From: Tubulanus polymorphus | Lineage: Eukaryota > Nemertea > Palaeonemertea > Tubulaniformes > Tubulanidae | Assembly: GCF_964204645.1 (NCBI RefSeq) | Contig: NC_134032.1 | Span: 2,630,916-2,694,915 of the forward strand | DNA length: 64,000 nucleotides | Direction of reading: 5' to 3' | Shown: piece after piece, positions 1-64,000 of the stretch | Layout: each line of letters opens with the position of its first letter | How positions within the stretch are numbered: the stretch's first letter is position 1 | The notes under the pieces: model-generated | Databases searched by the model: none | What the model was told of the DNA's origin: nothing | The model's input: only the letters and a program-made list of their open reading frames with translations | Translations under genes and position numbers: made by a program

Positions 1-480
1 GTTTTTTAGGCCTGGAGTAGCTTCAACGGTCGGTTAAGTTCGTCTCACTGCTTGTTAGTAGATAATTTCCAAAAGTTTTCAGCTGGTTTTTGCGTTATGC
101 TGATATTGAAATAGGGATGATCATCCCTCTTAGTTACTGTGATTTGATTTATACTAATTTGCTGTGTAGCGTACAAACCCGACATCAGTCTCACCGCCCG
201 GGCACTTGTCACACCTGCCAGGCACCAGTCACAACGCCTGGGTACAACTCACACTAGCCGGGGATGAAATGGGGGCAAGATCAGAAATTGATGAGGCTTA
301 CATGTACTCAAAAGTTTTGATTAGCCCAAAGTAAAATTTAACCGGAAATTGTGTATTGTAAAGCATTCTAAAGAACTGTGGTCTGCGGGTGGTGAATGGT
401 TGCAGGATTTTTCAAGCAGCGCAACCTGATTAAGGAACCAATGTATCAAAGCAAAATAAACCGGACGTTGGGGTTCATTT
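1..480. other. intergenic, no gene seen
   Basis: No convincing coding frame or RNA gene is visible. Around 181-265 there are three or four imperfect copies of a short GC-rich phrase (cctgccaggcaccagtcaca-like), which may be a small degenerate tandem repeat. Confidence 0.5.
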
Positions 481-765
481 AATTTTCATTTAATTTTCTT
501 TTGATTTTCATTTCATTTTCATTAATTTTCATTTCATTTTCCTTTAATATTCATTTCATTTTCATTTCAGTTTCATTTCATTTTCATTTCATTTTCATTT
601 CATTTTCATTTCATTTTCATTTCATTTTCATTTCATTTTCATTTCATTTTCATTTCATTTTCATTTCATTTTCATTTCATTTTCATTTCATTTTCATTTC
701 ATTTTCATTTCATTTTCATTTCATTTTTGTCTTATTTTCATTTCGTTTTCATTTCATGATCATAT
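481..765. repeat. (TTTTCATTTCA)n microsatellite
   Basis: About 280 bases are built from an 11-base unit TTTTCATTTCA with little variation. The frame across it is open and encodes a Phe/His/Ile-rich string. This is an artefact of the repeat, not a gene. Confidence 0.95.
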
Positions 766-1312
766 CATGATATTTTGATAATTGTCTTCTATCTATATAA
801 CGTTTAACAGTTTATTTTCAAGAGAGTGCGCGATATGATCAACGAGAAAAACGCTAAAATGCGTATTAGTCCACGCCCAGTCGCATCCCAGTGTTTATCA
901 AAATACGCTTGGAGACAGTTAGCGATAGTGTCTTACGTGAATACGTTTGCAGGCAGATTGTTCTATCGGATTTTAATATTGAAGGCGAACTACGTAGTGT
1001 CCGCGAAGGTTCGTCTTGCATCTCTGTTTTCAGATTTTGAATATATTTTGGTCTAAAGTCCATTCCGGCTTCGCTATTGATCCAATTCCTCATATCTTTT
1101 TCGGTTAATGTCAACAAATCCGCTTGAGTGCAATCATTTGAGTGGGCTTGAAATCTATTCGGAAATACCATTGTATTTCCCGATTTATGCCCAGACTTTC
1201 TTAAACACGTCACCCGGACGTTTTAGACTCCACGATGAACCGATTATCAATTATTTCCGTAAACATCAGGAATTCAACAAACCATGCACGTTTTACAGGA
1301 ATGGTTACTGAA

Positions 1313-4300
1313 ATGCAAGCTTTATGTATAGTTTTGTTGTCAGTAGTAGCAGCAACGACGGTGGCAACAGCAGCGGCGGCAGCACAAGCACCAGGTAATA
1401 AGTCTCTTACGATTCATTGAAAGCAGTTAACGGTGCTTATTCTGATTGGTCAATAAGACCGGTGCCCTCGGAAACGTACTCGCAGGCAAACGTGCACCAA
1501 TCCACTCGATGGTGACCAGAAAGCGTGACATAAGCTTGTTTTGTAGCTAATGCTAGTTAACTACCTGACGTATCACCTACATCGAATAGATTCGCCCTTT
1601 GATTATTTTTATAACAATAATTTAAGAGCAAAATTCATCACCGGATATGTCTGGTGTTTCCACACGAAAATCAACTCCAAAATCGTTTTAATTTATCTTG
1701 GTCAGCCCTTCTGCATTTGGTGATGTACGTATAGAAAAGGTTTGCAATTATCTTATTTATATTATTTTATGATGTTTTTACTACAAGCAAGACATAAACG
1801 AAACTGCAATATGGTAACTAACCATAACGACTTCAGCGCCCCCACAGGTAAAAATATGAGGACCCTAGAGTGGCAATATGTTTATAAACAATAAGATCTG
1901 ATCTATCGATTGATGTATGTTGCCAACCATTAACACAAAATGCCGTAATATCCAATTTTTTGAACCTTCGGCAGGCCGACTATTATTCATATCTGTCATG
2001 TTCGCGTGTATTGGGCCTTTCCGTTTTTCTTTCTATAAATGTATTGTATTGTTTGTTCAACTCTGTGCAATGAGCTGATTGGGGAGCAATAAACTTAACT
2101 TAACTTCATTATTCAGTTATAATTGCAGCTATGATTTCCTATGTATTTATGTGCGTCAATCCAACTTATTAAATCTATTCACTTTTATGCGAGTTTTTAC
2201 ATTACAGCAGTTAACGGCGGTTATACTACATGGGGAGGTTGGAGCCCTTGTTTCCAAACTTGTGGCGGCGGGTCTCAGACGCGTTATCGATCGTGTACCG
2301 ATCCAGCACCATCCAATGGCGGTTTGAGCTGCGCCGACCAAAACCTCGGACCTGATAGCGACTCGAAGCCATGCGAATTAGTAATTGCGTGTCCCGGTGA
2401 GTGTTTCATTGCGTTGGTCACCGACTAATAAAATTACTGATTTCAGTTGCTGAAACGTTAAGCGGTGGATAAATACCGTAGAAACAATGAACTTAATTGT
2501 CACTGGTTAACCCTGAACAATCTTTTAGGCCTTTTTGAATTGCTTGGTTTACGGGAACCGCCTCCGAAATTTAAAGAAAAGTCAAATGAAAATATTTTAT
2601 TTTTCTTATTCCCGTGCGTGGAACAAATTCAGTGAAAAAATGAGCAAAAAAAGTTTTTTTCACCACCGCCGAACAAGTATCCTGGCTGGAATGATATAAA
2701 CATTGGAAAACGCGAGTTTTTTTTATCTCACTGTGCAGAATTCGAACTTCCCAAGAAACATTTGTTTGGATAGATGTACAATGCCCTATCGGCAGTTCCG
2801 TCTTCCTTTAAAAAGGGATTTTATTTCAATAAGGGATTTTCTTTTAAATTTCTATTTCCTCCTCAGAAGTGATATTTGAATAGGTCTACCGCGTAAACCG
2901 AGCAGCTATTAAAAAGGCCTCAGGACCTGACTCCAGGGTAATCCGAATTGGTGATTGCTAATTTCACCCAGAGTGTTTCACCTGCACTGAAAAGATTCGC
3001 CCTAGCTAGTTTGTCTTCATATTGATACAGACTATGTATTTGTGTGTGGGTCAATCGGACTTATCCTAATTCAGATAATCAGATGATAATCCAGAATTCG
3101 GATAAGGCCGAATCATCTTTTTCAGTCGCAACTCTTTACCGTAAAAACCAGCGTAAATTATTTGGTCCGCTGAGATTTCGGCCCCGATTATATCACTCAT
3201 TGACCATGAGTTTACTGAGTACGTACGCAATCAATATTGATGACGAAGGCAAAGTTTCATTAGGGTAAGGTTAGCAGTGGGTGAGGTCATGGTTTGGGAA
3301 TTGGAGAATTGTACAAATTAGTATATAAGTCTAAGGTTTTGGTTCAGGGAAAGAAGAGAACAGGAGGGAGCTAATAATTTAACAATAGGAAGAAGAATAA
3401 CAGAAACAGTGTGATCATATAAGCAAGACGTGTTAGCACTTTATATCTGCCTGATCGAGGAAAGAGGAAGATCCAGCGGTACGAGATTAATAAGAACAAC
3501 AATAGAGGAGAGTCAGAGGACACAACACTGGTGGGTAACTTCGTGACACAACAAGTTGTGGGGAATCGAGTGGAATAACTAGGTACAGATTGTTACGTGA
3601 CATATCAGTGGTTGAGATTGTAGTTTTATAACAGGCATATATATGAGGACGATTGAAGTAGAACATTAGAAGAAGTAGAATTTTTAAGCTACCTAGGTAC
3701 GGCTTCAAATAGACTGCTGGCCGATATGTTCTAAGAGATGAGGGGGAAGAAAGGAATTTTGTATGAAGGAATGGAATGAGGGAAATTACAATGAATCAGT
3801 TTCTTGATCACATTTCAAAAGTTATCTTAATTTTGGCTATTTAAAAGGTCTTTCGGAGAAATAGTGAGCGAGTTTCTCGGAACGGAGCTTTACAAAATAC
3901 GTGTATCGTTTCTCGTCGTCGTCGTCGTCGTCTTTGTTGTCAATGAAGATCGAAATATTCATCATCTTTATTTCCAGCTCAAAACTTTTGCGACTCGACC
4001 AACGACTGCGGGTGGATGTCGATTGCATCGATACAGAGAATTCTTATTATTGTAAATGTCAGGATGGTTTTGTGCTCAGCGCTGATCGAAATCGGTGCAA
4101 AGGTAAGCAGGCATGCAATTTCTTATTACCGACTGCCCCGTGTGCCATTAGCTATCAATTCAGGAGACGTATTAGCCGATTGTTTGTTCCTGTATTTTTT
4201 TCTGTTTATTTCTATCAACGGTTAAGGCATTTATTTGTTTGATAGGTAGATTTCGCTTGATTTGTCTTGATTTGGTGTCCTTCACAAACCCATCACTCAC

Positions 4301-7300
4301 ACCTGCATTTTCATTCAAACAATCTCGAGATCTTGGTAATAACTGTTCTACAAGGTTAATGATCATTACATTTTGGCCGTTTTCCACATGTAAATAGTCC
4401 GATTATAGTTCGTGTTGACGAGATTGAAAAGAAAGAAATTTCGAAACGCAAATAATCAACCTACACAATTTGATTATGCCAAACGAATGCTAAAACATTT
4501 TCATAAAAGATCCTACCTTTTTGTAATTATCAACAACCTAATAATTACCTGGTGAAATTAGCAGGGATGAGGTGCACGATTCTGAATTTTCAAATTTTTC
4601 ACATTGCCATTTTTTCACATTAAAAAAACAGTTCTTTTCACATTTTTTTCATACGAAAAGCTAATTTTTTTCGCATTTTTTACACAACATACCAATAGAT
4701 AATCTTCTTTTTCTACGTGATTTTATGCAAGAGGGAAGTTTCCAGTTACCAGGCGCCTTTTGAGTCCCGCATAGTTGGGCGGATTTTTACATTTTTACAG
4801 TAAAACTTTTAGCACGATTTATCGTCGTCCATCTTCATTTTGCCACAAAATTAAAAGTTATGGTTGGTTAGAAAGGTAATTATTTTCTGATGGAGTTATT
4901 TCTATTTGCTCGGCTGCAGCGTTCGGACGCGGTTAGAATTAAAAGGAATTTTCACACAAAAGTTTACTTAGCAGGTTTTTTTCAGATGCGTAGTTTCTAC
5001 AGACCGGTACTTTTATTAACAATATTGATAACTATAACAAATTGGAAGACACTCGATATCGCTGCTTTGCAGCTATATTCGTTCTTCTTATCTTATCATT
5101 CTTCGTTCAATCGACAGTGTCAACATGTTATATTTCACAGCATCAATAATCGTACGTATTTGTTATAACAATATGTAAAGGTTTCCGTTCGATTGTTATT
5201 TCCCTTTACACAGAACTGAATTGCGCATGCGATAGCGGTTGGACGCGAGCATCGCCAGGCAAATGCTTCAAGTACACTGCGTCGGGCCGGGATGACATTC
5301 GCTCACAATTGGCCAAGATCGACAACGCAAACGAAAACGAAGTGGCCAGAAGTAAGTATGCCATACATTTTTCGGAGCAATTTTTCGATTTGTTAAATCT
5401 TGTTCACTCCCGTCCAGAACCTTTTGAAAAATACGCAATAATTTTGGGTTTTCTGGTTTTTTTCACCTTTTTTGATGGATGATATAATACATGATTAATT
5501 AATGATTTCGTATCTGCTGGTACAGTATTGAGGCTAAAGTGATCGGAGAACGCCGGCCTTAAAAACCGGCCCAGTTTTTTCTATATCGGTAAACGAACTT
5601 TTCTATCACCGCTTTTTTATAGAGCTCATACCGAACTACACGGGCGCGTTTATTGGTTTTAGGAGACCGTTCAAAATGGTGAGTGTGATGAAATCTTGGA
5701 CAAGCCACCTTATTTTCACTGAGACGAACAACGTCAGACTATACTTCAACAGGAAAGAACACTAACGTCCAATCAAGGGCAATAATTCAATTCATTTCAA
5801 AAATATCTTGATCTATACGGTTATATCCATACGGATTTGGACGTACGGAGTAAACAGATAGGAAATAAAAATAAAAAACTATACAATTGCAACATATTAC
5901 CGATTACAGATGAATACACGATATGATAATGGACAGGTGCAACGCAGATTTCCCCGCCAGATGGCGTGGCGAATACTCGGTATCAGTTAATTAGCAATGA
6001 ACTTCAAATTAGATTTTTTGGCTACCGAATCCATACATTAGCATATGACCCAGCAAATATACTTTGAATTGATTTAAAGTTCAAAAATATGTAGTTTCAA
6101 TAATATTTGATCGATTTAAGAGAAAAGACCATTCGGTTTTCATTGAAATTTAGACGAAATTAAACGCAAATGACCGAGCATAACTACTATGGAGCGAACC
6201 TAGTGGACCCTCGCTTGCTACAAGAGCGTTGGTAGTTGGTAGTTATGAAATAAGGATCCATAAACGTAAATGGAGTCTGCGGTGCATTTTTAGACATCTG
6301 CCATTGAAAATTTTGCAAAACTTTGGTGACCACATTCATAACAGACCATGATAAATTGTAGGACTGAGACCTGGAAAAAAGGAGCACCCGCAGCAATTCG
6401 ACCCATCGGCTGTCGTCAACCGTAAAAACGTTTTATTGCAGGCATACTCAAATTGGAATTGGGATGAACCTAACAATAGACCTGCGCCTGAAAACTGTGT
6501 GGAAATGTTTCCAAATAATGGAAGGTGGAATGACGTCGACTGCGCATACTCGAAACCCGTGATTGAATATTATTCCTGTAGTTGTCGTGGCGGTTACGAG
6601 TTAAGTGATGATAAAAAGAAATGCATCGGTACGTAGTGCACCGTCTTCTTACTCATAACTTCTGCAGATATGAACAGATCTGCTTGACACCCCCTCAGAC
6701 AATCCACTGTCGGTACCCTGCACCCCCTCAGATAGTCTGCTGTCTGTACCCTGCAACCCGTCAGACAATATGCTCGCTGTACCCTGCAACCCCTCAGATA
6801 GTCTACTGTCTGTACCCTGCAACCCCTCAGATAGTTTACTGTCTGTACCTTGCACCCCTTCAAACAATCTGCTGGCTGTACCCTGCAACCCCTCAGACAA
6901 TCTGCTGTCTGTACCCTGCAACCCCTCAGACAATCTGCTTTTTGTACCCTGTACCCATTCAGATAATCTGCTATCTGTACCCTGCAAACCCTAAGACAAT
7001 CTGCTGTCTGTACCCTGCAACCCCTCAGACAATGTGCTGTCTGTGCCCAATAACCCCTCAGACAATCTGCTGTTTGTACCCTGTACCCATTCAGATAATC
7101 TGCTATCTGTACCCTGCAACCCCTCAGATAATCTGCTATCTGTACCCTGCACCCTGTGTTGTAAATTGATGTTCGGTTTGCTACTATAGAATTTGATTGT
7201 AGTCTAGTTTAGCATTAGTACTGTAGGATTTGTACCTCTTTACTGAACTCCTTCATGCTTGAAAGAGCTGCAGCAATTGTAAGTTATGAATTTCTAGGAA

Positions 7301-10219
7301 TACAATAGGTTAATTTTCCTCAGCTTAAATTCAATTAATTACTTTCTATCTTTGTGGCAAACTTGAGACGCCGAGTTTGATTTAAGCTAAGTAGCTAAGT
7401 TGTGTAGATTTGTCGCGGACTCGTTTCGCCTGTTCGGAACACCCTGCACCCCGTCGGACAATCTGCTGTTTGTGCCCAGCACCCCTTCTGTACCCATCTC
7501 CCAGACAATCTGCTGTCTAACATGAAATTGCTTTTTTTAGATATAAACGAATGCGCTTTAGGGCTCGACAAATGTGGTCACGTGGGAACGTGCGTCAACA
7601 CTGAGGGTTCCTATCGGTGTAACTGTAGCGACGGTTATGAATTAAGCGCCGACCAGAAACGATGTGACTGTAAGTTCCATCATTCCAATCGCTCTCGTCG
7701 ATTATTATTCTCATTCCTCATTCTTCTTGTTTTTCCCTCTCCCTCTTAATCTCCCTCTCCCTCCCTCTCAATCTCCCTCCCTCTCCCTCTCAATCTCCCT
7801 CACCCTCCCTCTCTTTCTCAATCTCCCACTCCCTCCTTAATAAGAAAGCATTCTCAATTCTATTTTTGTTTTGCCGGTGAATATTTTACACATCCCAGTT
7901 TTACAACAAAGCTGATAGCACTCCTAACTTCACATTTTAATCAAAAGCACGGCGATTAACATCCTCCAGAGATTGCCACGGTACGAAACCCTGCCACACT
8001 AGACCGAGTGCGCAGTTACACGCGAAGCTTAGATGATGTCATTATCAGCCAATCGGATATCCCGTTTGATTTAAGCTCGGGTTTTCCCTTTTATAGTTCG
8101 TACGTGAAAGCGATTAAACAACGAGCAATCGCATTGGTGCCGCAAGTTTTTGTGCGGCAAAGTTGCGCGTGTACTTGCGCACCTGGTCTAGTGTGGCAGG
8201 GGTTCGTACTGTGGCTGAGTGTAGCGATGTCATTAGGTTCGAATCCCTGCCGCGGGAAGATGGGTGATAAAAGGGCCTTTTCTATTCCTATTTCATACGG
8301 ATGCAGTTTCAGCGAATTGTGGTTGGATCCCGGTGGGAAACAACAAATGTTTCAAGATTTCTGCGCTTGCTAGTACGTTCAATCGGACCAAACTTTGTCC
8401 CGGCTTTTCAATAGCTGAAGTGGAGAGCTGGACTGAAAATCAAGCGGCCAGAAGTAAGTACAGAAAAGAGTCGATGATGATACACCTGGGTCTCGTACGT
8501 AGAAGGCAAGTGTGCTAACCCGTAGACCAATCGAACCAGACCAAGTTCGGTAGATATGAGCTTCTAGTTGTCCGTCGATTTACATTTTTACTTTAATAAG
8601 ATCACTTTTAATAGTGACGATATACAAATTCAAGATACCTACCGACCATCTTCGCCCAACCTTCTTCGCTTTTATTCGGATTGAGAAAATTGCGATTTTG
8701 AAGTTTATAACCGTTTTCATTAGGGCTCATTCCCGCAGACTACGGATCAACGTGGCTTAACTTCACTAGACCGTTTACAATGGTGAGTCTATTTGGTAGT
8801 TAGTAGCTTTTCCATGTAAATTGATTAACTGGTTATATATATATATATATTCAAAAGACCGTATCAATGTTGATTTTGATGGCTTTATCAGGCGCCCTCG
8901 AGGGGTCCACTTAACTAGACATGGGAAAAATGAATTACGATATTAGCTAGATGAATTTTGCCACCAAGACTTTTCAGCGACAAATATTTTGTCAATGTTT
9001 TCTAACAAACTAGTTCATTCATTCCATTCATTGATATACTCCAGCACATTAGCATTCGCTAGTATTGTTGGAGCGTGCGCGTCTGTGTTAAAAGAGGAAG
9101 GAAAAGAATGTGCATGGAAAATCTGATTAATAATAATGATAAAAGAGATAATGTACATTTTTAAAAACACTCAACAGGATTTCGGAATAAATCTAGGGTT
9201 GTGCCACAGATACCAGACTCCTGAAGGATACGGGTGACTGGGTAAGAACATCTAATGGAGGGAGAGTATTCACTTGGGCTTTGGAAATTGCTTTTGGAAA
9301 AAAGAGTACTTGTAGCAGTGTTTGTAGTTTCTTGAATGCTTAGAAACGACGCTATTTTCAAAAAATCTTATAATGGGAATAATTTATGGTTTTGATTATG
9401 TGGTCGGAAAGCGTCCATTATCGTATTCGAACATAAATTCATTGAGGAATAGGAAGTTTTAACAATTTTACGTCGAGCCTTTTTTGCTACCGGCCACACC
9501 TGCCTGGAAGGAAACGGGGTATTTTCATGAAATGGGATACCGAACAGATGTATTAGATGTATTGGGTACAGGTTAATTCTCTTTTTTGATCGATGTGTTG
9601 AACACTTCGGTTTCAGTTTGGATCCGATAAACAACCTTCCTAGACCAGGAAGTGACCTTAATGGGGACATGTTTGTCCATTGCCTAATCTAATGCCGACA
9701 ACTTTACCCGTAGAGTAGAACATCATACTACTCCGGAAGCTAGCTCAATTGTCTTTCTCATGCACATGACGTCGTGGTTTGTTCGCCAACCAGTTTGTTA
9801 CTTACTCATGTTCGGAGTTAATATGGAAATTTAAACCATGACCATAGGGAGAAACTGACCCCAACCAGACACGTCTGAAATTTGGCCCGTGTCAATTTAA
9901 AAGTGCACAATATTCACCAATTCGCATTCACACGAAGATTCATAATTTGGCACGGGCCTGGTCTTGCGTTTTGGGCGGACTATATTCTTCCCGTTTTAAA
10001 CAGGCATGATTCCGGCACCTCCACGCGCGGGCTCAGGTCAGAAATTATCGGTGATTGCGATGAATATTATTTCAGAACTACAGCAACTGGATGCGGGGAG
10101 AACCAAACAATCGGAACAATGAAGAAAATTGCGTCGAAATTCAACGCTCTTATGGCGCATGGAACGATGAACGATGCACTTCCAAACTTGTGCCTGCTGT
10201 TTGCTCGAAGGCTTGCTAA
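1313..10219 (+). CDS. secreted TSP1-EGF-CTLD-EGF-CTLD protein (multi-exon)
   Basis: Predicted extracellular multidomain protein of about 410 residues. Inferred exons: 1313-1394 (signal peptide from MQALCIVLL, Ala-rich), 2208-2396 (thrombospondin type 1 repeat with WGGWSPC and TCGGG), 3978-4102 (EGF-like, frame broken), 5214-5351, 5623-5678 and 6442-6628 (first C-type lectin domain with EPN and GRWND, running into a half EGF), 7541-7669 (EGF beginning DINEC), then 8307-8453, 8739-8782 and 10076-10219 (second lectin domain with GEPNN and AWND, stop TAA at 10217). Donors are GTAAGT, GTGAGT and similar, and phases agree across junctions (mostly 1-1; 0 inside the lectin domains). EPN plus WND is the known pattern for calcium-dependent mannose-type binding, so a glycan-binding role is likely. 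The one frame problem is in the 3978 exon. A poly(A) signal lies near 10725. Additional unseen exons are possible. Confidence 0.82.
3912..3940. repeat. (GTC)n microsatellite
   Basis: Seven or so GTC triplets lie just upstream of the EGF exon at 3978, inside an intron. The Ser-rich frame through it is an artefact. Confidence 0.8.
6681..7155. repeat. 33-bp minisatellite in an intron
   Basis: About 14 copies of a 33-base unit (core ctgtctgtaccctgcaaccc ... cagacaatctg) lie in the intron between the lectin exon ending 6628 and the EGF exon at 7541. Since 33 is a multiple of three and the unit has no stop in several frames, long spurious frames appear on both strands. A few diverged copies recur at 7441-7518. 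Confidence 0.93.
7735..7845. repeat. (CTCCCT)n polypyrimidine tract
   Basis: Low-complexity C/T tract with units ctccct and caatctccct, inside an intron of the lectin gene. Confidence 0.9.
7975..8225. mobile_element. small MITE-like inverted-repeat element
   Basis: The left end (gtacgaaaccctgccacact...gaccgagtgcgcag) and the right end (ctgcgca-like...ggtctagtgtggcaggggttcgtac) are imperfect inverted copies over about 45-50 bases. They enclose roughly 130 unrelated bases with no coding frame. This is the shape of a miniature inverted-repeat transposon. No clear target-site duplication could be picked out. It sits in the intron directly upstream of the lectin exon at 8307. Confidence 0.65.
8226..8262 (+). 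repeat. tRNA-like B-box remnant (possible SINE head)
   Basis: The stretch gattaggttcgaatccctgcc-like contains a good RNA polymerase III B box (ggttcgaatcc). No complete cloverleaf can be folded by eye, so this is more likely a tRNA-derived SINE fragment than a tRNA gene. Confidence 0.3.
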
Positions 10220-11040
10220 TAACAACAAAATATGCGACGAGGCGAAAAGCACTTTAGATAGGTTAACTATAGTTTTCTAGACTAATTCGCCTATGGCGAA
10301 ACTACTATACATAAGTAACGAAAACTCGTGCGGCTAATTAACTAGTTAACCTATAAAGTACTAGTAGTCTCGTCACCGGAGAGCCTATCTTAAAATTTTT
10401 TACCCGATTTACTTATCTTAATCCTTATGATTTAAATGTATCGTACTTGAAACGGTAATAACGGTATAACTCCACAGCTCTGCGTGCATACGCTTAGTTG
10501 TTTCCTTTTTAAAAATATGTCCATTTGCAGGCTCGAAAAAGTAATCCATTTTTTTAAACTATCAGGTTTTCACCGACAAGTTCGCTCTATCAATTCCACC
10601 TGCTCGGTCAGGGTTTATGTCAGCTTTTTATTATCAGGCTTATTATTATTACCATATTTAGTGCTGTGTATCCAAGTAAAAGTACATGCTGAAAATCACT
10701 TACAGCATATTAAAAGATCTTCTGAATAAAATCACGATATTCTATTCGGACCAACAGTCTTCTCTTCAATAGATTGAGTCGATACTATGTGAGAGGTCGA
10801 TTATCCGGACCGTATCTTTTGGATAGGGCCTTTTAATCTTCATGGGCCTTTTAATCTACATGGGACATAGTGGTCTTGGAATCGTAAGTCGAGTCATAAA
10901 GCTCAATTTTGCTGAATGAAGCGAATGGGATTTCGTTTCTTTTTATACAATTAGAAACGTGTCCTTAATTTGTGCTATTTGTAGCTAATGGTCCATTTAC
11001 AGCCCAACCAAATGCTGTTCCAACGCCAAACGCGCCATAA
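10220..11040. other. 3' UTR of the lectin gene and spacer
   Basis: After the lectin-gene stop codon the sequence is AT-rich and non-coding. A canonical AATAAA lies at about 10725-10730 and is the likely poly(A) signal. From there to 11040 nothing recognisable is seen. Confidence 0.55.
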
Positions 11041-11054
11041 TTTATAAGCTTTTA

Positions 11055-11640
11055 TTATTGCCTATCAAAAGGCCGATCTCCACATTGATCGATAGTTACA
11101 CAATGCATGTAGTGCCATATGTGAACTTCCTGTCTAGGAATATCTTCATGTGAAACTGGCAAAGATGGTCTAGAATAAACATCCTTGAGCTCTATCATAT
11201 TCACCTCGTCTAGGTCATATGACCTACCAGTCAGCTTCACTGTCATTATTTTCCATAGTAGGCAACGAAAGTCGCACCTTTTTGCGCGTGACGCCAATAC
11301 GTCCTACCAATTTCTCAGTACTGAGGGAGAGTAGTATGAGCCTGTGTCGTGGAGTGCATATGTAATAATGACGTCATTGTCATTATGTTTAAACTGAATG
11401 GGAACAATCGGCAAGCCAACGATTACACCTGTCTTCTTTGTAAAATCATTCTGCGCCCCAATGGTTAATGCATTGTTAGACGAACTGCCATTTTGATCAG
11501 CGGCCCGGCATTCAATACAGCGTGTCCTGTTGACATGCGACAAAGGGGAATGTTCCCCGCTACATATATTGCAGGCGAGGAATCAAATAGGTGAAACGCA
11601 ATCCATTATCATTCACGAATTTCACCTGTTTATCGTAAAA
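11055..11640 (-). pseudogene. BEL/Pao retrotransposon Gag-Pol fragment (zinc knuckle and protease)
   Basis: The minus strand encodes a Cys-rich stretch (NICSGEHSPLSH...RTRCIECR), then an aspartic-protease-like ALHDTGS, and in a neighbouring frame VYSRPSLPVSHEDIPRQE. The order Cys-rich knuckle, DTGS, then a YSRP..P...EDIPRQ motif is characteristic of the BEL/Pao peptidase region. The frame is interrupted between the blocks (around 11600 and 11300) and no RT or integrase follows. It is therefore a decayed fragment rather than an active gene. Confidence 0.6.
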
Positions 11641-11679
11641 CCTCGCCTTAAAATCGGAACAATCTATTAACTTAACAAT

Positions 11680-13110
11680 TTGTACATAATACAAGTTTTA
11701 TTGCTTGTTGTCTGTTGTGACTTGTCACGCTTGATTTCACGCGATGAACCGAAACAGCTTCTAGCTGGGCTCTGCTGCCTGTATCGGCCCCACTCCGCGC
11801 AGGGGCGCCACCGTGCGGGATTTACGCGAAGCAGCAAACACAAACATGGCCACTCTCTCAATTTTCAATGATAGAAATCGTGTGTGCTTTGCAATTATTT
11901 CTGCTGTTAGGGTTTTAAGGCACAATATAAGTTGATGATGTGATATGGCGATGTTAATTAATGATAATTACGCGGTGAAGCTAGTCACGAACGGTGCCGA
12001 TTGAGTGTACAGCTGCCAAAAACACTGAAATGTGCGTAGTTGCGTAACTATTTGCAGTGAATTGCAGACGAAACATGAAGCCTTAACGACCGTTTAAAAA
12101 AAAATTATACCAATCGCAATAGTAAAATAAAAATGAGATAGAAGTTAAAATTCTGGCCATTTCTAAAATGTTATTACTAATTTTTAGTCAGTGCGGAACG
12201 TTTAGTTTTCCAACAATAATGAGGGGTCGTAAGTAGTCATGCAATTCAAGTCATCATTTATTACACGTTACTTCCGTGTTGTTGAAAATTTCGCGAGTCC
12301 TGGACCAAACCCCATTGAACAATGTGATCTGTGTGCTGGCCACAAATGCACACTGATCACACTACCCTACCCATTACACACTCCAGTTCCCACAGCTTTC
12401 ATATATCCATCCAAATATTTAGAGGGTCTTTCTTCCTGGATATTGTCCGTTATCCTACCGAATACTGGGTGGTTGACAATCCGCACCTAGTTCTCAATAA
12501 AGGCGCTGATATCTGCGAGAGTAATTTTGCGAAATTCTAGTTGAGTAATATAGTTCGCTTTAACTCACCACCGTTTCCGGGAGTCGACCGGTTACTTGAC
12601 GCAGATTGTCGGGATTTTGTTTAAATAACCAATTTCGTTCGTTCAGCGTGTTTCTACAAGTAATCGATGATAAAGAAAATCAGATTAGGTGAGCCATTAA
12701 TCAGACGATCAACGGGAGCGATAGCAATGCGATGATTATTGCTGTATTTTCCAGACAGGAGATGCTTCGTTTATTTATATCATCTTTTCATCAGTTCTTG
12801 TGCGTCGCTTCTAGTGTACTGAACTTAATAATACAGTCGTTCACTATTACCAACGTTTTTGTAACCATTGAAAGCTTTCCATCTTTGTTGACTGGCAGCA
12901 CGTATATGTTTAAACCTTTACAATCTTAAGACATATCGTTACTATTGTAATGAGATATATCAAACTTTCTATTCAAATCCAAAATCCAGAATTAAAAGTA
13001 ACGGGTTCTTAACTTAACCCTTCATTTTTGGAAAAGGGGTTCAATAAGAATGTCCAATGAGCGCGATACCTCACATAATAGCAGCAAAACCACTAAAATA
13101 CGCGAAAACA
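11680..13110. other. intergenic, no gene seen
   Basis: Only short, compositionally unremarkable frames occur on both strands. No domain, splice-site chain or repeat structure was recognised. Confidence 0.45.
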
Positions 13111-13119
13111 ACACCAGAA

Positions 13120-13270
13120 AAGAATGAAACTACCAGACAACACAGAACTTAAAATCGAACAGTATACTAATAACACTATACTATGTGTAACTGACTTAGA
13201 ATCACTGAATGAAGTCTTGACAACTTTAGCTCTTTTTGAACGGGCATCGGGTGCAAAAATTAAACTAATA
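13120..13270 (+). pseudogene. LINE reverse transcriptase fragment
   Basis: An open stretch reads ELKIEQYTNNTILCVTDLE...LFERASGAKIKL. This matches the RT palm segment of L1-like LINEs, where a YADDT motif is followed by a variable linker and F...SGLKIN. The catalytic YADD has become YTNN, and no flanking RT is visible, so it is a dead fragment of about 50 residues. Confidence 0.5.
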
Positions 13271-13271
13271 G

Positions 13272-13345
13272 GGAATCTATTCTGGTGAGCTTCGAACTCG
13301 CAATAATTCGTACAGCAGCGTATCGCCTATACCACCCGAACACCG
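13272..13345 (-). repeat. tRNA-like (SINE-head) sequence
   Basis: On the minus strand, gtggtataggcgatacgctgct followed by gcgagttcgaagctcacc resembles an A box and B box at tRNA spacing. The match is imperfect and no intact cloverleaf was confirmed. It abuts the LINE fragment, so a tRNA-derived SINE is more likely than a tRNA gene. Confidence 0.3.
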
Positions 13346-13610
13346 GGTCCAGTCAGCAGTAGTGATGATTGGCGCTTTTATACATGTATCGCGTGTGTCT
13401 TATATGCCTCTCATTTGTTGGTATTACCCCCAGCCTATAACTCTAAACACGTACGCATCAGTCTGAGTTCGATTCGGATGATTCGATTTTTTTCTGAATA
13501 AGCTACTACTTCCGAGGTAACAGCCTCTATGGCACTTTATGAACGGTGCACATCCGCGATTTTACAGCGTCCACTAACGACCAACTTTACAGGCGAATGC
13601 GACGAATAGA

Positions 13611-14624
13611 TTATCTTTTCGATGCATTACAAATAGTAGTTAAGAGATCTTTTCTAAACTGTTCGCTACTAGCCAGATAAATAAAACCATTCAAAACATG
13701 ATTCGCCCTATATAGTAGAGTTGCACCCACGTGGCCAAAAAGTACAAACCAAGCGTATGAGCCGAATAGTCTACAATTAGGGACATAATATGTGGTGGTT
13801 TCCTCCAACGAGCCTTTCTCCAGAACTAACGTGTCAAATAGACACATCGGGAAAGTAAAACACAGGAACGCTAACGCTGTTGTAACGACTAAAGCTGTGA
13901 TCTTATTCGACGCTCCTTGTTTTTTATAGGATGCAGTACCTTTGGCGACAGGCAGTTTAGCTGATTTTCGAACTGATGAAATTATTATCCAATTAGCTAC
14001 GGAGATAACGACAAAAGGAACATAAAGGGATATAGTATTTGTAGTTGCGTAGTAAGCAAAAAGTACATATTTTTCTACAATTTGACAGTTTGTCCAGATT
14101 CTATATTTAATTGACTCAAACTGTGAACACCAGCCGAGATTCTGCACCGTCAATAAAACTGCCGTAACGAATAGCAGTTTGCAGCTGCGTTTAATCGTAC
14201 AGATAGACACTGCTTGTAGGGGTTTAGGCACAGCTTTAGCGCGATCTATAGTCATCAACACTAGAAACCATATAGCGATCTGACTTGGCCCGATCTTGTG
14301 GAACTGCTTCAAAACGCATTCGACATCGTTGAACGGGTGTCCGAAGTAGTTCATCAGATATTGAGTTTCAACCGATACAATAGCGTACAGATCGGCGACA
14401 CCGATGACCAACATGTGGAAATAACTGGTACTAGACGCCGAGCGTTTAAAAGTGCCCAAAAGTACGATACCAAAGTTAACGCATCCAACAGCGGGAAAAA
14501 CGAACGCCAAATACCAACGCATGTCTCGACTGATATAGGCCGCGTCGTTAAACAATCTGCGTAAACGTTTACAAGCTTGCCTACGAGCCAACTTACTGGA
14601 CATCAGTGAATCCGTTATATTCAT
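13611..14624 (-). CDS. orphan class A (rhodopsin-like) GPCR, single exon
   Basis: A 337-residue uninterrupted frame with seven hydrophobic segments, at roughly residues 35-57, 67-88, 105-128, 146-164, 193-218, 243-267 and 285-315. An N-glycosylation site (NIT) is at residue 2. A Cys precedes helix 3 (VECVLKQ) and another lies in loop 2 (WTNCQ), as needed for the usual disulfide. Helix 3 ends DRAK instead of DRY, helix 6 has FLCFTFP, and helix 7 has NGFIY in place of NPxxY. The length and single-exon structure suit the divergent peptide-receptor-like GPCRs expanded in many invertebrates. The ligand cannot be inferred. The start at 14624 gives a short extracellular tail, and the frame looks functional. 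Confidence 0.85.
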   Translation of the reverse strand: MNITDSLMSSKLARRQACKRLRRLFNDAAYISRDMRWYLAFVFPAVGCVNFGIVLLGTFKRSASSTSYFHMLVIGVADLYAIVSVETQYLMNYFGHPFNDVECVLKQFHKIGPSQIAIWFLVLMTIDRAKAVPKPLQAVSICTIKRSCKLLFVTAVLLTVQNLGWCSQFESIKYRIWTNCQIVEKYVLFAYYATTNTISLYVPFVVISVANWIIISSVRKSAKLPVAKGTASYKKQGASNKITALVVTTALAFLCFTFPMCLFDTLVLEKGSLEETTTYYVPNCRLFGSYAWFVLFGHVGATLLYRANHVLNGFIYLASSEQFRKDLLTTICNASKR

Positions 14625-15529
14625 CGTGGTATTGTTGATAAGTGACGCACGTCACAAAATCCTCAAATAGCACGGAAGAGTTTAAAACCATGGCGGAAAA
14701 CCGACACTGCTCCCAGCAAAGATACTAACGATAATGATAATTTCCTTCTTACATAGCACTTTGAATATAAAATCATTACAGCGCTTTATACCAAATTGGA
14801 AAGCATGTCGATCAGAATGAACTGCCATCTCATAATGTTATTGAACTGAACATGTCTCCTCGCATATCAGAAAATCAATTCCGATTTACTACAAGGGATA
14901 TAATAGAAATAATTTGATATTCAGTCTTTTATATTACAATCACAATTTCATTTGCAGGAGGTATTACTTACATCTAATTGAAAATCAACTCTCACAAACC
15001 TCACACAATTTAATTAGATAGGCCTTATAGCAAGCGTTTGTGAATGTGTAAAATATAAACGCAACTATATTGAATATCATTATTCTTTGTCCAAGAATTC
15101 ATCATAAATTGTGAAAGTAAAACTTCTGAACTGGTTGGAAAATATATTCATCAATTATATACGGGGACACGCATGTCGAAATATGATCAGCTCATTAGAA
15201 CCACGTATTTATAATCAAATCCATAAGAGAAACAAGTGTTGTGATTACTTTATAGTACAGCCCTATCAATGATATTAGTCATAATTAGAAAAATAGATAA
15301 AATGCATGTACGAAGATCTAGTTATTGAGATCCAGAGAGAATATCCAGATTAAGCTATGGCACTGACATGGGACATGCAACCATACGGACCTGATCCGAC
15401 TGACGAGAGACAACCACAATAAACAACGTGCATTGGAACTAAAGTATACAGAAATCAGTATCAGTTATACTAGGAAGAAACATGGTGAAATAGCATCACA
15501 TTATCCGGTTTGCTCGACTACAGTAGTAG

Positions 15530-15860
15530 AAATTGGGCTTTTCATACCAGAGGTATGAGGCATGTTGTAAGTAGGTTTTGGGTAAAAATACTATGTAAAA
15601 TATATTAATGGTTTTTGCTGCCTTGCGACAGCTTATAAACGTAATTTTCAATTCTGTCAGAAATATAACTCAGCGCCTGACGATTTCGAATTTGCGAATA
15701 GTAATTTATTATGAATTAATCCAGCGTAATTACCGGGTCTAAACAGCGACAAGAATAACGCAAAGAATCGTCATCCATTGATAAAAGTGCACCACGAAAA
15801 GCCTTAAATTTACCGGGCGACCTTGAGCGTCAACTCAACCGTAAATCTCGGATTCGAACT
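15530..15860 (+). repeat. dispersed repeat, copy 1 (second copy at 38280-38530)
   Basis: The stretch from the phrase agcttataaacgtaatt through atataactcagcgcctgac to accttgagc is about 80-85 percent alike to 38305-38515 in the same orientation. The first 75 bases (catacc-agaggtatga...taggttttgggtaaaaata) also recur at 16690-16760. There is no coding potential. It is likely a non-autonomous element (SINE or MITE). Confidence 0.7.
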
Positions 15861-16597
15861 CCTATTAGTCCGGACACGTCAATTCTCGCTATCTGATTCA
15901 TATATGAGCGATTCAAAACGCCTCTATTTTGTTTACGCAAATCACGTAATCGGACTGATATAAGTCCCGATGCGTCATTTCCCGTTTCTGTTTCATATAT
16001 CTCCACCATTTTGTACCATCATCCGTTTGGCAGATGAACTCAACATTATCTAGATCGCTTCAAAGACATCGACGCAGTTGATGCCACATCATGTTCGAAT
16101 CCATCCCGACATCGCTATGATTTTGTTACCTATAATTCCATATTGAAGTAAATTAATGTTCATTGAGTATACGTGGTTAAGTTAGTTTTCAAAGTAGATT
16201 TAGTTCAAACTTATGTGCAATATGTAAACTGATAAATGGAAACAAAAGCAACTTTTTAAAAAATCGTTGTTTATTTCTGAATGCAAATTCCTCAATGAAC
16301 AATTGATGCATAAAGGTAGATCAACCTAGTATTAACGAAATTATCGAACAAAACGCGCAAGGAGAGCATGTGCGACGGACTAGTTCATGCAACTGCCACC
16401 AGGGGACTTTGAAAAACCATATCTTGGGTTAAGCCATTTTGGTACATCGATACTTTCACGCGAAAGCCCTTATATGTAGCTGGATCCACATTATCCAGCA
16501 TATTGTTGACCCAGGTTGCGCTTCTCGGAAATAAGTCATATGTTATAGACTGTAGAATTATTTCGATGACACTTCCCAGTGAGATAAATGAACCAGT

Positions 16598-16770
16598 TAG
16601 GCAGAAACCCGCTATTGCTGCTATGCAGCTATATTTGGTTAAGTTTTATCTATATAAATGGAGAATGATAATGCAAATCGTTGGGGCTTCATACCAGAAG
16701 TATGAAGTATGTAGGTAGGTTTTGGGTAAAAATATTAAGTAAAATACATTTGGTAAATTCCTGCTATTTG
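16598..16770 (+). repeat. dispersed repeat fragments
   Basis: 16690-16760 repeats the first part of the element at 15535, including gtaggttttgggtaaaaata. 16598-16640 repeats a phrase seen at 61262-61305. The short frame through here has no recognisable domain. Confidence 0.6.
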
Positions 16771-16865
16771 AATGCAGAATGATAATGCCCTTAAAATTTC
16801 TAAAATTTCAAGAATTTGTAAATGTTGTATTGAATTTAATAAATCTAATTCCATGTAAGAATATT

Positions 16866-17150
16866 TAGGTAGAGGCACGAGAAAAAATACACGTTTCGCA
16901 CCTAAAAAAACAGAATTTTCATCTAAAAAATTAAATGAATTATCAGAAGACGGTGAATATCATATAGATAGATTAGAAAAAAAATTGATATTTAATATGG
17001 AAAAAGAATAAGCGCATATTTAAGTCATACAGGATTAAATAGCACACATAGATGTAGACCTATATTACCTGAAAGATACATTCAATTATCAGATGAAGAA
17101 TTAGTTGATAATAATAATTAATAATAATGTTTATTTAGGATATAATAGAA
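16866..17150 (+). pseudogene. AT-rich coding-like fragment, unidentified
   Basis: Two consecutive open stretches with protein-like composition are separated by a stop. The first includes GRGTRKNTRFAPKKTEFSSK and ends NMEKE; the second includes THRCRPILPERYIQLSDEE. Codons are extremely A/T-rich compared with neighbouring genes. I do not recognise the protein. It could be a decayed transposon or transferred DNA from an AT-rich genome. Confidence 0.3.
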
Positions 17151-17279
17151 AAAGGAAGATGGTTGTCATTTAATAGAATTCATTGAATCGGAATAATATT
17201 TAATAATTAAAAGAAAACAAAAAAAACAAAAAAAAATTGAAATCATGAAACCAAAGATATATTAAGCGATTAAAGGATA

Positions 17280-20200
17280 AGATATGATTCATTATCAATA
17301 AATTATCTGGACGGAATTATTTATTGCTCTGCATAGATAGATAAACATAGTGAGATATTTAATCACGTGAATATTCTAAAGTATTTATAATATATGTATT
17401 ACAGTAGTCTAATTGTTTTTTTTTCAAATTGAAAGATGACAGTACATAGAAGAACGTTTTGTTTTAATTAATGCACATTTAATTAAAACCATTTATTTTA
17501 ATCGATAATTAATTCAATTTTTAATCAAATCATAATTAAGCTGAAAATCCTCAATTCAATAATAAGTTTTCATTCTTTCATTCTTTTTAATCGAAATAAT
17601 ATAAAATCTCAAATAACGTTTTCCTAGGAAACAGAGTTAATATTGGTTTCGGTGTTTTGAGCTAGTATGTATACATATATAGTAATCTGTTTCACTTATA
17701 AAATTGGCTGCCCGGTCTTGCAGGGCTACACGTAATAATAATTAGTATACCTTTTAGAATAATGTAGATTTAAAAACAACATTGAATCGGCAGCTTCTAT
17801 TCACTACGCCTAATTTACAACTTGATCGTCGAGTTATTTACCTAAGGTGAAGGTAACTTTTTCCTTCATGGAAGTCGGTATTGAAATAAGTAACACATCT
17901 TCCGAGATATAATGAGAGGTCATCTGTTGTTTTATTGGACTTTTTCACTACTGAGGGATGCGTGTTTACTAAAAACTACGAGATGTTGAACCGATTTAGT
18001 GGGATTCAATAATGGTAGAGGTGAACAAAATAGTAAAATCTTCAACGAGTAGCCGAATCGGGAACAAGTTATACGTATTTCTTAATGGAAGGTATCATTT
18101 GAACAAGTAACCGAATCAAGAATAAGAAACGAGTAACTTACTTCACTTGGGTTTTGTTTTGGTGACAAATCGCGGATTTATACGAGCAATTCACGAAGCT
18201 GAAATAGGAAAGAACAAATCGGTGATATTTTGACTGATTTTCAAAAATATTCTATTGCTCATAAAAGCTAGTAAACGTTAGTAGAGAATATCACAGTCCT
18301 ACAGTTAGAAACAAGTTTTATTGGTACCACATTCAAAATTGTAGTCGATAGCTATCAGGGTGTGATTTGAATGATGATAGATGTTTACAGAATGGTGACA
18401 GAAAGACCACTAGTTGTACGACTTATCGATGCGAAACTAGAAATGGATACATCATCCACTGATTAATTTCAACAGATATATGAAACATGTTACTGAGGGT
18501 CTTACTGTTGATTACTGATTAATTTGAACAGAAATATGACGTATGTTACTGAGGCACTTACTGTTGATCATTTTCTTTCATATTCCAATGAAGTTCATGA
18601 ATATAGTCAATTTGTTACTGATAACACTATTCAGCCGTTGAGACTGTTCATAAGAAATAAAAACCCCGTAATATCACTGAAACTATACGATATACGTAGG
18701 TCTAGCAATAACTATCGCCTAAACCTGTCAATGACACCAACGGTTTCGATGTTTTTCAAACTTTGTAGCGGCTCGAATTAAACTTTATAGATAAATTCAA
18801 ACCTTTCTTTTGTCCATTTTTATAAGCCGGACATTCTAATATATCTGAATGCTACAAGTTTCAGCTTTCAATGTTCTGTCGCCCACTGATTAAATTATTC
18901 ATACTGTTTATCAATTCAGTTTGCATGGCTCTGATACAAATTGGTTGGAATTAGAATAAATGCGAGTGTTTCAGTTATTGCAAAGATAACGGACTCACAG
19001 AACTGCTGCATGTCATGAAAAGAATGCACCGTAGAACAGACAGCGACTGGAGCTAGCAGGGACAAATACCTCAGATAGATCTTTTCCCTTGGTCTTATTG
19101 ATTTGAATGCGGAATAAAATTGAATTTTCTGAAATTTGCTCAATTAATAAAAATGGATTTGCTGTCTAACCTTGTTCAATAAAGTAAAATTGAATTGAAT
19201 TGGATTTGTTTTTTTTGCAGAATAAAATTTCATTGAATTTGTAGTTTGAGCACATGGCTAATTAGCATATCAAGGTCATCCACCCGATTTGAGAAAAAGC
19301 TATTTTTCCCGGAATTCTGTGGTGCTAATAAAAATATTCCTCCCAGAAACCAAATCAACTAAAGATTTCACAGAAATCGATATTGAAATATAATTTTAGA
19401 TCATAAAATGAAACCCAGAATTAAAACGGTAGACAATACCGCGGGTTCACGTGAACACCTGCTGATCTCTACGGCTAAGCCAATCATAGAGGAGTCTTTG
19501 CTTTCTGATTGGCGTTTTTAAACAGATATTTTTGCGATCAGATTTTTCAGATCAGAAAAAGCTCATACAAATTTTAACGAGGCCTTCTTTCATGGATGAT
19601 AATGCTTAAATGAATGATTTGTATGAATATATGCCCAGTTGCACTGTCAAAGAGCCTCATCTGGAAACCATGTCATTCAAATTTGCTCCATTTGTAAAGT
19701 AATAGTCTCAGCCTACGGCCTTCCTTTATTGCACACTTGCACACTCACCCTGCCCCCTTTTTGGTATAATAATGTAACTTTATTGTTTATGTCCGGCATG
19801 TGCATTTTGGTTTCGTTCTTTTTGTAAATTTTCCTAAAATGTGCATTCGTGCGCGGTGGCAAATCATTATGTAATGTATATAATTTCATAAAGGTAATAA
19901 ACTTATGCTATAAAAAACGAACTGATATATACGGAACTGACTCTGTCAACACTCGTAAAAATACGTCAATGTTACATAAAAAATCTTTTGATTTCTAGTT
20001 CTTCCTTTATGTTCTTTATAAAAACTTTACTGAGATTCAGTATTTTCTTGTTTACTGGAAGTTTTCTAAGAACTCGCTCTGGTGAGCTTTGAGATCATAT
20101 TGTAAGCAGGACAGACAATCTTTTATTTGTTACAAGAAAAGTCTACTTTTCTTATCTTTTTTTAGATTCCGAAATCATAAATCCGAAGCAACGTCACATA

Positions 20201-20336
20201 GTGACTGGTCGGTCGAGATTTTGTTTAAATCAAAGTATCTATTTGTAGGTGTAGACCTTGCCGAGACATCACTATCGAGTCCGCGCATGCGCTATGGAAG
20301 TTGAAATTGTTTTGAAGGATTCAATACCATTATTTG
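17280..20336. other. intergenic, no gene seen
   Basis: AT-rich sequence with only short frames. The one local structure is a 56-base tandem duplication at about 18460-18575 (ctgattaattt-aacaga...gttactgagg...cttactgttgat, two diverged copies). No domain or splice chain was recognised. Confidence 0.45.
18460..18575. repeat. 56-bp tandem duplication
   Basis: Two adjacent copies of a 56-base unit beginning ctgattaattt and ending cttactgttgat, differing at about ten positions. Confidence 0.75.
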
Positions 20337-20340
20337 TTAA
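20337..20340. repeat. TTAA target-site duplication, left
   Basis: TTAA directly precedes the left inverted terminus AGGGTAACTGACAC. Its partner is at 27613-27616. Confidence 0.85.
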
Positions 20341-20533
20341 AGGGTAACTGACACTTTTTTTTTATTTCAAAATTCGATAAGTTCTATCGAACTAAGGAAG
20401 ACTTTGAAATAGTTCTGTTCAAAAATGTGTAGTTTCCGCGAAAATCGTGATTTTGTAAGACAACTTTTGACCTCATTTCGTTGTATACATCGCGTTAGAA
20501 ATCATCGGCAATTTCCGTCGATCTCCGGCGCTG

Positions 20534-20541
20534 TGACGTCA
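20534..20541 (+). promoter_or_regulatory. TGACGTCA (CRE/ATF-type) site upstream of the THAP gene
   Basis: A perfect TGACGTCA palindrome lies about 85 bases before the THAP start codon. TGACGT also occurs in the promoter of the opposite gene (about 27408-27413, in TGACGTAG). Both genes of the element may therefore respond to the same bZIP factor class. The role is inferred. Confidence 0.45.
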
Positions 20542-20623
20542 ATAAAGTGAGCACTGAAAATTCTCTTCTATGAAATAACGTTGCGTTTTTACTACTCGGC
20601 GTGTTTTCACTGCTTTTTCTCAA

Positions 20624-23212
20624 ATGCCAAATCGTTGTGTTTGCTTTGGGTGCGATTATTCGGATAGGGGTATATTTCTTTTTCCGAAGAATCCTGTTCT
20701 TCGAGAAAAATGGGCTTCTTTTGTAGGTTTAAAGCGATTGAATTGGAGCGGCCCAACGTCGAATAGCGTCGTGTGTTACCGGCATTTTACCAACGATGAT
20801 TTCGTTAATAAAATGCAGTATGATGCACAATTTGCAAAGAGGTAAGTTTCATTCAGTCATCTTAACATTTATTCGAGACATGGTTTGAGAATAATTATTG
20901 TATGGGCTTGAAAATCACTGTTAAAAGGGTCGCATTTTCAAGTCCAATTCAAATCAATAAAATTTATTTTTTCCACGCGCGGTATCCAATTCATAATTTT
21001 TTATGTCAAAATGCCGTTTAACTTTTGTTTGCTAAGCGTGATTGTAAAACCATGCCTTCTAGGTCAGCTTACATCGTGTGACAATAGAAACATCTTTTCA
21101 TTGAACTACTACTATAGGCCACAGTGCATTGGCCATCGTACAATAGGCTTTTATTGTCATTGTGAGTGCCTTACTTCACTCACTAACTACAATAACAAAA
21201 TGAATATTTCACGAGCCTTGTGAATTAACGGTTGCCTTTTGCTTGAAATAGATTGTTGCTGAAACAAGGAGCCGTGCCATCGATCCACACTGTGATAGAA
21301 ACCCCTGAATCTACATCTCAACCAGAGGATTTCTTCTCGCCACCACGAAAGCCTGGACGAAAAGTGTTTGAGAAGAGGGAGAGACGGCGAGTCATTGCTG
21401 AGACTGAGAGCCAGGTTTTGCATAATCTTCAACCAAATTTGGTTGAAGATTATGCAAAACCTGGTGAAGATGACGGCGGGGAAGTGTATGCGGAACCCGG
21501 TATCAAATCAGAGTTCGAGGCGACAAGAGAATTTGCTGTGCAGGCTGAACCGGATTGTAAATCTCGAGGTAGGATTTTCATGATGGTATGGTGTATCATT
21601 GTCATTCAGTTTTGAATATATCACTGTAATCATTGAATTTCATGTTATTTAATGATAATTTTTTCTAGGGATGCAAACGCTGAAAGAAACTGCACAGGTG
21701 AAGACCAAAATTGTGTACCGCATCAAACCTAAGATTATCTACAGAACGCCATTTAAGGCTCAGCGTTCAGTTGGAATCCAGGAAAATGCATTGAGTGAGT
21801 ATTCTTTATTCAGTCTATATCGTATTATGGTACGGCTTGTATTATGGGGTTTTTTATGATATCATCTATTCTCCCTATCTATTTAATCCTACTACTGTGA
21901 TTGGTCTGTTTTAGCCCGAAACATTGGTATTCAATGTAAGCGACCTGCTGAAGAACTTACAAATACCTCAAAAGCCATTTGTATTGGAGAAGAATCAGAT
22001 TTAGGGAGTGACAGTGAAGATGATGACTATCATCCAGATTCGGCAGAAGAGTCAGAGATGGACAGTGGCTCTGAGGATGATTCTGAAGGCAGAGTTATGT
22101 TTGAAGAAATGAGGTTAGTAAAGTATAATATTTTAATCATGAATGAACGTTGTTAAAAGTAAGTTCAAAAATTCTTTGTGTAGAATTTACATATCACTCA
22201 CGGAATCAAAAATGAGACGAAATACTAATTTTTCATTTCAAGGTTTAACTAAGAAACTAGAAATAATGTCAAGGAAAAAGGAATGTGAAGAAATCAAGGA
22301 TTGGATAAAGTCAATAAAATGTCATTTGTACTGGTGCGCTGCATCATCATCACCCAGGGATAAAGAAGGCATCAGTAAAAAATGGTCATCAGCAGTCAAA
22401 CACATCCAAGACAATCATGAAGACTGCAGCCATGAACCCATAACATCAGAAAAGAAATGGCTTTATCCAGGTAAGATATTATCTATTGCAACTACTGAAT
22501 CAGAAATTATATCTAATTTCATGTGATGAAACATTTGATGTACTATTTACAGGATCTTTGGTTGGTGATTCTATGCAAAAATATCTGACGAATACACGGG
22601 TTATAAATAAAGTGAAGATGATGTCACCATACGGCCAGACCAGTAAACTGGAGTGTCTTCACAGTTTATTCAATCATTTTGCCCCGAAGATGATTCAGTT
22701 TTCTTACAATGGAATGACAAGCAGGTAAGCAAAGTATATAACAATTGAGTGATTTCTATTTTTTCATACATATGTCCCTGCTAAGACTTATATCAATGTC
22801 TTATGTCTTCTCTTAGGTTACAAATAGCTGCCCTACATTTCAATGAGAATAGTGACAGAATACAAGGCACAAAGATTGATGGGACAAAAAAATATAGCAT
22901 TGTCTATCCAAAATACAAGGACACCCACACATTACGAAAACTACTCACTGATGCCACTTATGGTGAATATTAAAGTCATTAACTAAACTTATGTAAATAA
23001 TTCATTACCAAACACATTGTTGGCTAACAGTGTTTTTTATTTCAGAATATGTCGACATTTGCTGGAACAAGATACTCGAGGACGTGGAAGAAGCAGATAG
23101 GCCGAGGAAAATAATCACAGTACCACCAAATCTCACATCAAACAAAGAAAAAATCACCAAAGAGGAAGCCATCGCAATGCACAGGACAAGATTCAAAAAA
23201 ACTAATAGATGA
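20624..23212 (+). pseudogene. THAP-domain Kolobok transposase, catalytic core deleted
   Basis: Inferred exons: 20624-20841, 21252-21568, 21669-21794, 21915-22113, 22243-22470, 22553-22724, 22817-22972 and 23046-23212 (stop TGA). Exons 1-2 give a THAP zinc finger: CVCFGC, then WASF, VVCYRHF, then exon 2 LLLKQGAVPSI. Next come a linker and an acidic region (SDSEDDDYHPDSAEESEMD). The 22243 exon then jumps to the C-terminal part typical of these transposases: WIKSIKCHLYWCAASS, MSPYGQTSKLECLHSLFNHFAPK, AALHFNEN, YPKYK. The several hundred residues that should lie between, with the nuclease core, are absent. The phase of exon 22113 (2) does not fit exon 22243 (needs 1). This indicates an internal deletion in which the reading frame is lost. 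Poly(A) signals follow near 23601 and 23762. Confidence 0.75.
21411..21464. repeat. perfect 54-bp palindrome inside a THAP-gene coding exon
   Basis: The 27 bases at 21411-21437 (start ccaggttttgcataatcttc) are followed without spacer by their exact reverse complement at 21438-21464. The palindrome lies wholly in exon 2 and reads through in frame (QVLHNLQPNLVEDYAKPGED). In RNA it would form a 27-bp hairpin. Confidence 0.93.
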
Positions 23213-23330
23213 TTGAATGGTAAGTCTCTTGACATTTGTATTGAAGGTATAATTTCATTTAAAATTGTAATACATGCACATGAAAACATGACAATTATAT
23301 TGATTTTCTTAAAAAATACATTCTTTTTAG

Positions 23331-23553
23331 GTCTGCGGAAAAAATGATGACCCGAAGTGATGATTTAATTCGAAAAATAATGTACGAAGAAATATATTTG
23401 AAATTTGGCAGTTCAAAGATACCGAGTACGTTTTATTTCAACATCAGGAATCATGATATATCTTGTATTCGTTTTATAATTCAACCTAAAATATTTTTCA
23501 TGTCTTTTTCAGGTGATAAAGACAAAATATCTACATTTGCATGGGAAGATTAA
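23331..23553 (+). other. possible alternative 3' exons of the transposase gene
   Basis: After the stop at 23212, a tttttag acceptor (about 23330) opens a frame with MMTRSDDLIRKIMYEEIYLKFGSSK. A donor follows at about 23429. A ttttcag acceptor near 23513 then leads to DKDKISTFAWED and a TAA at about 23551-23553. These could be alternatively spliced terminal exons. Without transcript data this is only a plausible reading. Confidence 0.35.
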
Positions 23554-23903
23554 TGGTGAAACTACAAGTCTAAGTGAAAGTTGTAGACACCAGTTCACTC
23601 AATAAATGATCTGTAGAAAATTGATAGGAAACTGAAAATAAAATTATTGATCTGCTTAAGCATAACAAAACTGCTCCTTACTTGAACAATTAATTGCGAT
23701 CAGATGTTTAAATTAGAACTCAATGGATTGAAAGCAAAACGTTTTATACATTATAAATATGCAATAAAATTTATATTTTATATCTAAGCGATGTCATTGT
23801 TTTATTAAAATATCTGTAAGAAAAGCACAAGTTAAGAAGAATATATAAACATCGTTAGAATTTTTAAGTTGAATTCTTCTATTTTAATTCATTATGGTCC
23901 ATC

Positions 23904-24522
23904 TGTGACAGTGGTATTATTGAGTTTCAACAGCAGTCTCAATTCATAGGCAGTGCTGCCATCTTCTAACGATATCATAAACTATTCCGCATTCATTATC
24001 CAACTCATTCAACAGTGCCATCTTTCGTGATAAAACTTTCGAACTTTGTTCCAGCGTCAGCTTTCATATAACTTTTTGTACTGAGATTGAACCTTAGGAA
24101 AATTACGACTAATGCGCGTCAGTTGCTCGTAAGTATTTGCTTCTGCGAGCAACGACTGCCGCTGAAGAACATAATTCAAAGTTAATGTTACATTTTTCTG
24201 GGAAGCTGTCACGTATAATGTCCTTTTGTAATTATTTCGGTTGAATAATGATATTTTTATGGGCAACGCTGTTGCGCTAACGACAAATTAACGGGCTTTG
24301 GCAATGTCGTTCGCTAATGAGATGGGTTGGAGAATTGACTATATATACTGGGGTTTTTTGGACCGTGGGGGAGACCGCTAGAAATTTTTAGATCGTTGAG
24401 ATCAGTTCGTGAAATAAAAGTAATTTTGAAGACAGGAACTCTGTGTGTTGCGACTCGTTTATTCTTGGACGTTTGTTAACATTCTATCACTCAAGTGGAA
24501 TTCAAAGATCCCGATAGTGACA
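23904..24522 (+). repeat. LTR-like left end of the nested element
   Basis: This roughly 619-base stretch begins TGTGACAG and ends GATAGTGACA. It contains a TATA-like box (ctatatatactg, about 24340) followed about 70 bases later by AATAAA (about 24413), in LTR order. TGGTGGAGAACC at about 24525 may be a primer-binding site. No second full copy exists in the window; only its first 61 bases recur, inverted. Confidence 0.5.
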
Positions 24523-24817
24523 AATGGTGGAGAACCTGGCGGGCATTTTACTTGAGTGAGGTATCGAGCTATTTAACAAAACCAACGGAAACAAAGATAA
24601 TTCACTGGAACAATACAGGAAGTAGGAACTCGAGAAACGCACGGAAAATGGATTTTGGTAAATATTGAACAATACTTGTTATTTAATTTTGATTTCGTCG
24701 TGTGCGTAGAACAATTTTCTGTGGATAGACCGAATATTTTGCTGTCTCCTCCGGTCTATCGTACATTTAATTGACTTAATATTGAAGAACCTAGAAATTA
24801 TTTGATTGAATTTGTGT

Positions 24818-25612
24818 ATGCCGGTCGAAACGAGGTCTGGAATGGACCGCGCTTTGGCAGATAGACTAGCTGAAATGACAGCCAAAATTGACGATAAGCC
24901 AATGGGCATGACTCGTCTACAACCGCCACAGTTTACCGGTACGGTAAGCGAAGACGCTAATATTTGGTGGCGGCAGTTCACCCAATATTCTACTTTCATG
25001 GGCTGGACCAATGAAAAGAAACTTAAAGCAGTGGGGCTGTTTTTAGATGGACTTGCTTCGGCTTGGTATTGGACCGTGGTCGAGGCAAGCAAGTCAAAAG
25101 ACGCAACCGTTAAGACAACGGCGAATAGTATCTTATCAGATATTGACAACTTTGAAAGGGAATTCAAAAAGAAATTCGATTCTGGATCAATGAAATGGGT
25201 GCGTGAGCAAAGTTTAATGAACAGAAAACAATTACCGGGGGAATCGTTGGACGTCTATCTTCAAGACATCCAAATACGTTCGGCGGCTCTTGAAAAGAAC
25301 GATCATGATTTAATGGTCCTATTTATCAATGGCTTGGCGGACAATTTGAGAGCGTTTGTCGTATCTAGATCACCAACAACTATGGACGAAGCCGAACAAT
25401 ACGCGCGCTTGTATGAATCCGTGTTGGCGCTGCAGGCGAAACCGCCTCCAATTGCCGGCATCATATCATCCACTGAGAACCGAAATGAAATTTCGGATCT
25501 CAGGGATGAAATCAGGAATTTAAGCCGGGAAGTCTCGAGACTTCAGGTACAGGTCCGGAGGCAGGATAATAACCTGCCGCCACGAACTTCAGATCTGCTT
25601 CCGGATCTGTAG
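24818..25612 (+). CDS. Gypsy-type Gag (retrotransposon capsid), zinc knuckle frameshifted
   Basis: A frame of about 264 residues with the retrotransposon Gag signature: PPQFTGT...ANIWWRQF, GLFLDGLASAWY, FEREFKKKF and LPGESLDVYLQDIQ, then a coiled-coil-like Arg/Glu tail. The first ATG is at 24818. The frame stops at 25612. The adjacent frame carries on with VVCGRCNRVGHHERNCF, a CCHC zinc knuckle (C-x2-C-x4-H-x4-C), and an Asn/Arg/Pro-rich tail to about 25770. One base shift near 25590-25610 therefore separates capsid and knuckle, either as decay or as a programmed shift. Pol is missing. Gag normally coats retrotransposon RNA in virus-like particles. This copy could at most supply Gag. Confidence 0.75.
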   Translation: MPVETRSGMDRALADRLAEMTAKIDDKPMGMTRLQPPQFTGTVSEDANIWWRQFTQYSTFMGWTNEKKLKAVGLFLDGLASAWYWTVVEASKSKDATVKTTANSILSDIDNFEREFKKKFDSGSMKWVREQSLMNRKQLPGESLDVYLQDIQIRSAALEKNDHDLMVLFINGLADNLRAFVVSRSPTTMDEAEQYARLYESVLALQAKPPPIAGIISSTENRNEISDLRDEIRNLSREVSRLQVQVRRQDNNLPPRTSDLLPDL

Positions 25613-25913
25613 TTTGTGGTAGATGCAATCGAGTTGGGCATCACGAACGTAATTGTTTTAGGCAGAACGGTAGTTATCGGCCGGATAGACGGTTTAATAA
25701 TTCTAACAATAATTTCGGTAATCGTTCCAACGATAATCCTAATAGATTCAGGCCGGGAAACAACCCCAGGCCCGGATTTTAGGGGATGATTCCGAGCCAA
25801 AACATTCGTTTACAAAAGGTTGCCTAATATATTCATCAGAGATTTTACTGTTTTAATTCCTGCTTTGTTTCTCGTGTTGTTGTTCCTGTTCTTTGTACGT
25901 GAGTCTGTCACGA

Positions 25914-26446
25914 TGTCGTTAATCGTTCATCTTCCACGCGTGAATGGAGAATTCGAGGCAGGCATAGCAGCCGGCGTCGATCCCCGTCTCGCCGACACTG
26001 ACAAGCTCCCGATACATAACGCTGGAGATCACCAGGAAGCAAAGTCCATCGCCTGTGCATGGCTCTACCACAAGTATCGAGCATCAGCAAGCGATGAGGT
26101 ACTTGCAGTTTTGATGGGAGGAGTCATAGGTGGTCTGGACCTAGGGCTTTTCTCTAATGCGGATGGAGACGTGCTTGTGTCCAACCATGCTACTATATCG
26201 GCAACCGCACCAGAGCTGGAGACGTTTGTTAAGGATAAAGTTAGCATGGACGCTGTCCGTAAAGGAGTTACTTTGGCCATAGCTACAAAGGCAACTTGGT
26301 GGGCCATGAACCACCACACAGGCCAGGGCCGAGCGCAGGGCTACGCGAGAAAAGTGATGAGCACCTTTTTTGGAGAATCCAACGTAGATGGCAGCACTGC
26401 CTATGAATTGAGACTGCTGTTGAAACTCAATAATACCACTGTCACA
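25914..26446 (+). CDS. unidentified long frame in the nested element; possible captured RNA-virus nucleoprotein fragment
   Basis: An open frame starting MSLIVHLPRVN runs about 178 residues to the inverted end and then continues without stop into the antisense of the P2X-like gene. Its true C-terminus is therefore lost. Composition is Ala/Gly/Asp-rich and well balanced, with motifs such as LAVLMGGVIGG and WWAMNHHTGQGRAQGYARK. It looks like a genuine, undecayed protein segment, unlike the antisense frames. It has no retrotransposon Pol motif. The helix-rich character and the NHHTGQG motif recall nucleoproteins of negative-strand RNA viruses, possibly Jingchuvirales. This is a weak impression, and a profile search is decisive. 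It is truncated at its 3' end by the element border. Confidence 0.4.
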
Positions 26447-27388
26447 CATCAATCGACACATTACGAAATCCTTTATATACATGGTCCTCCTCATAACCGT
26501 CCTCAGGGAAATGTGCGCGGATGCACGAAACGACACAAGCAGGCAAAATTCTCCTATTTTCCTTGCCCAAATATCCCCAACACCACCGAACAAATGATCT
26601 GTATGCTACATGTCTTAATTTCGCATTTGCTGGCCCTTCAAAACTTTTCCGTCCGTACTGCCGTTTAAATTCGGTCCACATCAGCTGCAGGACCCAAGGG
26701 TTCAAACAGATCGAAGCGAAAGCTGCTGTGTCCGTCATGCAGGTCTCTTCATTTTGTCCGGACTCCTCCCAAACCCATTCCAGTCTTCTTTTCACGACAT
26801 CAATCTCCATACAGCACACACACACTTGCTCCGTCTCTAAGATCTGACAGTGTCCACATTGGCACCTAAAAAGATTATCCATAAAAATATTTTTAAGGTA
26901 TGGATATAGGTATCTACTTGTTGTAAGCCTATGCTGATGCAATGCAGTGCAAGAATAGTCCAGCAGTGCCAGCACAACGACGTTGAATCGCACTGAGCTT
27001 TTGAAACGAACATGATAAGATTCTCTCAACTTCGCCAACAAAGCTCAAAAACCCATAATTAAATCTACGGCTTAATGAATCTTAAAATATATATTTTTAA
27101 GTTAATTGTTATATGAACATACCACTGATTCAGATTATCCAGCTCCAAACGGTTTATTCGGCCTTCGTCGTCGTCTCCCTCTGCCTCCGGTCTGGGTCCA
27201 TCGCCGTTTCGCTTCGGTTCTGCCTCTGGTTCGTATAAATACGGCCCGATCATTAATTCCTCTTCGTCACTTGTTTCCTGCCATTCAAAATCACTAAGCG
27301 ATTCATCTGAATTTGATGCCGAAGTGGCATTAAATTCAGATGAATCGCTCCCATTGTCCGATTCTCTATTCATTTCTATAGACGCCAT
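26442..27388 (-). CDS. P2X7 intracellular-domain-like protein (two exons), transposon-borne
   Basis: Exon 1 (27388-27123) starts MASIEMNRESD and encodes an acidic, Ser-rich region with SDFEWQETSDEEEL. The donor is GTATGT. Exon 2 (26865-26442) completes NQW-CQCGHC in phase 2, giving WCQCGHC...CVCCME, then CMTD...FASICLNPWVLQLMW and YRSFVRWCWGYLG, ending ..NVSIDV. The product is about 229 residues. The WCxCGxC..CC...CxT order matches the zinc-binding C-terminal ballast domain of the P2X7 receptor, which also occurs alone in many invertebrate genes. No transmembrane or ATP-binding part is present, so it is not an ion channel. The last codons are altered by the nested insertion: joining the flanks suggests the older end was SIDGP. 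The function in a transposon is unknown. Confidence 0.8.
27297..27349. repeat. 24-bp-arm hairpin inside the P2X-like coding exon
   Basis: 27297-27320 (agcgattcatctgaatttga...) and 27326-27349 are inverted copies with one mismatch and a 5-base spacer. They lie fully inside exon 1 and encode the Ser/Asn/Asp-rich stretch SSEFNATSASNSDESLSD. It is the counterpart of the palindrome in the THAP gene. Confidence 0.9.
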
Positions 27389-27418
27389 TATTGAGTCGCT
27401 GCCTTTAATGACGTAGTT

Positions 27419-27428
27419 CTATAAATAG
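27419..27428 (-). promoter_or_regulatory. TATA box of the P2X-like gene
   Basis: CTATTTATAG on the minus strand lies about 30-40 bases upstream of the start codon, with a TGACGT half site just downstream. This implies a very short 5' UTR. Confidence 0.5.
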
Positions 27429-27612
27429 CCCGCAGTACACGTGTTTTTCCGGAACGATGTAAAAAAACGAGGCGCGCGAAAATCAAAATCATCAAATATC
27501 ATTATAAATTGAAATTTTTTCCGATCTTTCAAATTGTCAATCTCAATAGTATACTATAATGAATCATTTTATTCCAAAAGTAGAAAATTCTTGAAAAAGT
27601 GTCAGTTACCCT

Positions 27613-27616
27613 TTAA
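27613..27616. repeat. TTAA target-site duplication, right
   Basis: TTAA directly follows the right inverted terminus GTGTCAGTTACCCT. Confidence 0.85.
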
Positions 27617-30600
27617 TTTGTCCCTTGTTCAATGACATGCGCGCAGCGCACGTTATACCTTAAAATTGGACCGAGTCATTTAAAACTCTGCCAACTTGTA
27701 AATTCTACAGGAAGAACACTTTTAGATCGATTGTTATACTGCCATCTTGTTGAAAGCAATTTTCGCGAATTTGTACTTTTTGCTCGACGCAAATTATTTT
27801 TTTTTGTGCAATAGAATATGAATAAATGAATGAACCGCAAATATTTCAGCTTTTCAACATCGATGGTTTTGCGTCACCGTTTCCATCGTTTGCTATTCAG
27901 AGGTAACACTTTTCATCGTCGAATATATTTGTATAGGGACAGGGTGGACCTATCCAAGGTTTTTGATTACTGCTTAGCTGCGGAAGGGCACCTTTGTCAT
28001 AGAAAATTTTGGGGCTCTGAGAGGCAATCTGAATCAATTTGGGGCATCATATCCCTTGTCTGCATCCACTAAATATGACATTTTGACATGTTAAAGACAA
28101 ATCATTGATAAAAAAAGAAGTTTACCCATTTTCGACTGTTCACATTTGTAATTTTAAAATCTATTCTACCTGAACTTCAAAAATAAAAGGACACTTCTTA
28201 TCTTCAATCATGAGTACCGTTCAAGCGGTAGTAGCGGTAGGCTGGATCCGTCACTGAGGTATTATCCCCGACCCTTGACTCCCATTCAGTCTGTTACTTG
28301 ACGAATTTTGTTTTGTAATGCTAAGATTTCATATGGGGAAGTACCCGGTGTAGGTTATGATTCTTGCGAGAAAAGTGATCGCTGATGACATCTATATCAA
28401 CTGCTGCTAATAAAGCGAATTCATCCTGTCAAATCAGAATTGATTTTGCTCTTTGCTGGCCGCGTGTCATTCGATCGAATCAGATTTGCACAGCAGGATA
28501 AATTTTACGATTTGTTAAAAACGACGGACAAGAAAATACTGTCCCTGATTTTCTATTATTATTACTAGTACGGTATTTCTATTCTATTATTACTAGTATT
28601 TCTACTTATGCATACAAATCTATATAGTTCTATCTATTTGATTCACTTGTATTTCATCTGATGAGGGGATATGATCTCGAAAACGTTCGTGTTTAATAAA
28701 CCATTTTTACTCATTAGAAAATGAGGTTTTCAACGTTACCGCTTTTATGGTTGTTCGGATACTTGAACTCTTTACCCATGATCAATTTTCTAATACCGCG
28801 TGAGTATCAGTTTCACTTTGAGTTTTGACCATTCGGATCAGTTTTACAAGTTGAGCTTTTCATGTTTTCCATTTGACAACCGTAAACCTTTGTAAGTACC
28901 TAATAACCCAGATCACGACGAACTAAGACGCACTTAAATATCCCTCCAGGTGATATGAGTCAATACTGAGATATTGAATTCGGTTTCTAATGACTATTAA
29001 AAATATGATCATCACGTAGTTATAATTGTTGTCTCACTCGGCTGAGATTCTAACAGATGGTTTATATGGATCTTTAATCAATTAAAACACCGAATATTAA
29101 TGCAATCATCAGCGCACAGGGCGCGGATGATTAGTCAGAAGTCCCGCGGTATTCGATGAGAGAGGAGATCAGTTAGGAGACCGAAAGCAAGTCTAACTTA
29201 TCAAATTTCGGAGCCGCCACGCATCCAGACTGTTGTAGCTATAATGAAATCAAACTCAACGATTGATTTTCTCATAAAAGGTGCGTCAATTTTTTCCACT
29301 GTAAAAACCGTTATTTATGGTGGATGGCATGTAAAAAAAAATGTTTACGTTTGCTGGTTTTTGTTCTCACCCGAGCATTCAAAACTTTTTGGATTTCTCA
29401 CACGAGAATTTGAAGATAATGTGGTTTTCTCGCGCGAGCTTTCGAAACTGCGTTTTCTAAAAAAGAAAACATAAACGTTTTGTAATTTAGTAAATGATAT
29501 CATTTTTTGACGCCTTATAAAACGTTACCATTATGAAACCTAAACAATGATAACCATTCAGCGTCATTTTACAAACGACAACCGTAAATCGATGTGCAAA
29601 ACGTCATAGGTTTATGTGTACACATACAAGCTATTTGGCAAAATATTATTGATACAGATGTAGAATGGCTCCCTGGGATTATATAATGACCTCTATTTGA
29701 ACGTCGAAATGTTATATCGTATTGAATATCATGAGAAGACGTATTGTAATAGTAAAGGATGTATGATTATATCAGGGGCGGCAGGGATAAATAGAAATGA
29801 TAAGTTAATCGGATTATTCGGTTAAATGGCGGATGTATACACGATTTGGAAGTCTGATATAAAAGTCAGACCCTGACATGGGGATGCTAGTGGAATGACG
29901 AAGCTATCTACGATCTGAGTTGGGCCGGCGTGAATTTCATCGGCGGCTACAAGCGGTCTATATAAAAACGTGTAAACATATAATTTCAATATTCAAATGT
30001 TTTAGAAAATATGTTCGATATAAGACGAATGCAGGTTTCATGAGATTAGCAATTTATAATAGCATAGCTGTCATATACGGCTCCGCATCGACTGATGGCA
30101 TGTGTATAAGGTGACAATTAAATTCAATACTTTATTGATCCTTATTACATTGAAATTCCGGGATAAAATTCCAAAAATCAATACATTTACAAATTTTAAA
30201 ATAAGAAAATACAAGACACACGGGTAATTCATACAGAATAACATGAATAAGTTAATTATATGACAATGTCTACTTCAACCCAGACTCAAGTCTAGGATAT
30301 CAAGTGACAGCCAGACCGGGCCCCAGGACCGGGCTGGCTGGCTACACGATATGCTCAAAGTCATGATGAAGCAGACATCAGAAGAGCTCTTTCTTCAACC
30401 ATGGAGGCAATGAAGTTTCAGACCAGCTTAGAAGCAAAAGTGAATCGAAGTCACAAGTTGACAATTTTTTTTTGTTGATTAGACCAGTCGAAAACTGTAT
30501 CATCTACCCAATCGCCAAATCTCATAATTCCCGAAATTTCTTAAAACTTCGTTTTCAAATTTGCAATTCCACATTAGCTTATACCAGAAATTCTACATTT

Positions 30601-30790
30601 TTCCGCAGGCGTCAAATAATTTATTAAAGTTAATTTTCTTGTTTCCATTTACCTCCAAAGTCTCGCTGACGGCTGGTTATTTGATTGAAGCGATTCGGGT
30701 AAGAAACGCAATCCGTATAGTGATACCTGGATGATTATTCGAATCCATCAAAACTACGTTCTAATGAATTGTCCACGTGACTGGTTTTTA
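27617..30790. other. intergenic, repeat-bearing; possible unseen 5' exons of the CAP gene
   Basis: No firm coding exon. Candidate first exons ending in a GT donor were examined at about 29244 and 30040, but neither encodes a signal peptide. A repeat 3' end (28650-28775) shared with 59772-59918 is present. 30300-30340 holds an imperfect GC-rich palindrome (agccagaccgggcc / ggaccgggctggct). Confidence 0.4.
28650..28775 (+). repeat. 3' end of a dispersed retroelement-like repeat
   Basis: From tactcattagaaaatgaggt through cgcttttatggttgttcgga to tgaactctttaccc the sequence matches both arms of the fold-back insertion at 59772-59918. Upstream is ctgatgaggggatatgatctcgaaaacg, resembling tails found in Penelope-like and SINE families. 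Confidence 0.6.
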
Positions 30791-30791
30791 G

Positions 30792-33700
30792 GGTACGACT
30801 TGTGATGCGCGATTCGAACGTTTCGCTACCGATCACGCCATGTGTCTGAAAAGAGGCGCCGACTCAGGTAAGAATACCGCTAAATCGATAAAAACAGAAA
30901 ATTCTGTAAACTCGACCGCCGATTCCACAACTATGTACTTCTGTAGGCCCCTACTTCGAGATTTCCGATTTCAAAATCAAACCCACTGTTTCGCTCGCGG
31001 CAGCAGATGTAGTGGGTTTGTAAGGGACACCAAATCAAATCAAATCTACGAATCAAATGAATCAGAGGGTCAATCCTTATTTTCAGAACACGTAATAATA
31101 GCTTAAATGTTTAGAGTGTTTTCCAGATGCTGTTTCCAGTTGTGATGAACTGAAATAGCGTCAAAATAATAACGAAGATTGTAATGTTTGCAAGATTGGA
31201 ATTTCAGATAGATTTTTATTTCGGATATCCAATTGATTTCATTTAATTGTTCCTTTTCTCGTCCTGTCTAAATTTCGATGAACATCCTCCGGGATCGAAT
31301 CCCCCCCTGTCTGGTTTTGTTTCAGAAATGGACGGCGCCTCACGAGACGTTTTGCCAAAAATCGTCAACAGTTTTAGAACTCTGAAAATGACCCGCGATC
31401 GGAACAGATACATGTTCCGTATGGTAAGCTAGTAGTAACAATGACAGAAAATATAATAATGATAATTATCAAAGCGATTTATAAAGAGCTTCACCAGAGC
31501 GATTCACATGTTAAAAATGCCTACACAAAGAAAGCATTTTAACTGCTCCATCGATGGAAGTGACTGCCCGGCTGTGATAGGAAACTCGTCCCACTTAGGG
31601 GCACAGTTGGAAAATGCACGACCACCATTATACTGTGACTATGAACAACTTCGAGCAATTATCTGAAAGATTAGATAATTGCTCGTAGGAACAACTAATG
31701 AAACTTGATTAGCTGATCGAATTGCACGTGTGTGCTGCTTGTTATAGTTGGGTAGTCAGTGTTAACTAATGATGTTACTCGCAGGTCCTAAGTAGAGCCG
31801 GTTTTTGACTCTAAGTGACATGTTTTGTGCTGGGTGTCAAATCCATTGCATATGGAAGACAGACGATGGAAGTCAGATCATGTGGACGTAACGCTTAAAA
31901 ATGGGCACATTTCGCGCGCGTTATGAACAGCCCCCGATTTTGTTAGGAACCATTTAATAACCGGGAGCCAGACACTTAAATGATAATTTTCTCTTCTCAT
32001 TACACGTAAAATCGATATTGCCGATGTTATTGTGTTTCAGTATTGGGATACTGTATTGAGTCGTATGGCTGAAAACTACGCGTCCACTTGTCCCGATACC
32101 GTCATATCCGAAACGAGGAACTATATACCAGGTAATACACAACCATCCAGAAATAAAACAAGAGACCTCCCTCCGTACAACCCTAATGACGTCATCATCC
32201 AATAATATAATCTATACGATTCAGGTCGAGGTCGCGTGGATCAGTTGGTGTTAGTAATGGCGGATGAGGTGATGAACGTCTACCGGAATTACGTCACTGC
32301 GGCCGAGTCACGTGACTACGCGGGTATTCTCATGGATGTGGCTGGAGAACTCAGTGACGGAACGACGAATCAGTTTCTGTCGATGTTCCTCTCCCCGGAT
32401 AATGCGGTGAAAGTAAGAGCTTATAGCACCTCCCGTCGATTCGAAAAAAAAGTTTTGTATTACCAAAACAAATTCGTTTATTCAAGAACTAATTATCTTT
32501 TCAATTTTTAAAAGTTTTATTTTAAAGTTTTCCACAAACTCAAGATGTAACGCGCTATGTCAATCATGTCAGGGATTTGATTCTAAAAATGGCTTGATTT
32601 CTATGATTATATTTTCTTGTTTCAATGTTATAGTTTGAACATGCTACTGCTATGAAGTTGGGCTGCGGTCTGAAGGCGTGTTCACCGCAAAAGAACGTGC
32701 TCGTTTGTAACATAGCCCCCAGGTATTTAGCATTTCACTCAAGTTTAGAATTGATCATGGAGTCACCCGCATGGAGCTTGCAGAATTGGTGTCTAATGTC
32801 AATATCAAATTGCTCCGGGTCGGGTTCCTGCTGAGCTGTCTTTTCAGTAGTACATACCTGATAAAGTTGTTTAGTAGGGCAAGCACAGATGAGCAGCTTA
32901 ACTAAAAACATCGATCATTTCATTGAAATGTTACCGAAAATTCTCCTTTAGAATTGGGTTGTCTTCAAAGAGACTTTTTGGTAATCCCTCATTACAGCAT
33001 AAAATGGATTTTAAAGGTTGATGTTTCAGTTCAGCTGCCTCAATCTGTGCTGGTTCAATAAACACCTATCAAGTTTGTTCCACTAAAACTGGCTGAGCTA
33101 GGCCACCCAACTGACGTCCTCTCACGCAAAAGTTTAAACAAAAATTTACTAAACGAATATTTGAAAAAATCTCAAGAGCTTTAAACCGACCTAATAAGCA
33201 GATTATCATAATCAGGCTGTCCCGGGTTCGAAACCGAGTTGATTCCGAGTTGGTCTCAGATGCTGAATCGATGATAAGAGAGGTCCTAGGTTCGAACCCA
33301 TTGATTGTAAATTCTAATTGGTTCCTAATTAAACATAAATCATTAATTCGGGAATGATCCTACCTTTTCGATTTTCGTTTAACTTAACAATTCCGGACAT
33401 TCAGTAATTTTTGGAAAGTTCCAAAAGATGGCGAGCTATGATTATGGTCTTTTCGAACAACATGTCTTTAGTAGCTCCATCGGAATTCAGTCAGTTCCGG
33501 TAAATTCTGATAGATGACGATCCATGATTCCAGGAACATCTGCAAATTTTAATTCATCCTGATTATTTTTGCTTTACCATAGGAAAGTTCGTCAAAACAG
33601 TGAGCGAATGTCGAGTGCGGAACCTTCACTGGATTGTCCCGACAACTTCAACGCAGAATATCAGTTATGCGGTGAGTTTCAAGTAACGCATTGGGCGGGG

Positions 33701-35079
33701 GAATATAAAATAAATGAAGGACAAAGACATTATTTCTTATGACTGGATGATTCTTTGGTCGTTTTCCTACTCCGATGGACAGGGGTAGGGGTAGTTCAAT
33801 GTAGACATTTATATGCGGACATGGGGGAGGGAGGTCAAAACTTTGAAATTTAGCGTGGACGTCTTTTGTTGAAAAACTCCTTAAGTTGTTTCAGTCGGTA
33901 GATCACCATTATAAACAACAATTTTATTCTGGTTGTTTTTATTTGATTGTTTTCAGATTGTGGTGACAGGAATGTGTGCAGTTATAACGCTTTGCTTTAT
34001 CCGGTCACCTGCAGTTGTTGGTGCGATAGAGTTTTCGTATATTCCGTCAAACCGTACGTTAACAGAGACGATTCATGTTCGCGTAAGTGTCTCGAAGGTT
34101 CTCACGAGATCCCGTCGCGTTTCCCGAAGTTTCAAGCGAGGATCTCGTATGTTCCTCGCGAGAACCTTTGAGAAACGATACAGGATCTCGCGAGATCCTT
34201 CGAGAAACGATACGGGATCACTAATCGTTTCTCAAATGTTATCGCGAGATCTCGTAATTTTCTCGAGGGTTCTCGCAAGATCCATCTGTACAAATACAAT
34301 ATTATCCTTAACATACAATTTGTATCACATAATTCGTTATCGACAACATTACGAAATATGTTTTATTTTTCAAGGCGTTGATAAACTTCATTTTCTCGTT
34401 TGTTCTGTAGTAAATTGTACAAAAGTGAGAAAGGATGAAAGTGTGACGCAACAGTTTGACGGGATCGATTCTAACCTGGAGATGAAGGATTTAGAAGCGT
34501 CTTGTATGACACCGGATACATCTCCAACAACTCCGGCTCCAACGACTCCAGTTCCAACGACTCCAGCTCCAACGACTCCAGTTCCGACGACCCCAGCTCC
34601 AATGACACCAGCTCCAACGACTCTCGTTCCAACATCAACAACGACTCATAATTCGAAGATAACTTCGACTCCAAGTACCAGGACTCCAGCTCCAAGTGCG
34701 CCACATCCAGACGAGTCAAACGGTAGGGTATCTCTAGCAGCCAGTGAAGATAGTCACTGAAAATTTGTCAAATGCCTCGTGAAAAAATTCGCTCAACACA
34801 ACCATTCAGCCGGAGACCGGGTCTCTAGTCGACTTTCCCAAGTGAACATTCAAACTAAAACGGTTTTTCGATTTGTTTCTAGGACGACAGAAATTTGTTA
34901 TCTGCAAGATACGTTTTACAAAGAAAAATGGCCGCTCTCCGGCGCGTCGCCGCAAGAAGAGGAGATACATGTGTAGGCGGCCTACAAACTCCAGAATATT
35001 GAAACATTTATTCGGGCGACTGGCAAATAACACCGCACAGGTGAATATAGCGCCATCTAGTGGACGACTCCGTGACTAA
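30792..35079 (+). CDS. CAP-superfamily secreted protein with Cys-rich, Thr/Pro-rich and basic tail (5' end missing)
   Basis: Inferred exons: 30792-30867, 31326-31423, 32041-32131, 32225-32412, 32634-32722, 33583-33671, 33957-34082, 34411-34722 and 34883-35079 (stop TAA). Phases agree at every junction, giving 421 residues from exon 30792; a signal-peptide exon must lie upstream. The CAP (SCP/Tpx-1) fold is shown by YWDTVLSRMAENYASTCP and HATAMKLGCGLKACSP...LVCNIAP. Typical active-site His/Glu residues are not all evident. Next are Cys-rich modules (CPDNFNAEYQLCDCGDRNVC..., CSCWCDR, LNCTKV...LEASC), a (P-x-T-T-P)n mucin-like linker (APTTPVPTTP repeats), and a highly basic tail (PARRRKKRRYMCRR). 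CAP proteins are secreted and have varied roles, including lipid binding and immune defence. The role here is unknown. Confidence 0.75.
33200..33300 (+). repeat. two tRNA-like B boxes (SINE-like), in a CAP-gene intron
   Basis: cgggttcgaaaccg and taggttcgaaccca both match RNA polymerase III B boxes and are about 65 bases apart. No full tRNA fold was confirmed, so a tRNA-derived SINE remnant is the likely explanation. Confidence 0.35.
34083..34300. repeat. intron cluster of CGCGAG palindromes
   Basis: This stretch of an intron is packed with inverted and direct copies of tctcgcgaga and cgagaaacgat-like words, including the 16-base palindrome GGATCTCGCGAGATCC near 34180. See findings. Confidence 0.75.
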
Positions 35080-36160
35080 ACAGGCGAAATCAAATGTCGT
35101 AGATTTATTGATGTAGGCGTATGTATGTATATATGCATATGTATGCCAAATATAGCAAGAAATACATGAACTGCAGCCTACACAAACTATATTAGTTTGA
35201 TTTCTTACAATGGGCGACTCGTAATCAGAGAGGGTTTAGGTACTGCAGTAACCATAGAATGAGCGGGCCGTACAAACGGCCAACAGTCACCATGCACCAA
35301 GTCACTTCATCTGACTGGTCACTAGTCACTTCAATCGCTAGACAAACTTACAAACTTCGTCAGTCACTACTGGTCTATGGTCGAGTGATTAGCGTGTTCG
35401 TCTGGCGCGCGCTGGAGGTCGCAGGTTCGAGTCCATCTTAAGGCGTATTTAAGGCGTATCTTAGGGTTATCGGCATTTTTTGTCGTTTATTTTATTCTCG
35501 TGTTCCAACCTAGTCACTCTGGAAGGTCTAGGATTTTTAGGAGATTATCCCTCATGAAATAAAGAAGCGTCTTTAACCATTTCTGGTCGTTGATTTTACA
35601 ACTTATGACGTTATTCAATGAAATTAATTAATTGCTAATTTCACCGATCGATTCCGGCGCCCAATTAGCGACAACGGGACGAAAACAAAACAGGGAGTCG
35701 GATCACAGGAATCAATTCTAATTCGATCGCAGCTGCAGCAGCAGCAACCTCCTCTTATCGTCGCTTTTGTTAGATCTTCGGCGCGACTACGCAATCTATT
35801 ATCGGGAGCGTTAGATTGGCGGCAGCTCGTCCAGTTATATATAATTGCTGCGAGGTGACACTAGTGCAGATAATTGAAAAGAAAATTAGCAACTCGGGAT
35901 GCAACACTGTTTGTTGTCTAACGATCTGGAGCAGGTTCTTCACCTGTACCACTGAAATACTGTTCGTTCAGAATCGTCGGTGATTGTCAAACTCTCTGAA
36001 GTCGTCATCGGATGAGTCACGTCGATTGAAATCGTTTGTCTCATCGCTCTTAACTAACTGTAAGTCGTATTTTCTTTTCTCGATACACTCAAATTCACCA
36101 CTTCTTCCAATTCAATTTATTAAGTGTATGTTATACGCATTTGGATTAGTCGTCATATTA
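35080..36160. other. intergenic with a tRNA-like element
   Basis: No coding exon was recognised. At 35378-35440, atggtcgagtgattagcg and gcaggttcgagtcc match pol III A and B boxes at tRNA spacing. Because the ends do not pair cleanly and the anticodon arm is unclear, it is recorded as a SINE or tRNA relic. At 35720-35770 there is a short CAG-rich run. Confidence 0.4.
35376..35442 (+). repeat. tRNA-like sequence with good A and B boxes (SINE head or tRNA relic)
   Basis: The A box (tggtcgagtgattagcg) and B box (ggttcgagtcc) are close to consensus and about 30 bases apart. A clean acceptor stem was not found. A tRNA scan would settle whether it is a gene. Confidence 0.4.
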
Positions 36161-36164
36161 CTGA

Positions 36165-36412
36165 AGTCATCCGATGGGTTTCCACCGCTGCCTGCGCGTT
36201 GCAGTTTTGGCAAGGATGTTATTAATCAAAGAGATATTGACACCAGAGATATTGTCAATGGCATTTGTAATTTCTGACTGGATATCCGCAGCAGAGGGAG
36301 CAGTTATATATCTTGCGACATCAGAACAAGGCTCACAAAAAAATCCAACGGGTAGGGCGTTGTCCGAGATGGAATTGTAAGCAACCGTGAGGGGGATATG
36401 GAAGGAACCAGT
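36165..36412 (-). other. open, protein-like minus-strand stretch without a start codon
   Basis: One minus frame stays open for about 80 codons and reads SFHIPLTVAYNSISDNALPV, later GFFCEPCSDVARYITAPSAA, then LINNILAKTATRRQRWKPIG and stop. It reads like a decayed exon or transposon piece rather than chance. I do not recognise it. Confidence 0.3.
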
Positions 36413-36827
36413 TTAGATTAGAGTAGATAGCTTACAATGGATAGAGTGCGCAGATGTTGGATTTATATACAACATTTCAACATTACAAAATATTCTCCCA
36501 TTCCAACTAAATAACCAATTGTACTTGGTGCACGCACCATGGTGGTTGTAACAAGCAGATTTACCCGTTTAGTCAGCTGAAACACGACCATTGGTGATTC
36601 TGAAGTTTCACATAGATCTAGGAGCTTTACCCCAAGAGCATCAACAGCATGGTTGCCACTTGGGTTTCCCAGTTAAGAGGCTATCACACCCAACCCATAA
36701 ACTAGATCATTAATCCTATAATTTAATACGATACATGAATTGTCCATTTTGAAAATTGTTTATATCTGCCAATTAAAAATTTTTTGCAGATTTAAATAAT
36801 GGTGAGGTATGGGCTCTAATATCGGTC

Positions 36828-38170
36828 TTAAAGATAATGCGGAACGCTTTCTTCTGGAGAAGTTCCAGCTTTCATAAGTTTGAGATGGCAATAAATGAAA
36901 GAATAATACAACTGCAGTAAAGTTGTTTTTGACAAAATTCCATAAAGTCTACCCATTATACAAATGAACCGTAATAGTTTAGTACAGATGCCATTCATTT
37001 GTGACTTCCAAGTAAGCTGGTCGTCAACTTGAACGCCTAGAAATTTTGTTGTCGAAACTTGTGATATAGACATATTGTTGATTTTGATAGAAATTGAGTG
37101 TTTATGTTTAGCACGACTGAAAAATATGAAATGAATCAAATTCAATGAAAGCCTGTTTGCCCGAAAACAGATATTCAGTTAGTGTAGTTCTGTATTAACT
37201 ATCATAGTTAACTCGTTAAAATATTGATATGAGAAGTGAATACACTGGCATCATCAGCAAACATGATAAAATTAAAAACGCTTGATGCGTTTACAAGATC
37301 ATTTATATATAATAAGAAAAGGATCGGCACCAAAATAGAACCTTGGGGCACACCACATAATACATGATAGGTAGTGGTAGTAGTCTCTTTAAAAAGAACA
37401 GTCGGAAAACGGTTTGAAAGATAATTTCTAAACCAGAGTAATGGCGTACCTCTGATGCCATAATGGCAAAGTTTTGACAATAAAATTTCATGATTCACTC
37501 TATCAAATGCACGCGAAAGATCTAGAAATATTCCTATAGTAGATTTGCCATTGTCTAAATTATTGATGATTTTATCTATGATAACAGTAATTGCCATGTT
37601 GGTGGAATGGTCTTTCCTAAATCCAAATTGACATGGAGATAGCATTTTATACTTGTCGAAAAAACTTTTTTGTAAACTACTTTTTCTAAGATCTTGGAAA
37701 TACATGGTATTGATATTGTTTAGGTCTGTAGTTTGAAAAATGTGAAACATCTCCCGATTTGAACAAATGTAATATCTTTGATATTTTGAAGCATTCAGGT
37801 ACTTGCCCATTAATCAAACTTAGATTTAAAATATGAGATAACGGCAGAGATATAGCGTCAATTACTCTCTTGAGGATCTTTTGATTGATACCATCATGAC
37901 CAGTGTTATTACTATTTTTAAATTTTGAAACAATATTTTTAATTTCTAAAGAATCTGTGAGAGAGAAAAAGATATCATTTTGTTGTGGCGGACCCAGAAA
38001 AGAGAAAAATGTTAGTAGGTAAAATATCATTGGCTAAATTTGGACCCGCTTGTGCAAAACACTTATTAAATTCATCGGCTATACTAACATTATTTTTGTA
38101 CATCACACCATTCTGTTCAAAACATGCGAAAATTTAGAATTTGACGATGTTATATTAATAAGCTCATTAA
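36828..38170 (-). pseudogene. CR1-like LINE reverse transcriptase, frame-broken
   Basis: Reading leftward from 38170 the minus strand gives VSIADEFNKCFAQAGPNLA, then NSNNTGHDGINQKILK, PLSHILNLSLINGQVPECFK, FSNYRP, FGFRKDHSTNMAI, FLDLSRAFDRVNHEILL, LCGVPQGSILVPILFLLYIN, FADDASVF and TTKFLGVQVDDQLTWKSQM. This is the RT of a non-LTR retrotransposon in correct order, with the FADD catalytic motif kept. Shifts near 37690-37810 and 37200, and the absence of endonuclease in this stretch, mark it as a dead 5'-truncated copy. Confidence 0.88.
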
Positions 38171-38172
38171 TT

Positions 38173-38216
38173 AGGGTTTCTGCTGCTTTCGCAGAAACCC
38201 TCTTGTAATTCTGTTG

Positions 38217-38249
<33 letters not shown>

Positions 38250-38250
38250 T
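38173..38250. repeat. short hairpin plus (ATT)n microsatellite
   Basis: agggtttctgc (38173-38183) pairs with gcagaaaccct (38191-38201), followed by tcttgtaattctg and about eleven ATT triplets. A hairpin followed by this tail is a repeat end seen widely in marine invertebrate genomes. Confidence 0.75.
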
Positions 38251-38279
38251 TTCCCCTTTCCAGCCAAAAATTTTTCATA

Positions 38280-38530
38280 AAATGTAACTCCTCTCAGATT
38301 CGACTACTAGCAGCTTATAAACCTAATTTTCAATTATGAAAGAAATATAACTCAGCGCCTGACCATTTCCAATTTGCGTATTATAATTGATTATGAATTA
38401 ATCCCGCGTAATTATTTGGTCTAAACAGGAAATAAGAATGTCGCAAGAATCATCATCCATTGATAAATGTACATCGTGAAAAGCCTGCAAATTACCCGAC
38501 GACCTTGAGCTTCAAAATAAATCACGGATT
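38280..38530 (+). repeat. dispersed repeat, copy 2 (see 15530-15860)
   Basis: Same orientation and order of phrases as copy 1: cagcttataaacctaatt, atataactcagcgcctgac, atgaattaatcccgcgtaatt, ccattgataaa, accttgagc. Confidence 0.7.
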
Positions 38531-40810
38531 CGGATTTATAAATCGGTGTTCGACCTACGACATCCATTCAATGTTTTCAGATTTCGTGCGCATGCGTCAA
38601 TTTAGCTCGGACGCCATTTTCTTTATTTTACAACGTGCGACGCCACTCTACGTTACTTGCATTTTTACGACTTTGTTGTGTGTTTCTGTGACCAATCTTC
38701 AGAGAGGTATGTATATATAACGGTTAGGCCTAATATGATGTATTTTTCCACGTAATCTGACGACTGGTATTAAAAGCCGACCGGAATTCGTCTTGATCCG
38801 CGCGTTGTGGTAGCAGTCGGGTCTGGTTGGTGTGAGATCGATATCGAATCCCGCATGACTTACACATAGAAGTAGCTTTTAAAAGGCCAAATTTGGGCTA
38901 GGTGTTAAGGTTGACCCAATGCGTATGATTTAATAATAGTGTTTGTGGTATGGGTAGAAAATATTTAGGCCTATATAGACAGCAGCTTAAATATTGAATT
39001 ATGGGATTTGAACTGCACTAGTGTGTGTGTGTCTGTGTGCGAGAGCAGGGAGCACTCCATCTCCCTGACCCTGTGACTTATGATTAAGCCACCCGATTCT
39101 GCTGAATGCGAACAAGTCATCAGGTTTTCGTGAATGTGAATAAATACTATAAGAAGGGACTGCCAATTTTAATGAACACAGAAATATCTTAATTGAAATC
39201 GTATGTCAGCTAATTTCAAATTGAAGGCCTATTATACATAAATTACAGTACACTCCGCCCACTCATGTCAGACCATTTGGGAGTGTAAAAATGTATCCTG
39301 CTTTTCGGATCTGATTCAAGCTTAAGTCTACTGTTTGTATATTCAATCTACCTAGGCCCATAGGCCTAATTGTGCCTGCCTAATTATTGGGGAAATCGAC
39401 AATGTCAGGTTCTTGAATTTCTCGACTGATGGCGCTAGTTAGAACTGGATATTGGTACCTAAATCTGCCATGTTCTAGTTTATTTGCAATAAAAATCTGG
39501 CCTCTCAATTTTTTAGTAGGCAGTAGTTATTTTACTGGATCTGGTCACTGACTTCTGAACGCTATTTTGCCAAATATTGTCTCTAAATTGGCTGATTTAC
39601 TACGCACATGCGCAAAGAGGTGCGCGGCTTAGATAATTGGAAGGAAGTGTGGAGAACAGAGTTTACCCGGACCAGTGAATTACTAGCCTAGCGTCTTCCT
39701 ATTAGATCACAGAGCTCATTGAAAACCATCCGAATGTTTTAGCTACATTTAGCCTCACCTAACCCTAACCCTATCCCTACTTGTGAAATCGAACCCTGTG
39801 GACCCTCTTCTCACCCTCTTGACACTAACCCTATCCAAACCCTTACCCTAAACCCAATAAAATGATTTAATTGTTACATAATAAATGGATTTGGCAAAAT
39901 AGCGTTCAGAAGTCGGTGACCGGATCCAGGTTAAATATGCACTTCCTTTTTAGTAAGTGTATTTTACGTACATACATCATCACGTTTAATCCTTTAAGTA
40001 TGATATCCTGGAAATCTGTTAGATTGGACAAAACGTTACTTCAACTGTCAAAAATTTTCCAAAAATCACAAATTTAGTGAAAAAAAATGCTCATTAAAAA
40101 CTTGAAGCGAGAGATCTTTATTGCAAATCAACAAAACAAGGTGGATTTAGGTTCCAATTTCCGGTTCTGACTAGTGCCATCATACGAGTAATTCCAGAAC
40201 TTGAATTTGTTGATATTTGTATTGGCATCATTCCTTTTCTAAAACGGAACCTGACGACCAATTATTCAATTTTCTATTTATTTATTTTTTTAAACAAGAC
40301 TCATCATGCAGGTATTCCCCACAACAACAGGTTTCAGAGGGAAGACCACCCTTTTATTTTTGTTTCAACCCATCTTAAAATGAGCCACCAATCGGTAATC
40401 GGGCGAACCATAATAGTGTTCACTGCCTGTTTTAATACTCGTCGTTGCACATTTGTTCAGGATACTACGTCTAGCCTATGTGGGTTATAGGGTTTATTCC
40501 AAAAGTTTGCAAACAAAATCCAGTTAATTTGTTTAGTTTTGGAGACATTTTTGATGCATTGTTTTCAACACATTTTATTCAATTTTCTTCCAATCTTGCC
40601 ATCAACCAAACCCAGCGGAGCTATCACAGCTGACAGGCTGCTTGTTCAACACACCATACCTATTTGTAGCAGGTGTCACCTATTGTTTCGAAATTTTAGA
40701 GAAAGTTCCTACAGGCTGATTAATAATGCTGTGATAATGTTTCTTTTGTGATAGGTCACATACTTGATACTTGTTGATACTTGAAATAGGATATTGATCA
40801 GTACATTACT
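38531..40810. other. intergenic, no gene seen
   Basis: Short frames only. 39755-39860 contains scattered CCCTAA-like words (ctaaccctaaccctatccct, cttaccctaaaccc), a short telomere-like patch. A short (TG)n run lies near 39023. Confidence 0.45.
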
Positions 40811-41219
40811 CATCATGCCTAAAAGGAAAAGAAGAGCTGGTAGCTTTCAGCCGAAGAAGGTAAGACCCTCTTTTCATAGGCAAATGTTAATCTTCTAGTA
40901 AGAAGTATGTAGGCCTTTTTTCCGAGTAAAAAATTCATTAAACTGTTCATCACATGTGTTAGCTGCGCAATATTTTGGTGCCTGATTTTGGTATTTTATC
41001 AGAAAAAACCATATCAGTAAATCATAAACCAGTTGCTTAGAGGGTGTGTAACTGACCAGTGTCGTATCATCCCTGGTTCTTGTTGAGATAATTATAAGCT
41101 ATTGAATTGAATTGAACTCATTAGAAAATTCTACGAACGTATAGTGAATGAATTTTTTTTCTATTTTCAGAAGGTGGAGGTGGTTGGAGTTCCCTCAGCC
41201 CTAACTGGACAAAACAGAG

Positions 41220-42113
41220 ATGAAAAAAGGATCAATGGAAAAAAATTATGAAAAATCTCAAGATGAAGACTACAGAAGAGTTGAAAATGAAATCTTAAAT
41301 GAAAACCTAAAAAACGCTCAAAATGAAAACTTTAACGAAACGCAAAAAGAAAACTCTGATAACAATCAAAACAAGAAGTATGAAGTGAAAATCAATGAAA
41401 ACTTTGAACCAAAAACTAATGAGAACTATGAATTGAATGCAAATGAAAAAGATGAAATGAAAATGACTGAAAAACATGGAATGAAAATGAATGCAAAATA
41501 TGAAATGCATATGAATGGAAACTATGATTTGAAAACAAATGAAAAAGATGAAATGAAAATGACTGAAAAACATGAAATGAATATTAATGAGATCTATGAT
41601 CAGACTATGAATCAAAATTGTGGAACTAATTCGAATGAAGATATGACAAAAAACAAAGTTAAGACAATTGAAGTGAAATCAGTTTTTTGTGACTTCAATC
41701 ATGACAACTGTGATACGATTATGCATGACAACTATGATAAGACTAAACAAGGCAACTATGAAAAGGCTATATATGGAATCTGTGAAAAGATTACACTTGA
41801 CAACTGTGATAAGATTTAACATGATAACGCTGGTCACAATATACATGAAACCTCATCGAAAATGAAAGCTGACTCATCTATTCAACCAATTTCGAGTATG
41901 ATTTCGTGTAGAGATTGTGATGGCAATTTTGGTAACAGTGAGTCATGTTTAAGTGCTGAGAATATGAGATGTTCATCAATTCATGGAAATTTCCACCAGG
42001 GTCATCCAAAATACGGTATTCATTCAGGTAAGCAATGTGTAACAAATGCATTAGCTGCAATGATTCATGCATCAAATAAAGCTGTATGCCTCATGATATT
42101 GATTCAGTATTGA
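41220..42113 (+). pseudogene. Helentron N-terminal ORF: Asn/Lys/Glu repeats then protease-like start
   Basis: Residues of the first part (41220-41816) form degenerate repeats of the type NEKDEMKMTEKHEMK, a low-complexity region. A TAA at 41817-41819 interrupts it. The same frame resumes (41820 on) with DCDGNF, then SGKQCVTNALAAMIHASNKA, which looks like the catalytic-Cys segment of a papain-fold peptidase. The frame is lost near 42083 and continues one frame over. Confidence 0.6.
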
Positions 42114-44218
42114 ATATTGGAAATGATTTATACGCAACATTGACTAATATGAATACAATAACAAATATGTATTTATTGATCAGTGAGCTACCAACTGCTG
42201 TTGAGATTGGAAATTCCATTTATAATGTGACTGTTGGATCCCCTCAAGTTGCTATATCTGAATTATCTGATGAAATGAGAGCTGGAAATTTTGGAATTAT
42301 CAGTGAACTACATGAATGTTTGCACAATAATCTGCTTAATTACGACACATGCTTTATAACATTTGCTGGAAATACATTTTGTGTTTTAAAACAGGATGAC
42401 ATGTACTGGGTATTTGATTCACATTCGAGAGATGCATCAGGAATGATGCCCGCTGATGGACATGCTGTATTAGTAAGGTACTCTTGTGTTAATTGTATTG
42501 TCAAACATTGTCAGAATCTTGCAGCTTCAATGAATCAGAGGCAACCAATACAGTATGAAATTACAGTGGCTTCTATCAACCATGAAATTGAAACTACTGT
42601 AGAGAATAGCATTATCGAAACAACGACTACATACTCTCCAAACTACCAACAAACAAGTAGTGAAGATGAACTGCCCTATACAAACCCAAAAGTAGATGAA
42701 TGCGATGTAATTGTTACTAGTGAATCCGTGCAGCATGATGATTTAATTTACAACCCACTAGAAAAAGGTCAGTGCAAAACATTATGCTCTATTCTAGGTA
42801 TTCATTGTCGACCCTCAACTCTCGGATATGAATGTATGCCCAAATATGATGGACAACTCTACTCTCCATGTAATACGCAGAAAATTAAAGGCGATGGAAG
42901 CTGTTTTTTTCGGGCAATTTCATATTCAATCTGTGGAACTGAGCAATATCATCGGGCTATACTCACCGAAGTTTTAAAGCACATGCGGCAGAATTCCGAC
43001 AAATTCCAACCACATCTGAGAAATCCACAACTTACTATAAATGAGTATATTGATGAATCCCGTATGAAATATACAGGTACTTGGGTGACAGAGGTTGAAA
43101 TTCTTGCAACAGCTGATTTACTGCATGCTGATATATATACATTTGTAGGCAATGGTTGGTTACGATTCGCTGGTTCTACTTTCAGTGCACCAAATCGTGT
43201 GTGTGAATTAAATGGCAACATTTATTTGAAAAATTGCAGAGGTGTACAATATGAAGTTGTGTCATGTGTGAAACAATCTGAGGAATGTATTTGCTCTTGG
43301 TGTGGCAAGCGACGAAATACTGAAAAAACGGATGATAAAAAAGCCCTGAAAAGGCAGTATAATTATCAAAGATATCATGAAGATGAAGATTACAAACAGC
43401 ACAAACAGAAATTAGCATGTATGAAATCAAAAAATGACGAGGCCTATCGTTTAAATCAAAACCAGCAGAGGCAAATCAGATACAATGATGATGACTCGTC
43501 TTATCGTAGAACGAAGATGTCTAGTACTCTTAGAAGATACTATAATGATATCAATTATAAGCAAAAGGTAAATAAGCGAACATCAGAGAAATACAAAAGT
43601 GACGTTGACTTCAGAAATAAAGCTAAGCTTTGTAGTATTCAGAAATACAAAAGTGATGAGCAACATCGAGCACAACTAAGAACTAACAGCATCGAGAAAT
43701 ATCATAATGATGAACAGCATCAAGCCCAAGTTAAATCTTACAGCATTGCAAAATACCAAAATGATGAACAGCATCGACGCCAAGTTAAATCTTACAGCAT
43801 TGAAAAATACCAAAATGATGAACAGCATCGAGCCCAAATTAAATGTTACAGCATTGAAAAATACCAAAATGATGAACAGCATCGAGGCCAAGTTAAATCT
43901 TACAGCATTGAAAAATACCAAAATGATGAACAGCATCGAGCCCAAGTTAAATCTTACAGCATTGAAAAATACCAAAATGATGAACAGCATCGAGGCCATG
44001 TTAAATCTTACAGCATTGAAAAATACCAAAATGATGAACAGCATCGACGCCAAGTTAAATCTTACAGCATTGAAAAATACCAAAATCATGAACAGCATCA
44101 AGCCCAAGTTAAATTTAACAGCATTGAAAAAACCGAAATGATGAACAGCATCGAGCCCAAGTTAAAACATTCAGTGTTGAAAAGTATCAAACCAACATGC
44201 AACATCGTGATAAAATGA
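42086..44218 (+). CDS. Helentron protease-like and OTU domains with 18-residue repeats
   Basis: 710 codons. Residues 1-150 complete the peptidase-like domain begun upstream (DIDSVLNIGNDLY, YDTCFITFAGNTF, YWVFDSHSRD with a D-x-H pair). The Cys lies in the preceding frame, so the domain is split by a shift. Residues about 255-400 form an OTU-type cysteine protease (KIKGDGSCFFRAISYSICG). OTU proteases act on ubiquitin-like modifiers and are common in Helentrons. CICSWCGK near residue 405 may bind zinc. From about residue 500 come repeats of KSYSIEKYQNDEQHR type, 18 residues (54 bases) each. A missing base near 44128 ends the frame early. Restoring phase would join it to the next ORF. Confidence 0.75.
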   Translation: MPHDIDSVLNIGNDLYATLTNMNTITNMYLLISELPTAVEIGNSIYNVTVGSPQVAISELSDEMRAGNFGIISELHECLHNNLLNYDTCFITFAGNTFCVLKQDDMYWVFDSHSRDASGMMPADGHAVLVRYSCVNCIVKHCQNLAASMNQRQPIQYEITVASINHEIETTVENSIIETTTTYSPNYQQTSSEDELPYTNPKVDECDVIVTSESVQHDDLIYNPLEKGQCKTLCSILGIHCRPSTLGYECMPKYDGQLYSPCNTQKIKGDGSCFFRAISYSICGTEQYHRAILTEVLKHMRQNSDKFQPHLRNPQLTINEYIDESRMKYTGTWVTEVEILATADLLHADIYTFVGNGWLRFAGSTFSAPNRVCELNGNIYLKNCRGVQYEVVSCVKQSEECICSWCGKRRNTEKTDDKKALKRQYNYQRYHEDEDYKQHKQKLACMKSKNDEAYRLNQNQQRQIRYNDDDSSYRRTKMSSTLRRYYNDINYKQKVNKRTSEKYKSDVDFRNKAKLCSIQKYKSDEQHRAQLRTNSIEKYHNDEQHQAQVKSYSIAKYQNDEQHRRQVKSYSIEKYQNDEQHRAQIKCYSIEKYQNDEQHRGQVKSYSIEKYQNDEQHRAQVKSYSIEKYQNDEQHRGHVKSYSIEKYQNDEQHRRQVKSYSIEKYQNHEQHQAQVKFNSIEKTEMMNSIEPKLKHSVLKSIKPTCNIVIK
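43640..44130 (+). repeat. 54-bp tandem repeat array in the Helentron ORF
   Basis: About nine copies of a 54-base unit encoding YSIEKYQNDEQHRxQVK, the central ones nearly identical. The array stays open in several frames and on both strands, so overlapping frames here are artefacts. Confidence 0.9.
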
Positions 44219-47200
44219 AAAGACTAAGCATCAACAAGTATGCAGGTGATCCTAAAATCAAGGAAATGGTTGTTGCTTCCACAAGATCACGTCGTGAAAA
44301 TGAAAAATTGAAAAAGAAAGACATCAACTATGTGATCAGTGAATTTCGACGTGTATCTAAAGACGGTCCTGAATATGTCTGCTCTGTGTGTCATCGACTC
44401 TTGTTCAGAAATCAAGTTAAAGATCTTATTGAAAACAATTACACTACTCATGGACCTACACATGCTGAAATTGCTCAAAAATGTATAACAAATACATATC
44501 TACATGTCTGCAATGAAGATTGTCCAACACCATGCACCTTGAAAACTGAACCATCAATTAAGCAGTGGATTTGTCACAATTGTCATCATAAGTTATTGAT
44601 GGCTAAGATACCATGTGAGGCTGCTTGCAATAATTTGCAGTTAGATAGAGTTCCAAGAGAATTATCACATCTGAATCCACTGGAGGAGCATCTTATTGCG
44701 ATAAACATTCCATTCATTAAGATGATTGCTTTGCCGAGGCAAGGACAGCATGGTTGTCATGGGCCTGTTGTATGTGTGCCAAGTGATGTTAAAAAAACTA
44801 CTACAATATTACCTCGTGATTCATCTGATGATCAAATGATGAAAGTTAAATTGAAACGCAAACTCACGTACAAGGGTCACTATCAGTATCAGTTTGTTGA
44901 CCAGAAAAAAATCATGGATGCTCTTACCACTTTAAAATCAATTAACAAACACTATCGTGACATTGAACTGAACCAAGACTGGACCAATTGTCTTGAAAAA
45001 ATTGATGAAGAATCAGAATCTGAAGTGCTCTCAACTGATAAATCGTCGTCCAATATAGATGAAAGCTGTGTGAATTCCTTACCTACTGCTAAGAGTGAAG
45101 CAGATAAGGAAACAAATGGAACTGATTCACAGGAAGAAACCGAGGCAGAAAATCTACACGAAATGTATATGAATTCATGTCTACAACCAATTGATATTGG
45201 TCAAGAAATTCTTGATGCACACTTTAATGATATTTTGTGTCCGGCACCAGCTGAAAATAACAGCCCAATACAAATATTAACCGACAAAGAAAATGAAGCC
45301 AAATCATTCCCCACATTGTTTCCTACTGGAAGATTCACTTATCATGCTGTTCGTGATGAAAGAATCACTCTCGCACGATATTTACATACCCGATTGATGA
45401 ACGCTGATCCAAGATTCTCTCGAAATACTGACTTTATTTTCTATTCACAATTTTTGTCAGAAATTAATCAGGTTGCATCAAATGTATCGATAGCGCTACG
45501 AAAAGGAGTGAAAGATAGCACTCGGCAATTTCATGTCGGATTGGATAGTCTAAGAAATCTCAAAGACGTGAATGATATCTTCAAGTATAATGATGGCTAC
45601 AAGTTTTTGAAACCAATACGAGGAACACCACCATTCTGGCAGGCTGCTCAAAAAGACTTATTGGCTATGGTTCGGCAATTAGGTGTCCCTACATTTTTTG
45701 TGTCATTTTCAGCCGCTGAAATGAGATGGAATGAACATTTAGAAGCTATAATGCGAATCGATGGATGCAATAAACCAGTTAGTGAATTGTCATGGTCTGA
45801 GAAATGTGGTATTTTGAGACGCAATCCTGTCACTGCTGCACGCATTTTTGATCACAGATTTCATACATTCCTTAATGATGTTATCAAATCCCCAGCGCAA
45901 CCTATTGGTGAAATTCAAGACTTTTTTTATCGAGTAGAATTCCAGATGAGAGGCAGCCCACATGTACATGCACTGATATGGGTAAAAGACGCACCGAAAT
46001 CAGGAATTGATGACGACGCTAATGTCACCTCGTTTGTAGATCGATATATCACCTGTAAATTACCTGATGATTCTGAGGATCCTGAATTACATGAAACTGT
46101 AACCAGTGTCCAAATGCACAGCAAAAGACACTCAAAAACATGCCGCAAGAAAGGTACTAAATGTAGGTTTAATTTCCCAAAGAATCCTTCATTACAAACA
46201 TTTTTGACTCAAGAAAAATACGAACCCCCACCACCACCAAGTACTGATGAATCGAATAATGAAGAACCATTAAATGAACAAATTGAGGCAGCTAGCAATG
46301 CAATGAGTCCCGATCAAGCGAAAGAAATATTACAGAAAGTGTGGGAATTGATGAACAAAGAGGATACTGATTTATCAACTACAGAATCACTGTACAGATC
46401 AATTGGAATCACACAAGATATGTTTGAAGAAGCTTATCGTTGTTTATCACGTAAGAGTAGTGTCGTTTTGAAAAGGGAACCAAATGAATGTTGGGTAAAT
46501 CAATACAATCCTGCATTATTGAGAGCCTGGCAGGCTAACATGGATATACAGTATGTGACTGATGCATTTGCATGCGTAGTATACATAGTATCGTATATCT
46601 CAAAGAGTGAACGAGAAATGGGTCTTTTATTAGAACACACAAGAGCGGAGGCTGCAGATAATAATCAAAGCGCGAAACAAGCCATGAAATCATTAGGTTC
46701 AACTTATCTCCATAATCGTGAGGTGTCAGCTCAAGAAGCAGTGTATCGAGTTTGTAATCTAAAAATGAAGCAAGGATCTCGAAAAGTTCAGTTTATTCCT
46801 ACAGGTGACAATATCATTAAATTAAGTAAACCACTGAGCGTATTACAATCAAAAAGCGCAGATCACGATTTGACTGATGATGATGTATGGATGACTGGCA
46901 TCGTAGAACGATATCAAAATCGACCTGATGATGAGGAATTTGAACAAATGTGTTTGGCTCAATTCTGCTCTGAATATAGGATTCTCGCAAAATCTCAAGT
47001 GAACAACAGCAGCATAGCATTGAAAAATGAGAGTGGATATATCAGAAAGAGAACCAACACAGCCCCGGCAGTTGTCAGGTATGCTAGATTTTCAAAAACA
47101 AAACAACCTGAAAAACATTATCAAACAAGTCTACAATTATTTCTGCCATATCGTCAAGATGAACAATTAAAACCACCAGGTTTTGAAACATTCGAAGTTT

Positions 47201-49620
47201 TCTATGAAACAGGGCATGTATGTTTAGGTTCAGCACCATTAACGGCTGTTAAACATATTGTAGACAAACATCGCAGTTGGTTCGAAGCCGATATTGAAAC
47301 ATTTGACATGGCGCAAGAAATGTTGAATACAAATGATGAGTACGAGGATGCATGGGCTCAAATTGCACCGGAATGTGAACATGAAAGACATGAGGCTATT
47401 GCTGAATCACAACCTAATACCCACGATGACAATGAAAATGACCCTAATGATATACCGGATTTGCAGTATACCGCAGAAAAAAAATCACCTGGCAACTATG
47501 CAATTGAAAATTCAAATGCAGCCCTATCAAAAGACGCTGCATGGAAATTAATTCGATCATTGAACAATCAACAGAAAGAGGTATTCTATAAACTGAGACA
47601 GTGGTGTATTGATATTCGTAATGGTCATAACCCTAAACCATTTCATATATTTCTAACAGGCGGAGCAGGTACAGGAAAATCACATTTGATAAAGGCTATC
47701 AAATATGAGGCATCAAGAATTCTTGCACCAACTGCTGAAAACCCAGATGATGTAACTGTTTGTTTGACTGCTCCAACAGGTGTTGCCGCATACAATATTG
47801 GTGCGACTACAATTCATAATACGTTTGCTATTAACATTGGAGCTAAATTACCGTATGTACCTTTGAGCGATGACAAAATATCTGAATTACGTGTGAAGTT
47901 CAACAGTCTCCAAATAGTGATAATCGATGAAATATCTATGGTTGATCATAAAATGCTTGGTTATGTACACGGCAGATTGAGGCAGATAAAACAATGTCCT
48001 GATTATTCTCCATTTGGTAATGTCAGTGTTATAGCTGTCGGTGATTTCTATCAACTGCCTCCAGTCAAAGGCAAACCTCTGTATTCACCGCCTGATAATG
48101 GTGTTGATTTATGGACTAATGTATTTGAAATTGTAGAATTACAAGAAATAATGCGCCAAAAAGGTGGTGAATTTGCAGCTATGTTGAACCGACTAAGATC
48201 AAAAAAGAAAGAAGATATGCTATCAGATACAGACGACGCAACCTTGAAAGCAAGAGTTACAGGTGAAACCAATGCAACTGCTTTAGGTATATACTCTACG
48301 AACAATCAAGTAGACGACGTTAATACAGCCATGTTGACAGAAAACTGCACTAACATTGTTGAAATTGCAGCACATGATTTGACTAAAGATCCAAGAACTG
48401 GCAGATTGATAAAAAAAGTTAATTACCACATAAGCAATAAGAGCTTATCATCGGCAAAAAGCTTATTGTTAGCCTATAATGCAAGAGTTATGCTGACTAA
48501 GAATATCAATGTTTCAGATGGACTAGTCAATGGAGTTCTTGGCACTGTGTCGCATATATCATTTGATGATGACATGGAATGTACTACAATATATGTGATT
48601 TTTGATGATAAAAAAATCGGTAAAGAACTACGTAATACGTCTAATGTTTCTAATGTGCCAGAAAATAGTACACCAATAGTACGAGTTGAGGAATCAGCGA
48701 TGAAAAATAAAGGCGTGCGTCGACAATTCCCATTGAAATTAGCTTGGGCCTGTACAGTTCATAAAGTTCAAGGAGTTACAGCACAAAACGCAGTAGTTTC
48801 GTTGAAAAAGATTTTCTCACCTGGACAGGCAGACGTAGCACTGAGTCGAGTGACATCTATTGAAGGTTTAATTCTTGAGGATTATTCACCCAAGGCAATT
48901 TTTTGCAATGAGCTCATTAAACCAAGCGTTGAAAATATGACTCCATTCATACAAACTGAAAATGATCTATGTAACGACTGTACCCTCACTATGGCTCTAC
49001 ATAATACTGAAGGTTTACCCGCCCACTATAATGATATTGCTAATGATGAAAGGCTTTCGGGAATAGATTATATTTGTGTCACTGAAACCTGGTTAACTGA
49101 TGATCACAACAGTGTCGACATTCAGGGATATAACTTCCACCATCAGACAAGATCTATGAGTTATGATATTGATCATGAAATGGTAACACAAATTCACGGT
49201 GGTGTAGGTATTTATGCAAAATTAACATCAGATTATGACCAGATTCCGCTACAAACAAAGAATATTGAATGTATGGCCATAAAGGATCACAAATCCGGAA
49301 TAGCATTTGCTGTAATATATCGTCCTCCCTCCTACAATGTAACTCCATTCAAAATAGCTCTGAGAGATGTTATTTGTGAAATACGATCACACTCTGATCA
49401 AATAGCTATTGTTGGTGATTTCAATGAAAATGTATTAGTATCGTCGAGTGTTGCAAATATGCTCGAAACATTTGGATATGTACAATGTGTTACTATGCCA
49501 ACTACAAATGCTGGAACGCTTGTAGATCATGTATATGTCACTGGTTTTGCACGACCGCACATTCATATAGTACCCACTTTCTACAGTCATCACGATATAG
49601 TTTCGCTAGGATTCCTCTAA
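44197..49620 (+). CDS. Helentron Rep-helicase-endonuclease polyprotein
   Basis: 1807 codons. Order: repeat remnant (RLSINKYAGDP), a Cys-rich region (YVCSVCHRLLF, WICHNCHHKLL), the HUH Rep domain with FQMRGSPHVHALIW (residue about 588) and downstream YITCKLP tyrosine region, then a PIF1-type helicase: GGAGTGKS (about 1153), DEISMVD (about 1243), QLPPVKG, VHKVQGVTAQ (about 1520) and ALSRVTSIEGL. Last is an endonuclease/exonuclease/phosphatase domain with TETWLTDDHN, GVGIYAK, VIYRPPS, GDFNEN and a final SHHDIVSLGF (about 1625-1807). Known role: nicking, rolling-circle strand transfer and unwinding during transposition. The endonuclease resembles that of CR1-type LINEs. This large frame is fully open. 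Confidence 0.92.
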   Translation: MQHRDKMKRLSINKYAGDPKIKEMVVASTRSRRENEKLKKKDINYVISEFRRVSKDGPEYVCSVCHRLLFRNQVKDLIENNYTTHGPTHAEIAQKCITNTYLHVCNEDCPTPCTLKTEPSIKQWICHNCHHKLLMAKIPCEAACNNLQLDRVPRELSHLNPLEEHLIAINIPFIKMIALPRQGQHGCHGPVVCVPSDVKKTTTILPRDSSDDQMMKVKLKRKLTYKGHYQYQFVDQKKIMDALTTLKSINKHYRDIELNQDWTNCLEKIDEESESEVLSTDKSSSNIDESCVNSLPTAKSEADKETNGTDSQEETEAENLHEMYMNSCLQPIDIGQEILDAHFNDILCPAPAENNSPIQILTDKENEAKSFPTLFPTGRFTYHAVRDERITLARYLHTRLMNADPRFSRNTDFIFYSQFLSEINQVASNVSIALRKGVKDSTRQFHVGLDSLRNLKDVNDIFKYNDGYKFLKPIRGTPPFWQAAQKDLLAMVRQLGVPTFFVSFSAAEMRWNEHLEAIMRIDGCNKPVSELSWSEKCGILRRNPVTAARIFDHRFHTFLNDVIKSPAQPIGEIQDFFYRVEFQMRGSPHVHALIWVKDAPKSGIDDDANVTSFVDRYITCKLPDDSEDPELHETVTSVQMHSKRHSKTCRKKGTKCRFNFPKNPSLQTFLTQEKYEPPPPPSTDESNNEEPLNEQIEAASNAMSPDQAKEILQKVWELMNKEDTDLSTTESLYRSIGITQDMFEEAYRCLSRKSSVVLKREPNECWVNQYNPALLRAWQANMDIQYVTDAFACVVYIVSYISKSEREMGLLLEHTRAEAADNNQSAKQAMKSLGSTYLHNREVSAQEAVYRVCNLKMKQGSRKVQFIPTGDNIIKLSKPLSVLQSKSADHDLTDDDVWMTGIVERYQNRPDDEEFEQMCLAQFCSEYRILAKSQVNNSSIALKNESGYIRKRTNTAPAVVRYARFSKTKQPEKHYQTSLQLFLPYRQDEQLKPPGFETFEVFYETGHVCLGSAPLTAVKHIVDKHRSWFEADIETFDMAQEMLNTNDEYEDAWAQIAPECEHERHEAIAESQPNTHDDNENDPNDIPDLQYTAEKKSPGNYAIENSNAALSKDAAWKLIRSLNNQQKEVFYKLRQWCIDIRNGHNPKPFHIFLTGGAGTGKSHLIKAIKYEASRILAPTAENPDDVTVCLTAPTGVAAYNIGATTIHNTFAINIGAKLPYVPLSDDKISELRVKFNSLQIVIIDEISMVDHKMLGYVHGRLRQIKQCPDYSPFGNVSVIAVGDFYQLPPVKGKPLYSPPDNGVDLWTNVFEIVELQEIMRQKGGEFAAMLNRLRSKKKEDMLSDTDDATLKARVTGETNATALGIYSTNNQVDDVNTAMLTENCTNIVEIAAHDLTKDPRTGRLIKKVNYHISNKSLSSAKSLLLAYNARVMLTKNINVSDGLVNGVLGTVSHISFDDDMECTTIYVIFDDKKIGKELRNTSNVSNVPENSTPIVRVEESAMKNKGVRRQFPLKLAWACTVHKVQGVTAQNAVVSLKKIFSPGQADVALSRVTSIEGLILEDYSPKAIFCNELIKPSVENMTPFIQTENDLCNDCTLTMALHNTEGLPAHYNDIANDERLSGIDYICVTETWLTDDHNSVDIQGYNFHHQTRSMSYDIDHEMVTQIHGGVGIYAKLTSDYDQIPLQTKNIECMAIKDHKSGIAFAVIYRPPSYNVTPFKIALRDVICEIRSHSDQIAIVGDFNENVLVSSSVANMLETFGYVQCVTMPTTNAGTLVDHVYVTGFARPHIHIVPTFYSHHDIVSLGFL

Positions 49621-52600
49621 TTATAAGCTGTAACTTTTCGTATACAAAATTCGAATCACCTCGACAAAATATCCCACTGACCTTCCATATATGCATGTAT
49701 TTGATAAATGTTTTTTCAGACATAACTGTTGATATTACCAGAAGATATTGAGCTAATACAGGATGTTGGTTAATGGATCATGATCGCAAAGAAGAAGAAT
49801 ATTCAAGACATGAATGGGATTTACTCGTCAACAAATTAATAATTATTGGTAATTACAGATACTTGATCAATAATTTCTATGTTTATACAAAAGAAAATAA
49901 GGCTCAACAAAAATGATACCTTGTTTCTTCGCAGCGGTCGGGTCATATTTGTAAAATATGGTAAAATTTGTAAACAGTTCATTTCTATAGCGGCCGGGTC
50001 TGTTGTGGTAAAATTGGTCACGTTTTTAAAGATGTAATGTATAGGGTAGATAGGGGGCTGGCTTGGTCAAGTTTTAAGCTCAGCAGAGCTGAAAACAAGG
50101 TATCAATTTTTTTAGCCTAATGGGAAATAAATAATGTATATAAATATTTTTTAGATGCCAATATTGAGAAATGTTTATAAATACACAAATTTTCATAATG
50201 TTTTACAGTAAAAATTATGATTTATATGACTGGCTATGAAATTTAAATCTGTGATATAATTCCAGGAATGATGATGCACCATCGTGCTAACAAATACAAC
50301 AAACCAATCAACTATTCCTGGCCCCAGATTTAGTATCTAATGACACTGCCTCATATGGGATACTACCTGAACTAGAATAAAATAGATACAGTACATTGAA
50401 AAATATATCAACATGATAAAATAATAAAAGTATAGATACCAATACATGGTCAAAATTGACAAATGACACTGCATTTGATCAGTACGCAATGTGTATGAGT
50501 ATCAGTGATGTGTATCAGAGCATGAGTATGTTAAAGTGGATTCAATTGATAATCGTTTAATAAATTACCAATAACTTTATACTGGTATGATACCTCTTGT
50601 GATTGAGGCAATCAACTGAATTTCAAATCGCTGCTCTATCAGAATCTCTCACAAAACCATATGCAGTGATTTATATTATGATATCTTCAATGGAGACTAG
50701 ATTTTTGGTTCATATCTCAGAATCATGCGATCTTATAATAGGACCCCATATTGCATTGGGATATCAAAAGTGATGATTTATCTTCAGTATTTGCACCCAT
50801 GAAATGACCAATGAATAAAACAATGATTTTTCCCAGACTGTGTGATACGAAAATCATGAACTAGTAAACAACCTGTGAAATCAAATAACATCACGATGCC
50901 TCAAATCAAATAACATCAGGAAATCAAATAACACTAGGACACTTCAGTGGACAGAAACTGTCCATTGAGGTGTAGCTGTCCCACCTTATATGGACAGTTA
51001 CACAGCAAAAGTTCTTCTATATTGAGGAACATGCATTGATATTACTATTTTTAAAAAGGTAGGTTACAGAAAGGTAGATGTACCTCCATGAAAACGTATC
51101 ATTAAGAACAATTACTTAGAAAATTATTTAACTATTTTCAGGCCACGTAAAACAAGAGGATCCATTGTTCGTATCATGACTGGCTACAGTATCTACAAAA
51201 CATGCCATTAAAACATATGAACTGTTTCAACAATGTCTCCACAAGGTAAAGTAGCAGGGATGAGATAAATGCATGAGAAAAATGTGAAAACTCCTGAAAT
51301 TGTTAGAAATTACCAGTAAGATTTTATGTGGTTTTCCTGATGGGCTGTTTAAAATGTTTAGAGTATGGGTCCTTTTTGACCCTAGATAGTTCATTATACA
51401 TGTACATGTTCTAAATGTAGTGTCAGTCATCCATTTATTTACCCTTACCGGACAGAATTGTTTTATACTGTATCTTAAAAAATTTAACTCTGCAGTTCTC
51501 GCATGTAACTTTGTTGAAATTGATGAGATCACATTAGGTATATGTCCCCTTTGAACACAATTCTGTTTTTGGGATGAAAACATTTAAAATCTTGTTTTTT
51601 GGTGTGATGATAATAATATGACAAAAGTTAATAATGACCACATCATTAACTGTGAAATTTTCACATTTTTCATCATATCCTTGAAATATTGAGGAAATTC
51701 CTTCGCACCAATAACTGATTATAAATATCTTTCTCACTTTCAGAAAAGTTATGTAACTTTCTATTATTCAACATATTCCTCTACTTCAAACATGTCTACT
51801 TCAACAAGTCACTTCGCTTATCCTGGCAAAATACAATATGCCTGCAACAACATTACACTTCGACACCAACCCAACAGACCACACTTGTACTGAGGCATTA
51901 ATGCATGTTCTTGCACATACCAGTATACTCAAGATGGAGCCATTCGAGTCATATGTCTGAATTGACAATAAATCAGGTAACTTATAATGTCTGCTTTGAT
52001 GTACACTATTGTGTATTTTAATTTCTCTGCTATTTCTCTGCTATTCAAATAATAACTTTTAAATTTAACATTTCAGCAATTAACAAGCTTTATGTATATC
52101 ACTGCAACATTCACTCGCAAAAATGGATAAAGAAGCGTAACATGAACTCTTATAGACTTAATGTTACTTTCTGGTTATGACGACATCTTGCTAACTAAGA
52201 GCATGACTTGTCTATGAATTCATCAGACATTCATCCACAATCTAGCTTGCAAGATGTTCATGTTAACTTTCATATTTAAAATATATTTAATCAGATATAC
52301 ATAAATTACGTCATGTTCATGTTTCATATTATATATCTGTATTATTCTCTGCATAATTGATTCATAGTAAATAAGTAATTTTTGTTACCTATGTGTTTCC
52401 TACTAAAGATCATATATGTAGATTAGTTGAAATCCAATGATTGAATGAAATAATTTTCAATATTACTATATCTATAAACAACATATTTGATGCTTAATTA
52501 CTGATTTTCCCATGGGATTTTCCTTAGTCACTGTGCATGTACAGGTCTGCAAATTGTAGACTATTTGATTAAATATATGTCTCTTCCTAATAAAGGTAAA

Positions 52601-55080
52601 CTTAAATTGCTTCCTTGCTTCATTTTTATTAACCATTTGAATTTGGAAAATCACAAAAGAATATACTTTTTCACAGCTTAAATAACTTAAGGAGATGAGA
52701 TGGTGACTGCCCAAGCCTGAGTCTGACATGCACCAGTCAGTGCTGCCACGCTGTGGTCAAATAATTATGATCTAAGTTATTTTGGATGTGATGTTTACTC
52801 GTCTCCGTTTATTTCAAAAAGAGGATTGCACCGAGAGTATTAAAACCATCGTAGTGTTGACCGTTTCATTTTTCCCACCGATTCTGCTTAATCCCTTTAG
52901 GTCACATATCGAAGAGCCCGTTGTTATGCAGCTATAGGCCCTATTTAGGGATTTCTGTTGTTACACAGAAAACCTTCATGAAAGATTGTCTGACATTATT
53001 CCTCTTCAGTTAGATGCCTTGAATCCTAGGACACCACTTTTGCAGTTGCCCTCGGGTTATGAGGATTAATCGAGGATTATCGTTTTAAATATGATCCCCC
53101 ATGCATGTGGCTAAAAAGACGTTGCTCCTCATTGAAAAACTAGTGATTAATTCCTGGGCCCGGTTGTGCAGACGTGACTTAAGTCCAAAAGTGGTTTTAA
53201 ATCATAAACTGGTTTTTACTTGTTAGATTAGCTATAGAACTAATTTGGTCTTAGACTGGTCTATAGACTAAGCCATGACTATGCAACCGACCCCTGAATT
53301 TCTAAGGTATGAAGCCTAGTAAAGGATCAATCAATGTCTAGTGGCGAAGCAGCGATAACCGGGTTTTCCGCAGTCTTGATCGTATTATTTGGATACTGTG
53401 TCGACCACGATCGTGGTATCATGTTGACGCAGCAGCACCATGCTATTCAATTGAGAATGCATGGAATTTAACCTATATTTTTTTGAATAAAATCACAGTC
53501 ACTACCTACAAAATAACAGTTCATTGATACTAAATTAGTAACTACAGAGTGATCGCACAACTGGAATATCACCCCAGACAATTTTTTTAAATTAGGATAG
53601 CCGAGACACAATCAGGCCATGAGCAGAGTACGATTATGTACTGCAATATGCAATCATGATAACAGATTTTCAAATTTTACAATAACACTAAAATTACTGA
53701 TTTAACATAGACCATATTCATGTATTCATATTCGTGCCCATTACTTATAATGCATCATAATTAATGATAAATAATGCTAACTGAAATCATGATTATAGAT
53801 TACCCTATACACGATTACAACATTTCTGATTTTTATCGCTGACAAATATTATTTAATTTTAGCCCAATACATACATTGCATTCATGCTACACAATAAAAC
53901 CATGATAGTATTTATCACATACAAATATTACATCATGTGATAAATATCAATGGCAATTACCATTTTGTTCCATCCAATTACATCTAATGCAACATAATCA
54001 TCGCTGACAAATATAATGTTATTCATGCAATACAAAGAAGTCCTCGTCATGAGTGATAGCTAATATTAATTAAAATCATGACAATACATTATCAAATACA
54101 TTAATTGCAATATCAAACATAATATCATATATTTATCATCAGCATATATTTTCATATTAAAGCCCATTACAAATAAAAAAAACTCGCAGCTGATCCCCGG
54201 AACGACGATGTAGTGACACACGTCGATACGCCGATGATTGATGAAAAGTGACTACAAAATGGAAAACTAAATCATCACGTGAAAAACGAAAGTTGAATCT
54301 GAAAAACGAAACACTATTAATGTAATGAATGTAAAAAGGATATAAATAAATGATGAAAATACATTTATTTGATTGTCTATTTTGGGAAGCGTTACATAAG
54401 TTTCATTAAAGTGATAACATGTTATAAATGGGGTTATTATTGTTAGGAGTTGTTTGGTTTTCTAATGCTTGATGTAAAGCGATGATTGTCGTGGACTGTG
54501 TGAACACAATAGCGCAGAGGAAGTGTTACTGGCATGGTGATTGGGTTGTCTAATTGTTGTGATAGGCATTCATTTAGGGGATAATGCTCTGGTAATTAAT
54601 AGGCCATGCAATGTTGATATAATGATGTAATGGTTGTATAAAGATTGCACTGTTTGGTTTAGAAAACAATCGGAAAGAAACTGTGTTTGGATGGATTTGT
54701 GGGCTTTGGCAAAAAGTGTGTGAATGGATGTATTGTATGGGTGGGGTCATGGTGTAATTGGGTGCGTTAGTGAATAGTGTAATGTTTGATGCTAGGTGTG
54801 AATGTGCCTGGGAAAATTGTGTCATATATGGTCGAAAAAAATGTGTCAGTGTTGCATTACTGATTTAGTAAATTTCACATCAAATAACGCCTGAGAACAA
54901 ACTAAGTATTTGTGTAAAGTGCTCATTAACCATAATATAGAATTCATTAAGGTTGAGTGAATAGTAGGCTTAGAATTTTGGCATTAATTATTGCTTCCAA
55001 TTGAGAAGATATGATCTTAATACATGATTTCCCAATGTAAGTAGATGTTACATTTATAATAAAAATAATTACAAGTGAGG
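49621..55080. other. long AT-rich spacer, no gene seen
   Basis: No reliable exon. A short frame at 49765-49910 (MDHDRKEEEYSRHEWDLL) may be Helentron 3' sequence. Around 50880-50945 a phrase gaaatcaaataacat recurs three times, next to a small hairpin (agtggacagaaactgtccatt). A MITE-like element is at 53156-53294. 53700-54150 has several loose repeats of atcgctgacaaatat. The right end of the Helentron was not located. Confidence 0.45.
53156..53294. mobile_element. small inverted-repeat element (MITE-like)
   Basis: The left end gggcccggttgtgcagacgtg and the right end ccatgactatgcaaccgacccc are inverted, about 75 percent matched. The inside is TTAAGT/ACTTAA-like and non-coding. Elements with a CCCGGTTNNNCA terminus and inner CTTAAGTC are abundant in marine invertebrates. 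The duplication was not resolved. Confidence 0.55.
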
Positions 55081-55289
55081 GAGAACCATTTTGTCGCATA
55101 CGGAACGTGGAACACAGTCGAGGGGAATGTTGTTAATGTCACATGACATTATCAGGAGTGATGAAGCAAATATTTGTGTCAATAGCACAATAAACTATGA
55201 TATATGAATCATGTTCTGGCGTTGGGAATACGTGGATGTATATTTTATCGGGTCCCTCGCAATTCATTTTGTAGGTTACCACCTTGTAC

Positions 55290-55510
55290 GATCGCGCAGT
55301 TTTTTTGCGGTTGTCCTAGGCCGATTTGGTCCGGGGATGAGTCCGCGGCCGTGCGCGTGTTGTGTGGTCGCGGCTGTGGAGGGACATGGCGTGTTGTTGT
55401 GGCAACTGAGAAGACAATGGATGAAATGCGTGCGTGTGGAAGGCAGGCTTTGGCGATTGGTTTGGTACTGCAATGGGCGGGGCGTGACGTCAGGGCGCGG
55501 GTAATATAGG
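55290..55510 (+). promoter_or_regulatory. CpG-rich promoter of the OB-fold gene
   Basis: A GC- and CpG-rich island stands out from the AT-rich surroundings. Near its right end it has GGGCGG (about 55475) and TGACGTCA (about 55485-55492). A likely non-coding first exon follows, with a donor CG|GTAAGT at about 55693, and coding starts at 56622. The overlapping open frames on both strands here are by-products of the GC content. Confidence 0.5.
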
Positions 55511-55944
55511 TGTTTGGGTGATGTGTGGGTACTAGCATTGTGTATTAATAAAAGGTCTGCGGATTTGGTCTTTAGTATATAGTCGGTGTTGTTTTGATTG
55601 CAGTGATTCATTAGGCTCGCGGATAGATACGGATAGTGGATTGTTGTAGATAAAATAGTAGATTGTTGATCATTTGGAGTTTGTTCTTAGCGGTAAGTGT
55701 TTAGTTGGGTATAAGAGCTGATCTGCACCTCTTTCGTGATGGCAATATACTGAATTGCAAGTCACTGTTCTAGCATCAGAATGTGTAATGAAATCCTATG
55801 CAGTGATTTAGGTGCGATTTAAGAATAGGGGACTATAGCAATATATATATGTAGTGATAGTAATCAAATAAGTAATAATAATCGTAATTGATAATGATGA
55901 TATATAATAATAGTAATATATATAGTAATTAATGAAGATTAGGG

Positions 55945-55995
55945 AACTAAACCTAACCCTAAACCTAAACCTAACCCTAAACCTAACCACTAGTC
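55945..55995. repeat. interstitial telomere-like repeats
   Basis: About 45 bases of ccctaaacctaaccctaa-like units (cctaac/cctaaa). Short and imperfect, within the 5' intron of the OB-fold gene. Confidence 0.65.
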
Positions 55996-56621
55996 CCCTA
56001 TTCTTGAATCTTACCGTGATTTATATGATGATATTATGAGTAGAAGAAAGTACATTTGTATCGCAGAATCGTGCGGATGTTTCAACAGGAGACCCTATTG
56101 GATTGGGGAATGTTTTGTGATAGTTTATGTTCAATATTCGTTTACGGTTTTTCTTACAGAGATGACGTAATTTGTTGAAACAGTGTGTGCATGCAACTAA
56201 TGCACTTTCAGCCAATGGTCACTGCCCCTAGGCAAATTGTCTGATATAATTGTAGGAATTGTGAAGAAATGTTATTCTCTGGCTCAAATTTGTTAGTCAT
56301 GAATGATTGTTTCATCAAAAATTCTGATATCATTGCCTTTAGTTTGACGCATGTGATCAGGTGTTGTTCAAAGATTGTGGAAATTTGAGATATAATCCAG
56401 GCTACAAATCTACGTTCTTGTGGAGTTATCATAAGATAAACCACCGTAATGTTTTTGTGAAGACATTCTCAGTCTGGAGCAGCGATTTTGGATTTGAAAG
56501 TGGACAAATCATGCATAGAAATAAGCTCTGCTATGTGTTATCCTGTTGTTTTCTGCTTTGCAGTAGGAATTATAGATATTGCAATGTGACTGATTGTGAA
56601 TTGTTATGTTGTAGGTAGGCT

Positions 56622-58568
56622 ATGTCTTGCAACAACAGCACTAGGGTGAAAGTGATCGGAGGCCCGGAAGACCGAAAGAAGTCTATGATGATAGCTGTTA
56701 TAACAATGAGTAATGAGGTCAAGGAATTGATTCTCACAAAGGATTTGGCATGTAAATTGGTTGTTGGTGCATTCAGGACTGTAACCAATTTAAAATTTAC
56801 AAGTGGTCCTGTATGTTATGGGACAAAGAATTCCAAGGTATGTAGTGTTCGTGTTGAAAATGGTTGCTTAGGTGATTCTATAATGGGTGGCTGGGTAGCT
56901 GTTGGTTGTTATTGCATGGATAGACCAGATTCATTTTTTGGATGGTATAATGTTATGTGGAATATCTTTAAAAAGATAGTATGGGGATGTTGTGAGGTTG
57001 ACAGTTATTTACGAAAGGATGTTGTCATGATTGAAGAGGGAGTGGTTGATTAGTGCGGTGTTTTGTAGTAAATAGCATGGATGATGTGTTTGGTCATACT
57101 TTTGATTTATTTCAGATATTTAAGACTAAAGACTTTGAAGTTGACAGCGATGTGGTGTCAGGATATCTGCATGCCCCTAAGGTGTCTGTCGCTGATGCTC
57201 TGCGTTCCCCGAAGCGACGCAGGGTTAGTGTAAAGGGCAAGGTGACAAAGGTAAATGCCTATTGTTGTAGTTGGGATGGGATGCGTAGGACTTGGTAAGG
57301 ATTTGTTGTAGCACTAGATGCTACACATATGTAGTACCAATGTTGTTGGTGCCGTATTGAAGTAGGACATAAATTGATTTGAATGACAGACTCCCTAAGT
57401 TGGTATTGCCTGGATGAATGCAGTTACATGACGCAGAGTTAATCCGTTGAAAGTGAAGAGTTAATTCTATAACTTACAACTGTGAAACTTGGATCCTGAG
57501 TTCAGAGTCTAAATTCTTGATGATCAAATAAACTTGAGTTAACTCACCACTGTGGAACTGGATTCCGAGTTCAGAGTTTAAATTCTTTATTGATGATATG
57601 AACTAAAGTTAACTCACAACTGTGAGACTGGATTCTGAGTTCAGAGTTTGAATTTTATATTGACCAAATGAACTAGAGTTAATTCACAACTAAGAAACTG
57701 GATCCTGATTGTGTGATGTAAATGTGGTTGTTGAGAGGGCATTAGGATGTGTGGCATGTAGTGGCATTATGTTCCCAAAATAATGGTTTGTTGTATTAAA
57801 TTTTAGGTGTATGGTGTAACATCTGGTGTCAGCGGTGACGATGTGGAATGGAAGCGTCGTGATGTGCTTATAAGTGATGAGGAGACAAGTTCTTCGATAC
57901 GATTAAAATTGTGGAACGAAAATTATGGCGTTTTGGGCGAAAAAGACGAGGGTCGGGAAGTAGTAATTGAAAATGTCATCGTTAGTGTGTTTAAAGGGAT
58001 CAGTTCGTTAGATAGTACAGGGATGATTCATGTGGAGGTATGGCCAATTGTGCTGGATAGTTTGTGTGGGTATGAGGATTTATATTTGAATTCATAAGTG
58101 TCTAATGTGCTATTGATATATGTTGCAGGATGTAACAGATGAGGAATCTAATATTATTGAGTTACTTGTAGTTGGTGTAGACACGCAGGAGGACGGGTAT
58201 GTAGAATAATTGTATTTCATGATTTAGTAATGGTTGTGTTAGTTAATATGGCTTGCTATAGATTTGTGGCTGTATTGCAAATGTGGTGTAGTTCTGTGTA
58301 TAGGAATGTGCGGGCATGGTATAATATGTATAGGTTGTGTATGGACACTGTGTATGGGTGATATAAGTGGCTAGGAGTTGAGGTATTTATGTCATTATGT
58401 GTGATTTGGAATTGCAGGAAATTGGTTGTGGTGGCAGATAGCGGCAAGGAATTTGTGTGTGGTGCTGGTGTGATGATGACGGAAGATGATATTTTGGAGT
58501 GTGTGCCATCGAAGATGATGGCAATCATAGAGAACAATGTTGTTGAGTCGCTGGCCCCTGCTGAATAG
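56622..58568 (+). CDS. OB-fold (RPA-like) single-strand DNA-binding protein candidate, five exons
   Basis: Inferred exons 56622-56837, 57116-57250, 57807-58037, 58129-58196 and 58418-58568 (stop TAG). They give 266 residues with consistent phases (0,0,0,2). The centre, RRRVSVKGKVTKVYGV ... WKRRDVLISDEETSSSIRLK-LWNE ... EGREVVIENVIVSVFKGISSL, has the alternation of an OB fold of the RPA type, with a second weaker barrel possible at residues 5-110. No zinc motif is seen. RPA-like proteins coat single-stranded DNA, and copies also travel with Helitrons. Here it sits 7 kb downstream of a Helentron on the same strand, but a CpG-rich promoter suggests a normally expressed gene. The exact host or transposon origin is open. 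Confidence 0.65.
57468..57705. repeat. about 70-bp tandem repeat in an OB-gene intron
   Basis: Three and a half copies of a unit aactca-caactgtgaaactgg..cctgagttcagagttt..ttgatgat..aatgaactagagtt, 80-90 percent alike, between exons 2 and 3 of the OB-fold gene. Confidence 0.85.
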
Positions 58569-58689
58569 TTGTACGTATGTGGTTTGAATATTTGTGGGTA
58601 ATGGTTATGCAATGAGGGAATTGTGTGATGAATGTTGTATTTTTGTTATTGCAGTGGTGATTGCTGTGGTTACGGACATTTTGGGTGAT

Positions 58690-60350
58690 AGATGTATGGA
58701 TATGAATATGTAAAATATACCAATCATTGGAGCGTGGTATGCGGTTGTACTATGGGGAGGTGTGTTAATGTTTGTGGGAGGTTGATTATTTCCACTTGTG
58801 TAATTATTGTGCAGATTTGAATTTCAATGTTGTTTATTAATCATGACTCATGTGTAGGAGGTTATGGTATATCAGAGTTTCTTATTTGGATGGGTCTTGC
58901 AATTTCATAGTGTCATAGTGTCGTCAGTTGGTAATGTCGTTTAATGCTGTCCACATGCGTAATTATTGTACAGATTTGAATGTCGATGTTGTTCATTCGT
59001 CATGACTCATATTTGTAGGAGCTTATAGTTTGTTATGTAACTGGAGTGGTGTGTGGATGTATAGGTGGTTTTTATTTTATAAGCGTACGTTATGTGGAAT
59101 GTCCTATGTGGATATAGGGTCAGGGGGTGTTATTAGTGGGGGTGATGTGTTTGTAGTGAATATTTCGATTATCAGAGTTTCCTATTTGAATGGGTCTTGT
59201 AATTTCATAGTGCGATAATGTCTTAGTTAGTAATAGGTTTATGTAGTTAATTCTGTCCACTTGCATAATTATTGTACACATTTCAATTTCGATGTTGTAT
59301 ATGTAGGAGGTTATGGTATGTGCTGTTATTGGCGTGTGGTGTGTATGTTTAAGTGGGTTATAATATTTCGTTATGCGAAGTCTCCTATGTCAATATATGT
59401 AGGAGAATCAGGCGTGTTATTTAAGGGGGGCGGTTGTGTATGTAGTGAATGTTTTGATTAGCAGATTCTCCAATGCAGATATATATAGTAGGGTCAGGTG
59501 GATATGTTTGTAGGGGTGTTGTGTATTTGGTGTGAATGTTTCAATTAACAGAGTCATAATGTCATAGTGTAGTGTGTTAGTGTGTTGGTAATACGTTTGC
59601 ATAATTATTGTGCACATTGAATTTTGATGTTGTTTATTTATAATGACTGAGATGTGTAGGATGTTATGGTTTGTGCTGTTATTGGCGTGTTGTGTGTATG
59701 ATTAAGTGGGTTATAATATTTCGTTCTGTGAACCTCCTATGTTGATATATGTAGGAGGGTCAGGCAGATTTAGATCTTAGGAAGAGAGTTCAAGTATCCG
59801 AATAACCATAGAAGCGATAACATTAATAACCTCATTTTCTAATGAGTAAATACAGTTTATAAACTGTATTTACTCATTAGAAAATGAGGTTTTTAATGTT
59901 ATCGCTTTTATGGTTATTCAGGCAGATTTGTTTATAGGGGAGTTGTGTGCTGGTGCAAATGTAGTAAATGTTTCGATTATCAGAGTCTCCTATTTGGATG
60001 GGTTTTGTAATGTTATAATATGATAATGTCACAAGTTGGTAATAGGTTTATGTTGTTTAATTCTGTCCACTTGTACACATTTGAATTTCGATGTTGTTTG
60101 CTTATCATGACACATGTGTAGGAGGTTATGGTACTGGGTTGTGTAAATGTGTATGGGAGGTTATAATATTTCGTTCTGTAGAGTCTCCTCTGCGAATATA
60201 TGTCAGAGGGTGACGCGTATTAATGAAGCAGGGTGTTGTGTAGTGGTGTGTATGTAGTGTATGTTTTGATTTCGATATGTGGAAACATCTATGTGGATGT
60301 ATATAGGAGGGTCAGGTGTGTTACAAAGTGGGGTTTTGTATATACAGGCA
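58690..60350. repeat. degenerate satellite-like repeat region
   Basis: Five or more loose copies of a unit containing taattattgtacagatttgaat-like, cgatgttgtttattaatcatgac and gtgtaggaggttatgg, beginning near 58800, 58960, 59255, 59600 and 60065. Spacing varies from about 160 to 465 bases. The plus strand is unusually G/T-rich, and frames in it are not genes. A fold-back element interrupts it at 59772-59918. Confidence 0.75.
59772..59918. mobile_element. fold-back insertion of a repeat 3' end with 12-bp duplication
   Basis: The centre (about 59859/59860, acagtttataaactgt) is flanked by 60-base inverted arms containing cctcattttctaatgagtaa. The insert is bracketed by direct copies of tcaggcagattt, at about 59760 and 59919. 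The satellite on either side would be continuous without it. The arm sequence matches 28706-28775. Confidence 0.75.
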
Positions 60351-61320
60351 TGTGTAGTTATGATTTTAATTTTATGTGACCTTTATGTGAATTCATTTAT
60401 GAGTGACAGGGTTTATATTTTAGTGTTTTTGAAGATTGTGTGACAATAGTAAATGGGTAAATTGATGTACCTAGTTTCTAGGGAATGAAACAGTGTGTAT
60501 TTGGAATTGATATGTTGTTAAGTAACAGTGGTATAAGCTGGGGAAAGTATGTAGATAGTTGTAATGGGGCATGAATGATATTTGACATTGTGATTGATAT
60601 GTAGCAATGTAACAGTAAGATATGGTGGTGGATGTATATATCTAGCTGTCATGGGGATGAAGCAGTCACTGTGTGGAATGGATGTGTTGGAATGTAACAG
60701 CTATGTACAGTGTACAAAATGAGTATTATTTCATGCTGGGGGATATTGATGCGTTGTTGCCATAGGTTTTGATGTGATAACACTGTACATATATTACCAC
60801 CATTAATATTACTAAACACATATGTACAGTCTTATGAATGATTATGTATGGAACTGTATGAAGGATTGTATTGAATATATAGGAAATGGTAATTGATCAT
60901 GTAGCAATCATTTGTGGCGATGTATGTATTTTGTATTGTGCAGTGAGATAGTATTCAGAAATGTTTGTAATCAATGTTGTGGGATGAAATATAAATAAAA
61001 GGTGGATGGTATGATGATATGTGTTGTGTATAATTATTGTTTCCAAATTTGGTGCTTATCCCCATATGCTTGGCCAAGTTCTGATGTCATTTACTACATT
61101 GTCCCTGGCAAGGATTTGAGCTTGATGGCATGGCGACTGCCACAGTACAATGGGGTTCCTGCAGTGCTGCTGTGGCAATTGAGGATTCCACTCATAGCTA
61201 GTGACAATCCGCCAGGTTGCTAGTAAGTAGTTCGTCATTCGCCAGTGCGACATATGAAAGTTAGGCAGAAACCCGTTATCGCTGCTATGCAGCTATATTT
61301 ATTCCTTGGAATCTCTCGCA
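60351..61320. other. intergenic, no gene seen
   Basis: Non-coding. A frame at 61002-61223 (YYIVPGKDLSLMAWRLPQYN) has a protein-like look but no recognised domain. The phrase aggcagaaacccg..atcgctgctatgcagctatattt near 61262 repeats that at 16598. Confidence 0.4.
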
Positions 61321-61324
61321 TTGC

Positions 61325-61925
61325 TTAACATAGAGTTATAGTGAAGCCTTTTAGCCTTTTTGATACATGTATTAAAAAGTTTCTATATCTATTGTAGATA
61401 TTTCTATCAGTTTGAAATTTACTAGACAGGTATCTTCTATAAAGAGAATCCTTCTTTTTTAAAGACATCAATAAACCATTAGAAAACCATTCGTGTTTCT
61501 TGTCCCTATATATCGAAAACTTTCTTTGATTATAAGGAAACATTCCGTGTAATATTTGTAGAATACAATATAAAAAGAGTAATAGGCCACATTAGCATCA
61601 TGAATATTAAACACATGAGTCCAATCATGTGCAATGAGCTTTCGTTTAAATCGAGCGATATCATGATCTGACATTTTTCGATAACTAACCGTCCTAGTTG
61701 ATGTAAAATTGCAAATTGTGTTAATTGGATTTCTATGAATAAACTTTCGAATGTGTCATTGACACATGTAAAATCATCCAGTACCCTAAATCTAATGGTG
61801 CTGCTGTACAAACTTCTCTAAATCGGGCCCTTCGAGACCAATCCTTTTCCCGCATCAAAATAATCGGTAACACCAGACATCCTAGTTGAATTTGTCTTGT
61901 CTTCACAAGAAAACTCACAACACCG
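61325..61925 (-). pseudogene. LINE ORF2 fragment (endonuclease end and linker)
   Basis: The minus strand gives, across neighbouring frames, SSTIRFRVLDDFTCVNDTFE, SLFIEIQ, DHDIARFKRKLIAHDWTHVF, NIHDANVAYYSFYIVF, then KKHEWFSNGLLMSLKKKDSL and YNRYRNFL. This order (endonuclease C-terminus, then the linker before the RT) is typical of CR1-like LINEs. It is broken by several shifts and lacks the RT. Confidence 0.7.
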
Positions 61926-62555
61926 TAACAGACTTAAAACAAGAGGCTAACTAATAATTATTCAACGATACTGGTTGTTCCTTACCCGACTCCACGACGT
62001 TATACGTACGTAACGAAACAAACATACCTTCAAAACAAACGACCGGTATTCCGGTATACGTATGTTACTATTATAGTCTATACTAACTGAATAAACTTCA
62101 TCCTACGAGAGTGTTTACCAACTAAGGTATACTTGGAGTAAACAGTTGTAAAATATGTATTATTTCCGACGTTAGCTATGCTACAAGTTAGACTGGATAG
62201 GATTTGCAATTGACAATCCCATCGCTGCCACCAAAATGTCATAGAATTGCTAATCCTCCCTCAGTCTCCTGCAACACCACCACGACAGGAAATAATACAA
62301 ACGAAATTAAACTTTATAATTGGTATATATATTTCTAATTTTGTAATTCATTTCACCGTATGATTTCAAAATCGGTTCCGTGGTGATCTGAGATCCTCTC
62401 ACACACTCGTTCCCATAGCTAGCCACTTGCACAACAACACACACTCTCGTGTGCACGCCGGGCCTCAATGGGCCCGTCTGACCTTACACACCGGTATATG
62501 TGCATTCGACCCAACCTGGATTAATCTCCAATCACAATACCAACAATTAAGGGAT
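61926..62555. other. spacer, no gene seen
   Basis: AT-rich spacer before the GPCR copies. The open frame beginning at 62427 is upstream filler and resembles coding only after about 62570. Confidence 0.4.
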
Positions 62556-62579
62556 TGCCGGGTTTACACTATTCAAAAG

Positions 62580-62966
62580 CCAGTATTTCATGACAGTCAC
62601 TACATACTGGGATTGGATGGCATTGTTTTAGTGTTATTCGCCACTGTAGGACACATCCTCAGTATCGTCGTTCTAAAAGAACAGCACCGCGTGGCTGCAA
62701 AAATGTCATCTACGATTCTAACTTTATTATGTCTGGTGATTATGGACACGATCACACTCGATCACGGTCTTCTCCGTCTAGTTATTCGCTATACAGCTGT
62801 TGGTGCAAGTCGTGGCAAGTCCGGATTCGATATTCGTAGAAATCTACTGCCAGCTTCTGGAATCTACTGGGATTTTAGGGATTCGAATTCGGGTGGAATT
62901 AGACCATGGATCCAAATGCAATTTCCACGAAAATCTATTCCTCTGTGTGCATGCCAAGTTTCATAA
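62580..62966 (+). pseudogene. truncated GPCR copy (helices 1-2 only)
   Basis: From HYILGLDGIVLVLF through LSIVVLK, KMSSTILTLLCLVIMDTITL, DHGLLRLVIRY and SGFDIR it closely matches the start of the complete copy at 63266, at about 85 percent by eye. The match ends around 62845. Beyond it the frame is unrelated and stops at 62966. Helices 3-7 are missing. It is a partial tandem duplicate that probably makes no receptor. Confidence 0.75.
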
Positions 62967-63265
62967 TCAAACAATGAATAGGTTTTGCGCAAACTGGTTA
63001 TGAAAAACTAGTTTACCCTTTTTAGTATAGATTTTAAATTGACAATATTGGTGTTGGTTTTCACGTTAAATATTCCTCAGATATCATTCCTACTTACATT
63101 AGAACATGTTACATATACACCCATTAGTTTTAACACTTTTCTCGAGTGAGATTTCATTTATGCATATTGCACTTTTACACAGTTAATATCGCCGGCAATA
63201 AATGCATTTCATCGAATTTCAACACATAACTGATATATTCACAACGAACTGCGCCGAATATTATA

Positions 63266-63940
63266 ATGAACGGTAGCGAAGTAACGAGAACGAATCGAGT
63301 AGGTCACTACATACTCGGATTGGGTGGCATTGTTTTAGTGATATTCGGCACTGTAGGCAACATCCTCAGTATTGTCGTTCTAAAAAGAACGGCGCCGCGT
63401 GGCAGCAAAATGTCATCTACGATTCTAATGTTATGTTGTCTGGCGATTATCGACACGATCACACTCGATCACGGTCTTCTTCGTCTAGTTATTCACTATA
63501 ACGCTTTACTTGCACATCCTGGAACATCAGGATTCGATATTCGTAAACATCTAGGTGCTACTGTTAGCGCGTTCACGTGTCCCATCTCCGCGTTTCTGGC
63601 CATATTTTCGTTGCACGCGGGCTCTTTGTTAATCGTCATCTTGACGCTTGAAAGATTTTGTTGTGTCACGTTTCCGTTGAAGGCTTCGACAGTAGCAACT
63701 CGCCGAAATTCCGCATTAGGGATGTTGTCCGTTGTGATAGCCACGACCTTTATCGACGGCCATATTCTGTTTGGTGTCCGGTATATGAAACGCCCCCCGC
63801 TAGTCGGCTATCACTGCCAAACAGTCTCCGATTCATATAAATATTTCTACATCAATGTATTCGTTTGGATGGACTTAATGTTCGGCGCTCTCTGCCCCTT
63901 CTTAATTATCACGAGTATGAACGCCGCCATCATCCGCTGA
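63266..63940 (+). pseudogene. class A GPCR-like gene with early stop before helix 6; runs to the window edge
   Basis: Starts MNGSEVTRTNRVGHYILG with an N-glycosylation site (NGS). Five hydrophobic helices are evident, with GNILSIVVL in helix 1, CPISAFLAIFSLHAGSLLIVILTLERFCC (ERF in place of DRY) in helix 3, and helix 5 ending SMNAAIIR. A TGA at 63938-63940 stops translation. The same frame then continues LISASSQRQTISKSETSSK to the window edge, as expected for loop 3. It is therefore either a nonsense-broken gene, a sequencing error, or a truncated receptor. The rest of the gene lies outside the window. The family resembles the 13611 receptor only in general shape. Confidence 0.7.
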
Positions 63941-64000
63941 CTCATATCAGCCTCGTCACAACGACAGACGATTTCCAAATCAGAAACATCTTCGAAAGCA

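Follow-up and report, generated by a model that had tools for sequence, protein, structure and literature searches.

A single-LTR Ty3/Gypsy insertion in Tubulanus polymorphus that ends in two U3 tips and carries a probable qinvirus-like nucleocapsid fragment

The window, i.e., the whole stretch of 64,000 nucleotides of Tubulanus polymorphus that was analysed, corresponds to C8:2630916-2694915, and all genome searches were made against the assembly of 267.8 Mb in 77 contigs. It contains a DNA transposon, which we take to be Kolobok-like, and nested within this an insertion (23904-26446) that consists, in this order, of an LTR, a part of gag, 586 bp of foreign sequence, and an inverted 61-bp copy of the LTR tip. 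The features are (window positions):

20341-27612, no strand assigned: DNA transposon hosting the insertion, flanked by TTAA (at 20337 and 27613), with inverted repeats at its termini (about 19 bp) recognised by eye
23900-23903, plus strand: left copy of the target duplication CATC, which is single in the empty sites read
23904-24522, plus strand: complete LTR of 619 bp (TGTGACAG...TAGTGACA), with full-length genome matches that include four same-strand pairs
24525-24542, plus strand: probable primer-binding site 2 nt past the LTR, assigned by eye from its position and its TGG start
24806-25612, plus strand: capsid part of gag, its frame broken in the chimera (Retrotrans_gag Pfam E 6.4e-6)
25573-25782, plus strand: remainder of gag with a weak zinc-knuckle-like motif (zf-CCHC E 0.18, below the cut-off)
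25800-25912, plus strand: putative viral leader, 113 nt without ATG, starting where all four proviruses diverge (25799/25800)
25913-26385, plus strand: probable qinvirus-like nucleocapsid gene, codons 1-157, without stop (BLASTP to qinvirus-like proteins)
26386-26446, minus strand: U3 tip, i.e., LTR positions 1-61 inverted, 61/61 bases identical to the LTR start
26447-26450, plus strand: right copy of the target duplication CATC

The host transposon contains a THAP-domain exon (THAP Pfam E 5.5e-10). Its other copies begin at about window position 20337, and at C8:3446801 a site without the transposon is present, where the flank matches overlap by 4 bp. Near-identical copies of it are found on several chromosomes. 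It also includes a perfect palindrome of two 27-nt arms without spacer (21411-21464), and a P2RX7_C-like open frame lies on the minus strand at 26448-27044. Elsewhere in the window, an OTU protease frame is followed by a frame of 1829 codons with Helitron_like_N, PIF1 helicase, and endonuclease (42080-49614), proteins that are presumably Helentron-like, and a repeat of 1.14 kb (about 29503-30643) has at least 31 further matches at 94-98% identity among the best 40 of 2974 candidates.

The original prediction had described the nested insertion as a full LTR of 619 bases followed by gag and an unrelated coding sequence, without pol, bordered on the right by the first 61 LTR bases in inverted orientation and flanked by a 4-bp CATC duplication, and this description holds throughout. 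The pair 23904-23964 and 26386-26446 is identical at all 61 bases (the 64 nt given by the inverted-repeat search comprise this pair plus a run into the flank), and the right-end tip stops exactly at LTR base 1; outside it lies the CATC of 26447-26450, matching that of 23900-23903. A second LTR with its U5 terminus, as a complete LTR retrotransposon insertion possesses, is lacking at the right end. Concerning the interior, three open frames searched against Pfam yielded gag, the weak zinc knuckle, or no domain, such that no pol domain was found in these frames, and the match to the related proviruses ends where pol starts. With its single LTR, the insertion is not datable by LTR comparison.

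Alignment of the LTR to the genome gave at least 46 matches (40 of 45 candidates scored). Among those listed, 15 are full-length matches of at least 96% identity: two in the chimera and its duplicate, eight in the four same-strand pairs, which belong to four proviruses, and five solo LTRs. The LTR pairs of the proviruses differ at 1, 0, 0, and 0 sites, and the family is a young, recently active Ty3/Gypsy family. Gypsy copies of full length bounded by an LTR on either side, which the original prediction had called for, are thus present, and together with the solo LTRs they provide the related elements whose absence would have spoken against it. The four proviruses exhibit direct TG...CA LTRs around gag-pol, whereas the chimera has one LTR and no pol. 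A 4-bp duplication flanks all four proviruses, all five solo LTRs examined, and the chimera, all drawn from the full-length matches of at least 96% identity; in one provirus (L044/L045) it likewise reads CATC. Two of the proviruses are about 10.9 kb long and two 6.4-6.7 kb. In the one provirus whose pol piece was searched (L044), aspartic protease, RT, RNase H, an integrase zinc finger, and a chromodomain were found. In L044 the chromodomain comes behind the integrase, and the 908 codons of a third open frame give an envelope-like match to Baculo_F (E 4.9e-15); the two proviruses of about 10.9 kb, which have identical LTR pairs, are L044, L045 (C8:6524352-6535270) and L046, L047 (C3:18835704-18846621).

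In all four proviruses, the 3' LTR is directly preceded by AAGGGGGG-TATA, so that the start of the plus strand adjoins the U3 tip. The gag part of the chimera is 99% identical to the four proviruses through window position 25799, beyond which all four continue with one common, other sequence; since they leave the chimera at the same point, 25799/25800 is the left breakpoint. The gag frame of the proviruses is open over 325 codons.

A genome search with 25780-26446 gave 24 candidates, all of which were scored. Two matches cover the whole query (the window locus and C8:4210177), and the other 22 cover the tip alone, each of them being an LTR start and none an inverted end; one inverted-tip insertion therefore exists, which was copied once. 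No second U3/U3 insertion is found among these 22 tip matches. The left flank of the insertion recurs in 13 further copies of the surrounding repeat; in 11 of these, the left and right flank matches overlap by exactly 4 bp and thus form an empty site (nine at 99-100% identity, two older). The two copies excluded from this count, both older, are C4:14802523, where the left match is one base short, and C4:19365584, where the flank matches do not adjoin. Compared with the joined flanks, two of the four empty sites read are identical and one has one difference; the fourth, in an older copy, has 23 differences in an ungapped count and reads GGTCCATCAATC at the site.

The chimera locus itself occurs twice on C8, at 2.65 and 4.21 Mb, and an alignment of the two chimera copies over about 2543 bp shows four substitutions plus one indel. 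The duplicated stretch (window positions of about 560-61378 versus C8:4.186-4.254 Mb, about 1.55 Mb apart) falls into six main blocks with identities between 91.7% and 99.7%, of which the longest spans 31.5 kb (99.5%). Because both loci share their flanks far past the transposon, the second copy is attributed to a segmental duplication (>60 kb) and not to a second retrotransposition. Further partial copies of the duplicated stretch are found elsewhere on C8 among the matches listed. As far as assembly sequence can tell, the presence of the locus at two places with five differences, together with the empty sites, argues against borders created by an assembly join.

The foreign part (25800-26385, 586 bp) comprises a leader of 113 nt that contains no ATG, followed by 157 codons free of stops, and its sense is that of gag. 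A protein search with a longer frame found one relative, P0001 (E 2.3e-18); the same search with the 158-aa piece alone found none at E 0.01, probably owing to length limits that exclude full-length relatives. A profile built from the window frame and P0001 (the best 7996 candidates by common words scored) recovered six proteins including P0001 itself, namely P0002 of Wenzhou qinvirus-like virus 1, P0003 and P0004 of Bemisia tabaci, P0005, and P0006. The E-value of P0002 (434 aa, contig 1803) in this profile search is 3.2e-63, a value resting mostly on the longer P0001. By BLASTP, the window piece exhibits 34% identity over 151 aa to P0002 and equally to P0004, and the longer frame 36% over 171 aa to P0001; in the alignment of seven rows, every row has N-H-H-x-G, G-Y, and the K that follows. 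The whitefly genome proteins P0003 and P0004, as relatives of the qinvirus nucleocapsid, are probably endogenous copies themselves.

The database record of P0002 is titled hypothetical protein, and the nucleocapsid label comes from the ICTV profile, according to which the qinvirid S segment of 1.6-1.9 kb encodes the nucleocapsid protein N (PMC10721934). Neither the viral fragment nor P0001 yielded a domain in Pfam or anything significant among PDB sequences, and the AlphaFold model of P0002 with alignment is poor (mean pLDDT 50.9); with these and the first protein search empty, the viral identity rests on sequence identities of 34-36%. A scan of viral_contigs for a relative of the donor gave 20 pattern matches, none of which was confirmed, and in the animal's own assembly the foreign DNA, its protein, and P0002 matched only the two chimera copies. 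An origin from a qinvirus-like negative-strand RNA virus, a source that the original prediction had not foreseen, is well supported by these similarities, and by homology the segment would be an endogenous element from Qinviridae (S-segment nucleocapsid) comprising 157 codons of N only. The leader, which none of the relatives covers, is called viral because it is placed ahead of the viral ATG. Its sense and its start 113 nt before the first ATG are expected if copying reached the 5' end of the viral mRNA or came near it. The contig of P0001, 1071 nt in length, leaves at most about 117 nt before the ATG, which is compatible, though only weakly so, with a near-complete leader.

Concerning the origin of the whole insertion, the TATA that precedes U3 in the proviruses is absent at both chimera ends, as in processed tips. 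Two clean U3 tips without TATA and a duplication of the size typical of the family indicate that integrase joined two U3 ends, and hence that the cDNA carried a U3 tip at each end. This U3/U3 integration is well supported; template switching as the joining process, as well as the particle as its setting, we infer. The original prediction had offered a template switch to another RNA and a return to a U3 end, followed by integrase joining two U3 tips, and the data favour this reading: very probably, by whichever route, a reverse-transcribed chimera was inserted via two U3 tips. For one specific order of jumps, in which strand order and direction are deduced from the final structure, we see about an even chance. 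A Ty3/Gypsy particle would also have contained a qinvirus-like nucleocapsid mRNA. Plus-strand DNA would have started from the polypurine tract, at the U3 tip, and been extended by about 61 nt, after which its 3' end would have switched onto viral plus-sense RNA as template, with copying in the direction of the viral 5' end. On reaching this end or its vicinity, synthesis would have jumped to gag of a retrotransposon RNA and proceeded to the primer-binding site, and an ordinary second-strand transfer would have completed the left LTR. The resulting linear cDNA would possess a U3 tip at each end, both of which integrase would have trimmed and joined inside the DNA transposon, producing the 4-bp duplication; the segmental duplication of more than 60 kb would later have copied the locus.

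The same chimera might also have arisen by another route, in which the plus strand passed through gag onto viral minus-strand genomic RNA and from there onto a plus strand, either its own or another, at the U3 start, and ran off at the 5' end of that strand. This route yields the same structure, and the identity of the inverted tip to the element's own LTR start (61/61) agrees with it, but the jump that it needs must land on or near the 3' end of the viral genome, whereas copying that runs off an mRNA at the 5' end would stop by itself, provided that the viral end lies there; we regard it as an unlikely though serious contender that takes up a minor share of the probability given to the chimera as a whole. 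Host end-joining of cDNA pieces (LTR-gag, viral cDNA, and a 61-bp U3 end) prior to insertion by integrase is improbable, and less likely than the template-switch routes. Homology between the joined templates, which only a comparison with the donor virus would reveal, could not be shown at the joins, and this leaves room for such joining, but it would need three independent DNA pieces, among which the viral cDNA would itself require reverse transcription.

Two Gypsy insertions in opposite orientation that lost the sequence between them, or a subsequent rearrangement at the locus, would draw on the LTRs of the same family found elsewhere on C8, and CATC may be a somewhat favoured target, given the provirus with the same duplication. 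Nevertheless, the outer flanks carry the matching 4-bp duplication, for which a chance match has a probability of about 1 in 256, CATC is single in the empty sites read, and the viral piece would require a separate event; on the matching duplication and the empty sites this origin is rejected as very improbable. The original prediction had also considered a Ginger-like DNA transposon carrying gag, to which inverted ends and a 4-bp duplication would correspond and for which many copies with 61-bp inverted ends were to be expected. That expectation failed, as all 22 other tip matches are LTR starts: inverted ends belong to one insertion event, four Gypsy proviruses possess two direct LTRs, the many copies of a Ginger element were not found, and the three open frames searched yielded no transposase, so that the probability of this origin is negligible. 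A reverse-transcribed chimera inserted via two U3 tips thus remains the preferred reading.

Chimeras of LTR elements and foreign RNAs are known, and the U3/U3 architecture appears to be new within the reach of a limited literature search. This search, at the level of titles and beginnings of abstracts, found no virus chimera with U3/U3 ends, which is weak evidence of absence. Tan et al. (2016) reportedly described LTR-mediated retroposition of host mRNAs, and Geuking et al. (2009) are said to have found chimeric integration of IAP and LCMV in mouse and infected cells. The IAP/LCMV case resembles the present one in that recombination between an LTR retroelement and an unrelated RNA virus reportedly gave rise to an integrated product, but it comes from mouse and infected cells, whereas here both ends and the empty site are resolved at an assembly locus and two U3 tips are present. 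That LTR elements and foreign mRNAs can be joined by template switching has already been described, and LTR-mediated retroposition, as summarised in passages of PMC5408686, equally involves an LTR element and a foreign mRNA, template switching in the particle, and insertion by integrase. According to the same passages, its product keeps LTR ends, whereas the chimera contains viral RNA sequence and ends on the right in an inverted U3 tip without a second LTR.

In Aedes, passages of PMC5497376 report viral fragments near Ty3/Gypsy elements, which its authors consider compatible with template switching, and one viral fragment inside a full-length Pao-Bel element. The link to Gypsy elements is common to both cases, but what these passages describe for Aedes is an association, whereas at the present locus the joins can be read directly. 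Endogenous sequences of qinvirus-like type are mentioned for ants, with RdRP fragments for this clade in a table (part of PMC6540820), and for arthropods generally (part of PMC6955108). These copies are genomic Qinviridae genes as well; those listed for ants in this clade are RdRP fragments, whereas the chimera holds a nucleocapsid fragment within a Gypsy chimera. Finally, aberrant retroviral integrations, in which host enzymes join one of the ends and large duplications or deletions are usual (part of PMC5041404), share rearranged provirus ends with the chimera but differ from its clean 4-bp duplication at both ends.

Concerning the host of qinvirids, low read numbers are taken in part of PMC10496375 to suggest that those in arthropod samples may infect microbes of the arthropods rather than the arthropods themselves. 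That an animal genome holds a viral copy argues for contact between virus and cells of the animal itself: a relative of qinviruses and an animal retroelement would have shared one cell lineage, which bears on the question of whether qinviruses infect animals or microbes only.

Germline entry of RNA viruses that lack an RT is usually inferred from nearby retroelements. The present locus preserves the entry event, with the donor retroelement family, the viral gene, both joins, both ends, the target duplication, and the empty site, and may thus constitute a base-level record of one possible way of a viral RNA into an animal chromosome. One LTR, a foreign segment, an inverted U3 tip, and a duplication of the size typical of the family form a searchable signature, which can be counted in other genomes. 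Tentatively, and with somewhat less confidence than in the order of jumps proposed above, we suggest that a nascent plus strand begun at the polypurine tract can act as primer for the reverse transcription of an unrelated mRNA, such that any RNA in the particle might be turned into a substrate for integrase that has a U3 tip on each side and lacks a second LTR. This would be a general entry route for non-retroviral genes, and if it exists, such insertions would escape searches for LTR-flanked insertions.
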